Positions 1 through 64,000 are shown, counted from the stretch's first letter. The stretch: 64,000 nucleotides of DNA from Akkermansiaceae bacterium (GCA_903906515.1 CAIVKO010000128.1:1-64000), one strand, 5' to 3'. Notes: generated from the sequence alone by a model not told the origin. Numbers and translations are program-made.

Positions 1-270
1 CTCAAAAAGTGGTGCACCCGCGCCATGCGCAGCAAACTCGCGCCAATGAAAAAGTTCGTCGGCACGCTGCGCAACCATGAGGACCTGCTGATGAACTATT
101 TCAAAGCCAATAAGCTCTACTCCAGCGGTATTGTCGAAGGCTTCAACCTGCGGATCAATCTGTGCATGAGAAAAGCCTATGGTTACCGCAGTTTCGATCT
201 GCTACAAACTTCTCTTTATCATACACTTGGAGACTTGCCAGAACCCAAGTTCACCCATAGATTCTGCTGA
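1..270 (+). CDS. ISL3-family transposase, C-terminal part only
   Basis: The frame is open from base 1 and ends at TGA 268-270, giving 89 visible residues; the rest lies outside the window. The end of an ISL3-type DDE transposase is recognisable: SSGIVEGFN carries the third catalytic acidic residue, followed by a basic stretch and AYGYRSF, as is usual at the end of this family. The transposase would cut and paste its own insertion sequence. AGAGCCC directly after the stop (271-277) resembles the outer end of an ISL3 terminal repeat, so the element probably stops at about 277. No other part of the element is visible, so intactness cannot be judged. It borders a stretch of gene fragments running up to a tRNA, which fits a region of past insertions. 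Confidence 0.75.
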   Translation, partial: LKKWCTRAMRSKLAPMKKFVGTLRNHEDLLMNYFKANKLYSSGIVEGFNLRINLCMRKAYGYRSFDLLQTSLYHTLGDLPEPKFTHRFC

Positions 271-277
271 AGAGCCC

Positions 278-589
278 AGATTTATTGCCTAGACTGGCAG
301 CGCTGTCATCATCCGAAGTCGAAAAAAATCCGTAAGGTGACGCTGAGTTAACCACGAATCAACACGAATGGGGCAGAGTAGAACTATGATTCTACCCTGG
401 AATCCAATGTTCGGGTGGAGGCAGGTAGTCCCGCCTGCTGGCGGACCTTCCTGGCACCACCCTCGGCATTCCTGCCAGAACTTCTCGTGGTTCGCCGGGA
501 AGAGGAAACGCAACCCGGATCGCCACATTACCGGATTTCCTAACTGAACGCTAGCAATTTGGTTTGGGCAACACGATCAACCACAGTGA
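278..589. other. Gene-free stretch with a small hairpin
   Basis: I see no convincing gene here. Around 345-370 lies the motif CACGAATCAACACGAAT, a direct repeat of the CACGAAT type common in dispersed palindromic elements. At 423-453 GTCCCGCC and GGCGGACC form a short hairpin around TGCT. Both look like debris of intergenic repeat elements. Confidence 0.3.
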
Positions 590-931
590 GAATACCAGCA
601 TGCCCACAACCTGCGCATCCTCGACGAACCGATCTCGATTCTGGCCAATCCGACCTATCTGCCGCCATGCATCGCCCACCTCCATGACCAACTCTGGACC
701 GAGGAGAGGATGCGCCAGGTCATCGCCAAGGCCGTCGCCAAAGGTGTGGCGCTCGAGATCCAGGCCGGTTCGGATTTCCCCAAGCCCGCGTTCCTCAAAC
801 TCGCCAGGAGCATGGGTGCCAAGTTCTCCTTCGGCTCCAACAACTTCGACGACAAGACCAAGGACCTCGCGCGTTGGTTCGCGGCCATCGCACTGCTCGA
901 TCTCCAACCCGCCGACCTCGCCTCGCCCTAA
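590..931 (+). pseudogene. C-terminal fragment of a PHP-domain-like protein
   Basis: An open stretch of 113 codons lies between an in-frame TGA (587-589) and TAA (929-931), with no good start at its head; the first ATG in frame is at 710. The translation reads like a real protein: ANPTYLPPCI, VALEIQAGSDFPKP and FSFGSNNF. The last parts resemble the C-terminal end of PHP metal-dependent phosphoesterases (histidinol phosphatase-like), where a GSDAH-type motif follows a strand ending in EI. The N-terminal half that would hold most metal ligands is missing, so the fragment should be inactive. Family assignment is an inference from motif style only. Confidence 0.45.
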
Positions 932-1560
932 TTGGCAGCCCTCCCAAATTCCGCAGCCCGCGTGCCGGATAACTGAAGGGGACATGCTCTCAGATATCAA
1001 CTCCTGAGTTCGGAATAGACCGGATGGAGGCAAAGAATCCACATGACTTGATGCACATCACAGGGATCATGATAATCCCTTCCTCTCTATTTTTTCGGTG
1101 GATTTTTTCGCAATCAATCCCTTTTTGCCCGCCCTCTGGTCGGACCCAATGACTGTTTCAGAAGCCTCCCGCAGAAAGCAAATTCCTTGCAGTCGAACTC
1201 GAAGCCTCTTGCAACCGCAAGGCAGACGATACCACCCGCGAATACGTCAACGAGTGGCTGGAGCCCTACCGGTTGGGGGTTTGAAATGCTCGCAAGCTGC
1301 GGGTGGTTGCAAACGGTCAAACGGCGATCCGTTGAACTCCTCGTTGGTGGAGAGGTCGTTAAGAGGAAGGTTCAACCCTTTGCTCTTTGCTCCTCAATGG
1401 AATAATCCCGATCACCAAAATCTGATTCTCACCACATGGAAACCGGTGAATGTTAGAAGAACTTTAAGGTGATCGAAAAGCACTTTAAAAAGTGGCATAC
1501 TATTGGCATACCATTTTGAATGAACTGCTAGACAATTTACACAACTCATTGAAATTCAGT
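932..1560. other. Decayed region before tRNA-Leu, no intact gene
   Basis: No complete gene is supported in these 630 bases. A 43-codon piece at 1153-1284 (containing KPPAESKFLAVELEAS and VNEWLEPYRLGV before TGA) reads like the end of a lost protein, but I cannot name it. Near 1493-1512 the words TGGCATACTAT and TGGCATACC repeat. With the transposase tail and the fragment at 590-931 this suggests repeated insertion and decay beside the tRNA gene. Confidence 0.35.
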
Positions 1561-1644
1561 GCCGCCGGGGGGACTCGAACCCCCACGCTGGTTGCCCAAC
1601 AACGGATTTTAAGTCCGTGGCGTCTACCATTCCGCCACGACGGC
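1561..1644 (-). tRNA. tRNA-Leu (anticodon UAA)
   Basis: Read on the minus strand, an 84-base cloverleaf begins GCCGUCG and ends CGGCGGC, pairing over seven base pairs with one wobble. The anticodon stem ACGGA/UCCGU encloses CUUAAAA, giving anticodon UAA, which reads UUA leucine codons. A long variable arm, as expected for leucine tRNAs, and the T loop GGUUCGAGUCC are present. CCA is not encoded. The degraded DNA on its 3' side may reflect use of this tRNA as an integration site, but no attachment repeat was identified. Confidence 0.95.
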
Positions 1645-1728
1645 TTGTCCGGACGTTTTTTCGCTCAGAGAGTTGAGTGAAACCGAATGTGGGGGATTCG
1701 TCCAGCCTCACGTGAGGTCGGGTGGATT

Positions 1729-2625
1729 TTATGGTTCGCTGGGAAATGGATTTGCCGACCAGCGGGTTTGGATCTCAGCGGGTGAAAAGTGGTTCTCGGG
1801 AGTGTTTTTCGGGCCGATCATTGCCGCGACTACAGCGGCGCTCATGATCCAGAGCGTCGTCAACAAGACTCCTGCTGCGCTCCTGGCATTTTTTGGCCGG
1901 ACCAGTCTTGCCACACGCAATTCGAGCGATGAGCGTTGTGCCATGGCTATGGCATGGACTGTGGCGGGGGCGTCTTCGGCCAGATCACACAGTACCCTTG
2001 CGTAGGTGTGTGCATCCACTCCCTGGTGCATGACGCTCGCGTCGCAGGCGTGTTCGCATTGGAGTGCCAACCTGCGGGACATCCACCAGACCAGCGGGTT
2101 ATACCAATTGACCGCACAGGCGATTCCGGCGAACCATCTCCACAGCGGATCATGCCGCTGATGGTGCCCGGTTTCATGCGCGATGACGATTTGGCGGGTT
2201 ACCTCAGACCACTGCCGCCATGATTCCGGCACAAAGATGGTTTTGCGAAAAATGCCAGCCGCCACCGGGCCGTTCAAGGTGGTCAATTCACGGATCTCGA
2301 TCCGCCCCACATTTTCCAACCAGCGAGAGTCGCACCGCCATTTTTCGAGGGTTGTCGCCGCCGCCAGAAGCCTCAGCAGAACGATGCCTGCACCTGTTAG
2401 CCAGATTTTCAAAACCACCCCATGCCAGGGAAATCCATCATGCGCTTCCGTGCCGGAATCCACTGACAGGACTCCGATTTTAGGAAGCGCCGCCGTCAGC
2501 AGGGGAAATAATGCCAAGAGCACAAGCGCCACCGTCGTAAGCCGTGGGTCCCTTGCCGCATCCTTGCGTCCCGCATGGAACACCAGTGCAGCCGCCACTA
2601 CGGAAAATATCAACATGGTAGGCAT
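1729..2625 (-). CDS. M56-family (BlaR1/MecR1-like) membrane peptidase
   Basis: A 298-residue membrane protein with hydrophobic segments near residues 1-25, 30-50 and 70-90 and another near the C-terminus. The zinc peptidase core is visible as HETGH (HExxH), followed by a membrane stretch and CEHACDASVM, the usual M56 arrangement with the downstream acidic ligand. In the BlaR1/MecR1 family the membrane peptidase responds to an outside signal and causes cleavage of the partner repressor. The gene follows the BlaI-type repressor by 44 bases on the same strand, which supports that pairing. It lacks the C-terminal penicillin-binding sensor of true BlaR1, so the signal is unknown and need not be a beta-lactam. 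Confidence 0.85.
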   Translation of the reverse strand: MPTMLIFSVVAAALVFHAGRKDAARDPRLTTVALVLLALFPLLTAALPKIGVLSVDSGTEAHDGFPWHGVVLKIWLTGAGIVLLRLLAAATTLEKWRCDSRWLENVGRIEIRELTTLNGPVAAGIFRKTIFVPESWRQWSEVTRQIVIAHETGHHQRHDPLWRWFAGIACAVNWYNPLVWWMSRRLALQCEHACDASVMHQGVDAHTYARVLCDLAEDAPATVHAIAMAQRSSLELRVARLVRPKNARSAAGVLLTTLWIMSAAVVAAMIGPKNTPENHFSPAEIQTRWSANPFPSEP

Positions 2626-2669
2626 GATTTTATGGTGTGGGTTTCATGCGGTTCCGAACTTGGACGCGT

Positions 2670-3050
2670 TCAGGCCTGGTTGTCATCGATCAATTTGCGG
2701 ATTTTTTCGATTTCCTCATGACTCAGCTTCTGGTCGTCCGGGTCGAGCAGGGCCGCGACAAGTTTCTCGGGACGTCCTTCGAAAAACGTCGCCAGCAAGC
2801 GGTTCAAGGCCGATCTCTTCGCTCGCTTCTCCGGAACAGCTGGTTGATAGACATATTTCCGGGATTCCTTGCCGTGCTTGACCATGCCTTTGGCCTCCAG
2901 CGTCGCCAGCAGCGCTCTTACCGCGGAATATCCCGGCGGATCAGGCATTTCGTTCATCACGTCCTCCGCCGTCGCCTTGCTTTTGCGAAACAGGATGTCC
3001 ATGACCTGGCGCTCCCGTGCCGATACCCGGCCCTCATCAATGCTCTTCAT
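2670..3050 (-). CDS. BlaI/MecI/CopY-family transcriptional repressor
   Basis: A 126-residue winged-helix regulator. I start at ATG 3048-3050 (MKSIDEGRVSARERQVMD); the frame continues 20 codons further upstream but those overlap the operator-like repeats. The N-terminal half carries the BlaI/MecI helix-turn-helix (SARERQVMDILF, ATAEDVMNEM, GYSAVRALLATLEAKGMV), and the C-terminal half should dimerise. In this family the dimer represses its own operon and divergent targets until cleaved by the M56 partner, which is the next gene here. Two matching AAATGCTG-containing sites lie just upstream (3091-3153), between this gene and the divergent lipoprotein gene. Confidence 0.9.
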   Translation of the reverse strand: MKSIDEGRVSARERQVMDILFRKSKATAEDVMNEMPDPPGYSAVRALLATLEAKGMVKHGKESRKYVYQPAVPEKRAKRSALNRLLATFFEGRPEKLVAALLDPDDQKLSHEEIEKIRKLIDDNQA

Positions 3051-3090
3051 AAACACAGCCTGCCACAGCCCGATCCGACCGGCAAATATA

Positions 3091-3153
3091 AAATGCTGTT
3101 TTTTCCGCATTTAGGGGTTGACAGGGCCATTTTTAAATGCTGTTTTTCCAGCA
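3091..3153. promoter_or_regulatory. Paired operator-like dyads for the BlaI-type repressor
   Basis: Two near-identical sites both begin AAATGCTGTTTTT. Site 1 (3091-3112) forms the dyad AAATGC...GCATTT. Site 2 (3135-3153) forms AATGCTG...CAGCA. Their starts are 44 bases apart, about four helical turns, so dimers would bind the same face. The sites lie between the repressor gene and the divergent lipoprotein gene; site 2 ends two bases before the lipoprotein ATG. TTGACA at 3118-3123 could be the -35 box of the plus-strand promoter. Binding by the BlaI-type protein is an inference from position. Confidence 0.6.
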
Positions 3154-3155
3154 CT

Positions 3156-3965
3156 ATGAAACGTGATCTGATGAGATTGTTGGCGGGCATACTGGTGATT
3201 GGCGGTTTATTTTCCTGTGCTACGCAGTCTTCGGGGCCTGCGCCATCCTCCAATGGTATGAGGGCCGGAGACTCCGCAAGCAGTCGGAAAAGCATCGATG
3301 CCATACTATCCGGGCCTGCCGAGCGTCCTGGTCTGGCGACAGGGTGGGGGAATGAGAAAAACTCACCGGTTTATGGGCGCGATTTCACCCGGGAGTCTTC
3401 GAAGCCTGCGGGGACGGACTTGATCTATTACAATAACCCTGCGGGTATCCAGGCGATGGCCGGAAACGCCTCCCGTGTGGAGGGGTTGCAATCCGCCGCC
3501 GGTGGTCTGGTGGAGTGGGGGATCAAAGGTGGGATGGGTTTCCTGTCCACCTACAAGGAATGGGGATACGGCCGCCGTCTGGTCGCTGGAGAGAAGGGGA
3601 GTAACTACAAGATCTACATCCGCAATCGTTCCAAGAGCACGTTGGAAATCGTTGCCAGTGTCGATGGTCTGGACGTCCAAGACGGGAAAACCGCTTCGTT
3701 TTCCAAGCGCGGATACCTCGTCGATCCGGGAGAAACCCTTGAAATCGATGGATTTCGGACCAGTTATGCTTCGGTGGCGGCGTTCAAATTCTCCGGAGTT
3801 TCCGATTCTTATGCGAACTTGCGCCATGGAGACACCCGTAACGTCGGGGTGATTGGGCTCGCGGTCTTCACCCGGAAGGGAGTGAATCCGTGGTCATGGA
3901 GGCCGGAAGAAGTCCGTTTGCGAGACAATGCGCAGCCTTTTGCCCAAGCTCCTTGGGCTAACTGA
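3156..3965 (+). CDS. Predicted lipoprotein of unknown function
   Basis: A 269-residue protein starting at ATG 3156, with a lipoprotein signal: basic MKRDLMR, a hydrophobic core and lipobox LFSC, so it should be anchored to a membrane. I do not recognise the mature domain. It has a Ser/Gly/Ala-rich linker after the lipid site, then a stretch around YNNPAGIQAMAG and a probable beta-rich C-terminal half (YKIYIRNRSKSTLEIVAS, GYLVDPGETLEIDGF) reminiscent of an immunoglobulin-like fold. It is transcribed away from the BlaI-type repressor, and one operator-like dyad ends two bases before its start codon, so it is probably the regulated target. A transcript starting inside that site would be almost leaderless. 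Confidence 0.7.
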   Translation: MKRDLMRLLAGILVIGGLFSCATQSSGPAPSSNGMRAGDSASSRKSIDAILSGPAERPGLATGWGNEKNSPVYGRDFTRESSKPAGTDLIYYNNPAGIQAMAGNASRVEGLQSAAGGLVEWGIKGGMGFLSTYKEWGYGRRLVAGEKGSNYKIYIRNRSKSTLEIVASVDGLDVQDGKTASFSKRGYLVDPGETLEIDGFRTSYASVAAFKFSGVSDSYANLRHGDTRNVGVIGLAVFTRKGVNPWSWRPEEVRLRDNAQPFAQAPWAN

Positions 3966-4029
3966 TAAAAATATGTTAATGTAACTCATTCATAATCAAT
4001 AATTAATTAAGGAAATCTAAAATTTAACA

Positions 4030-4049
4030 AAGTATTTTACAAAATACTT
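4030..4049. promoter_or_regulatory. AT-rich dyad upstream of a small membrane gene
   Basis: AAGTATTTT and AAAATACTT form nine-base arms around AC, in a very AT-rich gap (3966-4096). It could be an operator or a weak terminator for the lipoprotein gene upstream, since TTTTCTT follows closely. The sequence alone does not decide. Confidence 0.35.
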
Positions 4050-4096
4050 GTTTTCTTGTGAGATTGCGCATAATTTGTGCTCATTCGCACACGCTC

Positions 4097-4471
4097 ATGT
4101 CACAGCCTCTCAAAACCAACTCGTTGCCCAAAGCCGGGGTGAAGCGCCGTCGAGGTCTTTCTTTGTTGTTTCACGGTCTTAAGCTCGTTTTTTTACGTGG
4201 GCCCAAGATGCTATTCACCTCGCAGATTAGTGGTCTTTGCGGGTTGCTGATGATTTTGTCGTGTATTCCTTCCTTGTTGTATTGTGCGATGCTAACGATC
4301 CCCGGGATAGTGTTCAACTCACCGGAGCAGCAGGCGTATTTCTATTTTTCCAAAGTGTTGAATGATGATCCGAGCCATTGGATCGTGCTGGCTGTTACTG
4401 GCTTATGTACGCTTTTTGCGCTCGCATTGCCTGCCACTATGCCAGCCAAGCCGATGCCTTTGCAGTATTAG
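4097..4471 (+). CDS. Small membrane protein, unknown function
   Basis: A 124-residue protein; I start at ATG 4097 (MSQPLKTNSLPKAG), though the frame allows an earlier start at 4058. The basic N-terminal part (GVKRRRGL) is followed by two hydrophobic segments, about residues 45-70 and 95-115, so it should span the inner membrane twice with the N-terminus inside. No catalytic motif is visible and I do not recognise the family. It precedes murI by 27 bases on the same strand and may share its transcript. Confidence 0.6.
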   Translation: MSQPLKTNSLPKAGVKRRRGLSLLFHGLKLVFLRGPKMLFTSQISGLCGLLMILSCIPSLLYCAMLTIPGIVFNSPEQQAYFYFSKVLNDDPSHWIVLAVTGLCTLFALALPATMPAKPMPLQY

Positions 4472-4498
4472 TGAGATGACTGAAGGCTTGCAGTGGGT

Positions 4499-5326
4499 AT
4501 GAAGAGGCGCACAATCGGCTCTGTGAACACTGGACCATTGGGATTTTTTGATTCGGGAGTGGGTGGACTGACCGTCGTGCGCGCGGTGCAGGAACTGTTG
4601 CCCGGCGAGGATATCCTATATTTGGGCGATACCGCGCGTTTGCCATACGGATCAAAAAGTCCGGAGACCATCCGTCAATTTGCGGACGAGGACGCACGTT
4701 TTCTTATCGCACGCGGAGTGAAGGCCATCGTGGTGGCCTGCAATACCGCCACCGCACACGCGCTGCCAAGCCTGCGCCAGCAATACCGTGTGCCAATCCT
4801 CGGTGTGATCGAGGCCGGGGTGGATGCCGCTCTTGCCAATCCTAATGCCGAGCGCATCGGTATCATTGCCACCCGCGGGACCATCGGTTCCCATGCCTAT
4901 CAACACGCGCTGGCCCTGCGGCGGACGGGGCTCATCATACACGGTCAGGCAGCACCCTTGTTAGTGCCTCTGGTGGAGGAAAACTGGATTGATCATCCCG
5001 CGACCGCGATGGTGCTCAAAACCTATCTGGATCCTCTGGTGGAGAAGGGGATTGATACCTTGATGCTTGCCTGCACTCACTATCCGCTTTTGATACCGTT
5101 ATTACGGGAAATCCTGCCGGATGACGTGTGTTTGGTCGATTCAGCCACGACCTGTGCGGAGCATTTGCAGAAGGAACTGGTCAATCTGAACCTGCTGGCT
5201 CCCGCTGGAAACGAGGGAAAACTGGAAATCCACCTGACCGACCTTTCCGAGGAATTCGAGGTCTTGGCCCGCCGATTTTTGAAAAAAGCGCCCGGACGCA
5301 TCCACCGGGCGGTGCTCGGCGGGTAG
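4499..5326 (+). CDS. murI: Glutamate racemase
   Basis: A 275-residue cytoplasmic enzyme that interconverts L- and D-glutamate, supplying D-Glu for peptidoglycan. The family signatures are clear: FFDSGVGGLTV with the catalytic-site Asp and Ser near the N-terminus, LGDTARLPYG, the first catalytic Cys in ACNTATA and the second in ACTHYPLL. Length is normal for the family. ATG 4499 is chosen; GTG 4493 two codons earlier is also possible. No gene next to it belongs to wall synthesis, so it appears to be a stand-alone housekeeping gene, perhaps cotranscribed with the small membrane protein upstream. Confidence 0.95.
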   Translation: MKRRTIGSVNTGPLGFFDSGVGGLTVVRAVQELLPGEDILYLGDTARLPYGSKSPETIRQFADEDARFLIARGVKAIVVACNTATAHALPSLRQQYRVPILGVIEAGVDAALANPNAERIGIIATRGTIGSHAYQHALALRRTGLIIHGQAAPLLVPLVEENWIDHPATAMVLKTYLDPLVEKGIDTLMLACTHYPLLIPLLREILPDDVCLVDSATTCAEHLQKELVNLNLLAPAGNEGKLEIHLTDLSEEFEVLARRFLKKAPGRIHRAVLGG

Positions 5327-5345
5327 TTGGGTGATTTCAGATAGA

Positions 5346-5504
5346 TCAGAAATTCGATCTGACCATTCTCTTTTTTGTGTAATACGCGGCGATCATGAGC
5401 ATCCAGATGCCGATCCACGTCAGCGGAACGTAAACCACGGAGCGCCAGTATAGTGACCAACAGGCACCAATGTCGGATTGTGAACTCTGGCTAGAGGTTC
5501 TCAT
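5346..5504 (-). CDS. Possible small membrane protein
   Basis: A 52-residue reading frame starting at ATG 5502-5504. It has a Ser/Gln-rich N-terminus, then one long hydrophobic segment (VVYVPLTWIGIWMLMIAAYY) and a basic tail (TKKRMVRSNF), a plausible single-span membrane protein with its C-terminus inside. No homologue is recognised and there is no strong ribosome binding site. It lies between murI and the CorA-like gene and points the same way as the latter, 96 bases downstream of it. It could be a chance frame. Confidence 0.4.
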   Translation of the reverse strand: MRTSSQSSQSDIGACWSLYWRSVVYVPLTWIGIWMLMIAAYYTKKRMVRSNF

Positions 5505-5600
5505 TCTTGAGTGTTTTTCGGTTGGTCCGGCATCATACAAGCCCGTCCCGAGGCCAAGGTATGAGCGGGATGTGTATTCGTGTGTTTCATCTGCTTAGGA

Positions 5601-6386
5601 TTATGGAGATTCCTTATCTTCGGTAATGTCGAGTTCGACATCGAAATCGGAGGATCTTCCGGTTCCGCGTCCGACCAGCCAGAGGAGAATGCCGCCCACC
5701 GAAAGGCCACCCAACAGGATGCCCCAGAACATGGGTTTCATGAACTCGGGGATGTCCACATTCATACCGAAAAGGCCGCCAAAAGCGACTAATGGAAGGA
5801 AAAAGCCAGCGAGCAGGTTCAGTCGGAAGGCGATGCGGTTCAAGCGGGCGCCGGAGCGGGCGTTTTTCTCTGCCTGCATGGCGCGCCAGAAATCCAACGT
5901 CACCCGCGCATCGATGTTCAGAAGATCGGCGGCGCGCTCGATTTCCCGCGCCCGATCACGATAGCCGCGGATATCCCGATCATCCAGATCCTTTGTCAGC
6001 GCTTGTTCCAACGCTTGCACCAGGTTTCGGGTGGAGCGGGACAAGGGGCCGGCATGCCGGAGAATCGTGAAAATCTCCGCGGCCGTATCCGCTTCGTCGA
6101 TCACCTCCTCGTGGGCGTCGATGGCTCTAGCGTAGCGGTCGAGCAACTCTCCCAGTTGATTGAGGCCCGGGCCGGATGGTTGCATCCAGCTTCGGTCCTG
6201 GCGCTTCCAGAAAAACAAGGCGTCCCGTTCCGGGATAGAGGGGCGGGGCACCTCGTGCAGCACCATCAACAACTCCCCCTTGCCCTCCATGCAGCGTTGG
6301 TGGCCAGGACGTCCGCTCAATTGCTCGCGGAGCTCGGGTTCGATCTCGTAGTGATCCGGTAGCTTGAAATTTTCCACAACAGCCAT
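5601..6386 (-). CDS. CorA-family divalent metal ion transporter
   Basis: A 261-residue membrane protein of the CorA Mg2+/Co2+ channel family, expected in the inner membrane as a pentamer. The first ~190 residues are the soluble alpha/beta and long-helix region (DEVIDEADTAAEIF, DIRGYRDRAREIERAADLL). Two C-terminal membrane helices follow; the first ends in the signature GMN inside FGGLFGMNVDIPEF and the second is GGLSVGGILLWLVGRG. It is shorter than E. coli CorA (about 316 residues), mainly in the N-terminal domain, and has an acidic tail. It could also carry Zn2+ (ZntB-like), because GMN does not decide the ion. It stands alone, opposite to murI. Confidence 0.85.
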   Translation of the reverse strand: MAVVENFKLPDHYEIEPELREQLSGRPGHQRCMEGKGELLMVLHEVPRPSIPERDALFFWKRQDRSWMQPSGPGLNQLGELLDRYARAIDAHEEVIDEADTAAEIFTILRHAGPLSRSTRNLVQALEQALTKDLDDRDIRGYRDRAREIERAADLLNIDARVTLDFWRAMQAEKNARSGARLNRIAFRLNLLAGFFLPLVAFGGLFGMNVDIPEFMKPMFWGILLGGLSVGGILLWLVGRGTGRSSDFDVELDITEDKESP

Positions 6387-6639
6387 GGGCCAAGATTAAC
6401 TTTCCCATCGTGCTGGAAAAGCCTAAAACCCGAAAAGTTCCATCGTTCGCAACCGTTCTGGTTTGATCCACTCCAGGAGAACCCGCTTCCGGTGCCATAA
6501 TCACAGATTGAGCATCTAGAGTGAAAAACTGCGCATTATTTCTCAATAGCTTACGTTTTTATCCCAAATCCTTGCTTCCTCTCGAATATACCCATCAAAT
6601 ATCGCACCGAAAGCCCCATTTCTCCTATCACCATTCGTC

Positions 6640-8730
6640 ATGTCATCCACCGATCCCGCGCCTACCCTGCAAGCCCTGCCGTCCGATCAGCTCCGCGCCC
6701 TTCAATGGCGTTTTGCCGATCGTTTTGATCTGACCATGCTGATCCAGTCCGTTCGGCCCGTGGCACGTGGACCGGTCGCCCGCCTGGTGGCAGCAGGTGG
6801 CCGCAATACCCACGATTGGACGCATGAAAAAAACGCGCTTCTCGCGATTTACGATGAGTCCGGCATCACCGCAGCTTTCCTCGAACCGGAATTCGGCGGC
6901 TTCATCGAGGGGCCGAAAAACCTCGCGCTCGCATTGGTCGCCTTCGAACTTTCCTGGGTGGATGCCGGTGCCGCGACTTGCAGTCTGGCCAGCAATCTTG
7001 GCGTCGCCCCGATTCATGAACGCGGCACGCCCGAGCAGGTTGCCCACTACATGCCGTTGGTATGCCCGCCCCATCCGGGTGACGCGCGCAAGCCCACCCG
7101 GGTCGCATTCGCTCTCACCGAGCCCATTCCGTTCGTCGGGGTGGAAACCGGCCTGCTAGGAGGAAAAATGCGTGTCGCCTCGTGGGAGGAGGATCAGGAA
7201 CCCATGCTCCATATCGACAAACGCGGGCGTTTCATCACTAACATGGACTTTGCCAATGTGGTCACCGCCGCCGTGGATTCGGCCGACCCGCGTATCAAGG
7301 GCAGTTGCATCGTGATCCTCGAAAAAACCGATCCCGGCCTCTGGGATTCGGGCGTGCCGACCCGTAAGATGGTCCATCAGCTTTCCTCCACTTGCGATCC
7401 GGTTTTCAACCAGACCGTGCCCGCCTCCCGTATCGTCGGAGGTTACACGATCAAAGACGGCGTCATCATCCCTAACTACACGCACAGCGAGGTCATCGAA
7501 GCCGTCTTCCGCCGCACCCGCGTCACCGTGGGTCTGATGACATCCTCCAAACTGCTCTCGGCGGTCGAGCCGATCATCCGCTATCAACGCAGCCGTTTCC
7601 GTGGAGGAGAAACCGGAGCTCCCGGTTCGCCGCGTTTTGATCTCGGGTTGCAAACGAAACAGGACGTCGTCCATCGTCTCGTCGATATCTGGGCAACGGG
7701 CGAAGCCGGTGCCGCACTCGGGTTTGAAACCGCCCGGCTCTTCGACCAACTTGACCCGCTTGACCGCCAGAAAGATAAGATTTTTGCCGAAAAAGGCCTC
7801 ACCGGACGCAGCGCGATGAAGGCCATGACGAAGATCCAGCAGGACGCCATCGAATGCGTCGATCTCCGCACTCAATCGACTGACACCCGCGATAACGACC
7901 GCCTCGAATCCCTGGAGGCGGATCCGCTCGTTCAATACGCCATTCTCGATGCCCAAGCCAATGTCTTCTGCCCGGCCTGTAAACTCTGGAACACCGGCCA
8001 CGGTGCCACCATCATGCGTGAGGCCATCAGTCTGATGGGCGGCTACGGCATCACCGAGGATTGCCCTGGATTCCTCCCGCACAAGTGGATGGACGCCCAG
8101 CTCGAAGCCACATACGAAGGCCCGGAAGCCGTGCAACGCCGCCAGCTTTCGGTGACCATGACTAACAGCCTGTTCGTCAAACAGTTCGAAGTCTGGATCA
8201 ACGAACTCAAAGCCATCAACTGCGAAACTCCCGGCACCGGTGCCTGCGCCGTGGCATCCGCCATGGAACTGTGGCTCTGGACCGTGCGCCACCTTCAGGA
8301 CGCCACCGATGCCAATGGAGCAAAACTCTTCAACTCCAACCGCCACGGCATCACCTTCCCGCTTGCGGACGCCCTCTGCTGGCTCCTTGCATCGCGCCAA
8401 CAAATCCTTGATGTCATCAACCTCGGCGTCACCGGCGCACAAGATCCGTCCGTCGCTGAGGAACTCCCCGGCACCCTGGCATTCTTCACCGACCTCTGCC
8501 ACGTTCAGGCCGCCCGCGCCGCTGGCGAAACCGCGCGCATCTGTGGTGAGGTGGTCTTTGGTTACATTAACCCGCCCGGTTGCTCGTGTTGCTCATCGGA
8601 CCAACAGACATTCCTCCGTACCCGCTCGAAAATCGACGGCTGTCTCTACGGTTTCGGCATTGCCAAAGACCGCGCCGCCAACGCTCTCACCACCGTGATG
8701 ATCCCGGAAGCGCTGGATTACCCGATGTAA
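6640..8730 (+). CDS. Large acyl-CoA dehydrogenase-like flavoprotein
   Basis: A 696-residue protein of the acyl-CoA dehydrogenase superfamily, longer than the usual ~400 by an N-terminal extension and a C-terminal domain. FAD-dependent members oxidise acyl-CoA thioesters and pass electrons to an ETF, and ETF-like genes follow directly. Visible signatures are FLEPEFGGF, VAFALTEP, the glycine-rich LMGGYGITE and YEGPEAVQRR near residue 491, whose Glu matches the usual catalytic base. The tail beyond about 540 is not typical and contains a cysteine cluster, PPGCSCC, shortly before the end. The actual substrate cannot be read from the sequence. It starts at ATG 6640 without a Shine-Dalgarno sequence and heads the cluster with the FixC-like and ETF genes. 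Confidence 0.85.
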   Translation: MSSTDPAPTLQALPSDQLRALQWRFADRFDLTMLIQSVRPVARGPVARLVAAGGRNTHDWTHEKNALLAIYDESGITAAFLEPEFGGFIEGPKNLALALVAFELSWVDAGAATCSLASNLGVAPIHERGTPEQVAHYMPLVCPPHPGDARKPTRVAFALTEPIPFVGVETGLLGGKMRVASWEEDQEPMLHIDKRGRFITNMDFANVVTAAVDSADPRIKGSCIVILEKTDPGLWDSGVPTRKMVHQLSSTCDPVFNQTVPASRIVGGYTIKDGVIIPNYTHSEVIEAVFRRTRVTVGLMTSSKLLSAVEPIIRYQRSRFRGGETGAPGSPRFDLGLQTKQDVVHRLVDIWATGEAGAALGFETARLFDQLDPLDRQKDKIFAEKGLTGRSAMKAMTKIQQDAIECVDLRTQSTDTRDNDRLESLEADPLVQYAILDAQANVFCPACKLWNTGHGATIMREAISLMGGYGITEDCPGFLPHKWMDAQLEATYEGPEAVQRRQLSVTMTNSLFVKQFEVWINELKAINCETPGTGACAVASAMELWLWTVRHLQDATDANGAKLFNSNRHGITFPLADALCWLLASRQQILDVINLGVTGAQDPSVAEELPGTLAFFTDLCHVQAARAAGETARICGEVVFGYINPPGCSCCSSDQQTFLRTRSKIDGCLYGFGIAKDRAANALTTVMIPEALDYPM

Positions 8731-8874
8731 GACCCAAGACAGAAGATAAGAATATGCCACGCCATAGCTCAATGCGAAGCTCTCTTCTCCATCCAGTCTT
8801 CTGTCTTCTGTCTTTGAGCGCAGCGTTCTTCGGTCTTTCTTTGAAGCTTGCCTAACACTTTTTATTCACCTCCC

Positions 8875-10728
8875 ATGTCCGAAGCCATCGACCGCCCACA
8901 AATGGAAGCCGACATCGTCTGCGTCGGATTTGGTCCGGCATCCGGCGGGTTCCTGACGAGGCTCGCCGCCGCCGCGTTCAATCCGGATGGCAGTCCGGCC
9001 TTGGAAAGCCCGTCCATGCCCGGCATGCCGCTGCAGGTGATGTGTTATGAACGTGCGGACGACATCGGCTTCGGCGTCTCCGGAGTGGTCACCAATGCCA
9101 AGGCCATCCGTGAATCGTTCCCGGATCTCGACCCCTCACAAATCCCGATGGCGGCTTCGGTCGGTGAGGAAAAAATTCTCTATCTGCTGGATCCCACCGG
9201 TGCCAGTCGCAGACCGCTTGCCATGCGTCTTGCTGATACAGCAATCCGTGCCGCTGGAAGTTTGTTAGGATTGAAGAACGATGCCATGGAACTCCCGTGG
9301 ACCCCCGAGTTTCTCCACAAAGACGGCGGCATCATTCTTTCCATCGGTCAGTTCACCCAATGGGTCGGCTCGCAAGTCATGGCGACCGGTGCCGTGCAAA
9401 TCTGGCCCGGTAGTCCGGTCTCGGAGGCCATCATTGAAAACCAGGCTGTCACCGGCGTCCGCCTGATGGACCAGGGAGTCACCAAGGATGGCGCGTCAGC
9501 CGACGGCTATATGCCCGGAATGGATGTTCGCGCGCCTCTAACCGTCGTGGCCGACGGCCCCGTCGGTGCGATTGGGCAACAACTCGACAAGGAATTCGGA
9601 GTGCCGGATGGCCACCACCTCCATGATTGGGCGCTCGGCATGAAATTCGTCGTTGATCTGCCCGCCGGATGCGAGCTCAAGCCCGGCACCGTGCTCCACA
9701 CCATCGGATTTCCCGAGCCGGAAATCTTTGGATTCCTCTACGTCCATCCCGACAATGTCGCGTCGTTCGGCATCTTCGTCCCGTCGTGGTTTGATAATCC
9801 CACGCGCACCGGATACCGCTACCTCCAACACTGGATGCAGCACCCGTATCTCTGGCAGTATCTCAAGGGCGGCAAGCTCCGCTCATGGGGCGCCAAGACG
9901 CTTCAGGAATCGGGGAAACGCGGCGAACCCCACCTTGCCGGCGACGGCTTTGCCCGTATCGGCGAGGGTAGCGGTTCCACCAATGTTCTTACCAACTCCG
10001 GCGTCGATGAAGCATGGGCGACCGGAGTGCAACTCGCCGATGCCGTGATCGAACTGCTCAAGGCCGGCAAGCCGTTCACCAAGGAAAACCTCGATGCCAC
10101 CTACGTCAAACGCCGCCGGGAAAGCTGGGTGGAGGCGGAGGGACGCATCGCTGAAAAAGCCCGCGATGGTTTCCAACGTGGAGTCATCCCCGGTTTCATC
10201 GGCACCTTCCTAACCGGTCTTACCCAGGGGCATATCAATATCCCCGGCAAGCCCGGTGCCACCCATACCCGCGTTCCCACCCTGGAAAGCTACTATGGAA
10301 GCCGTATTTCCTCCGATGAGATCGCCCGCATTCGCAAGGACTGCGACACCAAGGGCATCGCTGCCAGCGGAGTCCTCATGGACAAGGTCGGTTGGCCGGA
10401 AATTCCTTTCGATGGCGAGTTGCTCGTTTCCCACCAGGACGCGTTGCTCATGGGTGGGAAGGTCCAAGCCCCGCACGGCTATGCCGACCATGTGACCTTC
10501 CCTTATTCTGCCGACTGTGAATCCTGTGGCTGCAAGATCTGTGTGGAGATGTGTTCCGGCCAAGCTATCACGCCCGGCGAAAACGGCCGCCCGGTTTTCG
10601 ACCGCGAAAAGTGCATCCACTGCGGCGCCTGCCTCTGGAACTGCGCCAAACCCGATCCCAAGAATCCCGAACTCACCATCGTCTCATTCCAAGCCGGTGC
10701 AGGCGGCCTGCACTCGGGGGAAAACTAA
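8875..10728 (+). CDS. ETF:quinone oxidoreductase-like protein, FixC-FixX fusion
   Basis: A 617-residue flavo-iron-sulfur protein. Residues ~12-30 form the FAD-binding Rossmann motif (DIVCVGFGPASGG); the middle resembles FixC/ETF-QO dehydrogenases; the end is a ferredoxin-like domain. Cysteines fall in two groups: CESCGCKICVEMC from residue ~548 and CIHCGACLWNC from residue ~580, the latter followed by AKPDP as in FixX. ETF-QO takes electrons from reduced ETF and passes them to quinone at the membrane. Canonical ETF-QO has a single 4Fe-4S cluster; this protein may hold two, an unusual point. The next two genes are etfB- and etfA-like and the gene before is an acyl-CoA dehydrogenase. I start at ATG 8875; the frame extends nine codons upstream. 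Confidence 0.85.
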   Translation: MSEAIDRPQMEADIVCVGFGPASGGFLTRLAAAAFNPDGSPALESPSMPGMPLQVMCYERADDIGFGVSGVVTNAKAIRESFPDLDPSQIPMAASVGEEKILYLLDPTGASRRPLAMRLADTAIRAAGSLLGLKNDAMELPWTPEFLHKDGGIILSIGQFTQWVGSQVMATGAVQIWPGSPVSEAIIENQAVTGVRLMDQGVTKDGASADGYMPGMDVRAPLTVVADGPVGAIGQQLDKEFGVPDGHHLHDWALGMKFVVDLPAGCELKPGTVLHTIGFPEPEIFGFLYVHPDNVASFGIFVPSWFDNPTRTGYRYLQHWMQHPYLWQYLKGGKLRSWGAKTLQESGKRGEPHLAGDGFARIGEGSGSTNVLTNSGVDEAWATGVQLADAVIELLKAGKPFTKENLDATYVKRRRESWVEAEGRIAEKARDGFQRGVIPGFIGTFLTGLTQGHINIPGKPGATHTRVPTLESYYGSRISSDEIARIRKDCDTKGIAASGVLMDKVGWPEIPFDGELLVSHQDALLMGGKVQAPHGYADHVTFPYSADCESCGCKICVEMCSGQAITPGENGRPVFDREKCIHCGACLWNCAKPDPKNPELTIVSFQAGAGGLHSGEN

Positions 10729-10747
10729 CATCACCAACAACCCCATC

Positions 10748-11545
10748 ATGAACATCATCGTCTGCGGCTCGCTTGTGCCCGATCCTCTTCAAACCCTCGA
10801 ACCCATCACCGGTCCCACCGGCCCGGCTCTCAAAAACGAGATGATGCTGCCATCATGGCTCGATCCATGGGCTGGCCACGCGCTTTACGAGGCCTCCAAC
10901 CTCGCTGCAAAAAATCCCGGCAGCAAAGTCTATTTGGTTAGCCTCGGCCCGAAGGCCAAACTCCAACAGGTGATGATGACCGTCGCTCAGAAGGTTCCCT
11001 TCGAGCTCATCGCTCTGGATGGCTCCGCCGGCGGATTCACCGATGCTGCTGAAACCGCCGCCGCCATCGCGGAGGCTATCAGCGCGATCCCGGGACTTGA
11101 TCTGAACAACACGCTAATCTTCGGTGGCTGGGAATCCGCTTCGCGCGGTGCAGGTGCCACCATGCAGATTGTCGGCGAACGTCTTGGTATCACCGATCAA
11201 TTCGAAGGCGTGGACTCTCTGGAGATCCAAGCTGATGGATCACTGAAAATCATGGAGCGTGTGGAAGGCGGAAAACACCAGATCTCGGTTTGCACCGCGC
11301 CACCTGCCGTGCTCGGTTGGGCCACCGGAAATCTGCCGGAACCCCGCAACAACCCACAAGTCGGCATGGCCAACATGCGCGGCATCATGCCGTCTCTGCA
11401 AAAAGCCAAACCTTCCCCGGTCACCACCGGAGACATCGCCTTCGCCAGCGTTTCTCTTCCCAGCCAGACCCGCACCACCCAGGTCGTCAAAGACGTTCCG
11501 CCTGATCAGATCGCTGCAGAACTCGTGGCGTGGATTAGAGGATGA
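10748..11545 (+). CDS. etfB: Electron transfer flavoprotein beta subunit (FixA-like)
   Basis: A 265-residue protein that fits the ETF beta/FixA family: N-terminal NIIVCGSLVPDP, a nucleotide-binding core (AGHALYEASNLA, VYLVSLGP) and LIFGGWESASRGAGATMQIVG, which corresponds to the ETF beta signature region. With EtfA it would form a soluble dimer carrying electrons from the dehydrogenase to the ETF-QO-like protein. It starts at ATG 10748, 19 bases after the upstream gene, without a Shine-Dalgarno sequence. The sequence is divergent from typical mitochondrial-type EtfB, so assignment rests on these motifs and on its position in the module. Confidence 0.85.
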   Translation: MNIIVCGSLVPDPLQTLEPITGPTGPALKNEMMLPSWLDPWAGHALYEASNLAAKNPGSKVYLVSLGPKAKLQQVMMTVAQKVPFELIALDGSAGGFTDAAETAAAIAEAISAIPGLDLNNTLIFGGWESASRGAGATMQIVGERLGITDQFEGVDSLEIQADGSLKIMERVEGGKHQISVCTAPPAVLGWATGNLPEPRNNPQVGMANMRGIMPSLQKAKPSPVTTGDIAFASVSLPSQTRTTQVVKDVPPDQIAAELVAWIRG

Positions 11546-11686
11546 AGACTCAAGACTTCAAGACACAAGACGCAAGATCAGAATTTGCCGGTTCATTCGC
11601 CATCCCATTGGAATCCAACTTCAAGCACAACTTGATCTCGTATCTTCCCGATAACATTTAACTGATAACTTCTAACTTTTATCGCC

Positions 11687-12691
11687 ATGAACCTCATTCT
11701 CCTCCACACCGAAGCAGACGGAACACTCTCCAAACTCTCGCTGGAAACGCTTGCCGCCACCATCGCGCTGGGCGCTCCATTCAGCGTCGGCATCGTCGGT
11801 GAAAACACCGCTTCCGCCGCAGACAGCATCGCCACCTGCGGTGCGGGAAAATTTCTCACCATCACCGGACCGGAGTTCGGCCAAGCCCGCTATGCGACGG
11901 ATGCCGCTGCGGCAGAAGCATTGATCCGCGCGGTTGGACCGGACCTGGTCACGACCCCGGCCACATCCCGGTGGAACCGCGTGCTTCCCGGTGTGGCACA
12001 CCGCATCGGTGGCAAGGTGGACAGCCACGTCACCGGACTGGTCATGGCCGATGGAAAGCCGCAGGCGACCCGCTGGTTCTACCGCCAGCGCATGGAAGCC
12101 GTCTTCTCCCGCAGTACCCGTCCGTGGCTGCTCGCGCTCGAAGGTGGAATCGCAGCGGCATGGACCGGCGCGGCTGGCACCGCCAATGCCGAAGCTGTCT
12201 CTCTAACTGTTCCTGTGTCTCGCACCAGCGTTATCGGTTTTGAAGCTCCTGCCGCCGATCAGCAAACCATCCGCCCGGATGCGGACCTACTCTTTGTCAC
12301 CGGTGCCGGCTGGACCAAAAAACAATCCGATGGACTGGTGAAGACCGCCGAGGCGGAAACCCTCATTCTCGATTTCCTCCGTCTTTCGCGTTCGTCGTTA
12401 GGTAGCACCAAATCGCTCGTTGATCTCGGCGGCGAGGGTGTCGCAGTGTTGCCGTTTCTCAGTCACATGAATCAAGTCGGCCAGACCGGTTCCACCCCGC
12501 GCCATGCAAAGGGACTCTCAACCTGCTGCCACGGTGAGGAACCCCACACGGTCGGCTGGCGCTTCATCGGTGAGCGCCGCGCCATCTCGCTGGACGCTAA
12601 CTGCGGATGGTCCCGCGGCAAAGCAGACATCCTTTACGTAGCGGATGCCTTCGCTGTGATGGAGAAAGTGAATGTGCTGCTAGGGAGATGA
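11687..12691 (+). CDS. etfA: Electron transfer flavoprotein alpha subunit-like (FixB-like)
   Basis: A 334-residue protein in the etfA position, following etfB by 141 bases. The N-terminal half has the expected alpha/beta fold with NLILLHTEADG and ATSRWNRVLPGVAHRIGG. The C-terminal FAD domain is unusual. The sequence after VGQTGST should run into a GISGAIQH-type flavin loop, but instead reads HAKGLSTCCHGEEPHTVG, with two adjacent cysteines. The end ILYVADAFAVMEKV resembles the normal C-terminal helix. It probably still partners EtfB, but its flavin binding may differ from canonical ETF. A group II intron relic begins immediately after its stop codon. Confidence 0.75.
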   Translation: MNLILLHTEADGTLSKLSLETLAATIALGAPFSVGIVGENTASAADSIATCGAGKFLTITGPEFGQARYATDAAAAEALIRAVGPDLVTTPATSRWNRVLPGVAHRIGGKVDSHVTGLVMADGKPQATRWFYRQRMEAVFSRSTRPWLLALEGGIAAAWTGAAGTANAEAVSLTVPVSRTSVIGFEAPAADQQTIRPDADLLFVTGAGWTKKQSDGLVKTAEAETLILDFLRLSRSSLGSTKSLVDLGGEGVAVLPFLSHMNQVGQTGSTPRHAKGLSTCCHGEEPHTVGWRFIGERRAISLDANCGWSRGKADILYVADAFAVMEKVNVLLGR

Positions 12692-13622
<931 letters not shown>

Positions 13623-13657
13623 TGGTTAATATTTTTCTACCGAGGTTGATAGATTAA

Positions 13658-15007
13658 TCACCGGCTGAGACGCCACGCTTCCATGAGCGTGTGGTATTTC
13701 ACCAGCGTATTGGGCACCTCCCATGCCGGGACGGGTTTGCCTTGCATATAGCCGAGGTAATCCTTGGTGACCTGGACGAAATGCGCCTCATGGCCGACTT
13801 TGTAGGAGTCCGGGACCTGGACTTCCCATTTGCCTCCGGATTCCTTCACCTCAATGCCCGGCCACTTCGCGGACAATTGGCTGACCGCCGCTGCAAGCGC
13901 GGCACGCCACGCGTCATCCGGTTTGGTTGCGGGTTCGATATAAAGCAGTGGTTTGTAGGATTGTTCCGCGCCTTGCCGGATGTGCAGTGACGCCTTGCTG
14001 CCGCGCATCAGCGAGTCATGGGTGTCACCAGCTCCGGCGGGTGCTTCGAAATTCCACTTCACCGAGACTTTCGCGTGCACTCCGCGCAAGGCGTAGGTGA
14101 ATTCGCCGTTCGCGGGGATTTTCAGGATGCCATCGGCCCCGACGTAGGATTTGAGATAGTCGGGCCATGTCCTGATTCCGGTGGTTTTGGAGAATTCATC
14201 CAGGGTGATGGTCGTCGTCCATTTTTTCGCGGCGAGCACTTTGACATCCGATGTTGCCAGAGGCTGCTCCGGGAAACATTCCCATTGGACCAGATCCACG
14301 AGATGCGTCGTCACATCCACGATGGCCTCGCCCTGTTGTGCGGGATCGAAAAACCACGGTGGGCGCTGCAAGGGAGTACCATTCACAAGTTTGGAAAAAT
14401 GATGCACGCTTTCCTTGGTCACTGCCGGGCTTTCCGGTGTGCCCTTGTCCAGCTCGCCGAACACCTCTGGAAATCGCGAAAACTCGCGTTGCAGGATGGA
14501 GGTGATCTCATGGCGCTCGGTCATGATGTCTAACAATAGCAGCTTCTTTTCGCCAGCCACCTTGTAGGCTTCCTGGAGCAACGCGAAATCAGCAGGCGTG
14601 ATCGCCATCGGCTTGTCCGAAAGTACGTTGAGCCCGGCCTTGACACATTCGAGGATGTATTTGGCTTTCTTCGCGTTGTTTCCGGAAATCACCACCACGT
14701 TGCCGGTGCGGTCGCGGAGCATTTCTGCTAGAAAATCCGGGCTGGCATGGACCTTCGTCTCCCAATGTGCCGGTTGCTCGGCGCGGGTATTGAAGCCGTT
14801 GATCAATGCGAGGTGACGGTCCAGATCCGGTCCGGCCGCCGTATACACGTGGACGACGGGATCCACACCTTCCAGCATGGATTTTTGGACCAAAGCGGCA
14901 TGGAAATGTCCCGGATCCAAGGTGATCAACCGGACGGGCTCGGCAATGGCCGCCGTCACCGTTGAAGCGGCGGCGAACAAACTGATGGCATGGGTGTGGA
15001 GGTTCAT
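13658..15007 (-). CDS. Gfo/Idh/MocA-family oxidoreductase, exported
   Basis: A 449-residue protein starting at ATG 15005-15007. The first ~23 residues (MNLHTHAISLFAAASTVTAA) are a likely signal peptide, so it should be exported. The rest resembles NAD(P)-dependent Gfo/Idh/MocA dehydrogenases with the C-terminal domain common in Verrucomicrobia and Planctomycetes: NVVVISGNNAKKAKYI and GLNVLSDKPMA, where Lys of DKPMA matches the EKP-type motif. These enzymes act on sugars or cyclitols; the substrate cannot be read here. The N-terminal Rossmann GxGxxG is not obvious (LITLDPGHFHAAL), a deviation shared by some exported members. It is monocistronic, with a broken intron behind its stop. Confidence 0.8.
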   Translation of the reverse strand: MNLHTHAISLFAAASTVTAAIAEPVRLITLDPGHFHAALVQKSMLEGVDPVVHVYTAAGPDLDRHLALINGFNTRAEQPAHWETKVHASPDFLAEMLRDRTGNVVVISGNNAKKAKYILECVKAGLNVLSDKPMAITPADFALLQEAYKVAGEKKLLLLDIMTERHEITSILQREFSRFPEVFGELDKGTPESPAVTKESVHHFSKLVNGTPLQRPPWFFDPAQQGEAIVDVTTHLVDLVQWECFPEQPLATSDVKVLAAKKWTTTITLDEFSKTTGIRTWPDYLKSYVGADGILKIPANGEFTYALRGVHAKVSVKWNFEAPAGAGDTHDSLMRGSKASLHIRQGAEQSYKPLLYIEPATKPDDAWRAALAAAVSQLSAKWPGIEVKESGGKWEVQVPDSYKVGHEAHFVQVTKDYLGYMQGKPVPAWEVPNTLVKYHTLMEAWRLSR

Positions 15008-15252
15008 GGTGGGAAGTGGATGCGTGGGCACTTTCGCAGTATTTCCATAGCGAGACAATACATACTCCACTCATTCACGTTCCGTTCCAATTTAAGTGCT
15101 CGACTTTGGATGCCCTGAAAAAAATGCAGGATCAACAGATTTATCATAAGCGTCATATGCCTACGACGTTTATGACTACGAATGCCCAATCGATTTAGAC
15201 AGCCGGATGATTTCGACTGGACTGTCCGATAGAAAAATGTCAGAAGAGTTTC

Positions 15253-16548
15253 ATGCTCTGGATAAAGCCATCAATAGCCTTGCCGATCCAAAGTGAAAAT
15301 GGCCTGAATGTGAATGCGCGTGGTGTGGTTTCATTCAAGCCGCAAGTGCGGTTCTGGCACTGCGTAGAAGCGGCAGTCATGGAGACCGCGGTGTTGGTGG
15401 TGGGTGTTTTGGTTTTCTTCTGCAAAGCGCCCATGGAATATGGACTGCTGCCCCTCATGATATGGGCCGCCTTGCGATTTAGGGTCAGTGGTGCCATCGC
15501 ATGTGGTCTTACGATTGTCATCCTCTCCACCCTCAGCACGGCTCTTGGCTTCGGCCCGTTCGTTCGATCAACAAGCCGGGACTCCCTCATCTCGCTGTAT
15601 GCGTTTTTGGCTGTGACGATTGTCTGTACCCTGTATTTGGCGGGTGTCTTTGCCGAGCGCAAGCAGGCTGAGGACGAAGTTCGCAGACTCAACGGCGAAC
15701 TGGAACAACTCGTTCACAACCGCACCGCCCAGTTGGAGGCGGCGAATCAGGAACTATCCCGCTCCAATGCCGAGTTGGGAGAATTTGCCCATGTTGCATC
15801 ACACGATCTGCAGGAACCGCTGCGCACAGTCAGTAGTTGTGTGCAAATCCTGCAAAAACGCTACGCCAGCGTACTCGATGCCTACGCGAATGAGATCATC
15901 AGCCACACGGTGCGGGGTTGCCAACACATGCGGGAACGCATCAACGCGGTATTGGCGATGGCGCATGTTAATGCCACTCCCGAGTGTGAGGAGAACGTTG
16001 ACACGGCGGTGCTTGTCGAACAGGTGCGGGCTGGTATAGAGTATGCCATTAAAGAAAGCGGAGCAACGATCACCTATGGAGAACTACCTTGCGTGCAGGC
16101 CTCGCCGCATTTGTTGGCGCAGCTGTTTCAGAATCTGATAGGCAACGCGCTAAAGTTCCGTGGCGATGGACCGGCGGTGGTGCATGTGAGTGCCGTGCGC
16201 AAGGTCGATGAATGGGAGTTTTCGGTGGCAGATCAGGGTATTGGAATTGATCCGGAGCACTTCGATCGGATCTTCCAGTTGTTCCAACGGCTGCATACGG
16301 AGGAGCGTTTTGCTGGCACCGGCCTTGGGCTGGCCATTTGCAAGACGATCGTGACCCGCCACGGGGGGCGGATCTGGGTGGAATCCCAGCCCGGCCGCGG
16401 TGCTGCTTTTTTCTTCACCCTGCCGGTAAATCCACATCACGGCCAGGCACCCGGACAAGAACCGGGTCCCGGCCTATCGCTGGTGCATCGCACACCGCAA
16501 GGCAGGGACCGTCTCTCCGAGCGGTCCACGCGCATGACGGGAGAATGA
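15253..16548 (+). CDS. Sensor histidine kinase with truncated MASE1-like membrane part
   Basis: A 431-residue kinase. Residues ~35-135 hold about four membrane helices (METAVLVVGVLVFF, GLLPLMIWAALRF, AIACGLTIVILSTL) that resemble only the C-terminal half of a MASE1 sensor domain. A coiled coil follows (ERKQAEDEVRRLN), then the kinase core: phospho-acceptor His near 184 in ASHDLQEPLR, N box QLFQNLIGNALKF, G1 VADQGIGID, F box, G2 GTGLGLAICK. The last ~33 residues are encoded by a repeat array and do not belong to the kinase fold. The protein may therefore be damaged at both ends. No response regulator lies next to it. Confidence 0.8.
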   Translation: MLWIKPSIALPIQSENGLNVNARGVVSFKPQVRFWHCVEAAVMETAVLVVGVLVFFCKAPMEYGLLPLMIWAALRFRVSGAIACGLTIVILSTLSTALGFGPFVRSTSRDSLISLYAFLAVTIVCTLYLAGVFAERKQAEDEVRRLNGELEQLVHNRTAQLEAANQELSRSNAELGEFAHVASHDLQEPLRTVSSCVQILQKRYASVLDAYANEIISHTVRGCQHMRERINAVLAMAHVNATPECEENVDTAVLVEQVRAGIEYAIKESGATITYGELPCVQASPHLLAQLFQNLIGNALKFRGDGPAVVHVSAVRKVDEWEFSVADQGIGIDPEHFDRIFQLFQRLHTEERFAGTGLGLAICKTIVTRHGGRIWVESQPGRGAAFFFTLPVNPHHGQAPGQEPGPGLSLVHRTPQGRDRLSERSTRMTGE

Positions 16549-16770
16549 TTCGGCGAATGCCTTTGCATCCACTAACCACTCATTCTCTAGGTATTCTCTT
16601 CCATGCTCATGGACCGCCCGGAGGTCGGGTCCCTGCCTATCGCTCATGGATAGCGCTCTGCAAGGCAGGGACCGTCTCTCCGAGCGGTCCACGCGCATGA
16701 CGGGAGAATGATTCGGCGAATGCCTTTGCATCCGCTAACCACTCATTCTCTAGGCATTCCCTTCCATGCC
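16470..16770. repeat. Array of an inverted-repeat element (GGCAGGGACC family)
   Basis: A full element (about 16497-16638) opens with GCAAGGCAGGGACC, continues to GAGCGGTCC, and closes with the inverted copy GGACCGCCCGGAGGTC and GGGTCCCTGCC. A second 5' part (16660-16770) repeats the first ~110 bases almost exactly, including TTCGGCGAATGCCTTTGCATCC. Remnants of another 3' arm precede it (from about 16470). A related single copy lies at 41501-41634. The array overlaps the last codons of the histidine kinase gene and ends shortly before ispE. The structure is that of a REP- or MITE-like element. Confidence 0.8.
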
Positions 16771-16794
16771 TTGGTGCCCGTGGTCACAGGTTGT

Positions 16795-17631
16795 CTAACC
16801 GGTGATGCCGTGCCAGTGCCAGAGGCCCGGGTCGAGTTCGTGGCGGGCGCATTTGGCGAGGGCCTCGGGATCGGCGTCGTCGTGGAGGACGGCGAACATC
16901 GTGGAACCGGAGCCACAAAGCAGGGCGGCGGCGGTTTCATTGCGATCCAGCAGCCATTGTTTGAGTTCGGCGAGGAAGCGATGTTTTGCGAAGACCGGGC
17001 GCTCGAGATCGTTGACCAGCGGGAGTCCTTGGACTTCCTGTTCTTTATAACAGATTCCAGGAAGTTCCGTGGAGGTGCTCCAGTGGGCGTAGGCTTCCGG
17101 GGTGGGGACGACGAACCACGGCTTCAGCAGGAGAATCCGCAGGGCGGCGGGAGAAGGAACGGGCTTGATGAGTTCCCCACGGCCGGTGCAGCGCGCGGCT
17201 CCGGGTGTTAGGAAAAACGGGATATCGGAGCCGAGGGACGCGGCGATTTCCATAAGGCGATCGGTTCCGAGTTTGCCGTCGTGCAGTTGATCCAATCCCA
17301 ACAATGTGGAGGCGGCATCGCTGCTTCCACCACCCAAACCCGCGCCGTGCGGAATGGATTTGGTTAGTGAAATGGAAAACCGGCAGGGGATGCCGGAGGC
17401 AGATTCATAGTCCCTAACGGCTTTGACGACGAGATTGTCCGAATCAGCGGGCAGGTTGGGGTCGCTGCATTGAAAGGTGAAGGAATCTGCGGCGGTGAAT
17501 TCCAGGCGGTCGCACAACCCCGGCAGTTTCACCATCAGGGTGTCGATTTCGTGAAATCCGTCGGCGCGTTTTCCGAGCACGCGCAGGGAGATGTTGAGTT
17601 TGGCGGGGGCTTTGAGGGTGAGGGTGCTCAT
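16795..17631 (-). CDS. ispE: 4-diphosphocytidyl-2-C-methyl-D-erythritol kinase
   Basis: A 278-residue GHMP kinase of the MEP isoprenoid pathway; it phosphorylates the 2-hydroxyl of CDP-methylerythritol with ATP in the cytoplasm. The N-terminus APAKLNISLRVLG and the ATP-binding loop GAGLGGGSSDAA (residues 96-107) are diagnostic, as is DIPFFLTPGAARCTGRGE. Length matches the family. Its ATG overlaps the stop of pgeF by four bases (ATGA, 17628-17631), so the two are translationally coupled. dxs of the same pathway lies at 44.6-46.5 kb. Confidence 0.95.
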   Translation of the reverse strand: MSTLTLKAPAKLNISLRVLGKRADGFHEIDTLMVKLPGLCDRLEFTAADSFTFQCSDPNLPADSDNLVVKAVRDYESASGIPCRFSISLTKSIPHGAGLGGGSSDAASTLLGLDQLHDGKLGTDRLMEIAASLGSDIPFFLTPGAARCTGRGELIKPVPSPAALRILLLKPWFVVPTPEAYAHWSTSTELPGICYKEQEVQGLPLVNDLERPVFAKHRFLAELKQWLLDRNETAAALLCGSGSTMFAVLHDDADPEALAKCARHELDPGLWHWHGITG

Positions 17632-18308
17632 GGCAGGAAATCACGGACAATCAGGGCCATCATGCGGCCGGTTTTTCCCAACTCCTTGCGGTAGCTGTAA
17701 AACCGGGCGCCATCAGACGCTGTATTGAGCTCGCAGTCGATGAAATTTCCCAATCCAGCCTCGTTCGCCTGGTTGCCGATTTCCGCAGCGAAGTCGGTCT
17801 CGTAGTCAGGCGGGCGGATGCATGGGCCGAGCACGGCGGTCACATCCTGCGGGCAGGTGCCGAATTGGCGGGCCATGGTTTCTAATGCGTTTCCGAGAAT
17901 ATTGGATTCAGTGCCCTTTTTCCCCGAATGCAACAGGGCGATTGCTCCGGTTTTACGGTCAGCCAGCCAGATGGCTCCGCAATCCGCGACGTAGATGGCC
18001 AGCACGGTTGCGGTGGTGCGGGTGATCAAGCCGTCCACTCCGGGAACCACGGGCAGTCCGTCCGGGGCGATGATTTGCGGACTACCGGGCACGAGTGCGA
18101 CCGAATTTCCATGGATTTGTTCTGCCCTCCACCAGGTGCTGGAGGGGCCGCCGAAATTTGAAACCGCAGCTTCGTGAAGCGGTCGCAATTGGCGCATCGC
18201 CTCATCGCGATCTCCGGTGATCGGCAGGTCCGGCACGCGCTCCACCCAACCCGCCCGCACGCCGGGGATTTGATTCAATGTTTCCAGAAATGGGAAGACC
18301 TCCGTCAC
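17628..18308 (-). CDS. pgeF: Multicopper polyphenol oxidase-like / PgeF family protein
   Basis: A 226-residue protein of the YfiH/DUF152 family. Visible family features are VLAIYVADCGAIWLAD with the metal-site Cys, ALLHSGKKGT in place of the commoner AAVHAGWRGT, and LGPCIRPPDYE with a second metal-site Cys. E. coli PgeF is a peptidoglycan-editing hydrolase, while other members act as purine nucleoside phosphorylase or adenosine deaminase, so the precise role is open. The start is GTG 18308; no better start is visible. It is translationally coupled to ispE. An inverted repeat lies upstream at 18381-18489. Confidence 0.85.
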   Translation of the reverse strand: MTEVFPFLETLNQIPGVRAGWVERVPDLPITGDRDEAMRQLRPLHEAAVSNFGGPSSTWWRAEQIHGNSVALVPGSPQIIAPDGLPVVPGVDGLITRTTATVLAIYVADCGAIWLADRKTGAIALLHSGKKGTESNILGNALETMARQFGTCPQDVTAVLGPCIRPPDYETDFAAEIGNQANEAGLGNFIDCELNTASDGARFYSYRKELGKTGRMMALIVRDFLP

Positions 18309-18380
18309 CGGGAAACGGTAACGGAGGCGCTGAGATTCGCCAAGCGGGTTTATTGTAACGATTCAGGACGGAAGAGTTCA

Positions 18381-18489
18381 GACAGAATCATTTGATGGCA
18401 GAATCATTCGGATTTTCAGAAGTTTATGCTCGGTAAAAAACTCCCACATTCCTTTCTTGAAAAATGATTCTGTCTAAAATGATTCTGTC
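18381..18489. repeat. Long inverted repeat with doubled CAGAATCATT
   Basis: The left arm holds GACAGAATCATT (18381-18392) and CAGAATCATT (18399-18408). The right arm holds AATGATTCTGTC twice (18463-18474 and 18478-18489). A 54-base spacer separates the arms. It lies between pgeF and the MarR gene, both on the minus strand, and could fold into a large imperfect hairpin. Its composition suggests a dispersed repeat element rather than an operator. Confidence 0.7.
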
Positions 18490-18542
18490 ATCATCTAAAA
18501 TCGTAAAAGACTAGGGCTGAATAATTACGGTTTTTTCTTCGC

Positions 18543-18998
18543 TCACGCCATTGCACGGCCATGAATGGCGCGTTTGGTGTGTTCGACGGCTTCTGCCTGG
18601 TCCTCATCCATGCCTGCCAGAATGCCTGCCAGATCATTTGCGATTTCCGAGCGCATTTTCGAGACGAGTTCGACTCCTCTTGCGGTGATGCGCACCATGA
18701 TTTTGCGACGGTCTTCCGCAGCGTGAACACGCTCGACATACGACAACTTTTCAAGGCGATCCACCAAGCCGGTAGCGGCTGCGGTCGAGTGGCCCATCTT
18801 TTTGGCGATATCTGACATGGTCAGGTATTCTTCGCTGGACAAATAGGTCAGCAGAAAAAACTGGGGAAATGAGATATTACCTTTGTTGAGTTCTGTGGAC
18901 AGGTTGAGGATGCAACTGCGCTGCGTAAACAGGACGAAGTCAGCAAGTCGGTCCGCGTCGGCTTTCACCGAAGCGCCAGGGGCGTTCATTGTTTTCAT
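18543..18998 (-). CDS. MarR-family transcriptional regulator
   Basis: A 151-residue winged-helix regulator. The MarR core is visible as FPQFFLLTYLSSEE, the helix-turn-helix MSDIAKKMGHSTAAATGLVDRL, and the wing VERVHAAEDRRKIMVRITARG with the family's DRR motif. Members bind DNA as dimers and are often released by small aromatic ligands. No obvious target gene is next to it: the upstream gap (18999-19235) is AT-rich with no dyad that I can assign, so autoregulation is possible but not shown. Start ATG 18998 is followed by ATG 18989 (MKTMNAP), so either could be used. Confidence 0.9.
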   Translation of the reverse strand: MKTMNAPGASVKADADRLADFVLFTQRSCILNLSTELNKGNISFPQFFLLTYLSSEEYLTMSDIAKKMGHSTAAATGLVDRLEKLSYVERVHAAEDRRKIMVRITARGVELVSKMRSEIANDLAGILAGMDEDQAEAVEHTKRAIHGRAMA

Positions 18999-19235
18999 AT
19001 TGGCTGGTTGTAGTGTTCATGTTTCAGGACATATCAAAAACACGACTTTGTAGAAAATCGATGATCCTCGGGACTGGATCATCATTAACTCTAAAATTAT
19101 TTTTTTAGTTTCAAAGACCGTGTTGGGTGGGACAATTTAAAAAATAAACGATCTGGGGAGGTATTGGAAGAAAAGAATTCACGAAAAGCTAAATATTTTT
19201 AAAAACCCGCCCCAAGGGGTGTTTGGAAGGCCCTG

Positions 19236-19784
19236 TTACTCAGGGAGTTCCGGCACTGGAGCCAACGAGGGCGAGGGAGCCTTGGGCTCTGAAGAGGGCT
19301 CCGAAGGCTGTGGAACATGCCGGGAATAGACCGCATCGCCGACTTCCAAAGTGCCAGATTTGAGGTCAGCGGCGGCGAATTGGTCGAGCGATTCTCCGGT
19401 GACGAGCAGGTTTGCGGTTCGGTCATTCTCGCCACGGGTGGTAAGAATCGTACCTGTTTCGATATTCCACTTCCCGAAACTTTGAATGAGAACGAAGCGT
19501 TTGTCGGCTGGAATCGAGGCAATACGGCCGACAAGTTTCGGCGGATCGGCTTTCGGTTTTTCCTTAGGGTCTTCGGTTTTAGCGGGTTTGAGCATTCCGC
19601 AGGACACGAGGGAGCAGGCAAGAAGCGCGATGATCGAGAGCGGGCGAGGAAATGGAAAACGATTTAACCCGGATTCCGAAGTTGCAGGGGTGATTTGCGG
19701 GAGATTTGACCACGGATTACACGGATTTAACGGATTGAATACTTCACCAAACAGGTGATGAAACCACTGCCGCAACCTCTTCAT
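19236..19784 (-). CDS. Predicted lipoprotein, start disturbed by a repeat
   Basis: The mature part resembles a small exported protein: a hydrophobic core ([10 protein letters not shown]) followed by lipobox LVSC, then a Lys/Pro-rich linker ([14 protein letters not shown]), a compact beta-like domain ([40 protein letters not shown]) and a Pro/Ser-rich tail. I do not recognise the family. The only ATG in frame (19784) puts about 60 residues before the lipid Cys, far too many for a normal signal. Those residues are partly encoded by a repeat of ATCCGTG words (19707-19812). Insertion of the repeat has probably displaced the original start. It follows purH on the same strand. Confidence 0.55.
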
Positions 19785-19812
19785 AATCCGTGTAATCCGT
19801 GTAATCCGTGGT
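19707..19812. repeat. Inverted repeat of ATCCGTG words
   Basis: The left arm reads ACCACGGATTACACGG then ATTTAACGG; the right arm near 19790-19812 reads AATCCGTGTAATCCGTG then TAATCCGTGGT, its inverted copy. Each arm is itself made of ATCCGTG-type units in tandem. It lies across the 5' end of the lipoprotein gene and just behind the purH stop codon. Confidence 0.75.
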
Positions 19813-19831
19813 TCAATATCGGAATTCAGGT

Positions 19832-21373
19832 TCAATGCCTGAAATGCCGGTGGCCGGTGAAGACCATGGCCATTCCGGCGGCGTCTGCAGCGGCAATGAC
19901 TTCCTCGTCACGCATGGAGCCGCCAGGCTGGATGCAGGCGGTGGCACCGGCGTCGATGGCGGATTGGAGGCCATCGGCAAACGGGAACATGGCGTCCGAG
20001 GCGACGATGCTGCCCTTGAGGTCGAGTCCGGCTTCACCGGCTTTCCAGATGGCGATGCGCGAGGAATCCACGCGGCTCATTTGGCCGGCACCGATGCCGA
20101 GGGTACGGTCGGTGGTCGCATAGACAATGGCATTGGATTTGACGTGTTTGACGATGCGCCAACCGAAGCGCATGGCGCGCATTTCCTCTTCGGTGGGCGG
20201 GCGCTTGGTGACCACTTTGGATTCGAGTTTGTCGAGGCCGAGAGCGGTGTGATCGCGGTCCATGACCATGATGCCGCCTGGGCAGGAGCGTATGACGGGA
20301 GATTTTTTCTCCACCAGATAGCTGTCGTTCATTTTCATGAGACGCAGGTTTTTCTTTTTCTGGAGCAGGGCGCGGGCGTCGGCCTCGAATTCCGGGGCGA
20401 TGATGACGTCGGTGAATATCTCAGAGATGATGCGGGCGAGTTCGAGGGTAAGCGGGCGGTTGCAGACGATCACTCCGCCGAAGGGCGCCTGACGGTCGGT
20501 TTCGAAGGCTTTCTGCCATGCGATCTTGAGGCTTTCGTCATCCTGACCGACGCCGCAGGGGTTGGTGTGCTTGAGGATGGCCACCGTGGGGCGGACAAAA
20601 TCGAGGATGATGTCCGCAGCGGCCTCGATGTCGAGGATGTTGGTATATGAGAGTTCCTTGCCTTGGACTTGGGTGAAAAACTCGCGGAAATTCCCGTAGA
20701 GCGAGCATTTTTGATGAGGATTGTCGCCGTAGCGAAGTTCCTGTTCGAGAGGCAGGCTGAGGGTGAAATTGCAACCGGTGCCGGTGCGGCACTGGCCGAG
20801 ATAATCGGTGATGGCGGCATCGTATTGCGAGGTGCGAAGGAAAACTTTCACCGCAAGCTGCTCGCGAAATCCCTTGGTGGTATTGCCGTTGTGCTCCTTC
20901 ATTTCTTCAATGACCCGGGCGTAGTCCGAGGGATCGACGACGACGGTGACGTGGGAGTGGTTTTTCGCGGCGCTCCGCAGCATCGACGGCCCACCGATGT
21001 CGATGTTTTCAATGGCTTCCTCATGCGTGACGTCCGGTTTGGCGACGGTTTCCTCGAATGGGTAGAGGTTGACGACGACGAGGTCGATGGGCGGAATATC
21101 GTTCTTTTTCGCTTGGGAGAGGTGGCTCTTATCGTCGCGGCGGTGGAGCAGGCCGCCGTGGATTTTGGGATGCAGGGTTTTCAGTCTTCCGTCAAAAAGT
21201 TCGGGCGCCCCGGTGTATTCGGATACATCGATGACCGGCAGGCCTGCATCGCGCAGGGTCTTGGACGTGCCTCCAGTGGACAGCAACTCGACCCCGAGGT
21301 CGTGCAGTTCCTTGGCGAATTCGGCGAGACCGGATTTATTGGAGACGGACAGAAGGGCTCGTGTGATGGGCAT
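19832..21373 (-). CDS. purH: Bifunctional AICAR transformylase / IMP cyclohydrolase
   Basis: A 513-residue cytoplasmic enzyme catalysing the last two steps of de novo IMP synthesis. The N-terminal MGS-like cyclohydrolase domain is seen in [22 protein letters not shown] and [15 protein letters not shown]. The C-terminal transformylase domain follows, with [14 protein letters not shown], the KHTNPCGVG motif and APEFEADAR near the active site. Length is normal. ATG 21373 fits the family start. A lipoprotein gene follows directly downstream. No riboswitch was recognised in the 235-base leader. Confidence 0.97.
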
Positions 21374-21611
21374 GACAGTGGCTTTTGCGGGTTATGAGGC
21401 CGGCGGGTATCCCCGCACGACGTGAACGGCGTATCCAAGGAAACGCCCGAGAGCAAGCCCAATAGAGGTGAGTGCAGCATGAGCTGATGTCCTTTTCGGG
21501 CTCAGGGATATTTCAAAATTTAAGAAAGATTTTTCTTGTGGCGTTCACTAAAAAGATTAACTTGCTTACAAGGTTTAAGAATGAGTTCCTGTAAACAAAT
21601 CTGATAGAGTG

Positions 21612-22406
21612 ATGAAAACGATTTGGCTGACATCCGGAATCCTGAGCGCTGCCCTGATTGGGACCGCCGCAGGGGTGCGTTTGTCAGAGCGTATCGAGGG
21701 ATTGCACGAGAAGTTTCTGGAAGATCGTCGTGAGGCTCTGCCCGCGTTGAGTGACCCATATGGGGTTCCTGCGGCAGCACGAGGGGTGCTTGAGAGATCC
21801 CGCGATTCGATAAGAGATGACACCCCATGGAAGCGCAATGTGGTGGCTACTGTGTTCTGGGTGGGTGAATTACCCACGGAAAATAATCCGACGCCCAACA
21901 CCAAGAGCGCATGGGATCAAAATTGGCAGGCCAATTTCGGTGGCTACGATGATCCGGACCGTCGCAATGGCTTTGTGCCGCAGGGGTTCAATCCGATGCT
22001 TAACCCGTTTTACGTCGCGCTTCCTTACAATGACGTCGCCAAGGGCGGGATCCACCGTCCGGAAGCTTCGAAAGTGATTCCTTGGTTCTGGGAAGACTAT
22101 CGAGGCGACGGTATTTCCGTCTGCAAGGGCAAGTGGGTCGCTATCCATCATGAAGGCCGCGTTTGTTACGCCCAATGGGAGGATGTCGGCCCCTTTGAGG
22201 TGGACCACTGGCAGTATGTCTTCGGCAACGAATCTCCCCGTCCCAATCGCAACCAGTCCGCAGGCATCGACCTGAGTCCGGCGGCGCGTGATTTTCTGAG
22301 ACTACGCAGCGGAGCAATCGTCGAGTGGCGCTTCGTCAACGATCACCAGGTGCCGAAAGGCCCTTGGAAGAACTGGTCCGGTGAACTCGCCCTGCCTCAA
22401 TATTAA
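21612..22406 (+). CDS. Conserved-looking exported protein, unknown function
   Basis: A 264-residue protein beginning MKTIWLTSGILSAALIG, a signal peptide or membrane anchor; GTG 21609 is an alternative start one codon earlier. The mature part is rich in Trp, Tyr and Pro: WKRNVVATVFWVGE, DQNWQANFGGYDD, FYVALPYNDV, CKGKWVAIHHEGRVCYAQW, DVGPFEVDHWQYVFG, GIDLSPAARDFL. The last parts resemble a double-psi beta-barrel fold as in RlpA/3D-type domains, with a WEDVGPF strand and an Asp before LSPAA, but this is only an impression. It starts its own transcript, upstream of the secreted/prepilin cassette, and may be unrelated to it. Confidence 0.7.
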   Translation: MKTIWLTSGILSAALIGTAAGVRLSERIEGLHEKFLEDRREALPALSDPYGVPAAARGVLERSRDSIRDDTPWKRNVVATVFWVGELPTENNPTPNTKSAWDQNWQANFGGYDDPDRRNGFVPQGFNPMLNPFYVALPYNDVAKGGIHRPEASKVIPWFWEDYRGDGISVCKGKWVAIHHEGRVCYAQWEDVGPFEVDHWQYVFGNESPRPNRNQSAGIDLSPAARDFLRLRSGAIVEWRFVNDHQVPKGPWKNWSGELALPQY

Positions 22407-22490
22407 ATTTTTTCCCCGCAACTCCTATTTCATCACCCAATAACCTCTAATCTTTGATCTCAGTTTCACAATATCCAACCGCCAACCCAT

Positions 22491-23270
22491 ATGAAAACTA
22501 GCCAATGGACCGCCACGACGGCAGCCGTCATCACCCTGTGCACTCTCGCGTCAACACGTGTCTGTGCTCAATCGACAGACCCATCGATCCCTGTGGGTTC
22601 CCTGAGCGCAACCCCGACAATCGTCCAAGCCGGTACAAAACCAACCCTCGCTTGGAACGTCACGTATCCATCTGTTGTGAAGGACTACGTGGATGTCACC
22701 CCTCCATCGGGATCGACGACCCCTCCACCGGCTGGTGTCACAGTGATAAATACCACCATCACCCCGAAGGTGAATTTGATCGCGGACATTCGGATTCTTG
22801 GAGCCGGGGTTACCACTCAGGATTCCAAGGGTAAAATCGTTTATATTGAGACTCTCGGGCTGCTTAAATGCAACGGCGCGTCATCTTATACGACGATATT
22901 CGACGGCAAGAACACGGATACAATCGTGCAGCAACAAGGCATCATCAAGACCATCAATGTTACCGCGAACAAAGCGATGTATTTCGGCGGATACTACAAT
23001 AACAGCGGGACGCTTGGTACAAAATTCTATTCCACGAGTGGTGACAACGTGCGAACCTTGGTCAACGGGGAAAAGCCGCCCACCAACATGCCGGATTACA
23101 ACGCTCCATCGCTGGAAAGCTTCCTCAAGCCCTATCTGGATGCTTCCAAGAAAGTGAAGATCGGCCCAATGGATGTGATCATTTTCATGGAGTTAACTCA
23201 TACCGATAAGACCAATATCGGATATGACCTTCAGGATCTTGTGCTTCTTGTTACCTTTAGAACTCCCTGA
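22491..23270 (+). CDS. Secreted protein of the prepilin-associated cassette
   Basis: A 259-residue protein with a signal peptide (MKTSQWTATTAAVITLCTLAS, cleavage probably after VCA). The mature sequence begins with a Pro/Thr-rich region, SATPTIVQAGTKPTLAW, that resembles the start of an Ig-like or carbohydrate-type beta domain, and a proline cluster TPPSGSTTPPP. The rest is rich in Gly, Asn, Tyr and Ser and has a long beta-type stretch ending in GPMDVIIFMEL. No catalytic motif is visible and I do not recognise the family. Four bases separate it from the next gene, so it heads an operon of three exported proteins in front of the prepilin-like genes. Confidence 0.75.
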   Translation: MKTSQWTATTAAVITLCTLASTRVCAQSTDPSIPVGSLSATPTIVQAGTKPTLAWNVTYPSVVKDYVDVTPPSGSTTPPPAGVTVINTTITPKVNLIADIRILGAGVTTQDSKGKIVYIETLGLLKCNGASSYTTIFDGKNTDTIVQQQGIIKTINVTANKAMYFGGYYNNSGTLGTKFYSTSGDNVRTLVNGEKPPTNMPDYNAPSLESFLKPYLDASKKVKIGPMDVIIFMELTHTDKTNIGYDLQDLVLLVTFRTP

Positions 23271-23274
23271 TCTA

Positions 23275-23835
23275 ATGAAAATATCATTACTCCCGAAATG
23301 GGGTGTTCTTGCCATCTTCGTGGCAACCCCCTCTGTTGGTGCCGCAGAGAAACCCGTCATGCGGGATGCTGCGACTCATGAACAACTGGTCCAGTCCCTG
23401 CGCCAAGCGGATCAGGCGAACCCCATGAAACAAATGAAGCCAGCCACGGGAGAGGATCCGTCCTTGGTGAATCGTCCGCAAGATCTCATCAGTCAATCCG
23501 ACATCATAGCGTTCCAAGGCATTCAGACACTCGTTCCAAAACGAGCGGTTCTTCAGATTCCCAAAAAATACAGTGACCGCGTTGCGGCTCAACCAGGTGC
23601 GAAAGTAGTGAGTTGGGCTGATTTTTACGCAGCGAACCGCAGTTGGATTACCACCGTGGAAGTCAGCCGGACACAGGCTGAGGGGAATCTCGCGTTGCCC
23701 GAAGAAACCCAAAAAATGATGACCAAGTCCGGCAATCTCTTGGTGGCGACCTACATGGGAGGGCCGATCTCGCTCCTTCCGATTAAAGAAACTAAACCCG
23801 CAGAAACCAAACCCGCAACAACCCCAAAACCATGA
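23275..23835 (+). CDS. Secreted protein, unknown function
   Basis: A 186-residue protein starting at ATG 23275 with a signal peptide (MKISLLPKWGVLAIFVATPS, cleavage probably after VGA). The mature part is polar and has no cysteine. It contains a Met/Lys/Gln-rich stretch (ADQANPMKQMKPATGED) and ends in a lysine/threonine/proline-rich tail made of KPAETKPA-type repeats, which may be a flexible linker. The segment VVSWADFYAANRSWITTVEV could form a small beta-alpha unit. No family is recognised. It overlaps the next gene by four bases (ATGA at 23832-23835), so the two are translationally coupled. Confidence 0.7.
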   Translation: MKISLLPKWGVLAIFVATPSVGAAEKPVMRDAATHEQLVQSLRQADQANPMKQMKPATGEDPSLVNRPQDLISQSDIIAFQGIQTLVPKRAVLQIPKKYSDRVAAQPGAKVVSWADFYAANRSWITTVEVSRTQAEGNLALPEETQKMMTKSGNLLVATYMGGPISLLPIKETKPAETKPATTPKP

Positions 23836-24854
23836 AATCTTTCATCACCCTTCTGATTGCGGTTCTAGCTTCAACGTCCGCGTGGACATGGGCTGACACC
23901 GTGACTTATACCAACTTAATCCGTCAGGTTCAATTCCCGACTGGAGTGGCATGGGATGTGCCGGTAGCAGCGGCCGGAACGCAGTTGTCCCAACTTGCGA
24001 TAGATCCGGGCGGTGCCCGGTTTGAATTGTGGGCTGTGAAGTCCACTCCGCTCACAAACTACCTGCTGAACAGTGTGTATGTGGGGACCTACATCCCGGT
24101 CGCTACGGTGGCTATCACCTCGGAAGATCCTTATTCAATCATTCCAAGAACTCGCGCAGATCGACCGTTCTATGTAGATATCAGTGTGGGCGGTTTGCTC
24201 AGTGGTGCGACCGATCCGGTGCCGTCGAAGAGCTTGAAGTTCCTGCGGCACGTTCAGTCGTATGGTGTGGGCGGAACCGGTATCAATGTTGACCGGACTC
24301 AAGCCACACTGCTTACCCAGACCTCGCTCGCCACGAACGGCTCGCAGCGTCTTACGTTTCTTGTCAACTCCGTTCCTGGTGCTGATCGCTCAAAGGTCTC
24401 CGGTGAGGAACGTTTTTCGATGTTCTCGTTGGCTGACTATCAGGCACCGGAATCTCAACTTGCATCGCAGTTCATCCAGATCTGGCCGGTGGCCGATGGT
24501 TCGATCAGCGGCATCACAACAGGCCAATTGATCCGTTACACTGCACCACAGGTGACACTCACCGTGAACAACCTGTATCCGAACTCTACGACCTATGCTC
24601 AAGTTTACAAGGGAAGTCCCAATCTCGGAGAGGAAGGCACGATCGTTCCGGGTTCATCACTGGTCATCAACGACTCTGTGCCCGCCAGTCGTGTGCTGGT
24701 TGTTAAGGGATATGAATCCGCGTTGGCCGAAGACGGAGATTGGACGATGGAGTTGGTCACCAAGACCCCCTTTGGTCTTGATCGTTTGGCCTATGTCACA
24801 TTCAAACTCGACAGGACCATGAAAATGAACGCATCATTTACCACGACCGAGTGA
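23832..24854 (+). CDS. Secreted beta-rich protein, unknown function
   Basis: A 340-residue protein with a signal peptide (MKSFITLLIAVLASTSAWTWA). The mature chain is predicted to be beta-rich: GVAWDVPVAAAGTQLSQ, PFYVDISVGGLL, TLTVNNLYPNSTTYAQVY and GDWTMELVTKTPFGL look like alternating strands. Cysteine is absent. It is coupled to the previous gene by a four-base overlap and ends two bases before the convergent gene at 24856-25452. Function is not recognised; a role as a surface or periplasmic partner of the prepilin-like proteins downstream is an inference from position. Confidence 0.7.
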   Translation: MKSFITLLIAVLASTSAWTWADTVTYTNLIRQVQFPTGVAWDVPVAAAGTQLSQLAIDPGGARFELWAVKSTPLTNYLLNSVYVGTYIPVATVAITSEDPYSIIPRTRADRPFYVDISVGGLLSGATDPVPSKSLKFLRHVQSYGVGGTGINVDRTQATLLTQTSLATNGSQRLTFLVNSVPGADRSKVSGEERFSMFSLADYQAPESQLASQFIQIWPVADGSISGITTGQLIRYTAPQVTLTVNNLYPNSTTYAQVYKGSPNLGEEGTIVPGSSLVINDSVPASRVLVVKGYESALAEDGDWTMELVTKTPFGLDRLAYVTFKLDRTMKMNASFTTTE

Positions 24855-24855
24855 T

Positions 24856-25452
24856 TTATGGTTTCTTCATTTCCTCTAGCAGTTCTTTTCTGAAATTGTC
24901 ATTCCGATAGATCAGCGAGAAGCGCGCGTCCTTGGATTTACGCAACAGATCCTCTACCTCGGTGTAGGCCAGGAGGAGGAACAAGCCTTTGACCGGTTCA
25001 CGATGAAACGATTGAGTATGCGTGACGAATTTGTCCTCCACCAGCCGCTGCTGTTGGTTGGCAAGCAGTGCACCATGCTCCTTGGAGACTTGTTTTTTAA
25101 GCTCTTCAAACCGCGCTTCCATGGTATCAGCCGGGGCTTCGTTGTCGAAGTAATGGACCGTCAACTCGAAGAGCCTGCCACCAAGAAATCGCCCCTCTAC
25201 TGCTGCGGCCTTGCTATCCGGCAGAAAACCCTTGCGGGGCTGGATTTTAAGAATGCGAAAACCCGGTTGATCTCCAGGCAGCGAGATGGTAACGTCCAAC
25301 GAGTGTCTGCTCGCCCAAACAATCAATTTTTCCGGAGAATCTCCCCAATGCAAACCAAATGGCGGCTCAAGGAGGACTTGGGCAGTACCGTGGCCGGATG
25401 CCAACAGGAGAAGTGTGGCGGCCCATGCCAATATCCGGAATCGTCCGTGCAT
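24856..25452 (-). CDS. Exported protein, unknown function
   Basis: A 198-residue protein with a signal peptide (MHGRFRILAWAATLLLLAS, cleavage probably after TA). The mature part begins PPFGLHWGDSPEKL, a motif seen in several small exported proteins that bind or sense at the membrane, and has a long helical second half with EEMKK at the end. No family is recognised with confidence. It is the only minus-strand gene inside the 22.5-28.7 kb cassette, and its start overlaps the GTG start proposed for the divergent prepilin-like gene at 25447 by a few bases, so its promoter must lie inside that gene. Confidence 0.7.
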   Translation of the reverse strand: MHGRFRILAWAATLLLLASGHGTAQVLLEPPFGLHWGDSPEKLIVWASRHSLDVTISLPGDQPGFRILKIQPRKGFLPDSKAAAVEGRFLGGRLFELTVHYFDNEAPADTMEARFEELKKQVSKEHGALLANQQQRLVEDKFVTHTQSFHREPVKGLFLLLAYTEVEDLLRKSKDARFSLIYRNDNFRKELLEEMKKP

Positions 25453-25956
25453 GGCGGGAGCCTCAGTGTTTTCCGTCCGTTCCGCAAGCCGGGATCACTC
25501 AAGCGCGGAATGTTTTTAGTCGAAGCGACATTGTCGTTATCGATTCTGACCGTGATTGGACTGGTCTTGTTGAAGCTCTCGCTCAATATTCTGGAACCCC
25601 GCCAGTGGACTCTGCAACAAACGGTGACGGATGCATATATGACCTACGAACGCGCCTATGCCGAGCGTGTTCCTTTTGAAATTCTCACCACGACTGGTTC
25701 ACCATGGCCCCTGTTTCCTACCACCACCACCACCACCCAGGTGGAAATCGGTCGTCTGCCGGGAGGTCGTCCGATCACAGGTACGTTGGTTCGTACGCGT
25801 ATCCCGGATCCGGGAAACTACCCGACTGACTGTGGCACTGGCACTGTGACCACCAATCCTGCGGCGATGAAAATCTGGCAGGTTCAGAGCGTGCTGACCT
25901 ACCGCGTCGGCAACCGAACCTACGCAAAATCCCGAACCGTGCTGCGCTCCCAATGA
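25447..25956 (+). CDS. Prepilin-like protein 1
   Basis: A 169-residue type IV pilin-like protein. A prepilin leader is visible: RKPGSLKRG followed by MFLVEATLSLSILTVIGLVL, with Gly at -1 and Glu at +5 of the mature chain, the classic prepilin peptidase site. The hydrophobic helix would hold the protein in the membrane and in the fibre. The rest carries a Thr-rich loop (PTTTTTTQVE) and a small globular part with one Cys. The start is not settled: ATG 25510 sits after the cleavage Gly and cannot be right, so I use GTG 25447. It overlaps the following prepilin-like gene by four bases. Confidence 0.75.
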   Translation: MHGGSLSVFRPFRKPGSLKRGMFLVEATLSLSILTVIGLVLLKLSLNILEPRQWTLQQTVTDAYMTYERAYAERVPFEILTTTGSPWPLFPTTTTTTQVEIGRLPGGRPITGTLVRTRIPDPGNYPTDCGTGTVTTNPAAMKIWQVQSVLTYRVGNRTYAKSRTVLRSQ

Positions 25957-26480
25957 ACAGGATTTCCAACCAGCTTCGCAAGGGTTTCACTCTGATCGAG
26001 TTGACGATCGCACTGATGTTGGGGATGGCCATCGGCGCGATGGTGCTTTTGCTGTTCAACCAGCAGATCGCATTCATCAATCTTTTCAAAACCCAGAATT
26101 TTCTTACCGACGAGGCACCGATCATCAACATGTATGTGAGTAAGTTGGTGAGCCGTGCGGACCGATTTCGGTTGCACGACTCGGTGGAAGACGCGCGTGA
26201 AGGGAAAAATCCTCGACTCACCGCATCGCCAGTGGTGGTGTTGAATTATCGGCAACCGGACGGCACGATGCGCGCATCGATTCTCGCATTCCAGAATTTA
26301 GGAACTGGCTCGGCCCTGTATTATTACGTTGTGCCGGTCAGCGGCACCTTGCCGGCTCCACAGTGGTCGATCACCAATAAGCCAGCCGATGTTCAGTTCG
26401 AGGTCGAGCAGGGGTTGCTCCGGATGATCCTTACTGGACCTGCCGGGGAGCAAATTAAATTCTCAGGCACCATGCAGTAA
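25953..26480 (+). CDS. Prepilin-like protein 2
   Basis: A 175-residue prepilin-like protein with the textbook leader: LRKG cleaved before FTLIELTIALMLGMAIG, having Phe at +1 and Glu at +5. The N-terminal helix is followed by a second, soluble part that is beta-rich (VVVLNYRQPDGTMRASIL, YYYVVPVSG) and looks like a minor pilin of the PilW type. It begins four bases inside the previous prepilin gene and its stop shares a base with the next start (26480), so the three are a tight operon. No prepilin peptidase, assembly ATPase or secretin is visible in the window. Confidence 0.85.
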   Translation: MNRISNQLRKGFTLIELTIALMLGMAIGAMVLLLFNQQIAFINLFKTQNFLTDEAPIINMYVSKLVSRADRFRLHDSVEDAREGKNPRLTASPVVVLNYRQPDGTMRASILAFQNLGTGSALYYYVVPVSGTLPAPQWSITNKPADVQFEVEQGLLRMILTGPAGEQIKFSGTMQ

Positions 26481-28732
26481 TGAAAACCACCCATACAAGG
26501 GCCGGTAAGTCCGGCTACGTTTCATACATGCTGGTGCTTAGCACCGGTATCGTCCTCACTTTGCTGACCGTGTATTTCTACCGCAGTACGATGCGCGCAA
26601 ATGCCGCGCAAGCCACGGTCCAGTTGCAGGCGGATTATGCGGAAAAGGAAGAATCCATTCTGCGCGCAATCATCGCGATCGCGCCGAACCGTGCCATCCG
26701 TGCGATGCAGAACAATTCGAACTCTTCCAGTGCGATCAGCGAACCGCTGCGTTGGCAGAACATTTTTACCGAGGCGCTGGTGCTTGCCAATGCCAGGAAT
26801 TCTGTTTCCAGCGAACTGAAGGCCTCTCTCAACATCCCCAATCTTAAGGTCGGCAACATGGGCGACTCGGCGCTCGGCACGCCGAGTTTGATTTTCAAAT
26901 CACTCGGGACTTCCGGTTACGTGTCCGCCGGGATCAACCGCAGCCTGGGCGCTGGCTTTCCCCCCCCGCTCACCACCGGCAGCAGCTCGACGATCACTCA
27001 AGACCCGCTCTATGCTATCATCTCTAACGATAAACAATACGGAAACCTCGCTCAGACTTATTTGAATGACCCGAAGTTGAACGGCAATGGGACCACCTAT
27101 TACGGACTTCCCGTCGAGACTTATCCAAGGTTCAACAGGCTAGCCTATCCGAAGATCAATTTCGGCTATGCCAAGCCGGGTGATCCGTTTGTCGCCAAGC
27201 GGAATTGGTGGGCCTTCTCCATGAATGTGGCGCAGCACGACAGCGCCAATACGCTCATCACTCGTCCACCCCGTAATATGGTGCTTTCCATCTATGAAAT
27301 CCCCTCGCAGTTGGCGATTTCCGCATCCTCTTTTATGTCACTCGGGCAGTATGCTTCCGGCGAAGCTTGGCAGAACGTGACCATCGATGGTGGGGTTTTC
27401 GTAGGGAAAGCTGTTGTGGAGGGCAATACCACGCTTCCCGCCCTTGCCAGTCGCCGCGGGATGACGCTCTCCAGCGATGCCGTAGTCGGCGGCCAGAGAT
27501 TCAGTTCCAGTCCGTTCACGCCGGGGGTTAGGGAAGCCTATCAACTCACCCAAGGCGAGTTTTTTCCGGTGTCCCTGGCCTCGGAAAGTGGCAAAGTTGC
27601 ATTCATTCCGATCAACCGCGGTGCTGATTTCTTTGATCGTTTTACGCACGAGACGGAATCGAACACCGTATCTCCCACGTCTTGGAACAACTATTCGGTG
27701 GGTGCGCTGCAATGCGCGATGCGCCTGGACATCACTCAGGTGGCTGAAGGTAGTAAGAATCCGACCAATCTGCGCTTCTCCTATCTCAAGAATGGCAACC
27801 GTGTGAGCCTGGATGTTGATTTGACTAAGTTAGACGCAGATTCTCCTCCGCCGGGTTCACCTTGGCTTTTTGCCTGTAACGAGGACAAGGACGGGGTGAC
27901 CCCCTATAACTTCGGCACCGCAGTGGTGAATGTGGCCTACGGGAAGAACGGCACCTATGCCTATCAGACCGGAGTGACGGGTTCGGTGATCTTCAACAAC
28001 TCTCGCTTCGGCGACCCTCTGGTCGGCGTCATTAAGGCGGGATATTATAGACCCAGTTATCCCTTCGAGGTGAAATGGATACAGAATAATACAATTTGTT
28101 GTATAGCGATCTATCCGCGGCGTTTCGCTAAGTTCCTCGCAGCGTTGAATGCTGACTCCACGGTCGTGAACAACTCGCTGGTGGTCAATGTTGATTACAC
28201 CACCGCCACCGGCAGTGTCAGGCTGCACAAGCCGTCAGTCCCCTGCACGGATCTGGATTACGGTGTCATTCTCCAAGAGTGCGCGGATATGACATCCTTC
28301 ACCAAGGGCTTTTCCCTCGTCACCAATCTACGGACTTATATTGGGGATGATTTCAATATCACGCTTTATAAAGACGCCGTTCCGGCTATCTCAACGCCGA
28401 CAGGATACACCGGTTCTGCTGATACATATTATCCGCCCTGTTCGCTGTTTATGCCGGAAAAGCGCTACGGTGTGGATTTGGATCCCTTTTCTGTGAAAAT
28501 TGACGGCCAAGTCGATTCTCTTGCCAAAGTGGATAAGGTCAATGTATCAGATGCCGAGCCTACGATGATCCGCCCTCTGGATTCCAAATCCATGAGCGGA
28601 GCAAGTTTCGCAGCTAGTCGGATTAAGGTGAACCTCCGGCCCATCATCCATCCTGCGGACTTGCCGCCCATTACGATGATGAACTGGTTAATCGTATTGG
28701 AAGAGCGGAAGAGGGAGTTTGTGGGGTATTGA
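26480..28732 (+). CDS. Large prepilin-like / PilX-type surface protein
   Basis: A 750-residue protein whose N-terminus AGKSGYVSYMLVLSTGIVLTL looks like a non-classical prepilin helix: a small residue-rich leader, then Gly and a long hydrophobic segment, but no Glu at +5. A helical region follows (QLQADYAEKEESILRAI), then a long Asn/Ser/Tyr/Gly-rich chain, typical of large minor pilins or surface proteins of Verrucomicrobia and similar in layout to the big protein A of Verru_Chthon cassettes. Cysteines occur in pairs in the last third (TICCIAIYP, CTDLDYG, LQECAD), possibly forming disulfides. It is the last gene of the tight prepilin operon. Function as a surface or fibre tip protein is an inference. 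Confidence 0.75.
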   Translation: MKTTHTRAGKSGYVSYMLVLSTGIVLTLLTVYFYRSTMRANAAQATVQLQADYAEKEESILRAIIAIAPNRAIRAMQNNSNSSSAISEPLRWQNIFTEALVLANARNSVSSELKASLNIPNLKVGNMGDSALGTPSLIFKSLGTSGYVSAGINRSLGAGFPPPLTTGSSSTITQDPLYAIISNDKQYGNLAQTYLNDPKLNGNGTTYYGLPVETYPRFNRLAYPKINFGYAKPGDPFVAKRNWWAFSMNVAQHDSANTLITRPPRNMVLSIYEIPSQLAISASSFMSLGQYASGEAWQNVTIDGGVFVGKAVVEGNTTLPALASRRGMTLSSDAVVGGQRFSSSPFTPGVREAYQLTQGEFFPVSLASESGKVAFIPINRGADFFDRFTHETESNTVSPTSWNNYSVGALQCAMRLDITQVAEGSKNPTNLRFSYLKNGNRVSLDVDLTKLDADSPPPGSPWLFACNEDKDGVTPYNFGTAVVNVAYGKNGTYAYQTGVTGSVIFNNSRFGDPLVGVIKAGYYRPSYPFEVKWIQNNTICCIAIYPRRFAKFLAALNADSTVVNNSLVVNVDYTTATGSVRLHKPSVPCTDLDYGVILQECADMTSFTKGFSLVTNLRTYIGDDFNITLYKDAVPAISTPTGYTGSADTYYPPCSLFMPEKRYGVDLDPFSVKIDGQVDSLAKVDKVNVSDAEPTMIRPLDSKSMSGASFAASRIKVNLRPIIHPADLPPITMMNWLIVLEERKREFVGY

Positions 28733-28738
28733 TCAGGC

Positions 28739-29443
28739 TCAATCCTCCACATAAAGGATGCGCCCGCAATCCTCGCATCGGGTGATTTCCTTGGCGGTTT
28801 GCACGGCCACCACGGTGGAGGCGATGAGTTTCATGTGGCAACCGCCGCATTTTCCTTCGTGCATCGGCGCGATCGCCAGGCCGACCTTGGTCTTCATCAA
28901 CCGATGATAGAGTGGCAAAATGGCCTCCGGCACTTGCTTGGCAAGCATCTCCCGTTCCGCCTCTACTTCCGCGCGTTCCTTTTCCATGCGTTCCCGCCGT
29001 TGCCCGATGGATGCCAGATCTTCTGCAATCAAGGTGCGGGTGTGAGCCCGGGCTTCTTCCGCGGCCCGGTGTGTGGCCCGAAATTTATCAAGCTCCTCCA
29101 TGAGCTCCAGTTCCTTGGTTTCCAAATTATCCACTTCTTTTTCGTAGCGGACGATTTCATGTTTCAACGCTTGGAACTCCTCGTTCTTGCGGGTTTCAAA
29201 CTGCTGGATCTTGAGACGCTGGATCGTGGTATGGCGCGTGCCGGCGTCCAGTTCGAGTCGTTTCAGGCGCAACTCGCAGTCGAGTACGGCATCATGAGCA
29301 CGGGTGACAGCCGTCTCATCGGCGGCCATTTTGGTTTTTGCCCGCGCCTCATCCTGTGGCAGTTTTTCAAGATCCTTCGCCAGCGCCAGCAGGCGGCGGT
29401 CACGGTCCTGGAGAATCAATAACGCACGAACTTCATCAAGCAT
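28739..29443 (-). CDS. Coiled-coil protein with C4-type zinc ribbon
   Basis: A 234-residue cytoplasmic protein. Residues 1-180 form a long coiled coil (LQDRDRRLLALAKDLEKL, EIVRYEKEVDNLETKELEL, ERMEKERAEVEAER), and the C-terminus has a CxxC...CxxC zinc ribbon (CGGCHMK and CEDCGRILYVED). This arrangement matches the widespread bacterial C4-type zinc ribbon family (CT398-like), which has been linked to RNA or flagellar and secretion factors, but no uniform role is known. It ends six bases from the large prepilin-like gene, which is convergent to it. Confidence 0.8.
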   Translation of the reverse strand: MLDEVRALLILQDRDRRLLALAKDLEKLPQDEARAKTKMAADETAVTRAHDAVLDCELRLKRLELDAGTRHTTIQRLKIQQFETRKNEEFQALKHEIVRYEKEVDNLETKELELMEELDKFRATHRAAEEARAHTRTLIAEDLASIGQRRERMEKERAEVEAEREMLAKQVPEAILPLYHRLMKTKVGLAIAPMHEGKCGGCHMKLIASTVVAVQTAKEITRCEDCGRILYVED

Positions 29444-29488
29444 GTCCGTGGGTTAGCCAACCACAAGACCGACGGCAAGCATATTGAT

Positions 29489-30370
29489 TCAAACCCTATC
29501 CCTCCGCTCGCGCTTGAAGGCATCCGCCGCATAGATGCCCACGGCCAGCCAAATGAGGGAAAATGAGAGCAGTCGGGGGCCTGTCATGGGTTCTCCATAG
29601 ATTTTCCAACCGATGAGAAATTGCAAGGTGGGTCCCAGAAACTGGAGGATTCCCAGAGTGGTGAGGCGGATCGTGCGCGCGGCGTGACCGAAAAATACCA
29701 ACGGCAGCGTGGTCGCCAGACCTGTGCCCACGATCAGCGCCGCATGAGACCAGTTTCCACCGAACGCGGTTGACGGACTCGGTGATTGCCAAAGCAGCCA
29801 TCCGAGCGCGATAGGTGCCAACAAACTGCTCTCCGCCGTAAGTCCCAGTCGCGAACCGAGCGGTGAACGTTTTTTTACCACCGCATAAATGGAAAACGTC
29901 AGCGCAAGAGTCAGCGCCACCCAGGGGAAATGCCCTACGGCAGGGATTTGTAAGGCCACTCCACACAACGCCAGGGCAATCGCGGCAAGCTGTAATCGGT
30001 TGTGTCTTTCCCCAAACCAGAGCACTCCGAAAAGCATGTTAAAAAACGGATTGAGGTAATAGCCCAGAGCCCCTTCGAGGATCCGCCCGTTCAGGGTTGC
30101 CCACACATAGAGCAGCCAGTTGCTGGCCAGCAACGTGCCGGAAAGCAGACACCAGGTCACAGTTCCCGGTCCGCGCAGCCCGTTCAGCAAGGCCTTGCCT
30201 TCACGTTTCCACGCGAGAACGACGAGGAGGAAAACCAGCGACCACAGCGTGCGTTGCGCCACAATCGAGGCCGGCGGCAGGAAATAAAGCGACTTCCAAA
30301 AAATCGGAAGCACCCCCCACAAAAAAAACGCGGCCAACGCCGCCAATACTCCCGATCGATTCCGCTCCAC
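29489..30370 (-). CDS. rarD: EamA-family transporter RarD
   Basis: A 293-residue inner-membrane protein of the RarD branch of the drug/metabolite (EamA) transporter superfamily. About ten hydrophobic helices can be seen; family motifs include AFFLWGVLPIFWKSL, SIVAQRTLWS, GRILEGALGYYLNPF and LTTLGILQFLGPT. The family role is export or import of small metabolites; the substrate is unknown. I start at GTG 30370 (VERNRSGV), the normal RarD start position. The frame continues for about 60 codons upstream, but these are encoded by a palindromic repeat at 30430-30567 and do not look like protein. Confidence 0.9.
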   Translation of the reverse strand: MERNRSGVLAALAAFFLWGVLPIFWKSLYFLPPASIVAQRTLWSLVFLLVVLAWKREGKALLNGLRGPGTVTWCLLSGTLLASNWLLYVWATLNGRILEGALGYYLNPFFNMLFGVLWFGERHNRLQLAAIALALCGVALQIPAVGHFPWVALTLALTFSIYAVVKKRSPLGSRLGLTAESSLLAPIALGWLLWQSPSPSTAFGGNWSHAALIVGTGLATTLPLVFFGHAARTIRLTTLGILQFLGPTLQFLIGWKIYGEPMTGPRLLSFSLIWLAVGIYAADAFKRERRDRV

Positions 30371-30429
30371 CCCCGGACGCTGGCGGAAATCTCCCTCAAA
30401 ACAAAGGAAAAACCTACGCCTGAATCGCT

Positions 30430-30567
30430 TGTAGCGGCGGTCTGCGACCGTCGGCAACTGGCCCGGTGGCCGGGAGGCGGAAGAAAAGGAGATCGGAAAG
30501 GAGCATCTCAATGGCATCGACCATTGACCGCTGCTACAGTCTCCGACGGTCATAGACCGCCGCTACA
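30430..30567. repeat. Inverted-repeat element (GTAGCGGCGGTC family)
   Basis: TGTAGCGGCGGTC...GACCGTCGG (30430-30454) is the inverted copy of CCGACGGTC...GACCGCCGCTACA (30543-30567), differing at only two positions. A further direct copy GACCGCTGCTACAGTC precedes the right arm. It lies between rarD and the divergent deaminase gene and extends the rarD frame upstream. It is a second REP- or MITE-like family, different from the GGCAGGGACC one. Confidence 0.8.
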
Positions 30568-30630
30568 GTCCGCTCCGAATGCTGTGTTTTTTTGATTTTG
30601 CAATTCGGCGAAGTCTGCCAAAAATCGCGC

Positions 30631-31065
30631 ATGTCTGCCGGACGTCTTTCTATTCCCAAATATGCGATGGCTCTTGCCCATGTTGCCAGTCTGCGCTCGG
30701 AAGATCCCTACCGGAAAGTGGGTGCGGCGGCATTGGACCACGAAAACCGTGTCATCGGTACCGCCTACAATGGTTTGGCGCCTGGTTACGACCCTCCGCC
30801 GTCGTTTTGGGATGATCGCGAGGCCCGCCAGAAATTCATGCTGCATGCGGAAGTGAACTTGTGCAGCCTCTTCCGCCGCGGTGAGGCGAGGATCGTGGCC
30901 ACCACCACCATGCCTTGCACCGCCTGCATGCAGACGCTCTGCGCCTATGGCATCAAGGAAATCTACTACCGTGATGTTTACATGGCATCGGACGCTCCTG
31001 AGATCGCCGCGCTTTATGGTGTGAAACTCGAGCGAGTGACCGATTATCCGGCCATCGACGGGTGA
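30631..31065 (+). CDS. dCMP/cytidine deaminase-family protein
   Basis: A 144-residue zinc-dependent deaminase of the dCMP deaminase/ComEB class. The zinc and catalytic motif HAEVNLC is followed by PCTACMQTLC (PCxxC), giving the His-Cys-Cys ligands and the catalytic Glu. DPYRKVGAAALD matches the usual N-terminal substrate region. Most members convert dCMP to dUMP for dTMP synthesis, but the C-terminal part here is short and lacks a clear dCTP-binding allosteric region, so the substrate could differ. ATG 30631 is the family start. It runs opposite to rarD and is followed by the convergent Dabb protein. Confidence 0.85.
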   Translation: MSAGRLSIPKYAMALAHVASLRSEDPYRKVGAAALDHENRVIGTAYNGLAPGYDPPPSFWDDREARQKFMLHAEVNLCSLFRRGEARIVATTTMPCTACMQTLCAYGIKEIYYRDVYMASDAPEIAALYGVKLERVTDYPAIDG

Positions 31066-31068
31066 TGG

Positions 31069-31368
31069 CTATTCAAAATCGTAGACGAGCACTTTCGTGC
31101 AGTTCGGTTTGAAGGCTTTTTCTACAAACTCGATGTGCAGAGGGTGTATCTGATAGTCGTCTTGAGCCTGTTTGTCTGCAAACATGATGTTGAGAGCCAC
31201 TTGGTAGCTCTGGTCCACGACCGGGCGCGGGCTTCCAACCATTTTGCCGCAGTGGAATGCCAGCGTGCCAGGAATCGGACGCAGGTATTTCTCTGCTCCG
31301 GCCAGTAGATCCGCCACCGCCTCGGGTTTTTCCGGGTCGGTCCAAAAGATGACAACGTGTGAAAACAT
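31069..31368 (-). CDS. Dabb-domain (stress-responsive A/B barrel) protein
   Basis: A 99-residue protein with the Dabb fold signature: FSHVVIFWTDPEKPEAV at the start, IPGTLAFHCGKMVG in the middle and QVALNIMFADKQAQDDYQIHPLHIEFVE, where the aligned HPLH is typical. Members are small dimeric ferredoxin-like barrels found in stress responses and polyketide cyclisation; the role here is unknown. ATG 31366-31368 is the natural start. It is convergent with the deaminase gene, only three bases apart at their 3' ends. Confidence 0.85.
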   Translation of the reverse strand: MFSHVVIFWTDPEKPEAVADLLAGAEKYLRPIPGTLAFHCGKMVGSPRPVVDQSYQVALNIMFADKQAQDDYQIHPLHIEFVEKAFKPNCTKVLVYDFE

Positions 31369-31750
31369 GGTGGGGTGAGAGTGGCCGTTCTGCGCCCGGT
31401 GGCAAGACGAAATCCCTGACAGGGTCAACGCATAAAGAATGATTCAGCGAAACGCAGAAAGCAAAGCGAGCTGTGGCGAGTTGGTTGAAATAGCGAAGCC
31501 TAGATGCTTGGACGGAGTCAAATGCAGAGATCGCGGAGAAAAGCGCTGAGGTTATCAAATTTTAGAATTGAAATGGGGCGAAAGTCATTCTTTGCCACAT
31601 CATGGAAATTCCATATTTCTCCGCGAAGTCCTCTGCGCTCTCGGCATCTCCGCGTTTCGATTCTGTCATTCCAGGTGAATTTAGATGCGTCAGCCCTGAC
31701 GAAATCCCTGCTTGCCGCTTCGGTCGGACTGGTTTGGAATCCGTCACGTC
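31369..31750. repeat. Gene-free stretch with an inverted repeat of CTCCGCG words
   Basis: No gene is seen. GCAGAGATCGCGGAG (about 31523-31537) faces the inverted CTCCGCGAAG...CTCTGCG (about 31619-31636), with a further copy CTCCGCGTTTCG near 31648. TGGAAATTCCA at 31601-31611 is a perfect palindrome. GACGAAATCCCTG occurs twice (31408 and 31699). The structure is that of another dispersed repeat family between the Dabb and IF-1 genes. Confidence 0.55.
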
Positions 31751-31963
31751 ATGCCAGATGCCACAATTCATGCCGAGGGGCGGGTGTTGGAACAGCAGGG
31801 CCCGGTTCTCTACCGGGTCTCGCTGCCTAACGGGAAAATCATCCTCGCCCACCTCTCGAAGCGCCTCTCCGACGAAAAAGCGGTCTTTGCGCCGGGCGAA
31901 AAGCTGTGGCTGGAACTCACGCCTTATGATTTTGACCAGGCTCGGATTCTGGGCTATGTGTGA
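31751..31963 (+). CDS. infA: Translation initiation factor IF-1-like protein
   Basis: A 70-residue OB-fold protein matching IF-1: EGRVLEQQGPVLYRVSLPNG, IILAHLSKRL and WLELTPYDFDQARILGYV (VELTPYDLSKGRI in E. coli). IF-1 binds the 30S A site during initiation. The gene is not in a ribosomal protein context but follows a repeat element and precedes a BrnT-like toxin gene by 74 bases. It may be the only infA or a divergent second copy; this cannot be told from the window. ATG 31751 starts the family's usual length. Confidence 0.85.
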   Translation: MPDATIHAEGRVLEQQGPVLYRVSLPNGKIILAHLSKRLSDEKAVFAPGEKLWLELTPYDFDQARILGYV

Positions 31964-32037
31964 GATTTGGAATGAGGTATCTTCAGCCTGCGTAAAGTCT
32001 TTATTGCACTTTTCGCGATGTTCATCAAACTTAGGAC

Positions 32038-32316
32038 ATGGAACTTGACCTGATTGACGTGCAATTCGATCTCCGGAGTATCAGGCCCCGGGAATTGGAG
32101 GAGGCTTTTGAAGATCCTTTTGCCGTGCGATTTCTTCCAGACAACGATCGTTCGGACGGAGCCAACCGGTTTTACGCACTCGGCCGCACGGTGGCGGACC
32201 GCTATCTTTTCTTTGCATTCTGGACGGATGGAAAAACCACCCGTGTCGTTGCCGCGCGTGATATGGCTGAATCCGAACGCAAGTTTTACGAACGCAAATA
32301 CGCTGAATTCCGCTGA
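32038..32316 (+). CDS. brnT: BrnT-family toxin
   Basis: A 92-residue RelE-fold toxin-like protein. BrnT features are LEEAFEDPFAVRFLPD, DGANRFYALGRTVADRYLFFAFW and TRVVAARDMAESERKFYERK (the R-RRA-RE-Y core of the family). BrnT proteins cleave RNA and are neutralised by BrnA. The usual N-terminal WDxxKxxxNxxKHG motif is replaced here by VQFDLRSIRPRELEE, so activity may be altered or relaxed. A BrnA-like gene follows by 26 bases, in the typical toxin-first order. Confidence 0.8.
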   Translation: MELDLIDVQFDLRSIRPRELEEAFEDPFAVRFLPDNDRSDGANRFYALGRTVADRYLFFAFWTDGKTTRVVAARDMAESERKFYERKYAEFR

Positions 32317-32342
32317 AACCCCTTTCCCGAATTGTTATCCCC

Positions 32343-32615
32343 ATGAATGCCATTACCCGTTGGTCGGAAATTCCCGAATTTGAAGATGAGGCCGCAGAGG
32401 CTCGTTTCTGGGAACAAACTGAACTCGATGGCCGCCTGATGGCCACCTCCGTGCATGAGGCGGATTCCCGCGAATCCACCACCATCACGCTGCGCTTCGA
32501 TCCCCGCATGCTCTCGCGCATCAAACGAATCGCCCGCTCACGTTTCCTCAATTACCAGTCGATGATGAAACAGTGGTTGGCCGAGCGTCTCGAAGATGAA
32601 ATGCGCAAGCTCTGA
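32343..32615 (+). CDS. brnA: BrnA/CopG-family antitoxin
   Basis: A 90-residue protein with the antitoxin layout: an N-terminal acidic toxin-binding region (IPEFEDEAAEARFWEQTEL) and a C-terminal ribbon-helix-helix (STTITLRFDPRMLSRIKRIA, then NYQSMMKQWLAERL). It should neutralise the toxin encoded just before it and repress their common promoter. Spacing (26 bases) and gene order fit a BrnTA type II toxin-antitoxin module. Most likely complete. Confidence 0.85.
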   Translation: MNAITRWSEIPEFEDEAAEARFWEQTELDGRLMATSVHEADSRESTTITLRFDPRMLSRIKRIARSRFLNYQSMMKQWLAERLEDEMRKL

Positions 32616-32836
32616 GCGGGAGTTGATTGATCCTCGATTCCCTTCTTGAAGTCCTAGCGAATCGACCCTGCGCGGTTGCGGCACTCTTTCCTTGCTCCGC
32701 CAGCTAATGGTGACCACGGCGACATGCGTTTTGTCGGGACTCACGAAGCAACCGGTGATGGCGAGGCTGAATGGAAACAGGTAATACGGTCTCGCGAGCT
32801 AAACTGTTACTTGCGCCGGGAACGGGCTGGGTGGGC

Positions 32837-34471
32837 TCAATGGCAGGTCGGGCAGGAGTTGAGCTGGGTGAAGAAGTCGTTGCCCTTGTTGTCCACGAGG
32901 ATGAAGGCTGGGAAATTCTCCACGGTGATTTTCCAGACGGCTTCCATGCCGAGTTCGGGGAAGGCGACGACTTCCTGTGACTTGATGTGGTCCTGGGCGA
33001 GCAGTGCGGCGGGTCCACCTGCTGAGCCGAGATAGAATCCGCCGTGTTTTTTGCAGGCGTTGGTGACATCGACCGAGCGGTTGCCCTTGGCGAGCATGAC
33101 CATCGAGCCGCCGTGGGATTGGAAGAGATCGACGTAACTGTCCATCCGTCCGGCGGTGGTGGGGCCGAACGAGCCGGAGGGCATACCTGCGGGAGTCTTG
33201 GCGGGGCCGGCGTAATAGACCGGGTATTTTTTGAAGTAATCCGGGAGGTCGCCTTCTTTTTCGAGGATTTCCTTGAGTTTGGCGTGGGCGATATCGCGGG
33301 CGACAATGATAGTTCCTGTTAGAGCGATGGCTGTGGTCACTGGGTATTTTGATAGAGTCTTGAGCGTTTCCTCCATGCCGAGATCGAGGTTGACCGGGAC
33401 GCCTTGGAATTTCCAATTGCGGTATTTTTCAGGGATGAACCGACCGGGATTCTTTTCGAGTTTTTCGAGGAATATTCCGTCCTTGGTGATCTTCGCCTTT
33501 GCCTGGCGGTCGGCGGAGCAGGAGACGCCGATGCCCACTGGGCACGAGGCGCCGTGGCGCGGCAAACGGATCACGCGCACGTCGAGAGCAAAGTATTTGC
33601 CGCCGAACTGGGCGCCGATCGAGGTTTCGCGGGCCATGGCGAGCAGTTCTTTCTCAAGTTCGAGATCGCGGAACGCCTGACCGTGCTCGTTGCCGGAGGT
33701 GGGAAGTTCATCGAGGTATTTGGTGGAGGCGAGTTTCACCATCTTCAGGCAGTTTTCCGCCGAGGTGCCGCCGATGACGAAGGCGAGGTGATAGGGTGGG
33801 CAGGCCGCGGTGCCCAGCGACTTCATTTTTTCGAGGCAGAATTCCTTGAGTCGCTTCGGGTTGAGCAGTGCTTTGGTTTCCTGATAGAGATAGGTTTTGT
33901 TAGCGGATCCGCCGCCCTTGGTGACGAAGAGGAATTTGTAGGCATTGCCCTCCGTGGCGTAGAGATCGATTTGTGCGGGCAGGTTGGTCTTGGTGTTGAC
34001 CTCGTCAAACATCGTGAGCGGCGCGGTCTGTGAGTAGCGGAGGTTTTCGCGGATGTAGGTTTGGTAAATTCCTTTGGAGAGAAACTCGGCGTCATCACAA
34101 CCGGTCCAGACCTGCTGGCCTTTTTTGCCGACGATGGTGGCGGTGCCGGTGTCCTGGCAAAACGGCAGGATGCCATGGGAGGCAATCTCCGCGTTTTTCA
34201 ACATCATCAGGGCCACCATGCGGTCGTTTTCCGAGGCCTCCGGATCATCGAGGATAGCGGCGACCTGTGCGAGGTGGGCGGGGCGCAGGGTGAAATTGAT
34301 CGCCTTCAGTGCTTCCGCCGAGAGTAAGGTGAGTCCTTCAGGCGCGATTTTGAGCACCGGTTTTCCTTCGAATTCGGTGACGGTGACGTGGTCGGTGCTG
34401 ATGCATTCGTATTCCGTGGTGTCGGGGCCGAGCGGGAAGGGATCTTGGTAGAAAAAGGGTTTGTCGGACAT
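32837..34471 (-). CDS. fumA: Class I fumarate hydratase
   Basis: A 544-residue iron-sulfur enzyme converting fumarate to malate in the TCA cycle. The fused alpha-beta class I arrangement is seen: first cluster Cys in [13 protein letters not shown] (residue 105), further ligand candidates in [11 protein letters not shown] and the later catalytic segment [16 protein letters not shown]. Length and domain order match FumA/FumB. The oxygen-sensitive 4Fe-4S cluster is characteristic of this class. It lies downstream of korAB (210 bases behind korB) on the same strand, so these TCA steps are clustered. A short hairpin at 34632-34648 lies between them. Confidence 0.95.
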
Positions 34472-34631
34472 GATGTGAGGCTGTTCGTAGCCATGCCGCC
34501 CGGTTCATGCAAACCGATTTCAATCCCACGGCAAAATCAGCGCGGGGAATCGCGGGATTCGCGCAGGTGAGTCGGCGCTAAATACGAATGTAATGGCCGC
34601 AAGAGAACGCAAAAAAGAGACTGATGAATGA

Positions 34632-34648
34632 TTCCAGACGATCTGGAA
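34632..34648 (-). terminator. Perfect hairpin between korB and fumA
   Basis: TTCCAGA and TCTGGAA form a perfect seven-base-pair hairpin with a three-base loop (CGA). On the minus strand it lies 33 bases behind the korB stop; a run of six T follows, but 14 bases after the stem, farther than in a standard intrinsic terminator. It could be a weak terminator or an RNA end stabiliser. Confidence 0.35.
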
Positions 34649-34681
34649 CCTACCACGATGCTGTGGCGATTTGTTTGCGGA

Positions 34682-35710
34682 TCACGCCACCGTCCAGGTC
34701 GAATCGCCTTGGAGTAGTTCCTGCCAGGTGCCGGTGCCTTTTTTAGCGACAGTGGCATCGGTCTGGGCGGCCACGAGCGATTCGTAAGTCGGTTTTTCGA
34801 TCTTGCGGATGACGCCCATGGGAGTGGGAAACTCCGGGCCCATGGTGGCGAGGAGTTGCGAGTAGAGCGGGCTCGGATGATCCGGTTGGTGGATCAGGAT
34901 TTCGCCGGGGGCGGCAGTAGCGGCGTCGACGATCTCCGGGGTCAGTCCGTTGAGGCGGATGCCTTTGGATTTGTCTTTGCCGAAGAGTAGCGGCTTGCCG
35001 GCTTCCAAGAAGAGCATTTGGTCCTCGCGGTTTTCCTTGCCGTAGATGCTTTCCCATGTGGAATCGTTGAAAATCACGCAGTTTTGGAAGATTTCCACGA
35101 AAGAAATGCCCTGATGTTCATGGGCGGCCTTGAAGGTCTCCACCATGTGTTTCGGGTTGTTGTCCACGGTGCGGGCGACGAAGGTGGCTTCCGCGCCGAG
35201 GGCGAAAAGCACCGGGTTGAGGGGGTTTTCCACCGATCCGGTGGGAGAGGTCTTGGTCTTGGTGCCGACCGGTGAGGTCGGGCTGTATTGGCCTTTCGTC
35301 AGTCCGTAAATGCGGTTGTTGAAAAGCAGCACGTTGATGTTGAGGTTACGACGCAGCAGGTGGAGTAGGTGGTTTCCTCCGATGCTCAGGCCGTCGCCGT
35401 CCCCTGTGATCACCCAGACGGAGAGGTCCGGATTGGCTACTTTCACGCCGGTGGCAACGCTTGGGGCACGGCCGTGGATGGTGTGAAAACCATAGGTGTC
35501 CATGTAAAACGGGAACCGGCTGGAGCAGCCGATCCCGCTGATGATCGCGAAGTTCTCGCGCGGCACGCCGAGTTCCGGGAATGTCCGTTGGAGCGAGCTG
35601 AGGATGGCGTAATCGCCGCATCCGGGGCACCAGCGGACTTCACAAGTTGGGACGAAGTCCTTGCGGGTGAGGGCCGGGACAGCGGGGACGTTTTGAATGT
35701 CGGTGACCAT
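34682..35710 (-). CDS. korB: 2-oxoacid (2-oxoglutarate):ferredoxin oxidoreductase, beta subunit
   Basis: A 342-residue thiamine-diphosphate subunit. VRWCPGCGDYAILSSLQ at the start supplies cluster cysteines, and GDGDGLSIGGNHLLHLLRRNLN is the TPP-binding motif, followed by LLFNNRIYGLTKGQYSPTS. With KorA it oxidatively decarboxylates 2-oxoglutarate (or a related 2-oxoacid) to the acyl-CoA, reducing ferredoxin. The frame extends three codons upstream to a TTG that overlaps the korA stop, but ATG 35710 (MVTDIQNVP) is preferred. The substrate assignment to 2-oxoglutarate rather than pyruvate is from subunit style and TCA context. Confidence 0.9.
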   Translation of the reverse strand: MVTDIQNVPAVPALTRKDFVPTCEVRWCPGCGDYAILSSLQRTFPELGVPRENFAIISGIGCSSRFPFYMDTYGFHTIHGRAPSVATGVKVANPDLSVWVITGDGDGLSIGGNHLLHLLRRNLNINVLLFNNRIYGLTKGQYSPTSPVGTKTKTSPTGSVENPLNPVLFALGAEATFVARTVDNNPKHMVETFKAAHEHQGISFVEIFQNCVIFNDSTWESIYGKENREDQMLFLEAGKPLLFGKDKSKGIRLNGLTPEIVDAATAAPGEILIHQPDHPSPLYSQLLATMGPEFPTPMGVIRKIEKPTYESLVAAQTDATVAKKGTGTWQELLQGDSTWTVA

Positions 35711-35715
35711 GGGAA

Positions 35716-37560
35716 TCAAGCGGTGATGAGTTTGAGGATGTGTTCGCGGATTTCGCTGACTTTGAAGGGGCGGCCCATGATTTTGTTCATGGAAATGGTA
35801 TCGACCAGATAGTTGGCGCGGATGATCAGGCTGAGTTGGCCGTTGTTGAGTTCCGGAACCAGGATTTTGTCGAATCCCTTGATTAATTCCCCAAGATCGG
35901 AGGGGAGGGGATTGAGGTGGCGGAGATGGGTGCAGCTCACCTCGAAACCTTCCGCATGGAGCGAATTCACGGCAGAGGTAATGGCTCCATAGGTGCCGCC
36001 CCAGCCAATGACGAGCACCTTGCCTTTGCGGGCACCGTTGACTTCAAGGGGTGGCAGGGATTTGGCGATACCCGCGACTTTGGCGGCGCGCAGGCCGGTC
36101 ATGATCGAGTGGTTTTCCGGATCATAACTGATGGCACCCTTTTCGTTTTTCTCGATGCCGCCGATTCGATGTTCCAGTCCGACTTGGCCGGGGATGGCCT
36201 GGGTACGGGCGAGGGTTTCAGGATCACGCTTGAAGGCGACGTAGGGTTGGGATTCATCCGCGAAGGGTCTCGAAATGTCCGGTAATGTGCTTTCATCCGG
36301 AATCAGCCATGGTTCGGAACCGTTGGCCAGATAACCGTCGGTGAGTAGGATCACCGGAGTCGAATATTGGATCGCGATGCGGGCGGCCTCGAATGCGGCC
36401 ATGAAACAATCCGACGGCGAATTGGCGGCGACAACCGGAAGCGGGCTTTCTCCGTGGCGACCGTAAAGTGCTTGGAATAGGTCGGATTGTTCGGTCTTGG
36501 TAGGTAGGCCGGTGCTGGGCCCGCCGCGCTGGACGTTGACGATGACCAATGGTAGCTCGGTCGTGATCGCCAAGCCGATGAATTCGCCCTTGAGGCACAT
36601 GCCGGGGCCGCTGGTGGCGGTGCAACCGAGTTTTCCTGCGTAGCTGCCGCCGATGGCCACTCCGATGGCTGCGATCTCGTCCTCCACTTGCAGGGTTTTG
36701 ACTCCGAAATGCTTATAGTTGTTAAGCGTTTCCATTACGGATGTGGCCGGCGTGATTGGATAGCCCGCAAAGAACAAGTCCCGTCCGGAACGTTTTGAGG
36801 CTGCGATCAGGCCGAGCGCGGTGGCTTCGTTACCGGAAATTTTCCGATACACGCCGGGGGCGACATCCGCGCGGGCCACCATGTAGCGGTTGCGGGTGGT
36901 CTCTGAGGTTTCCCCGAGGAAATATCCTGCCTTGAGCACGCGGATGTTGGCGTCTGCCAGACCCGGCATTTTCTTCGCCCACTTGGAATTGATATAGTCG
37001 ATGGTCGGCTCGATTGGCCGGCTGTAAACCCAATACATGAATCCGAGTGCGAAGAAGTTCTTGCAGCGGAGTTTTTCACGGTTCGTCAGGGTGGTGTCCT
37101 TGAGCGACTCCAGAGCCAGACCGGTGATGTCCAGAGAGATGAGCGTGTATTTTTCGCTGAGCGAGGGATCATCGAGCGGGTTGGTTGCAAAGCCCGCCAT
37201 TTTGAGATTTTCCTCGGTGAATGCGGCGGAATTGACCACCAGTAGTCCGCCCTTGGCAAGGTCGCACAAATGGACGGCCAGCGCTGCGGGGTTCATCGCC
37301 ACCAATGCATCCGGCTCATCCCCCGGAGTCAGCACCTGGTTGGAGCCAAAGTGCACCTGAAAGGCGGAAACTCCGCCGATGGTGCCGACTGGGGCACGGA
37401 TCTCCGCAGGGAAATCCGGGAAGGTGGCGATCGAATTCGGAACCGTCACGCTGGTGTCGGTGAATCTTTCTCCGACGATTTGCATTCCGTCGCCGGAATC
37501 CCCGGCGAAGCGGACTACCACTGATTTCATCTCGTGGAACGCGTGAGTGGGTTGTGTCAT
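35716..37560 (-). CDS. korA: 2-oxoacid:ferredoxin oxidoreductase, fused gamma-alpha subunit
   Basis: A 614-residue protein joining the gamma domain (residues ~1-190: VVRFAGDSGDGMQIVGERF, NPAALAVHL) to the alpha domain (from ~225: GNEATALGLIAASKRSG, FFAGYPITPATSVMETL, TATSGPGMCLKGEFIG). This fused arrangement is common in Kor-type enzymes. It would form the complex with korB, whose start lies six bases after its stop. The 205-base gap to the divergent aminotransferase gene should hold its promoter. It has no iron-sulfur delta subunit partner in the window. Confidence 0.93.
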   Translation of the reverse strand: MTQPTHAFHEMKSVVVRFAGDSGDGMQIVGERFTDTSVTVPNSIATFPDFPAEIRAPVGTIGGVSAFQVHFGSNQVLTPGDEPDALVAMNPAALAVHLCDLAKGGLLVVNSAAFTEENLKMAGFATNPLDDPSLSEKYTLISLDITGLALESLKDTTLTNREKLRCKNFFALGFMYWVYSRPIEPTIDYINSKWAKKMPGLADANIRVLKAGYFLGETSETTRNRYMVARADVAPGVYRKISGNEATALGLIAASKRSGRDLFFAGYPITPATSVMETLNNYKHFGVKTLQVEDEIAAIGVAIGGSYAGKLGCTATSGPGMCLKGEFIGLAITTELPLVIVNVQRGGPSTGLPTKTEQSDLFQALYGRHGESPLPVVAANSPSDCFMAAFEAARIAIQYSTPVILLTDGYLANGSEPWLIPDESTLPDISRPFADESQPYVAFKRDPETLARTQAIPGQVGLEHRIGGIEKNEKGAISYDPENHSIMTGLRAAKVAGIAKSLPPLEVNGARKGKVLVIGWGGTYGAITSAVNSLHAEGFEVSCTHLRHLNPLPSDLGELIKGFDKILVPELNNGQLSLIIRANYLVDTISMNKIMGRPFKVSEIREHILKLITA

Positions 37561-37765
37561 GAAGATGGATGGGATTGGTGTGGGCGGAAACTAGAGCGCC
37601 GATGAATCCCACGTCAATGATGGACATCAGGAATGATGATGTTTTTTCAGGGGCTTTATACGCGGATTTCCATGCCGAGTTTGGAGGTGGATGGTTTACG
37701 TGCGGTGGAGTTCCCCCTGCATCTTCCAGATTTACAAATCCAGTTGGACGCAACATGTTGCTGGC

Positions 37766-38605
37766 ATGACTCGACTCTGGTGCAATGGCCAATGGATTGA
37801 TCCACTCGATTTCCCGGTTTCTCCTACGGATCGTGGTGTGACGTTGGGCTTGGGATTGTTTGAGACAATTCTCGCAATCGATGGCGTGCCGATCCTTGCC
37901 GACAGGCATTTGGCACGCTTGCGCGGGAGTTGTGAGCGTCTCGGTTGGGGGGGTGTCATACCGGATGATTTGAAGCACACCATGGTCGAGCTCATTGAGG
38001 GGAATGACTTGAGCAGCGGGCGCTCGCGCTTGCGATTGTCGATTTCGGGTGGCAGTGGCTTGGTGCATAGTCTTGCGCTCGGAACGGATCATTTGGTGTG
38101 GATGGGGGCGGTGCCGGCGGCGAATCCTCCTTTGGAGACGGCGGTGACTCTGTCTCCATACCTCAGGAACGAGCGCTCGGCCCTCGCGGGCTTGAAATGC
38201 GCTTCGTATGCGGAAAATGTCGTGGCTTTGGAGCATGCGGCCCGTCTCGGGTTTGAGGAGACGCTCTTTTTCAATACATCCGGGCATCTTTGTGAGGCTG
38301 CCACCGCGAATATTTTTTTGGTCAAAAGCGGTAAATTGATCACTCCGTCCCTCGCGTCAGGCTGTCTTCCAGGCATCACTCGTGAGCGGGTCATCGGCAT
38401 GGCGGCCCGTGTGGGAATTCCCTGTGAGGAGCGTGAGGTTACGATGGAAGAGCTGCAATCCGTGGATGAATTGTTTCTAACCTCCTCTATCCGCGGTGTG
38501 ATGCGCGTTTCCCGCGTTGACGGACTGACATTCCCGCCGGGACCGGTGACACAGTCTCTCCGCGAGGCGTGGAATCAGGCGCTGGTGCGAAAGATTTTCG
38601 ATTGA
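37766..38605 (+). CDS. Class IV aminotransferase (PabC- or IlvE-like)
   Basis: A 279-residue PLP enzyme of fold type IV. Start ATG 37766 gives the family N-terminus LWCNGQWIDP, followed by DRGVTLGLGLFETI, the catalytic Lys near residue 144 in AGLKCASYAENV, and the cofactor loop EAATANIFLV. Members include branched-chain aminotransferase, D-amino acid aminotransferase and 4-amino-4-deoxychorismate lyase. The short length and LGLGLFET motif favour a lyase/D-aminotransferase-like type, but this is not decisive. It is divergent from korA and followed after 69 bases by the isomerase-like gene. Confidence 0.8.
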   Translation: MTRLWCNGQWIDPLDFPVSPTDRGVTLGLGLFETILAIDGVPILADRHLARLRGSCERLGWGGVIPDDLKHTMVELIEGNDLSSGRSRLRLSISGGSGLVHSLALGTDHLVWMGAVPAANPPLETAVTLSPYLRNERSALAGLKCASYAENVVALEHAARLGFEETLFFNTSGHLCEAATANIFLVKSGKLITPSLASGCLPGITRERVIGMAARVGIPCEEREVTMEELQSVDELFLTSSIRGVMRVSRVDGLTFPPGPVTQSLREAWNQALVRKIFD

Positions 38606-38674
38606 TGGTGCGTTTTGCTTGATGCCGGTATGATTTTCCGGCAGCTTGCTCGCGTCCAACCAACCACCACGCCC

Positions 38675-39718
38675 ATGTCACGCCCCGTCACACTCTTCAC
38701 TGGCCAATGGGCCGATCTTCCGCTCGAACAACTCGCGCCGCTTGCCTATGAAATGGGCTACGACGGCCTAGAACTCGCCTGCTGGGGCGACCACTTCGAT
38801 GTGGACGCCGCCGCTTCCAGCAAAGCCTATGTCAAAGAGAAATGGGAATTGCTCTGTGATCATGGCCTTACCTGTTTTGCCATTTCCAACCACCTTGTCG
38901 GGCAGGCAGTCTGCGATCTCATTGATTCCCGTCACAAGGCGATTCTCGCCCCTGACGTCTGGGGAGACGGTGATCCCGAAGGAGTGCGCAAACGCGCTGC
39001 GAAAAAAATGATCACCACCGGCAAGGCCGCTCGTGCGTTTTTCAATGCCAAACCGGACCGCAATGGCAGTGATGATTTCCCCGCCGTGGTCAATGGTTTC
39101 ACCGGATCATCGATCTGGCACTCGATCTATGCTTTCCCTCCGACCTCGCAGGAGTATTACGAAAAGGGCTTCAAGGACTTCGCCAAACGTTGGCTGCCGA
39201 TCCTCGACGCTTATGAAAAAGTGAACGTCAACTTCGCTCTCGAAGTGCATCCCACCGAGATCGCGTTTGATATCGCCTCCGCGCAGCGGGCTTTGGCAGC
39301 AGTCGGCAACCACAAGCGCTTTGGTTTCAACTACGATCCATCCCACCTCGGCTATCAAGGTGTCGATTATGTCAAATTCATCCGTGACTTCGCCTGCCGT
39401 ATTTTCCACGTCCACATGAAGGACGTCTGGTGGAGCCACGGTGATGGTTCGGTCGGCGTCTTTGGCGGTCACACGGATTTTGGCGATGCCCGCCGTTTCT
39501 GGGACTTCCGTTCCCCGGGTCGTGGTGACATCGAGTTTGAAGATATCATCGTCGCTCTGAACGACATCGGTTATCGTGGACCGCTCTCTGTCGAGTGGGA
39601 GGACATCCGCATGGACCGCGTTCACGGTGGTGCGGAAGCGGCCTGCTTCGTGCGCAGCTTGGATTTCCCCGGTAGCGCCGTGGCCTTCGATGCGGCATTC
39701 GATAAGTCGAACCAATAA
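38675..39718 (+). CDS. Xylose isomerase-like TIM-barrel protein
   Basis: A 347-residue sugar phosphate isomerase/epimerase-family protein. The barrel motifs visible are [17 protein letters not shown] near the start, [38 protein letters not shown] and [14 protein letters not shown], which supply the conserved Glu, Asp and His metal ligands. The substrate is not known; such proteins often act in inositol or unusual sugar pathways. The longer-than-usual central segment ([15 protein letters not shown]) is shared by many Verrucomicrobia relatives. ATG 38675 is chosen by family start. It follows the aminotransferase gene on the same strand. Confidence 0.85.
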
Positions 39719-39823
39719 AGCACCGGTCCGGATATTGTAAGAAAGTGCGCGGTTTTTCAGCTCTAACGGGCCGAGAGACCGCAGCTCAAACACCGCCATA
39801 CCAGGTCCTCCATTTGTCGTTAA

Positions 39824-40321
39824 ATGACCCGCACGCGGCCCTTATTTCTGATGCTGGCCGTTTCGCTGGTTCTCGGATCTTGCGCGGAACCGGTAAAAAC
39901 CGCCGGTTCCGTCCCATCCGCGCCAGCAAAAGTGGGGCAGTCTAAACCGGAGTACAAAAAACCAGTCCGCATGAATGGTCGCGGTAAGATGAGTTCCATC
40001 TCATTCGAGGATTTCTTCGCCCTGCATCAATCCGGGAAAGTCCTCCTTTACGATGCCCGCCCGGCGTTTTTCTACAACATCAGCCACATCCCCGGCGCGG
40101 TCAACCTGCCGCGCGGAGCCACTGATGAACAAATTGCCGCACGCGAAAGCGAAATCAAGAAAGCGCTGGCAGAGGGCAAAACCATCGTTACCTATTGCAC
40201 TGGTTACACATGTCCGGACGCGCGGACGTTGGCCGATCACATCTCCGGCTTCGGGCATCCCGTGAGCATTTTTTCAGGTGGCTGGCATGCCTGGACGGAA
40301 GCTGAAATGCCTATTGAATAA
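39824..40321 (+). CDS. Rhodanese-domain lipoprotein
   Basis: A 165-residue protein with a lipoprotein signal and lipobox LGSC (Cys20), then a Pro/Lys-rich linker and a rhodanese domain: LLYDARPAFFYNISHIPGAVNLP, TIVTYCTGYTCPDARTLADHI with the active-site Cys at 125, and FSGGWHAWTEA. The active-site loop CTGYTC differs a little from the classic CRxGxR type but keeps the nucleophile. It would transfer sulfur or serve as a thiol-redox or phosphatase-like module on the outer side of the inner membrane or in the outer membrane. It precedes ppnP by 17 bases. Confidence 0.85.
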   Translation: MTRTRPLFLMLAVSLVLGSCAEPVKTAGSVPSAPAKVGQSKPEYKKPVRMNGRGKMSSISFEDFFALHQSGKVLLYDARPAFFYNISHIPGAVNLPRGATDEQIAARESEIKKALAEGKTIVTYCTGYTCPDARTLADHISGFGHPVSIFSGGWHAWTEAEMPIE

Positions 40322-40338
40322 CATAACTGACATATCCC

Positions 40339-40659
40339 ATGAATTCATTCAACAACGTCACCGTCGTTCCCAAAGCCAACGTCTATTTCGATGGACGAGT
40401 CGTTTCCCATACCGTGCATTTTGCCGATGGTTCACGTAAAACCCTCGGTCTGATCTACCCCGGTAGCTATCACTTCGGCACGGCTGCGCCCGAGCGCATG
40501 GAAATCATCGCCGGTGCTTGTAAGGTGACCCTCGACGGTTCCAGTGAGAGTGTTGTCTATCAGGAAGGCGCGTTCTTCGATGTCTCCGGCAACAGTGGAT
40601 TCACCATCGTTGTGGAAGACGGTATTTGCGAGTATATCTGTTCCTTTTTATCCGCATGA
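40339..40659 (+). CDS. ppnP: Pyrimidine/purine nucleoside phosphorylase
   Basis: A 106-residue cupin-like protein of the PpnP (YaiE/DUF1255) family, which phosphorolyses several nucleosides to the base and ribose 1-phosphate. Family motifs include KANVYFDGRVVSHTV, KTLGLIYPG, GTAAPERMEIIAG and FFDVSGNSGFTI. Length is near the usual ~95. The stop overlaps the start of the following lipoprotein gene by four bases (ATGA at 40656-40659). Confidence 0.92.
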   Translation: MNSFNNVTVVPKANVYFDGRVVSHTVHFADGSRKTLGLIYPGSYHFGTAAPERMEIIAGACKVTLDGSSESVVYQEGAFFDVSGNSGFTIVVEDGICEYICSFLSA

Positions 40660-41429
40660 TGCCACGGGTGGCGCTGCTGCGGAACTGTCTCAGCGGGCTA
40701 TTGATAGCCATGCTCGTTTCCTCATGCGGCATCCGCCTGCCCATCGATACGCGTCATGCCAAGCGGTTGCCTGTAAAGATCAACACCATTCCCGCCGTGC
40801 CGGGTCAGCCCGTGAAATCGCCGCAGGAGCCGGATCTCTTGGTCTGGATGATCGCCGATAAATATCACACCGGCATGGTTTTTTCGTATGATTGGCTGGT
40901 GGAGTCCGGATACATCGCGCCGGAGGGGATTGGGCATCCGAAATTCATTACCATGAGTTGGGGCAACCGGAATGCCTATTCCAAGGAAGGCATCGATAAC
41001 TCGTGGAAGATGTTCCGCGTTCTTTTTACCCCGACGCCATCGGTGATGGAAGTGATTCCTTCGGATTGGAACGTAGTGGAAGTCTGTCCGCACCAGCGGA
41101 TCTGGCGCAAGCTCGTCCGCCGGGATTGCGGTCCGAGACTTGCCGCGTTTCTTAATGATTGCAGCGTCATGACCGCGGCGGGGCGGCCGCAGGTCGTTTG
41201 CGCATCAAGTTGGGGGAAGGGTGTGCAGGTGGAGGGTCGCTATTCCTATTTCATCCCAAGGGTCTGCAATGTCTGGACCGCTCAGACCATCGAGTGCATG
41301 GGCGGTCGTATCAACCCGTGGCTCGGTCTCACTGCCGACGGAATGGCTCGCCAAATCGAACGTCCGCCCAATGATTTTGAAAAAGTCTGGGATGCCTATC
41401 AGAAGGAAGACCACGCGCCAGTGCCTTAG
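40656..41429 (+). CDS. DUF2459-like lipoprotein
   Basis: A 257-residue protein starting at ATG 40656 (a second ATG follows at 40659). It begins with a signal sequence LLIAMLVSSC, a lipobox ending in Cys, so it should be a lipoprotein. The mature part resembles DUF2459: DKYHTGMVFSYDWLVESGY, FITMSWGNRNAYSKEG and CNVWTAQTIECMGGRINPW, where the conserved CNxWTA segment is typical. The molecular function of the family is not established. It is coupled to ppnP by a four-base overlap. Confidence 0.8.
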   Translation: MMPRVALLRNCLSGLLIAMLVSSCGIRLPIDTRHAKRLPVKINTIPAVPGQPVKSPQEPDLLVWMIADKYHTGMVFSYDWLVESGYIAPEGIGHPKFITMSWGNRNAYSKEGIDNSWKMFRVLFTPTPSVMEVIPSDWNVVEVCPHQRIWRKLVRRDCGPRLAAFLNDCSVMTAAGRPQVVCASSWGKGVQVEGRYSYFIPRVCNVWTAQTIECMGGRINPWLGLTADGMARQIERPPNDFEKVWDAYQKEDHAPVP

Positions 41430-41786
41430 GTGCGGGGCTGGGGTGGACGGAAGTTTCAAAATCGGAAACGAGTCAGGTGTCTTCCGAGACGATCAGGAGT
41501 GCAAGGCAGGGACCGTCTCCCCGAGCGGTCTGCGTGTATGAGGTGAGAATGATCGGGTGAACGCCTTGGTTTCCGTGATCCTCTTTCACTTTTCATGTTC
41601 ATGGACCGCCCGGAGGTCGAGTCCCTGCCTTGCGTGCTAACCCACAGTGGACGATCCGAATGGAGGTGGATTTGGCCATGCCGAGATATCTCGTGAAAAT
41701 TCTATGACCCCGACTGATTTTCCCTGTTGCCAAACCGCCGGATGTCAGCTTACGCTCCGCCCGCGCGGCTGACAAGGCCCTCAAAA
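41430..41786. repeat. GGCAGGGACC-family inverted repeat and leader of tRNA-Gln
   Basis: No protein gene is seen. At 41501-41634 GCAAGGCAGGGACC...GAGCGGTC opens and GGACCGCCCGGAGGTC...GTCCCTGCCTTGC closes a palindromic element, a single copy of the family arrayed at 16470-16770. The remaining stretch up to 41786 precedes tRNA-Gln and shows no other structure that I can assign. Confidence 0.75.
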
Positions 41787-41857
41787 AGCCTCATAGTGTA
41801 ATGGTAACACTCCGGATTTTGATTCCGTCATTCTAGGTTCGAGTCCTAGTGAGGCTA
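41787..41857 (+). tRNA. tRNA-Gln (anticodon UUG)
   Basis: A 71-base cloverleaf starting AGCCTCA and ending TGAGGCT plus the discriminator A. The anticodon stem encloses UUUUGAU, giving anticodon UUG for CAA codons. The T loop GGTTCGAGTCC is intact. CCA is not encoded. The last three bases overlap, on the opposite strand, the stop codon of the SpoIIE-type phosphatase gene. Confidence 0.93.
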
Positions 41858-43315
41858 CTTTTTCTCGATGGCGACCAATGTGATGTCGTCCATTTGGGGG
41901 CCCTCGCCGGTGAATTGGCGGAGTTCTTCCTGCATGCGGTTGAGGACGGTCTCGGCACCGAGCGGAGCGGCCATGCGGAATGCGTCGGCCATGCGGTCCA
42001 TGCCGAATTCCTCTTCCTGGGAATCCACTGCCTCACGTACCCCGTCGGTGTATAACAGAACGCAATCGCCGGATTTCATCGTCACTTCGAGATCTTTGGT
42101 GACCCGCTCGAAAACCGTGCCGCCATCGACGCCCAATGCGAGGCCTGGCGAGCGCAGGGTTTCCACTTTTCCTGAGTTGCTGTGGAAATGCAGCGCTGGA
42201 TCGTGGCCGGCGCGGGCCATGACCAGCCCACCGGTGGCCTCATCGAGAATGGCGTAGGCCATGCTGATGAACATATCCTCGCGGATATCGGGGAAAAGCT
42301 GGCGGTTGACCGATGAGAGCACTTCCGATGGGGATGAACGGCCGGGCGCGACGGAACGCAGTGCGCTGCGGCACATGGCCATCAGAAGTCCGGCGGGAAA
42401 TCCCTTGCCGGAAACATCGGCGATCACGATGCCGAATTTACGATCTCCCAGCGGGATGTAGTCGTAGTAATCGCCGCTGATGATGCGTGCCGGTAAGTTG
42501 GTGCCGCTGATGCGGAACCCGGAGATGACCGGATCTTCTTGTGGAAGGAGGATGCGCTGGACTTCACGGGCATTGTGCAACTCGCTCTCGATGGCGCGTT
42601 TTTCGTGGGCCTCACGGTGAATGCGGGCATTGCCAATGGCGAATGAGGATTGTTCGGCTGCGGATCTGAATACGGCGAGATCGTTGGTTGTAAATGCGCC
42701 ATCCTCATGACGTCTGGCCACGATGAGCACGCCTAGATCCTTGTTTGCATGACGAAGGGGGGCCAGCAATGCGGCCACATCGTCGGTGTAACGGGTGAAG
42801 GCGTCACGGAATGATGGATGGTTTTTGACATTCTCCACAAGGATTGCCTGACCCACCGCCAGGCAGTAGCCGAGAATGCCTTCATCCACGGCCACCCGCG
42901 AGAGTCGGAGGTGGCTTTCAAGTGCGCGCGGGTCCCGCTCTGCTTTTTTTCTTACTTCCACCGGGATGCCGATGAGCGGCGGACATTCATCCGAAATATA
43001 GGACGGCAACAGGTATCCGTTGCCTGCCCCGACGAAATAGACTGCTCCGCCGCGGGCGTTGAGCACTTTGCTGATGCCATCGACGATGATGCGAGATAGT
43101 ACCGAAGGCGAGGGTTCGTTTTCAATGGCAAGGCCCAGATCGCGGAGAAACGAGAACATCCGTTGCTCCTCGCCCTCGAGATCGCGGAAACGTTGGCGGA
43201 TCCGGCGGTTGCGTTTGCGTTGGTTCCTCAGCGCTAACAGCAGGCCGATCAAAACCACCATGCCAAAGGCCAGTGCGATGATTCTGAAATCCTGCAACTC
43301 GGGGGGGGTCAACAT
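41855..43315 (-). CDS. SpoIIE-family (PP2C-type) phosphatase with GAF domain
   Basis: A 486-residue regulator. Residues ~12-30 form one membrane helix (IIALAFGMVVLIGLLLAL), followed by a short coiled linker, a GAF domain (~50-230: ARGGAVYFVGAGNGYLLPSYI, AILVENVKNHP, APLRHANKDLGVLIVAR) and a PP2C phosphatase domain (from ~260: DYYDYIPLGDRKFGIVIADVSG, GHDPALHFHS, LLYTDGVREAVD, QMDDITLVAIE) with the metal-binding aspartates. Such RsbU-like proteins dephosphorylate an anti-sigma-factor antagonist. The next gene upstream, 31 bases away, encodes a STAS protein, its likely substrate. Its TAG stop lies inside the tRNA-Gln 3' end. Confidence 0.9.
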   Translation of the reverse strand: MLTPPELQDFRIIALAFGMVVLIGLLLALRNQRKRNRRIRQRFRDLEGEEQRMFSFLRDLGLAIENEPSPSVLSRIIVDGISKVLNARGGAVYFVGAGNGYLLPSYISDECPPLIGIPVEVRKKAERDPRALESHLRLSRVAVDEGILGYCLAVGQAILVENVKNHPSFRDAFTRYTDDVAALLAPLRHANKDLGVLIVARRHEDGAFTTNDLAVFRSAAEQSSFAIGNARIHREAHEKRAIESELHNAREVQRILLPQEDPVISGFRISGTNLPARIISGDYYDYIPLGDRKFGIVIADVSGKGFPAGLLMAMCRSALRSVAPGRSSPSEVLSSVNRQLFPDIREDMFISMAYAILDEATGGLVMARAGHDPALHFHSNSGKVETLRSPGLALGVDGGTVFERVTKDLEVTMKSGDCVLLYTDGVREAVDSQEEEFGMDRMADAFRMAAPLGAETVLNRMQEELRQFTGEGPQMDDITLVAIEKK

Positions 43316-43346
43316 AACAAAGCCATGCCTGCCGTTTCGTTCATGT

Positions 43347-43883
43347 TTAGGTTGCTTCGGGATGCGCGTCTTGCCCGGACAAGTTGCTTTTCAGCACGCT
43401 GAGGACGCCGCTGAATTCCCGTGCGTTTTTCTCGTTCAAACCTGAGAGATTTTGGTGGGCTTCCAAGACGTGCTTTGCACGCTGGATCGTGTCGATGGCT
43501 GCTGCGGATGGGGATTTTAACGCGCTCCGGATGGATTCGATGTCGTTTCTCCATGCCGCATCGGGTGGATCTATTTCCATCAGGTGATCCAAACCGAGGT
43601 CCTCCAGCGAGCGGAGGTTGCGGGAGCCGGGTTCTGCGATGTGGAGTGCTCCTCCGTCGCGTGCCGTAATTCTCGCCGACATCCCCGCGAGGGTGCCCAT
43701 GAAGGTGGAATCCATTCCCGTGCACGATCCGAGATCAACGATTACAAGCGTTTCTCCTGCGGATATCCGAGCGTCACCGAACGTTTTTACGGAGGGACTG
43801 TTGAGGAACGATCCTTTTCCTTCGCACCGGATCCAACTGAATCCATTGAAAATACCTACTGAAATGAAGTTATCCGCGGTCAC
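43347..43883 (-). CDS. STAS-domain anti-anti-sigma-like protein
   Basis: A 178-residue protein starting at GTG 43883. The N-terminal ~100 residues match the STAS fold: VGIFNGFSWIRCEGKGSF, GETLVIVDLGSCTGMDSTFMG, where Ser/Thr of the SxGMDSTFMG type is the phosphorylation site in SpoIIAA-like antagonists, and GALHIAEPGSRN. A C-terminal helical extension (~110-178) is not typical of single-domain antagonists and may mediate contacts. It is followed by the PP2C-type phosphatase gene, so together they look like a partner-switching pair; no cognate kinase is in the window. Confidence 0.82.
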   Translation of the reverse strand: MTADNFISVGIFNGFSWIRCEGKGSFLNSPSVKTFGDARISAGETLVIVDLGSCTGMDSTFMGTLAGMSARITARDGGALHIAEPGSRNLRSLEDLGLDHLMEIDPPDAAWRNDIESIRSALKSPSAAAIDTIQRAKHVLEAHQNLSGLNEKNAREFSGVLSVLKSNLSGQDAHPEAT

Positions 43884-43984
43884 TGTGATTGTAGGGGCTT
43901 ATTTCGTGCGGCCCGACTCTAAAGAGCATAAAGCAGACATCCGATACGTCAACCATCCATCTGAAAAATCCCGGAAGTCCCGCA

Positions 43985-44443
43985 TTATTGCCACAGATAG
44001 GATTGTTTGCTGGCCAGTTCCCGTCCTCCACGCGTGATCGTGGCCTTCCATGTCAGAACTTTGCCACCTTTAAAATAATCATCACCAATCACCGCTAACT
44101 CTGCCATTCCATCCACCGTGGATGAGGAGAAATCGCGAGTCATGCGTTTTACGAGGCTGCCGGTGGCTCCCTGTTGATAGAGAAAAACCACTCTGACGTC
44201 GCCTTTGCCCACGCCTGCTGGGTCGCTCCAGCGGATGGTGTAATACTGGCCCAGTCTCTGCTTGCGTTCCTCCATACTCACCGCTCCCAGCAGGTGCCGT
44301 TCCTTCTCCATCCTCACCATCGGATCGTCTCCGACCCTGCGGACCTGATCCCGTACTTGGAATTGTTTGACCACCAGGGTTTCTGGCGGCCCTGAACAGG
44401 CTGCCATCAAAACCACCGCCACAGCAATGAACAATCGTCTCAC
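43985..44443 (-). CDS. Predicted lipoprotein, unknown function
   Basis: A 152-residue protein with signal RRLFIAVAVVLMAAC ending in a lipobox Cys. The mature chain has an Arg/Glu-rich helical part (PMVRMEKERHLLGAVSMEERKQRLGQYYTIRW) and a beta half (DVRVVFLYQQGATGSLVKRM, ELAVIGDDYFKGGKVLTWKATI). No family is recognised; the pattern suggests a small periplasmic or surface-anchored domain. It stands alone on the minus strand between the STAS gene and dxs, with short gaps either side. Confidence 0.7.
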   Translation of the reverse strand: MRRLFIAVAVVLMAACSGPPETLVVKQFQVRDQVRRVGDDPMVRMEKERHLLGAVSMEERKQRLGQYYTIRWSDPAGVGKGDVRVVFLYQQGATGSLVKRMTRDFSSSTVDGMAELAVIGDDYFKGGKVLTWKATITRGGRELASKQSYLWQ

Positions 44444-44561
44444 GCCACGGATTCAAGCACAGCAGGCGGTGGATTCAAGAGTCCTTTTGCCAAACTGACG
44501 TATCACGGTGATTTTGGTGATGCGAGACGGTCGCTCGCGTAGGAGCGGAAGTTTTTGATCC

Positions 44562-46451
44562 TTAGAAATGGCTCAGTATCTTGGCGGCGGCGGCCTGTGG
44601 GGTGATGCCGTGGAGATCGCGCAGAATCTCCGGCTTTCCGTGTTCGATGAATTTATCCGGCCAGCCAATGCGCTCGACGGGTGTGTGGATGCCGGCGGTG
44701 TGGAGATGTTCAATCACTCCGGTGCCGAAGCCATTGGTCAGGACGTGGTCCTCGAAGGTGCAGAGTATGCGACATTTCCGTGCGTATTGCTCAAGAACGG
44801 CTGTGTCCAGAGGCTTGATGAAACGCGGGTTGATCAGGGCGACGGAAAGTCCCTTCTCTTCTAACATGGCCTTGGTTTGTTCCGCCATTTCAAACAGGCT
44901 TCCAAGTCCGATGAGTGCGACGTCCGTGCCGTCAGCAACAACCTCGGCCTTGCCGATTTCAAGAATCCTTGGAGTTTCCGAGATGGCAGTGCCTCGGATT
45001 GGTCCCCGTGGGTAGCGGATGGCGGAGGGCCTCTCATCATATGCAGCCATGGTGTGGAGCATGTCCACGAACTCGTTTTCGTCCTTGGGTTGCATGTGGA
45101 CGATGCCGGGAATGTGGCGGAGGAATCCGATATCAAAGAGTCCGTGATGGGTGGGGCCGTCGTCACCCGACAAGCCGCCGCGGTCCATGCAGAGGCGGAC
45201 CGGTAGTCCTTGCAAAGCCATGTCATGGATGATCATGTCATAAGCCCGTTGCATGAATGTGGAATAAACAGCCAGAAACGGACGGAAGCCCTCGGTGGCA
45301 AGTCCGCAGGCGAAAAGCGCGGCGTGTTCCTCGGCAATGCCAACGTCGAAATAGCGGTCGGGCAGTTCTTCCTTGAAAATTTCCAGTTTGGTTCCGCCGG
45401 GCATGGCTGCGGTGATGGCCACGATTTTGGGATCCTTCTTGGCGAGGTCGGTGACGGTGCGTCCGAAAATATCCGAACACGAGGGAGTCGTGGCGGAGTC
45501 TGTGGAACCATCATTGACCTTGTAAGTGCCGAGTCCGTGGAATTTTCCCGGATTATCGATAGCGGGTTGGTATCCTCGGCCTTTTTCCGTGATGATGTGC
45601 AGGACGACGGGTTCGTGGAGTGCCTTGAGATGTTCGAAGGTGCGGATCAATAAGGGAAGGTCGTGACCATTGATGGGACCGTAATAGCGCAGGCCGAATT
45701 TTTCGAAAAGCACGTTGGGAAAGAGTAGGTTCTTCGCGCCTTCCTCGACCTTGTGAGCCAGGGTGCGGGCCGCCTTGCCTGCGATTTTTTCTACAAAATC
45801 GGCTGCCTTGGCGCGGACCGAGGCGAAGGTGTGGTGAGTCTGTAGCGCGTTGAAGTAACGGGCGATGGCGCCCACATTCTTGTCGATCGACCACTCGTTG
45901 TCATTGAGTACGACGATGAACTTGCGGGAGGTTTCCGCGATGTTGTTGAGTGCTTCCAGCGTCGGGCCGCAAGTGAACGCCGCGTCACCCGCGACAGCCA
46001 CGACGTGGTTGTCACCTCCTGCCAGATCGCGGGCGGCCGCCATGCCAAGGGCGGCTGATAGAGCAGTGCCCGCATGACCCGCTCCATAGGCATCATGCTC
46101 GGACTCCGAACGCAGCAGGAAACCATTCAGGCCTTTGAAGGTGCGGATGGTGTGGATCTTGTCGGCGCGTCCTGTTAGCATCTTGTGGACGTATCCCTGG
46201 TGGGCCACATCGAAGACGAACTTGTCATCAGGTGTGGAAAACACCCGGTGAAGGGCGATGGTGAGTTCCACGACACCGAGATTGGGGCCGAGGTGTCCGC
46301 CGGTTTTTGAAAGGGAGGTGATCAGCGAGTGGCGGATTTCCGCGGCTAGGGCCGTCAACTCCTCATCGTCGAGTCTTTTGACATCGCCAGGGGAGTGGAT
46401 GGACTGCAGCAGTGGGCCGAGTGCGGGTGGCTCAGAAGAGGCGGATGTCAT
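44562..46451 (-). CDS. dxs: 1-deoxy-D-xylulose-5-phosphate synthase
   Basis: A 629-residue TPP enzyme that joins pyruvate and glyceraldehyde 3-phosphate, the first step of the MEP isoprenoid pathway. Family motifs are visible: TGGHLGPNLGVVELTIALH, VFDVAHQGYVHKMLTGR, the TPP site GDAAFTCGPTLEALNN, DRGGLSGDDGPTHHGLFD and GTGVIEHL. Length is normal. It follows xseB with a 20-base overlap, so the two are coupled. ispE of the same pathway lies at 16.8-17.6 kb. Confidence 0.97.
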   Translation of the reverse strand: MTSASSEPPALGPLLQSIHSPGDVKRLDDEELTALAAEIRHSLITSLSKTGGHLGPNLGVVELTIALHRVFSTPDDKFVFDVAHQGYVHKMLTGRADKIHTIRTFKGLNGFLLRSESEHDAYGAGHAGTALSAALGMAAARDLAGGDNHVVAVAGDAAFTCGPTLEALNNIAETSRKFIVVLNDNEWSIDKNVGAIARYFNALQTHHTFASVRAKAADFVEKIAGKAARTLAHKVEEGAKNLLFPNVLFEKFGLRYYGPINGHDLPLLIRTFEHLKALHEPVVLHIITEKGRGYQPAIDNPGKFHGLGTYKVNDGSTDSATTPSCSDIFGRTVTDLAKKDPKIVAITAAMPGGTKLEIFKEELPDRYFDVGIAEEHAALFACGLATEGFRPFLAVYSTFMQRAYDMIIHDMALQGLPVRLCMDRGGLSGDDGPTHHGLFDIGFLRHIPGIVHMQPKDENEFVDMLHTMAAYDERPSAIRYPRGPIRGTAISETPRILEIGKAEVVADGTDVALIGLGSLFEMAEQTKAMLEEKGLSVALINPRFIKPLDTAVLEQYARKCRILCTFEDHVLTNGFGTGVIEHLHTAGIHTPVERIGWPDKFIEHGKPEILRDLHGITPQAAAAKILSHF

Positions 46452-46773
46452 CGTTGTCGTCGGAATCGTCCGGATCGGCGGACGGAGAGGAAATGTCTGT
46501 GGACCGGGCGGCTGCGGGAACCTCGGTGGATTCTATCGGGTCTTTATCGCGCAGGGTGATCAATTCGATACGGTTTCTAGCGGATTGTAGGACCGACTCG
46601 CAGCGGTCGAGCAGGAGCGATCCTTTTTCATAACATGCCACAAGTTCCTCCAGGGGAAGTTGTTCATGCTCCATGGCCTCGACAATCGATTCGAGTCCCG
46701 CCAAGGCGTCTTCAAATGAGAGCGTCGAGTTGTTTTGATCGGGATCTGGCTTCCTGCGTGCCATGGAATTCAT
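46432..46773 (-). CDS. xseB: Exodeoxyribonuclease VII small subunit
   Basis: A 113-residue protein; the first ~75 residues match XseB: LSFEDALAGLESIVEAMEHEQLPLEELVACYEKGSLLLDRC, the paired-helix small subunit that binds XseA to degrade single-stranded DNA. The remainder (PADPDDSDDNDDIRLF-type, very acidic) is an unusual tail not present in E. coli XseB. ATG 46773 overlaps the stop of the upstream membrane-protein gene (TAATG); ATG 46764 is another possible start. It overlaps dxs by 20 bases. The xseB-dxs neighbourhood is common in bacteria. Confidence 0.9.
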   Translation of the reverse strand: MNSMARRKPDPDQNNSTLSFEDALAGLESIVEAMEHEQLPLEELVACYEKGSLLLDRCESVLQSARNRIELITLRDKDPIESTEVPAAARSTDISSPSADPDDSDDNDDIRLF

Positions 46774-48593
46774 TAGTTGGGGGCCTTGCCCTTCGAGACG
46801 ATAGGGCGTTCGCTGTAGTAGATCATATCCATGCCGACGAGCGGTTGTCGGTAGGGGTAACGTTTGGTGATCTCTTCGATTTTTTGGCTCTTGTCGTAGA
46901 GTGAAAAGCCCGGTGGATAGGTGGCAAGTATGGCTTTGCCGTCCAAAACCAGAGCCGCGAAATCCTTGTAGCGCTCGGTTACTTCGGTAATGGTTCCAGA
47001 GCCGTGTGAGGAAGGGGAGATCAGAATGCCGACAACCGGTGTCTGAAGTCCGGTCGCCACATTTTCAAGTGCCCGGAATCCATCGGCAGTAGGCGGCAGC
47101 CAGATGCTCATGCGGTCGGCATACCACGCGACTGCCCAAGGTTGGTCGGAGAAAACGATTTTTTTATCGTCCACCCATCCTTTGAGGCCCGTTTTCTTGC
47201 TGTTGAGGGCTGGAGCGTAGTAGGGTGGCCAGTTAGGAACTCCACCGCGATCTCGCAAGGTCATGCCTAGTTTTACCTTTTGAGGCAGGGAGAGGATCAG
47301 AGGAAGCGAGCAGATGACAATGATCACCATGTGATGGACATTTCTCAACATCGGCGTGGAGGCTACGAAATCAAGCCGACTCCAGAGAATGGAGATAAAT
47401 GCCAACCCGTAGGCCATCATGATCGGGGCGAAAAGTAGGTGGAGCTGATTGGGCTCCAATTCATTGGTCGTCACCCCGAAGAATGCCAGGCCGAAGGCGG
47501 TGGTCACCCACATCAGTAGAATTCCCCACCGAAACATGGCGATTGATTTTCGTTTGAATGGGTGAAGCAGGGAAATGAAAAACAGTGGAGCCACGACGAT
47601 GCCAGCAAGCAAGGGGACGATGTCGGTGGCTTGCAGAAGGGTAGTGCGCAAGATTTTCGAAATCAGCCCGTCCAACTCCAGAGGCTCTGCTGTCAGGTCG
47701 GTGTTGCGCATCACGGCGGCCTCGGAGCGGTTGCCCAAGCCATTGTAGAGTGTAAGGAATGCCGTGCCGAAAGGTGATCCGGTGATGTCCTTATTTCGCA
47801 GGATCGGCCCGATTGCGGCGATAATGACCAAGGCGAGCACCGCGATGCCAACAATGCCGCGCGGACGGAAGGCGATCGCGGCGAAAATGATGTAACCCAG
47901 GGCGATCCAGACGGTCATCCAGTGGGTGAGGGCCAGCAGGGTGAAGAAAACGCCGGCGATGACGGCTGGAGTCATCGCAATGCGCCCTTCGGATGCCGCC
48001 TCCACGGCGCGATATACGAAATAGATGCCGCAGGAAAAAAGCAGAAGCATCAGCATCTGTGGCAATCCACTCAAAGAATATCTCCAGAAGGTTTCACAAA
48101 ACAACATCAGGATCGCGCTGACTCCTGCGATCTTCGCATCGAATATCCTGGAAATCAGGAGGTAATTCACACCGATTGCCATCAGGAAAAACAAGGTGCA
48201 CACTGCGGCGATTACGCGATCCAGAGGGTAAACCAGCTCGTTCGCTCCCATTTGCCACCCATTAGCATCATCTGCGCCGATGAGTTTGAGAACTGCGGCG
48301 TTGAGCAACGGATTGAGCGGCGAGTGGTAGGTGTCTTGAAATCGGTCGAACGAGACCGAACGTTTTTCCACGCTTGTCGCTTGATAATAGGCGACCGGGC
48401 GGATCATTTTGGTGGTAAAACCGTTGCCGCGGGCGATTTCGCGAGCGATTTGCGCCTGATCCATCGCCTGGGGGGAGTTCAACCCGCGAAATAGAGTGAA
48501 GAGGTTGCCGAGGGTCAATAGGATCAGAATAAGGAAAAACAGGCTGCGCCGGATGAGAATGCCGACGTCAAGTTGCGAGGAGTTGATACTCAT
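46773..48593 (-). CDS. Large polytopic membrane protein, ArnT-like glycosyltransferase type
   Basis: A 606-residue membrane protein with about a dozen hydrophobic helices, for example LFFLILILLTLGNLF, AAVCTLFFLMAIGVNYLLI, VIAGVFFTLLALTHWMTVW and VIIVICSLPLILSL, and a long soluble C-terminal tail (~430-606). The early periplasmic segment with MDQAQIAREIARGNGF resembles the acidic first loop of ArnT/dolichyl-phosphate glycosyltransferases of the GT-C class, which add sugars from a polyprenyl carrier outside the membrane. The acceptor is unknown. It lies between the NtrC-like gene and xseB on the same strand. Confidence 0.7.
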   Translation of the reverse strand: MSINSSQLDVGILIRRSLFFLILILLTLGNLFTLFRGLNSPQAMDQAQIAREIARGNGFTTKMIRPVAYYQATSVEKRSVSFDRFQDTYHSPLNPLLNAAVLKLIGADDANGWQMGANELVYPLDRVIAAVCTLFFLMAIGVNYLLISRIFDAKIAGVSAILMLFCETFWRYSLSGLPQMLMLLLFSCGIYFVYRAVEAASEGRIAMTPAVIAGVFFTLLALTHWMTVWIALGYIIFAAIAFRPRGIVGIAVLALVIIAAIGPILRNKDITGSPFGTAFLTLYNGLGNRSEAAVMRNTDLTAEPLELDGLISKILRTTLLQATDIVPLLAGIVVAPLFFISLLHPFKRKSIAMFRWGILLMWVTTAFGLAFFGVTTNELEPNQLHLLFAPIMMAYGLAFISILWSRLDFVASTPMLRNVHHMVIIVICSLPLILSLPQKVKLGMTLRDRGGVPNWPPYYAPALNSKKTGLKGWVDDKKIVFSDQPWAVAWYADRMSIWLPPTADGFRALENVATGLQTPVVGILISPSSHGSGTITEVTERYKDFAALVLDGKAILATYPPGFSLYDKSQKIEEITKRYPYRQPLVGMDMIYYSERPIVSKGKAPN

Positions 48594-48624
48594 GAGTGAA
48601 GTTGAGAGATAGGGAGAATGGAGA

Positions 48625-49992
48625 TTAAAGACCGAGTTCCTTCAGTTTGCGCTGGAGGGTTCTTCGGCTTACGCCCAAGAGCTCGGCCGCGTGCGTTCGG
48701 TTGCCACTGGCAGTGGTGAGAGCGGTTCGGATGGTGTTGGTTTCGAGAGCATGCAAGTTGAAATCAGGCGTGGCATCAAGGGTGATTTTTCGGGGGAGGG
48801 GAGATTGGTCTGCCGGAACTGATTGGGGAAGCAGGAATTGCGGCAAATGCCGGATATCAATCACCGCGTCGTTGCTCATGACCACTCCATGCTCGATGGC
48901 TGTTCGCAACTCGCGGACGTTGCCAGGCCAAGGGTATGCGAGCAAAAGATCCAGAGCGGCATCCGATAGCGGTTTGAACGGGCGGTCATTTTCCTTGGCG
49001 AATTCTTGCAGAAAACGATTTGCTAGCAAAACGATGTCCTCCCGGCGAATCCGCAAGGGCGGCATGTCGATTTTGACAACATTGAGCCGGAAATACAGGT
49101 CTTCACGGAAATCTCCGCGGTCCACCAGTTCCCGGAGCTTTTTATTCGTTGCGGCAATCACGCGGACATCCACCTTGATCGGCGTGTTCGAGCCAACCCG
49201 CTCGATGGTGCGCTCCGACAGCACGCGCAACAGCTTGATCTGGGTGGATGGGTCGATTTCACCAATTTCATCGAGAAAAAGGGTGCCTCCGTCCGCCTGC
49301 TCAAAGCGCCCGATGCGGCGTTGTGCTGCCCCGGTGAAGGAGCCTTTTTCGTGGCCGAAAAGCTCGCTTTCCAAGAGTTGTGGGGAGAGGGCGGCGCAGT
49401 GGACGATGACCATTTTGGCGGCGGGCCTGCCGGAAAGATGGTGCAACAATCCGGCCACCACCTCTTTGCCCGTGCCTGATTCTCCCTCGATGAGCACGGT
49501 GGCCCGTGTCGGCGCAACCTGTTGGATGAGCTCGGAAACTTTCTGGATTTCCGCGGATTTTCCAATCAGTTGGTCGAGCTTATGGGATTTCTTGACTTGT
49601 TGGGTGAGTTGTTTGTTTTCGGTCTCCAGGTGGCGGTTGCGCAGCGCTCGTTTAAGCAGCATTTCCACCTCGTCCAGATTGAGCGGTTTGGTCACAAAAT
49701 GCCAGGCTCCGCGTCGCATCGCCTCGACCGCAGTGTCCACCGAGCCGTAGGCCGTCATCATGATCGCCACCGGAGGTTCCGCCAGCGCCAGCGCCTGATC
49801 CAATAAGTCCATCCCGGAATCTCCGCCGAGGCGCAGATCGGTGAGCAGGAGTTGGATGGGTTCGCTCTTCAGGATGGCCATGGCCTCGCTGATCCCTCCG
49901 GCCGTGTACACATCAAATTCCTCATCCAAGCCACTTCGCAGGCCCTCGCGGGTGGAGCGCTCGTCGTCAACGATCAGAAGTGTGGGAAGCAT
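48625..49992 (-). CDS. Sigma-54-dependent response regulator (NtrC family)
   Basis: A 455-residue regulator: receiver domain (~1-115) with DDE near residue 9-11 and phospho-acceptor Asp52 in LLLTDLRLGG, AAA+ domain (~140-375) with Walker A GESGTGKE (170-177), the sigma-54 contact loop GSFTGA (217-222) and Walker B GGTLFLDEIGEID, and a C-terminal Fis-type HTH (NRTHAAELLGVSRRTLQRKL). It activates sigma-54 promoters when phosphorylated. The kinase gene lies immediately upstream (50023-51195). GSFTGA rather than GAFTGA is a known variant. Its targets cannot be told; the downstream membrane protein gene may be one. Confidence 0.92.
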   Translation of the reverse strand: MLPTLLIVDDERSTREGLRSGLDEEFDVYTAGGISEAMAILKSEPIQLLLTDLRLGGDSGMDLLDQALALAEPPVAIMMTAYGSVDTAVEAMRRGAWHFVTKPLNLDEVEMLLKRALRNRHLETENKQLTQQVKKSHKLDQLIGKSAEIQKVSELIQQVAPTRATVLIEGESGTGKEVVAGLLHHLSGRPAAKMVIVHCAALSPQLLESELFGHEKGSFTGAAQRRIGRFEQADGGTLFLDEIGEIDPSTQIKLLRVLSERTIERVGSNTPIKVDVRVIAATNKKLRELVDRGDFREDLYFRLNVVKIDMPPLRIRREDIVLLANRFLQEFAKENDRPFKPLSDAALDLLLAYPWPGNVRELRTAIEHGVVMSNDAVIDIRHLPQFLLPQSVPADQSPLPRKITLDATPDFNLHALETNTIRTALTTASGNRTHAAELLGVSRRTLQRKLKELGL

Positions 49993-50022
49993 GGCAGGGT
50001 TGAAAATTGGAGATTTGAAATT

Positions 50023-51195
50023 TCAAAGATCGATCACAGATTCCGGGGAGCCTAACAATCTGACAGACCTTTCGCTGCGTGGCAGATGGATGATGACGCG
50101 GGTGCCTTGGTTTTCCTCGCTTTCGATTGCGATTTCGCCGCCGTGCTCGCGGACGATGCGGCGGACGATGAGGAGCCCCAGACCGGAGCCCGATGATTTG
50201 GTGGTGCGGTAGGGTTCGAAGATCGCCCCCATGTGCTCCGGGGAAATCCCGGTTCCATTGTCCTGAATGGAAATGATGTATTCGTAGTCGTTTGCCCGTG
50301 TGCGGATCGTGATGTGGCCATTCTCACCGGGCAGCGCCTGATAGGCATTGCGGATCAGATTGTAGAAAACCTGCTGGAATTGGCCTGCATCCAGCACGGC
50401 GTGTGGCATGGATTCCGCCAGGTCCAGTTCCACGGAGATTTTTCTGGATGAGAGTTCGGACTCCAGCAGCCCGAGGGTTTCCTTGAGTAGTGTATTGATG
50501 TCACGGCGTTCGCGCAGCGGCACGGTCGGCCGGACGGCGTGGAGGAATTGTTTGAGGATTGTATCCAGACGCCGGATTTCGCCGCGAGCCGTTGCCAGGT
50601 GGTCTTCTAACGGTTTTTTGTCACCTGTCGGAAGTTTGCGCAGCCTCCTGCCGAGTAGCTGGAGGTGAATATCCAGAGAATTGAGGGGGTTGCCGATTTC
50701 ATGGGCTACTCCGGCCGCAAGTAGGGTGAGGGCGTTGAGTCGCTCGGATTCCAGGGTTTCCTCGGCCTCTGCGCGGGTGCGGGTGAGATCCCTGACCAAC
50801 ATCACGAAACCCAAAGGATCTTCGGAATTTCCTCCTTCATCGATGGGGGCTAGATAGAAATTTAAAAAACGGTTTTCTGGATAAAAAACTTCGAGATCCC
50901 GACTGATCGTGCGGCCGGGTTTGCCAAGCGATTCCCAGTCCAGTCCGCGAACTTGGGATGACAGCAATTGCCCGACCGCCTTGTCCGGATCCAAGCCGAA
51001 AAACCGGCTGGCGGCATGATTGACAAACCCGATCACGCCTTGGGGATCGAGGATGATCACTCCTTCCTGTAGGGCCTCGAAGACTTTTTCCAGAAATCCC
51101 TTTTCACGGATCAAGCGGGTGACGATCTGTTGGACCTCCCCGTGCTCAACCTTGTCGAGACGTGCGACAAGCTTTTCTAAAAAACCAGATTTCAA
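50023..51195 (-). CDS. PAS sensor histidine kinase (NtrB-like)
   Basis: A 390-residue cytoplasmic kinase without membrane helices. A helical N-terminus precedes a PAS domain (~35-145: LQEGVIILDPQGVIGFVNHAASRF) and the kinase core: phospho-acceptor His165 in AAGVAHEIGNPLNSLD, N box VFYNLIRNAYQAL, G1 IQDNGTGIS and G2 GSGLGLLIVRRI. It should sense a soluble signal or redox state through PAS and phosphorylate the NtrC-type regulator encoded 30 bases downstream. Classic NtrBC sense nitrogen, but here the neighbours suggest envelope or exopolysaccharide functions, so the signal is open. Confidence 0.92.
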   Translation of the reverse strand: MKSGFLEKLVARLDKVEHGEVQQIVTRLIREKGFLEKVFEALQEGVIILDPQGVIGFVNHAASRFFGLDPDKAVGQLLSSQVRGLDWESLGKPGRTISRDLEVFYPENRFLNFYLAPIDEGGNSEDPLGFVMLVRDLTRTRAEAEETLESERLNALTLLAAGVAHEIGNPLNSLDIHLQLLGRRLRKLPTGDKKPLEDHLATARGEIRRLDTILKQFLHAVRPTVPLRERRDINTLLKETLGLLESELSSRKISVELDLAESMPHAVLDAGQFQQVFYNLIRNAYQALPGENGHITIRTRANDYEYIISIQDNGTGISPEHMGAIFEPYRTTKSSGSGLGLLIVRRIVREHGGEIAIESEENQGTRVIIHLPRSERSVRLLGSPESVIDL

Positions 51196-51222
51196 CGAGT
51201 GATTGCGAGTTAGGGGTTTTCG

Positions 51223-51573
51223 GTGTTAAAGAGAGGGATGAATGATCTGCGTCTGGTATTTAGCACGTTCCCATCCATGGATTCGGCGCGACAGATTGGC
51301 ACAGTGCTGGTTGAAAAGCAACTCGCGGCATGTGTGAATTTTATCCCTGCGGTGGAATCGGTTTACTGCTGGCAGGGGAAAGTGGAATCCGCTGTCGAGG
51401 TGTTGGCGATCTTCAAGACGGTGGAGGCGGTTTTTTCCGAATTCGAGACAGTGCTCAAACAACTTCATCCCTATGAAGTGCCTGAAATCGTAGCAGTCAG
51501 CCCGAGCGCGGTTTGCTCGGATTACCTCGCATGGGTCATTGAGAGTGTCTCGCCGCCACAACTCACTCAATAA
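51223..51573 (+). CDS. cutA: Divalent-cation tolerance protein CutA
   Basis: A 116-residue protein of the CutA family, a trimeric cytoplasmic protein linked to copper tolerance, whose role outside E. coli is unclear. Motifs are VFSTFPSMDSARQIGTVL, LAACVNFIPAVESVYCWQGK and LHPYEVPEIVAV. GTG 51223 with AGGGG six bases before it is used; ATG 51238 is an alternative start but has GAGAGG only one base away. The 3' end overlaps the L,D-transpeptidase gene by 11 bases in convergent orientation. Confidence 0.9.
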   Translation: MLKRGMNDLRLVFSTFPSMDSARQIGTVLVEKQLAACVNFIPAVESVYCWQGKVESAVEVLAIFKTVEAVFSEFETVLKQLHPYEVPEIVAVSPSAVCSDYLAWVIESVSPPQLTQ

Positions 51574-52192
51574 TCACCGGCGTGCCGACCACCACATTTT
51601 CAAAGAACTTTTCGGACATGTGATGAGGCATCCGGATGCAGCCGTGGGAAGCCGCATAACCCGGAAGATAGCCGGTGTGCATGCCGATTCCACCCGTGAT
51701 CCGCATGAAATTGTACATTGGGGCGGGGTAGTAGATCGCTCCCGGCGGGACCTTGTCCACCCGGATATCCACGTTGTCGTTTAGCATCATGCCAGTGGCC
51801 TTGTCCTTGAAGCAGCCATAAACCGAAGATGTATGATCCTTGTCCTTTTCGCTGATTTTATAGCGTCCCGGCGGAGTAGCGTGATCCTCCTTACCACTGG
51901 AAATACGCGATACACCGACCAAAACCCCGCCCTTGTAGAAAAACGCTTTTTGCTGGCTGCGGTTGATTTTGATCAAGGGGGCGCCTGATGCGGAATCCCC
52001 ATCCCAATAGGAAACATCGTCCGGAATCGCAGGTGCCGGATGCTTCGGGTCGAGGGAAACCTGCCCTATTGGGTTACCAACTCCCGCCATGTAGCCGGAA
52101 TTTCCGGGGCCGGATTGAAAACATGCGTTCAGCCCGATCACTCCGGGAAGGAGAATGACAAGCGGAAGGATCGTGAATTTGGGTAAAGTCAT
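51563..52192 (-). CDS. L,D-transpeptidase (YkuD domain) lipoprotein
   Basis: A 209-residue protein starting at ATG 52192. The signal LLPGVIGLNAC gives a lipobox, so the enzyme should be anchored to a membrane. The YkuD domain is seen in APLIKINRSQQKAFFYKGG and the catalytic segment IGMHTGYLPGYAASHGCIRMP with His and the nucleophilic Cys. It forms 3-3 crosslinks in peptidoglycan or attaches proteins. It is followed by nothing on its own strand and overlaps cutA at the 3' end. A PDZ protein gene lies 46 bases upstream. Confidence 0.92.
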   Translation of the reverse strand: MTLPKFTILPLVILLPGVIGLNACFQSGPGNSGYMAGVGNPIGQVSLDPKHPAPAIPDDVSYWDGDSASGAPLIKINRSQQKAFFYKGGVLVGVSRISSGKEDHATPPGRYKISEKDKDHTSSVYGCFKDKATGMMLNDNVDIRVDKVPPGAIYYPAPMYNFMRITGGIGMHTGYLPGYAASHGCIRMPHHMSEKFFENVVVGTPVIIE

Positions 52193-52238
52193 GTCGCGTG
52201 GAAAGCTGCACGCAGATGACCTATCGGTCAAGCTGGGA

Positions 52239-52958
52239 TCAGGGTTTTGCCGGTGAGGCTGTTGCTGATTTCTGCTGGTTCATCCATTGGCGGAAGAAAT
52301 TATCCTTGGCCTTCTTTTCCAGGGCTTCAAGGTCCATTTCAAGGCCGATAGAGTCGTCGGCCGCAAAAGGACGCTTGCCCAGTTTGACCACGATGTCTTG
52401 CAGGTTGCCGTCTCTCAGAACTTTGAGGGTCACTTTGGTGCCGGGTTTCAGCTTGCGGATCATTTCTTTGAACGGTGCTGACGCCGGGACATCCCTCCAA
52501 ACCTCCTCGTCCACGCCGGCGACCAGATCATTGGGTTTGAGTCCCGCCTGATCGCCCGCCGAATTGGGAACCACATGCCCCAATCGGATCACACTCCGCG
52601 GGTTTTTGTCTCCAGGGACGCGGGCAAGCTCATCTTGCATCAGGATTCCCACATAGCCTTCGCCACTCTTGAGGTAGTCTTCGTTCACCAAGTCCCGCAA
52701 TACCGCGAGACAACGCTGGCGGACTTCGGGTTCATCCGCGTCTCTTGATTGCCGGAACAATTCGACCATCGCGGCGTCCCTCTGCGTGCGGGACCAATCC
52801 AATAATTCCGCCTGTGCCTTCTCTCGGATGGAGAATTTTTCGGAGGTCAGTTGTGTGACCATATCCGCAGGGAGTTCGACGGAATACAATGCAATTGGGG
52901 AAATCCAAAGGACGCCCAGAAACACGGCATAAGTGAAGCTCTTAACCCTGTGGATCAT
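52239..52958 (-). CDS. Exported PDZ-domain protein
   Basis: A 239-residue protein with a signal peptide (SFTYAVFLGVLWISPIALYS). A helical N-terminal region (QLTSEKFSIREKAQAELLDW) is followed by a PDZ domain (~105-205: GYVGILMQDELA, VVPNSAGDQAGLKPNDLVAGVD, MIRKLKPGTKVTLKVLRDG), and a charged, helical tail. It has no protease domain. PDZ proteins of this type bind C-termini of partners in the periplasm, so it may be an adaptor for the neighbouring wall or export enzymes. It is close to the transpeptidase gene downstream on the same strand. Confidence 0.8.
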   Translation of the reverse strand: MIHRVKSFTYAVFLGVLWISPIALYSVELPADMVTQLTSEKFSIREKAQAELLDWSRTQRDAAMVELFRQSRDADEPEVRQRCLAVLRDLVNEDYLKSGEGYVGILMQDELARVPGDKNPRSVIRLGHVVPNSAGDQAGLKPNDLVAGVDEEVWRDVPASAPFKEMIRKLKPGTKVTLKVLRDGNLQDIVVKLGKRPFAADDSIGLEMDLEALEKKAKDNFFRQWMNQQKSATASPAKP

Positions 52959-53045
52959 GATTCGATGTTTCGAAAATCGGTGTGGCTTGAATCGAGCGAC
53001 AACGCAGCAGGGTATTGTCTCTCTATCAAGTACTGATGATCAGAG

Positions 53046-53612
53046 TTATTGGCCCCAGATGTTCTTCTCGGGGATATCGATCGCGTCATCTGGTTCCAGA
53101 GGGATCTGCATGTTCTGGGATTGCTTGACATTGTATTCTGTCACTTTCCCGCGTCGTGTCAGTTTCACCCGCCTCATGCTGCCGAACTCGGTGGCTCCAC
53201 CTGCAGCTTGGATCGCACCCCAGAGTGTGAGACCCTGCGTATATTTTTTGGGGCCCGGGCCACGGACAAAGCCGCCTACCATGACGATCTGCTCCACCAC
53301 GGTGCTGCCTCCGATCGTGGCAAAAACCTGGAATGTCGGATTGCGGTAAATTCCGGCGCTCTTGTAGCGTCCCTGGAGAACCGCAGCCAACGCTTCAGGT
53401 CTCATCCCTGCTGCGGCCACGGCACCAATGAAGGGCATGTTGACGGTCCCTCCGTCTCCTACTGGATAGTCTCCATCAATCCGCCCCTTTTCATCAAGCG
53501 GTATGCCGGTGACGGTGATATGGATCGACTGCTTTTTTTGGATTTGTCCGAACGTCGGAACGACGGACAAGACCAGCACGGTCAATAGGGTGAAAATGGA
53601 TTTGATATTCAT
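53046..53612 (-). CDS. Short polysaccharide export protein (Wza-like)
   Basis: A 188-residue exported protein starting at ATG 53612, signal SIFTLLTVLVLSVVPTFG. The mature part matches the polysaccharide export / SLBB family: IHITVTGIPLDEKGRIDGDYPVGDGGTVNMP and VVEQIVMVGGFVRGPGPKKYTQG, TLWGAIQAAGG, DDAIDIPEKN. It is about half the size of E. coli Wza (~380) and lacks its C-terminal membrane helix, so alone it may not form the outer-membrane pore. The neighbouring outer-membrane barrel protein may supply that role. It follows the tyrosine autokinase gene by 22 bases. Confidence 0.85.
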   Translation of the reverse strand: MNIKSIFTLLTVLVLSVVPTFGQIQKKQSIHITVTGIPLDEKGRIDGDYPVGDGGTVNMPFIGAVAAAGMRPEALAAVLQGRYKSAGIYRNPTFQVFATIGGSTVVEQIVMVGGFVRGPGPKKYTQGLTLWGAIQAAGGATEFGSMRRVKLTRRGKVTEYNVKQSQNMQIPLEPDDAIDIPEKNIWGQ

Positions 53613-53634
53613 GATTTCCAGGGATTTGTGAATA

Positions 53635-55806
53635 TTAATAGAGTTCTGAGTCGTCACCACGGGCGGTAGGTGCTGCCTGTGGTTTCGATGAAGTGGCGAC
53701 AGAGGCTCCCCCCACCGGAGGTCCGATCTGGGATTCGGCAGGTGCGTAGTAGGTGTAGTAACTGGTGTAATACTGGTATTGGCTGTCGCTGCGGACATCC
53801 ACATTGTTGAGAACCACACCGATGACATTTCCTCCGACATTTTCCACCGCATGCTTGACCCGGAGCAGCATGTTTCTGGGAAGTTTGCGATGCTGGACCA
53901 CGATCATTGTGAGGTCCACTTCGCTGGCAAGGACGGAGGCGTCGCTCACGCCCAGAATCGGCGGACTGTCCACCAGCACCAGATCGAAACGTTGTTTTAC
54001 ATCTTGAATCAACTCCGACATGCGCCTGGAGTTGAGAATGCCCGCCGCATCGGACGGAAGAATGCCCGATGGCATGAAATAGAGATTGTCCACCGGTGTC
54101 TGGAGGATCACATCCTCCAGCATCAGTTCGGTGGTCAGGTAATTGGTTAGGCCCACCGAGTTGTTGATGTCGAAGAAGGTGTGCAAACGCGGGCGGCGCA
54201 AGTCAGCATCGATCATCAACGTGGTATAGCCGCCTTGTGCGCAGATGTAGGCCAAGTTGACCAGGGTCGTGGATTTTCCTTCGCCGGCTCCACCGGAGAC
54301 AATCGTGATCGCATTGTCTTCCGGATTCTTGCGGTTGAATTCAATATTGGTGCGAAGGATCCGATAGGCTTCCGCATCCGGGCTCATGCCGTTTTGTTTG
54401 TAGAGAATCCCCACATCTTTCGGAATTACCCCGAGCACAGGCACCTGAAGGTAACGCTCCACATCTTCAAGGCTTTTCACAGAGGTGTCGAGATACTCAA
54501 GGAAGAACGCGATGCCGACACCAAAAATCAATCCAACCACAGCGCCGAGTACAAGGTTGAGTGTCACATTGGGACTCACCGGGCCTTCGGAAATCATCGG
54601 TTGGTCATGGACCTCGACACTTTGAAAGGGAATCTTATCCGTGATGGCAGCGGAAATTTGTTTCAGCTTCATATTCTGTAGAAGCTGCTGATCGGTTTCA
54701 AAATCCCTCTTGGCATCCACGTAGTCTTGGGCATCGAGACCACGCTTGATCGCATCCTCCCGCGTTTTGTCCTTTCGTTTTTCCACTTCCTTGAGGCGGT
54801 TGTCGGCAAGATCCAACTGCGCTTGCAATGTGGCACGCAGGTTCACCACTCCTTCATCGAGTTGCGTCTTCATTCCCGCGATTTGCTTGACTGCGGCAAG
54901 CACAGTGGGGTGATTGTCTCCCAACCCATTGATCTTCAGGGTTTCAAAATGTCGCATGGCCTCCTGATACTGAGGGAGAAGATTGCGAATGACGTTGTCC
55001 GGCAGATTTAAACCCGCAGCGTAAGCCATCAACTGATCGCTGTCATACTTCATGAGGCTGCTGATCTGGCTTTGTAACTGCATCCTGTCAGACTCCAGTT
55101 TTTCGAATTCCTGAAGCGCGGTCCTGGCACCCTGATCTTCATCCACTCCTCCTTGATAGAACGAATCCGTGCCCTTGTAGATGATTCCCTTGGTGTTCAC
55201 GATGGTGGCGAGCAGTTTGCGCCGTTCCTCGACCTTGTCTTCCTGGTCTCGCACCGCCTTGTTCAGTTCGTGCAGTCCGTTTTCCGTGTCCCGTGTTTCA
55301 ATTTCATTGCGATATGCCCGATACGCTTTTGCCACTTCGTCCGTGACATCCCGTGCGACCACTTTATCGGTGTGGCGGACGCGGATCGAAATCAAATCCG
55401 TGCCGCGGATGTTCTGCGTGTTCACAATTCCCTTGAGGATCCGGATCGCGGTTTCTTTGTCCACGCTAAAGCGGTTCGTCAAATTAAGATTATCGACAAC
55501 CTTTTCGAGTGCCTTGCGGCTTTTGATTTTTTCGAATTCAGTGCCGAAAAACTGGGGGGTCATTTGCTTGGCGGGTGCCATGAAATCATTCTGCGCCCCG
55601 AATATCGATCCTCCCGCAGGACGCGGCTTCACCTCGATGACCGCTTCGCTTTCAAACTTCTTGGGCATTACATAGGTGATGACCGCTGCGGTCATGAATA
55701 CCAGCAAAAGGGTGAGCAGGATAATACCGTAACGGTTTTTGATCACCTGCCAGTAATCGACCGCATGAAGGACGGCTTCGTTTTGTTGTGGCGTTGATTG
55801 GTTCAT
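53635..55806 (-). CDS. Exopolysaccharide biosynthesis tyrosine autokinase (Wzc-like)
   Basis: A 723-residue inner-membrane protein. Near residue 30-50 is the first membrane helix (YGIILLTLLLVFMTAAVITYV); a large periplasmic part with coiled coils follows; the second helix (~450-475, VTLNLVLGAVVGLIFGVGIAFF) precedes the cytoplasmic BY-kinase domain with Walker A GGAGEGKST (~505), Walker A' LMIDADLRRP and Walker B LVLVDSPP. The C-terminal tail carries a tyrosine cluster (YQYYTSYYTYY) for autophosphorylation. It controls chain length and export with the Wza-like protein downstream. Start ATG 55806 is family-typical. Confidence 0.93.
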   Translation of the reverse strand: MNQSTPQQNEAVLHAVDYWQVIKNRYGIILLTLLLVFMTAAVITYVMPKKFESEAVIEVKPRPAGGSIFGAQNDFMAPAKQMTPQFFGTEFEKIKSRKALEKVVDNLNLTNRFSVDKETAIRILKGIVNTQNIRGTDLISIRVRHTDKVVARDVTDEVAKAYRAYRNEIETRDTENGLHELNKAVRDQEDKVEERRKLLATIVNTKGIIYKGTDSFYQGGVDEDQGARTALQEFEKLESDRMQLQSQISSLMKYDSDQLMAYAAGLNLPDNVIRNLLPQYQEAMRHFETLKINGLGDNHPTVLAAVKQIAGMKTQLDEGVVNLRATLQAQLDLADNRLKEVEKRKDKTREDAIKRGLDAQDYVDAKRDFETDQQLLQNMKLKQISAAITDKIPFQSVEVHDQPMISEGPVSPNVTLNLVLGAVVGLIFGVGIAFFLEYLDTSVKSLEDVERYLQVPVLGVIPKDVGILYKQNGMSPDAEAYRILRTNIEFNRKNPEDNAITIVSGGAGEGKSTTLVNLAYICAQGGYTTLMIDADLRRPRLHTFFDINNSVGLTNYLTTELMLEDVILQTPVDNLYFMPSGILPSDAAGILNSRRMSELIQDVKQRFDLVLVDSPPILGVSDASVLASEVDLTMIVVQHRKLPRNMLLRVKHAVENVGGNVIGVVLNNVDVRSDSQYQYYTSYYTYYAPAESQIGPPVGGASVATSSKPQAAPTARGDDSELY

Positions 55807-55849
55807 AAGCTTCAGTTTTTCACAAGTTTGGGAGAATTCTAGTAGAAAT

Positions 55850-55882
55850 CAAAACTCCCGCAATGAAATGACATTGCGGGAG
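55850..55882 (-). terminator. Intrinsic terminator-like hairpin behind the barrel gene
   Basis: CTCCCGCAATG and CATTGCGGGAG form a perfect 11-base-pair stem with a six-base loop. On the minus strand it is followed by TTTTGATTT. It lies 68 bases behind the stop of the outer-membrane barrel gene and 44 before the autokinase start, so it should end or attenuate transcription between these two genes. Confidence 0.75.
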
Positions 55883-55949
55883 TCCATGACGAAGTAAATA
55901 ATGGTTCGAAAGTTGACTTGATGTTCAAAGCGCCGCGTCAGGAGGAGGA

Positions 55950-57170
55950 TCAGAACTCCGCACTCAGGCCAAGGCTGATACGGTTGCGATTGTAGTCACG
56001 CGAGCTGATGTCAGAACTCGAAGTCGTGAAGTTGTAGGACAGTGAGCCTGTCAGCATTTGGTTGAATTTCATCGATAGGCCGAGGTAGGCATTGATGGTA
56101 TCCTCATCCATATCCGGAATATTGGGTAAGATAGGACCCTGTAAATATCGCCCGGCGGCATAAGTGGATGGCATGTAGTCGACGCCACCGAAAATCGAAA
56201 ACTTCGGGGAGATTGCATATTCGCCGGAAACCCCTAATCTCAGGGTCTGGCGGTCGTCATACTCGACAAGAGTGCCGCCAGGCAGCGATTGCACGCTGTC
56301 ATATCCTTCAATCCCGAAGCGGGCGTGGGCGCTTACGCTGAATTGCTCGTTTATCCGCGAGTTCAGGGCGAACTCAACGTATGGACTTGTGGAATCCTTG
56401 CTACCATCACTCACGCTGTGAAGTTGCATGCCGGCACGGACGATTCCGACGGTGTTGGCGCTGAAGCGATGTTCCGCTCCAATTAGGTAATATTGGTCGC
56501 TATAGTCGGAGGATAGGGTATCTCCGGCGGTTTCGCTGAAACGAGTGTCAAACGTCAGCACCGTCTGTGGGGTGAGTTGATAACGGCACTGATTGTAGAG
56601 TTCCCAAGTGAGGCGGTTGTTATAATCGGTGCTCGTATACTGAAGCCCGGTCAGTCGCAGGCCCGTGTAGGTGCCGAAACGTTGTGTCCAGCGGAAACCG
56701 ATCGAATTGTCGGTCTGCCAGTAGATATACTCACCCACCGCGCGGGATGATGCGTAACCGGATGCATAATCCGGCTCCATTTCATAGGAAAGGTAATTGC
56801 GGCTTGAAAAACGCAGGCGTTCGCTGAAGCGGTGGGTCAGGTTGATACCGGCGCGCGACTGGCTGTTCATGTCATCCATGCCCACAGGGGCATCCAGATA
56901 ATAAATCAATCCCAAACGCGCGTACACATCCCATGTGGTTTGAGGCGTCATGCTGACGAAGGAGAGTCCGACGTATGGATTGATCGACATGGAGCTCTGT
57001 TCAGGCCCGAATCCTGGATACACATTATCATCGTAGGTGACGGTGGTCCCGGCCACCCACTTTAGGGGGAGGGACTCCTCGGGTTCGTTGACGACGTAGT
57101 GGAGGCCTTGAGCCGATGCGGAGCCGATGGCCAGAAGGCCTAGGAAGCAGAGTGGCAACTTGCGTTTCAT
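55950..57170 (-). CDS. Outer-membrane beta-barrel protein of the exopolysaccharide locus
   Basis: A 406-residue exported protein (signal LPLCFLGLLAIGSASA). The mature sequence is full of alternating hydrophobic strands with aromatic girdles, such as VYARLGLIYYLDAPV, FGTYTGLRLTGLQYTS and TVGIVRAGMQLHSVSD, and ends in GLSAEF, with a terminal Phe as in many outer-membrane barrels. It is related in style to outer-membrane proteins found in Verrucomicrobia exopolysaccharide clusters. It may form the outer-membrane pore for export. An intrinsic hairpin separates it from the tyrosine autokinase gene downstream. Confidence 0.82.
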   Translation of the reverse strand: MKRKLPLCFLGLLAIGSASAQGLHYVVNEPEESLPLKWVAGTTVTYDDNVYPGFGPEQSSMSINPYVGLSFVSMTPQTTWDVYARLGLIYYLDAPVGMDDMNSQSRAGINLTHRFSERLRFSSRNYLSYEMEPDYASGYASSRAVGEYIYWQTDNSIGFRWTQRFGTYTGLRLTGLQYTSTDYNNRLTWELYNQCRYQLTPQTVLTFDTRFSETAGDTLSSDYSDQYYLIGAEHRFSANTVGIVRAGMQLHSVSDGSKDSTSPYVEFALNSRINEQFSVSAHARFGIEGYDSVQSLPGGTLVEYDDRQTLRLGVSGEYAISPKFSIFGGVDYMPSTYAAGRYLQGPILPNIPDMDEDTINAYLGLSMKFNQMLTGSLSYNFTTSSSDISSRDYNRNRISLGLSAEF

Positions 57171-57210
57171 TTACTTAGCGAAGGTGGGTAAAAATGGGTG
57201 AATGAGTGAT

Positions 57211-57765
57211 TTATTTGGGATTCACATCGGACACACCCGGAGGCCTGATTGGGGGAGTGGGCGGGGGAAATGGGGGTGGTGGAAAGGGTTCGTCGCCTCT
57301 CTCTGGGGGGCCTTCGGGGAAGTCCAAGGGGTTGGGCATAGCGGCGACCTGATCCTTGGCTTCTTTAGAGGACTTGGCGTCCTTCGAGCTGGGGGAGCTT
57401 TCCCCACTGTTGGGGTCCAGTTTCGCCATTACAGCCTGAACATTGGCAAGAGCGTCGGGCGCAACCGCGACCGCACATTGGGAAATTAACCGCATCTGCT
57501 CGGGAGCAGCGGTGATTGCGGTTTCAACGATCAAAGCGACAGTTTTGGGATTGGCGCTGGAAGCTTCGATGGCGGATTTTACGATTTCGCAAGCACAGGC
57601 GGGAGATGCTGAAACTTCTTTGGAGACGATTTCGAGAATTTTGCCTTGGTCTGCGTTGATCGCCGATTTTACGGAGAGTGTGAGCTTGGCGCAATCAACC
57701 TCAGCGGATGCGGAAACCAACCCGAGAACGGCGCTGAACACAGTGAAGAAGATGGTTTTTTTCAT
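57211..57765 (-). CDS. Exported helical protein with proline-rich tail
   Basis: A 184-residue protein with a signal peptide (KKTIFFTVFSAVLGLVSA). The mature part has three cysteines in the first third (VDCAKL and CACEIV) and a region of repeated Ala-rich helices (AIEASSANPKTVALIVETAITAAPEQ), then a Ser/Lys-rich linker (SSPSSKDAKSSKEAKDQ) and a tail of prolines (FPPPPFPPPTPPIRPP). No family is recognised; the tail could span or contact peptidoglycan. It lies upstream of the outer-membrane barrel gene with 40 bases between. Confidence 0.7.
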   Translation of the reverse strand: MKKTIFFTVFSAVLGLVSASAEVDCAKLTLSVKSAINADQGKILEIVSKEVSASPACACEIVKSAIEASSANPKTVALIVETAITAAPEQMRLISQCAVAVAPDALANVQAVMAKLDPNSGESSPSSKDAKSSKEAKDQVAAMPNPLDFPEGPPERGDEPFPPPPFPPPTPPIRPPGVSDVNPK

Positions 57766-57806
57766 GTGATTTTAGAAATTTTAGGAGTGTTCTGAATGAT
57801 CAATGG

Positions 57807-57877
57807 AGCGGGCAGCGGGAATCGAACCCGCGTGTCTAGCTTGGAAGGCTAGGGCTTTACCATTAAGCTATGCCCGC
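57807..57877 (-). tRNA. tRNA-Gly (anticodon UCC)
   Basis: On the minus strand the cloverleaf begins GCGGGCA and ends TGCCCGC with perfect pairing. The anticodon stem CTAGC/GCTAG encloses CTTCCAA, giving anticodon UCC for GGA codons. The T loop GGTTCGATTCC is intact; CCA is not encoded. Confidence 0.95.
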
Positions 57878-58021
57878 GTCTCCGGGGAGTATCTAAAGCG
57901 ACACGGCCCGCGCTGGCAAGTTTTTTTTCGGGTTTTCTGAAAATATCAACCCATTTGTAGAATGTTTCATTTTCTGTCATTTTGCTTGGTAATTCGAAGG
58001 AATTCTCATCAGAATCGACGC

Positions 58022-59695
58022 ATGAGGAAATGGATTTTCATGATGATTCTGTCGATCGAAACGGTGTTCCCTTCGCTTTACGCTGACGAACTTTCCAGCG
58101 TGGAGGACGCGATTCCGGCTGCGGTCAAGGCCCTTGAAAAACCGGTCATGCGGAGTTTTCCTGGCGGGATTCAGATGGCGGTGAGTTCTTCTTCAGAAGT
58201 GGCTCAGGAACATGTCAACCAAGGATTGAACCACCTTCACGGTGGCTGGGAGTTTGAGGCGAGTCGGCATTTTGCGGTCGCGATGAGGGAGGACCCGGAC
58301 TGTTTGCTGGCTCATTGGGGGATGGTGATTGCTTTGCTCAATCCATCGCCGGAAACCGGTGAGGCGCGGAATGCAGCGACGGACCGATTGTTGGCGCTCA
58401 TCGAACAAGGAAAAGGGACCGAGTTGGAGCGGGGGTATGCTTATGGATTGGTCAAATACATTGAGGAAGGCCCGTCGGGAGCGGCCAAAGCTTTTGCGAA
58501 AATCGCTGAGAAATTTCCCAATGATCTCCAGGCCGGGGTGTTCTGCGCATTGTTCAATCGAGGAGGTTATGACGATGCGGGCGATGCCACGCCGGCCCAA
58601 GTGGATGCGGAAAAGCGCTTGCTGGCCCTGATTGCAAAACACCCACAAAGCCCTGCCCCGCTCCACGCCCTGCTCCTGATCAGGGCGGAGGGTCCGGATT
58701 TGACGGAATCTATCGATCTGGCGCTGAAACTTTGTCAGATGGTTCCTGATTATCCGCCGTATTGCCACCTGTTGGGGCATTATCTATGGCGATGTGGTCA
58801 CCATCGCGAAGCTGCATCATTTTTTGGCATAGCCTCATCGTTTTACCAACGGTGGATGAAGGAAGGCAAGGTCACGGTCGCGGATTGTCCGGAGTGGGTC
58901 AAATCCGAGTGTTACCGCATTGTGGCTCTGGTTTCAAAAGGCGATTTTGAAGCGGGTTACACTGCTGCCTGCCAGGTGGCGGCCACACCGCTGCCTGCGG
59001 GGCGGTTTTCGTCACCCGGTGCCCGGTTTCTGCTGTGGGACGCGAAAACACTACCTGCCCGCATCCTTATTCACCGAGGTTTGCAGGGAAACGCCAATGA
59101 AGTCTCCCGTGCTTTGCCCAAAACGGAAGAGATCATGGCGACCCGCAAGGATAGTCTGGCTTATTGGTGGATTGACGGACTGCGTCTTGCTCTTGATGCC
59201 CAGCGTTTGATGGATGCCGGTAAATTGGACGACGCCCGGAATGTCGTCACAGCTCTTGCTCAACACGGAGAAATGATGGAGAAAACCCAATCGGCATCCG
59301 CAGAGAGTGGAGAGCGTTCGGCGTGGAACCGGGCCTTTCGGGCTTTGGAGATTCTCGCCAGCGATGTGCGGGGTAGGCTTGTCATGGCGGGACCTGGTGA
59401 AATGCGGGGAACCGCCTACAATTGGTTCAGTTCCGGGGCCGACCGCCAACGCCCGGCTCCTTTTCTGATGCCTCCTTTCATTCTGACTCCTATGGCCGCG
59501 CGTCTCGGTGAATTTTACCTAGCCACTCAAAAACCAGCAGAGGCTGTTGACGCCTTTGAGCGGGCTTTGACCGCTTTTCCCAATGACATGTCCTCACTGA
59601 TCGGCTTAAAAAAGGCCTGTGAAGCGACGGGGCAATCCGCAGAACTCGAAAAAACCGTGAAAAAAATCGAGTCCACCAAGTCTGAACGCCCCTGA
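58022..59695 (+). CDS. Exported TPR-like protein
   Basis: A 557-residue protein starting at ATG 58022 (a longer frame starts at 57962). It has a signal sequence (KWIFMMILSIETVFPSLYA). The rest is helical with tetratricopeptide-like repeats: NQGLNHLHGGWEFEASRHFAVAMREDPDCLLAHWGMVIALLNP, and PAEAVDAFERALTAFPNDMS near the end. Similar proteins in Planctomycetes and Verrucomicrobia are annotated as TPR domain proteins linked to cell-surface or scaffolding tasks, but no function is established. It stands alone in front of gatC. Confidence 0.8.
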   Translation: MRKWIFMMILSIETVFPSLYADELSSVEDAIPAAVKALEKPVMRSFPGGIQMAVSSSSEVAQEHVNQGLNHLHGGWEFEASRHFAVAMREDPDCLLAHWGMVIALLNPSPETGEARNAATDRLLALIEQGKGTELERGYAYGLVKYIEEGPSGAAKAFAKIAEKFPNDLQAGVFCALFNRGGYDDAGDATPAQVDAEKRLLALIAKHPQSPAPLHALLLIRAEGPDLTESIDLALKLCQMVPDYPPYCHLLGHYLWRCGHHREAASFFGIASSFYQRWMKEGKVTVADCPEWVKSECYRIVALVSKGDFEAGYTAACQVAATPLPAGRFSSPGARFLLWDAKTLPARILIHRGLQGNANEVSRALPKTEEIMATRKDSLAYWWIDGLRLALDAQRLMDAGKLDDARNVVTALAQHGEMMEKTQSASAESGERSAWNRAFRALEILASDVRGRLVMAGPGEMRGTAYNWFSSGADRQRPAPFLMPPFILTPMAARLGEFYLATQKPAEAVDAFERALTAFPNDMSSLIGLKKACEATGQSAELEKTVKKIESTKSERP

Positions 59696-59755
59696 TATTT
59701 TTTATTCTGCAACTTGGCACTTGGAAACTGGCCTCGTTTTCCTGACGCTTCACGC

Positions 59756-60049
59756 ATGTCGCACAGCCACATCGACGTCCGTTATGTTGCCAATCTCGCC
59801 CGCCTTGAGCTCAGCGATGAAGAGGTGGCAATCTTCCAACCCCAACTCGAGGCGATTCTCAAGCATGCCGAGGCGCTCTCAGGGCTTGATGTTACAGGCA
59901 TCGAGCCCACCGCCCACGCCGCCCCGGTGTTTGACCGGATGCGCGCGGATATTCCTCACGAAAGTCTGCCGTCGTCCGCGGTCTTGCAGAACGCCCCTGA
60001 TCAAGCCCAAGGACAGATTCGCGTGCCCAAAGTCGTGACCGATGCGTGA
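59756..60049 (+). CDS. gatC: Asp-tRNA(Asn)/Glu-tRNA(Gln) amidotransferase subunit C
   Basis: A 97-residue protein with the GatC pattern: IDVRYVANLARLELSDEEVA, then VTGIEPTAHAAPVFDRMRAD and LQNAPDQAQGQIRVPKVV at the end, which grips GatA. It is needed for the stability of the GatCAB complex that turns mischarged Glu-tRNA-Gln or Asp-tRNA-Asn into the correct forms. ATG 59756 is chosen. gatA follows by 79 bases; gatB is not in this neighbourhood. Confidence 0.95.
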   Translation: MSHSHIDVRYVANLARLELSDEEVAIFQPQLEAILKHAEALSGLDVTGIEPTAHAAPVFDRMRADIPHESLPSSAVLQNAPDQAQGQIRVPKVVTDA

Positions 60050-60128
60050 TGCATGAAGCGCTAAATTCGAAACTCAAGAATCCGATCCTTTATTTAAAAT
60101 TTAATCATTGATCATTCAAAGTCTTCCC

Positions 60129-61535
60129 ATGTCCATTACATCACTCCGCCAGCAATTTATCGCCGGTGAAACCACGCCCACCAAGGTTCTTCAGGCACTC
60201 GCCACAGAAATCGTCGCTCGCGATTCGAAGACCGGCGCATACTTGTCGTATGACTTGGACGCCGCGTTAAACGAGGCCGCCAGCGCCGATCTCTCGTTGC
60301 CACTCGGCGGTATTCCGATCGCTCTCAAGGACAACATGAACGTGCTCGGCCAACCCTGCACCTGTGGATCGAAGTTTCTAGCGGAAAACTACAGATCGCC
60401 TTACGACGCCACCGTTGTGAAAAAACTCCGCGCGGCCGGAGCTATCCCATTCGGCCGCATGAATCAGGACGAATTCGCCATGGGCTCGTCCACCGAAAAT
60501 TCCGCCTTGCAAATCACCCGGAACCCTCACGATCCGGAACGGATTCCCGGTGGATCCTCCGGTGGATCCGCAGCCTCTGTGGCCGATGGCACCGCCATCG
60601 CCGCGCTCGGTTCCGATACGGGTGGCTCGATTCGCCAACCCGCTTCCCACTGCGGAGTTGTGGGCTTGAAGCCCTCGTATGGCCGGGTTTCCCGATATGG
60701 GCTTGTCGCCTTTGCTTCATCTCTTGATCAGATCGGTCCTCTCACCCGCACCGTTGAGGATGCCGCCATGATTCTTCAGGCCATTGCGGGTTATGATCCT
60801 GCGGATTCCACCTGTCTCGACGTGCCGGTGCCGGATTACCTCTCCGGTATAAACGATGGAGTGAAAGGGATGAAACTCGGAGTGCCGAAGGAATACTTCG
60901 GCGATGGCATCGACCCGGGTGTTAGGAAGCAGGTCGAAGCGGCGATCCAGAAACTTGCCGCTCAGGGTGCTGAAATCCTCGATATTTCCCTGCCTCACGC
61001 CGAATTCGCCGTAGCCACTTATTATGTCATCGCCCCCGCCGAGGCGTCGTCGAATCTATCACGCTTCGACGGCATTCGCTACGGCCACCGCACCGCAAAT
61101 CCCGCTGATATCCTTGATCTCTATAAAAAGTCCCGCGAAGAAGGATTCGGCCCTGAGGTAAAACGCCGGATTATCCTCGGGACCTACGTGCTTTCCTCCG
61201 GTTACTACGATGCCTACTACGGTCGTGCCCAGAAAGTCCGTACGCTCATCCGTCGGGATTTTGAGAATGCTTTCCAAAAGGTAGATGCGATTCTTTCCCC
61301 GGTAGCCCCGACCCCCGCGCGGAAAATCGGTGCGTTCTCAGACGATCCGCTGCGCGAATATCTCTCTGATATTTTCACTCTCTCCGCCAATTTGGCCGGG
61401 ATTCCCGGGATATCCATTCCCTGCGGTGTTACGGATTTCGACGGCGGGAAAAACCTCCCGGTCGGCCTGCAAATCCTCGGCCCGCACCTCGGCGAGGCCG
61501 GCTTGCTCCGGATCGCCAAAGCGGCGGAAGCCTGA
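60129..61535 (+). CDS. gatA: Asp-tRNA(Asn)/Glu-tRNA(Gln) amidotransferase subunit A
   Basis: A 468-residue amidase-signature enzyme, the glutaminase subunit of GatCAB. The Ser-cisSer-Lys triad is visible: Lys67 in IALKDNMNV, Ser143 in GGSSGGSAAS and Ser167 in GSDTGGSIRQ. GSSTENSALQITRNPHDP and GLKPSYGRVSRYG are typical. Length is near the family's ~485. It releases ammonia that is channelled to GatB. It follows gatC; a double class II aldolase gene follows instead of gatB. Confidence 0.96.
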   Translation: MSITSLRQQFIAGETTPTKVLQALATEIVARDSKTGAYLSYDLDAALNEAASADLSLPLGGIPIALKDNMNVLGQPCTCGSKFLAENYRSPYDATVVKKLRAAGAIPFGRMNQDEFAMGSSTENSALQITRNPHDPERIPGGSSGGSAASVADGTAIAALGSDTGGSIRQPASHCGVVGLKPSYGRVSRYGLVAFASSLDQIGPLTRTVEDAAMILQAIAGYDPADSTCLDVPVPDYLSGINDGVKGMKLGVPKEYFGDGIDPGVRKQVEAAIQKLAAQGAEILDISLPHAEFAVATYYVIAPAEASSNLSRFDGIRYGHRTANPADILDLYKKSREEGFGPEVKRRIILGTYVLSSGYYDAYYGRAQKVRTLIRRDFENAFQKVDAILSPVAPTPARKIGAFSDDPLREYLSDIFTLSANLAGIPGISIPCGVTDFDGGKNLPVGLQILGPHLGEAGLLRIAKAAEA

Positions 61536-61557
61536 AAACATCAATTTCTAACCCATC

Positions 61558-62838
61558 ATGCGCGATATCACACACCCCGCGGAGCGCCTCGTTCAGGCGA
61601 TGGCCCGTATCTATCAATACCGGATGACCACCACTTCCGGAGGAAATCTTTCGATCCGTGACGATGACGGATCGATCTGGATCACCCCGGCCCGCGTGGA
61701 CAAGGGGGCGCTGCGCGTGGAGGATATCGTCCGGGTGTTTCCCGATGGTACCACGGAGGGCCGGCACAAGCCGTCCTCGGAGTTTCCTTTCCACCAGCAG
61801 ATCTATCAGAAAAGACCGGGCTTGAAGGCAATCGTGCATGCCCACCCGGTGGCGCTTGTGGCCTTCAGTATCTGCGGAAAAACGCCGGATACACGCCTGT
61901 TCACCAAAGCCCGCGCGGTCTGTGGGGAAGTCGGATTCGCGTCCTACGCGCTCCCGGGCAGCGTTTTGCTTGGTGAGAGAATCGCCGCGGTCTTCGCTTC
62001 CGGACATGATTGCGTGCTGTTGGAAAATCACGGAGTAGTTGTCGGCGGAGTGGATTTTTCCGATGCATTCCGGCGCTTCGAAACCTTGGAATTTGTCGCC
62101 AAAACCGTTGTCAAGGCCCGTGCGCTTGGCGATGTTCGATACCTGACCGACGAACAGCTAACCATCGGCGGACATGCTGGTGCGGAGCCCGGCGAGTTCG
62201 ATCCCGGCCCGGCGGGCAGTCGTGAGCGCGCGCTGCGCCGCGAGTTGTGCGATTTCATCCGGCGGGGATACCACCAACGGCTTTTAACAGCTAATGCCGG
62301 AAGTTTTTCGGTGAGGGTGGATGATTCTTCATTTCTGATTAGCACCCGTTTGGTGGATCGCGCCACCATCGCCCCGGAACAACTCTCCCTGATCCGCGGA
62401 GAACTTCGTGAACGCGGCACCTCGCCCAGCAGCGCGTGGAGGCTGCACCGCCTGATCTATCAAAAACATCCGGAAATCCGGGCTATCGTCAATGCCACGC
62501 CGGTCAATGCCACCGCATTTTCCGCATCCGCCAGCCGCCTGGATACCCGCACCATCCCGGAAAGCTACATTTTCCTGCGTGATGTGGCGGTGCTGCCGTT
62601 CTCCTGGGTCTATGATGCGCCGGAAAAAATCGCGGATACGATGACACCGGAGTTTCCCATCGCTCTGATTGAAAACGACTGTGCCCTCGTGCTCGGGAAA
62701 ACCATCCTCGATGCCTTCGATCGACTCGAAGTGCTCGAATCCACGGCCGAGGCGGTCATTCTGAGTCGCTCGCTCGGCGTGGTTCGCCCGATGGGGCCCG
62801 AGGTGATCGATGAGCTGGTGCAGGCGTTCCTCACTTGA
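61558..62838 (+). CDS. Tandem class II aldolase/adducin-family protein
   Basis: A 426-residue protein made of two copies of the class II aldolase domain. The first (~1-215) keeps the zinc site: SSEFPFH, His94 and His96 in VHAHPVAL and His158 in LENHGVVV, so it should be a metal-dependent aldolase or epimerase. The second (~220-426) has the same fold cues (LRRELCDFIRRGYHQRL, AGSFSVRVDDSSFLIST) but its metal ligands are gone: NATPVNATAF replaces the HAH segment and IENDCALVLG replaces ENHGVVV. It is probably a structural or regulatory half. The substrate of the active half is unknown. It starts 22 bases after gatA. Confidence 0.85.
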   Translation: MRDITHPAERLVQAMARIYQYRMTTTSGGNLSIRDDDGSIWITPARVDKGALRVEDIVRVFPDGTTEGRHKPSSEFPFHQQIYQKRPGLKAIVHAHPVALVAFSICGKTPDTRLFTKARAVCGEVGFASYALPGSVLLGERIAAVFASGHDCVLLENHGVVVGGVDFSDAFRRFETLEFVAKTVVKARALGDVRYLTDEQLTIGGHAGAEPGEFDPGPAGSRERALRRELCDFIRRGYHQRLLTANAGSFSVRVDDSSFLISTRLVDRATIAPEQLSLIRGELRERGTSPSSAWRLHRLIYQKHPEIRAIVNATPVNATAFSASASRLDTRTIPESYIFLRDVAVLPFSWVYDAPEKIADTMTPEFPIALIENDCALVLGKTILDAFDRLEVLESTAEAVILSRSLGVVRPMGPEVIDELVQAFLT

Positions 62839-62990
62839 AATCCGCCCGTCAAGCGGCTTTTCCGTGCATTACTCCGCAAATCCTGCCTTTCGCATGATCG
62901 ATTCTGCCGCCGTGCGACTCTCCGCTTGAAAAATCGGAACAGCCCCCCTATTCCTCGCGCGGCCTGCGAAGCCAACTTTTCCAAATTGTT

Positions 62991-63728
62991 ATGAACGCCC
63001 TTACCCGTTGCCTCGAAACCTACTGGTCCTCCTCGATCGGAAAAAAACTCGTCGTCGCCATCAGTGGCCTCTTTCTGGTCCTCTTTCTTGCAGGGCACTT
63101 GATCGGCAATCTGGTGGTTTTCATGGGACCTGAGCCTTTCAATGCCTATGCCTATTTCCTACATCACATGTTGCACGGAGTGGGAATCTGGCTGTTCCGG
63201 GTCGGGATGTTGGCAATTTTGGCTGCCCATATCATTGCGACCATCGCGCTGACGCTCCAGAACCGCGCAGCCCGCAAGCCCTACGAATGCAAGACCACCA
63301 TCCAGGCGTCTTTTTCTTCCCGCACGATGATTGTTTCCGGTCTCACTATTCTCGCATTCTTCGTTTACCACATTCTGCATTTCACGACACGCACCGGCAA
63401 CGATTACAACAACCCGGAACTCTACAAGTTCATCCTCGACGGCAAGGAGGTCCACAATGCCTGGAAAATGGTCATCGACGGCTTTTCGGTCTGGTATGTA
63501 ACCCTGTTCTACGTGATATCCATGACCTTGCTCTGCTCCCATCTTTCCCACGGCGTTCAGTCGATTTTCCAAACCCTCGGCCTCCGCTCCAAGAAGGCCG
63601 AAAGCCTGATCAAGCAGATCTCCATCGCCTACAGCCTGTTCATCTGGCTCGGTTTCATCTCGATCCCGTTAGTGATCAATCTTTTTCCAAAATACTTTGA
63701 ATCGCTAGCCAAAGCGGTCGGTCACTGA
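62991..63728 (+). CDS. sdhC: Succinate dehydrogenase cytochrome b558 subunit
   Basis: A 245-residue membrane subunit of the B-type (single-subunit, di-heme) succinate dehydrogenase, with five hydrophobic helices. Conserved histidines for the two hemes appear in FLAGHLIGNL, FLHHMLHGVG, AAHIIATIAL, VYHILHFTT and LCSHLSHGVQ. It passes electrons from the flavo-iron-sulfur part to quinone. The family start MNALTRCLETYWSSSIGKK is at ATG 62991 without a Shine-Dalgarno sequence. sdhA starts 46 bases further on. Confidence 0.95.
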   Translation: MNALTRCLETYWSSSIGKKLVVAISGLFLVLFLAGHLIGNLVVFMGPEPFNAYAYFLHHMLHGVGIWLFRVGMLAILAAHIIATIALTLQNRAARKPYECKTTIQASFSSRTMIVSGLTILAFFVYHILHFTTRTGNDYNNPELYKFILDGKEVHNAWKMVIDGFSVWYVTLFYVISMTLLCSHLSHGVQSIFQTLGLRSKKAESLIKQISIAYSLFIWLGFISIPLVINLFPKYFESLAKAVGH

Positions 63729-63774
63729 TTGATCAAGCCAATCTCAAATTTCAAATTTCCAATCCCTAATTCCT

Positions 63775-64000
63775 ATGTCCATCGTCCTCGACAGCAAGAT
63801 CCCATCCGGTCCCCTTGAGCAAAAGTGGTCCAAGCACAAGATGGACTCGAAGCTCATCAATCCGGCCAACAAGCGGAAATTCTCCGTCATAGTCGTCGGC
63901 TCGGGTCTCGCTGGCGGTGCCGCAGCCGCGTCGCTCTCGGAAATGGGCTATCAGGTGAAATGCTTCTGCTATCAGGACAGCCCGCGCCGCGCCCACTCGA
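63775..64000 (+). CDS. sdhA: Succinate dehydrogenase flavoprotein subunit, 5' part
   Basis: The first 75 codons of SdhA run off the window edge. The N-terminal extension ([20 protein letters not shown]) and the FAD-binding Rossmann motif [19 protein letters not shown], then QDSPRRAHS, are visible, as in B-type flavoproteins. The subunit carries covalent FAD and oxidises succinate in the TCA cycle. It follows sdhC directly, in the sdhCAB order usual for B-type enzymes; sdhB is expected beyond the window. Confidence 0.93.

What the first reader, a model, noticed from the sequence alone, without database searches (positions are those of the whole stretch)
22491..28732. A compact cassette of secreted and prepilin-like proteins with no known assembly partners nearby
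Three exported proteins of unknown function (coupled or almost touching) precede three prepilin-like genes that overlap each other by 1-4 bases. Two of these have a proper prepilin cleavage site (KRG before MFLVE, and RKG before FTLIE); the third is a 750-residue protein with a degenerate leader and no Glu at +5. No peptidase, ATPase or secretin is in the window. Layout recalls Verru_Chthon-type cassettes but sizes and partners differ. It could be a separate surface or secretion fibre, or a set of minor pilins for a system encoded elsewhere.
Basis: partly seen in the sequence, partly recalled or inferred. Interest (0 to 1): 0.62.

Follow-up and report, generated by a model that had tools for sequence, protein, structure and literature searches.

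The report
Tip-protein cassette of undescribed bacterial pilus
The six genes are probably the tip part (three special pilins plus three secreted partners) of a retractable-pilus-like machine found only in one order of bacteria; its engine is on another contig in this genome but right next door in many relatives, so it is a new variant of a known kind of surface fibre rather than an orphan.

Summary
e1-e2-e3 are three secreted proteins and I-J-K three prepilin-like proteins; no assembly gene is in the window. It is not a Verru_Chthon cassette: K matches neither TIGR02600, GspK nor PilX.

The decisive finding lies outside the window. A secretin, PilB/GspE ATPase, PilC/GspF platform, PilT-like ATPase, two prepilins and an ABC ATPase form one cluster on contig C227 of the same genome. 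In many relatives that cluster sits beside the cassette, often 33-300 bp from K. Its PilT-like ATPase and secretin occur only in genomes with K (0 of 23 K-negative relatives). In two single-contig relatives the halves lie about 1 Mb apart, so the split is real.

K lacks Glu5 in 32 of 32 relatives, as PilX and GspK do. Its model best matches the Thermus tip pilin ComZ (Z 8.8, suggestive only). e3 is modelled as three Ig/Fn3-like domains. Best reading: I-J-K is the pilus tip/priming trio and e1-e3 an exchangeable tip-bound unit of a dedicated, apparently undescribed type IV filament system.

The parts
22491..23270 (+). e1: secreted protein, 259 aa, Sec signal peptide by eye (..VCA|Q)
   Evidence: ORF; family A3 (19 sequences); no Pfam family above cut-off
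23275..23835 (+). e2: secreted protein, 186 aa (..VGA|A by eye)
   Evidence: ORF; family A4 (23 sequences); no Pfam/NCBIfam hit
23832..24854 (+). e3: secreted protein, 340 aa, modelled as three Ig/Fn3-like beta-sandwich domains
   Evidence: family A2; model pLDDT 87.4, pTM 0.69; Foldseek/VIA matches to tandem Ig/Fn3 proteins
24856..25452 (-). r198: conserved exported 198-aa protein encoded antisense between e3 and I; its start overlaps the start of I by 6 bp (divergent)
   Evidence: A10; next to I and in the opposite direction in nearly all loci where it was found
25447..25956 (+). I: minor prepilin (I/PilV position), KRG|MFLVE, GTG start
   Evidence: A5: Glu5 in 24 of 24
25953..26480 (+). J: minor prepilin (J/PilW position), RKG|FTLIE
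   Evidence: A6: Glu5 in 30 of 30; N_methyl 18.8 bits, 21.5 with its frame neighbours
26480..28732 (+). K: 750-aa prepilin-like tip candidate (K/PilX position), G|Y cleavage site, no Glu5
   Evidence: A1: Gly-1 in 30/32, Tyr/Phe+1 in 32/32, Glu5 in 0/32; model pLDDT 82.9, pTM 0.82, helix 13-75; ComZ match Z 8.8
21609..22406 (+). x1: conserved exported neighbour upstream of e1; membership of the cassette uncertain
   Evidence: A9, mean pairwise identity 69%; upstream of the cassette in most close relatives

Best explanation
The cassette encodes the tip sub-complex of a dedicated type IV filament (pilus-like) machine of Verrucomicrobiales whose engine genes lie on contig C227 of the same genome. 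I, J and K are minor pilins in the order used by GspI-J-K and PilV-W-X; K, without Glu5 and with a large ectodomain, sits at the extreme tip and with I and J primes assembly of the fibre from the major pilin encoded with the engine (C227, 'g197'). e1-e3 are exported by Sec and dock on K as an exchangeable tip unit (adhesin-like, filling the place of PilY1). The fibre is pushed through the 604-aa secretin by the PilB/GspE-type ATPase and pulled back by the PilT-like ATPase. Shown: gene content, conservation, co-occurrence and linkage with the engine, absence of Glu5, Ig-like model of e3. Inferred: tip position, docking of e1-e3 on K, retraction, adhesion.
For: Synteny e1-e2-e3-(r198)-I-J-K across Akkermansiaceae and Verrucomicrobiaceae. 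In 38 fetched loci (not all independent) an engine gene lies near K, mostly 33-800 bp away on the same strand; in G036, G006, G019 and G029 the series K-ABC permease-g303-PilT-pilin-591-178-243-secretin-198-PilB-PilC-137-pilin-201-263-278-166 is contiguous. PilT-like ATPase: 27 K+A+, 9 K+A- (mostly incomplete genomes or K fragments), 0 K-A+, 23 K-A-; secretin gives the same counts, p 2e-9; e3 33/3/0/23, p 2e-13. Genus g18 (probably gut Akkermansia) shows no K and no C227-type ATPase but keeps another PilT/PilB set. ATPases, secretin and platform are recognisable PilB/GspE, PilT, PilQ/GspD and T2SSF. K lacks Glu5 in 32/32, I and J never do; PilX and GspK lack Glu5, and PilX is placed at the tip with PilY1 (PMC7541494). 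K model: long N-terminal helix, best match the ComZ tip pilin. e1-e2-e3-K is duplicated as a unit without I/J, and stand-alone e1-e2-e3 triplets occur in G001, G006, G016, G030, G035, G041.
Against: In this genome cassette and engine are on different contigs, and in single-contig genomes G004 and G041 they are about 1 Mb apart, so joint regulation is not given. The ComZ match has rmsd 8.5 A and Z 8.8, only a little above the background the tool quotes (7-8); Foldseek alone found nothing below E 1e-3. No PilY1-like domain in e1-e3. Fisher p-values ignore shared ancestry. No experimental data of any kind.
Confidence: 0.72

Rival explanations
1. The machine is a type II-like secretion system and e1-e3 are its secreted substrates, with K as the GspK-like tip that engages them; no surface fibre is made.
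For: GspK is thought to contact substrates at the pseudopilus tip (PMC7541494); e1-e3 travel with K and occur as dispersed triplets as substrates would; the secretin's best PDB match is a GspD.
Against: Nearly all linked engines read far enough carry a PilT-like ATPase, and this genome's copy has an intact Walker A; PilT is typical of retractile pili and not of T2SS. The genome has a separate T2SS-like cluster with secretin and G-H-I-J-K type pseudopilins on C129.
Confidence: 0.25
2. It is a competence pilus: K is a ComZ-like DNA receptor at the tip.
For: Best structural match of K is ComZ, which binds DNA, is argued to sit at the tip and binds a neighbouring pilin (PMC6561018); PilT-like ATPase present.
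Against: The fold match is weak; no DNA-uptake gene (ComEA/ComEC) was looked for near the engine; no counterpart of the three secreted partners is described for ComZ in the passages read.
Confidence: 0.12
3. A diverged Verru_Chthon cassette.
For: Same layout of small prepilins followed by a large prepilin-like protein without Glu5; the own genome has such a cassette (C4).
Against: No TIGR02596/98/99/02600 match, hhalign 2.5%, no D-type prepilin in the cassette, dedicated engine.
Confidence: 0.06

Closest known systems
PilV-PilW-PilX plus PilY1 (type IVa pilus priming/tip complex, Myxococcus xanthus; PMC7541494)
   Same: Small gene cluster of minor pilins with exported tip partner; the X pilin lacks Glu5; several clusters can serve one machine
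   Different: No PilX_N or PilY1 domain; the partner role would be filled by three proteins, one modelled as three Ig-like domains; K has 750 aa
GspI-GspJ-GspK tip of the type II secretion pseudopilus
   Same: I-J-K order, K without Glu5
   Different: No sequence match to NF037980 GspK; engine carries a PilT-like ATPase; own genome has a separate T2SS-like cluster
ComZ with PilA2 (Thermus thermophilus competence pilus tip; PMC6561018)
   Same: Large pilin with an inserted ectodomain, no Glu5, neighbour of an I-type pilin; best PDB match of the K model (Z 8.8)
   Different: No sequence similarity found; DNA binding and insertion point untested; secreted partners e1-e3
Verru_Chthon cassettes A-D (TIGR02600, 02598, 02599, 02596)
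   Same: Prepilins followed by one large prepilin-like protein in Verrucomicrobia
   Different: No family match, only two Glu5 prepilins, partners e1-e3, dedicated engine
Type IV pilus of Akkermansia muciniphila with PilQ Amuc_1098 (PMC4960237)
   Same: Verrucomicrobial type IV pilus machine with secretin
   Different: 907-aa secretin versus 604 aa here; the probable Akkermansia genus g18 lacks K and the C227-type ATPase

Membership tests
Type IV filament superfamily (machine plus pilins) | Extension ATPase, platform, secretin and prepilins encoded together with or co-occurring with the cassette | tested here: met
Type IV filament superfamily (machine plus pilins) | Class III signal with Gly-1 and Glu5 in pilins | tested here: met
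   I 24/24 and J 30/30 Glu5; K Gly-1 30/32 without Glu5, as known for the K/PilX position only
Retractile type IVa pilus | PilT-type retraction ATPase in the same locus | tested here: met
   C227 439-aa protein, PilT best in PDB E 1e-45, Walker A GPTGSGKS
Retractile type IVa pilus | Phylogenetic position of ATPase/secretin among T4aP | not tested
   no reference tree was built
Verru_Chthon cassette | K matches TIGR02600 (A) | tested here: not met
   K not among matches at E<=10 in own genome, none in 32 relatives
Verru_Chthon cassette | Prepilins match TIGR02596/02598/02599 | tested here: not met
   for I and J (E up to 1), for the J family
GspK (T2SS) | Match to NF037980 GspK | tested here: not met
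   no match; the same model does match other large ORFs of this genome
PilX/PilY1 tip | PilX N-terminal domain in K, PilY1 domain in a partner (Pfam) | tested here: not met
ComZ | Pilin fold with large domain inserted in the beta-sheet | tested here: inconclusive
   VIA-align Z 8.8, 323 residues, rmsd 8.5; Foldseek none
ComZ | DNA binding | not testable with these tools
   needs protein
PilGHI-type ABC transporter accessory (M. xanthus) | ABC ATPase plus permease next to pilus genes | tested here: inconclusive
   ABC_tran 39.9 bits for the 216-aa protein; the 255-aa membrane protein and the 303-aa protein have no family

The most novel reading that the evidence does not exclude
A separate class of type IV filament machine confined to Verrucomicrobiales, with its own ABC transporter and a giant K pilin, that can be fitted with different secreted three-protein tips (e1-e2-e3 triplets) kept at several places in the genome.
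Probability: 0.35. Interest if true: 0.78.

Novelty: new variant of a known kind. Interest (0 to 1): 0.62.

Why it matters
Minor pilins diverge so fast that a broad survey of type IV filaments left them out (PMC6668835), so tip complexes outside Proteobacteria are little known. Here a whole tip set, its secreted partners and its engine can be tied together by co-occurrence and linkage, in an order where pili are discussed mainly through Akkermansia. Dispersed e1-e2-e3 triplets make the idea of exchangeable pilus tips testable in culturable Luteolibacter, Haloferula and Prosthecobacter.

Tried and rejected
Pfam, NCBIfam and PDB sequence searches of K, e1, e2, e3, I, J: nothing significant besides the prepilin motif of J. 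Foldseek of K against PDB: no E below 1e-3. Verru_Chthon homology: rejected. 'Orphan cassette' was considered and rejected once the C227 engine was found linked in relatives. Assembly artefact as the cause of the split: unlikely, because single-contig genomes G004 and G041 also have the two halves about 1 Mb apart. A PilT family profile alone (TIGR01420) did not separate genomes, since all have some PilT; only the C227-type protein did. Paper search for Verru_Chthon found nothing in the open library, and searches on verrucomicrobial pili gave mainly Akkermansia work.

Full report
OBSERVATION. The six ORFs are present as stated. e1, e2 and e3 have ordinary Sec signal peptides by eye; I and J have textbook prepilin sites; K has SG|YVSYM.

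CONSERVATION. K has relatives in 36 of 59 genomes of the genus and order, in 74 named loci whose titles, where specific, point to Verrucomicrobiales (Akkermansiaceae, Luteolibacter, Haloferula, Verrucomicrobiaceae, Prosthecobacter), and in 18 of 387 genomes drawn from the phylum, all in the same order. The gene order e1-e2-e3-(r198)-I-J-K recurs in most loci with enough flank. Variants are instructive: e1-e2-e3-K is duplicated as a block without I and J (L042, L044, L088, L090, L091, L093; some of these are the same genome from two collections); e1-e2-e3 is turned round as a block (L131, L144, L145); I-J can stand apart from e1-e2-e3-K (L096, L129). K and e1-e3 thus travel together, and so do I and J. 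Extra e1-e2-e3 triplets, in the same order but without I, J or K, sit elsewhere in G001, G006, G016, G030, G035 and (three places, one of them e2-e3 only) in G041. e3 was found in no genome without K (33/3/0/23).

THE ENGINE. Profiles for the secretion ATPase, secretin and prepilin peptidase hit this genome only outside the window's contig. One set, on C227 (14910-31487), turned out to be specific: ABC ATPase, membrane protein (permease candidate), 303-aa protein, PilT-like ATPase, prepilin 'g197' (GMTLLELT), 591-aa and 178-aa proteins, 243-aa protein, 604-aa secretin, 198-aa protein, PilB/GspE, PilC/GspF, 137-aa protein, prepilin of 156 aa, and four further small proteins. Nearest solved relatives are PilB/GspE, PilT and GspD/PilQ. 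In relatives this set lies beside the cassette: directly after K in G036, G006, G019, G029, G049 and G054, with the PilT-like gene about 50-110 bp after K in G043, G047, G050 and G053, and convergent to K in G405 and G429. Across 59 relatives the C227-type ATPase and secretin never occur without K. The nine K-positive genomes without the ATPase are mostly incomplete or have only fragments of K. The tables are not corrected for common descent. Genus g18 (probably Akkermansia by size and family, an inference) has no K match in the genomes searched and lacks the C227-type ATPase while keeping another PilT/PilB set. In the single-contig genomes G004 and G041 cassette and engine are about 1 Mb apart, so the separation seen here also occurs naturally.

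HOW IT PROBABLY WORKS. K never has Glu5 (0 of 32) although Gly-1 and an aromatic +1 are kept, whereas I and J always have it. PilX and GspK share this lack and are placed at the filament tip (PMC7541494). The K model (pLDDT 82.9, pTM 0.82) starts with a helix from 13 to 75, as pilins do, followed by a large mainly beta ectodomain. Among 997 PDB chains re-aligned, the best was ComZ, the Thermus competence tip pilin (Z 8.8; next 4.5). The tool warns that best Z of 7-8 is common, so this is a lead, not proof. ComZ too lacks Glu5 (Gly at position 5) and binds a neighbouring pilin, PilA2, that resembles GspI (PMC6561018). e3 is modelled as three tandem Ig/Fn3-like domains (pLDDT 87.4), a common build for adhesive or scaffolding proteins. 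The simplest account: I-J-K primes and caps the fibre, e1-e3 ride on K, the C227 engine extends and retracts it. Tip position, docking and function are inferred.

COMPARISON. It works like the PilV-W-X/PilY1 or GspI-J-K tips, but none of those families is matched by sequence. It is not a Verru_Chthon cassette. The genome also holds a cassette of that layout and lone Verru_Chthon_A-like proteins, as well as a T2SS-like cluster on C129. An ABC transporter beside pilus genes recalls PilGHI of Myxococcus (PMC3724824), not tested further.

NOVELTY. Type IV filaments are a known kind; this tip set, its partners and its linkage to an order-specific engine were not found described in the open literature that could be searched, which misses many subscription papers. 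I rate it a new variant of a known kind.

Noticed in passing
window 21609-22406: x1, a highly conserved exported protein (mean pairwise identity 69%) upstream of the cassette; its end (DVGPFE..AGIDLSPAARDFL) recalls RlpA-like double-psi barrels by eye, but no Pfam model matches.
   Followed up: partly
window 24856-25452: r198, antisense conserved gene with FGLxWGDSPEKL motif, divergent from I, kept even where e1-e3 are absent from the locus (L058, L059).
   Followed up: partly
L075, L076, L077, L080 (own genome, contigs C189, C151, C105, C233): 1150-1350-aa proteins with a Verru_Chthon_A/GspK-like N-terminus, each followed by an exported protein of about 230-270 aa and without B, C, D prepilins.
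   Followed up: partly
L072:6162-11029 (own genome, C4): A four-gene prepilin cassette (223, 170, 254 and 982 aa) in a Verru_Chthon-like order, plus an exported 230-aa protein; only partial family matches.
   Followed up: partly
C-terminal ends of e1 in L042, L046, L053, L055; e3 and K in L060: A recurring Asn/Gly/Asp-rich tail (NNGHGNNxDGVDxSNPGxGxGGPNG...DDE) appended to different cassette proteins in some species.
   Followed up: no
L223, L224, L225, L226, L227, L228, L229: Stand-alone e1-e2-e3 (or e2-e3) triplets far from the K locus in several genomes.
   Followed up: partly
G292:C1:560018-562033 and G289:C33:152109-154100: K homologues with one in-frame TAG stop in two genomes of one genus (g20), possibly decaying copies.
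   Followed up: no
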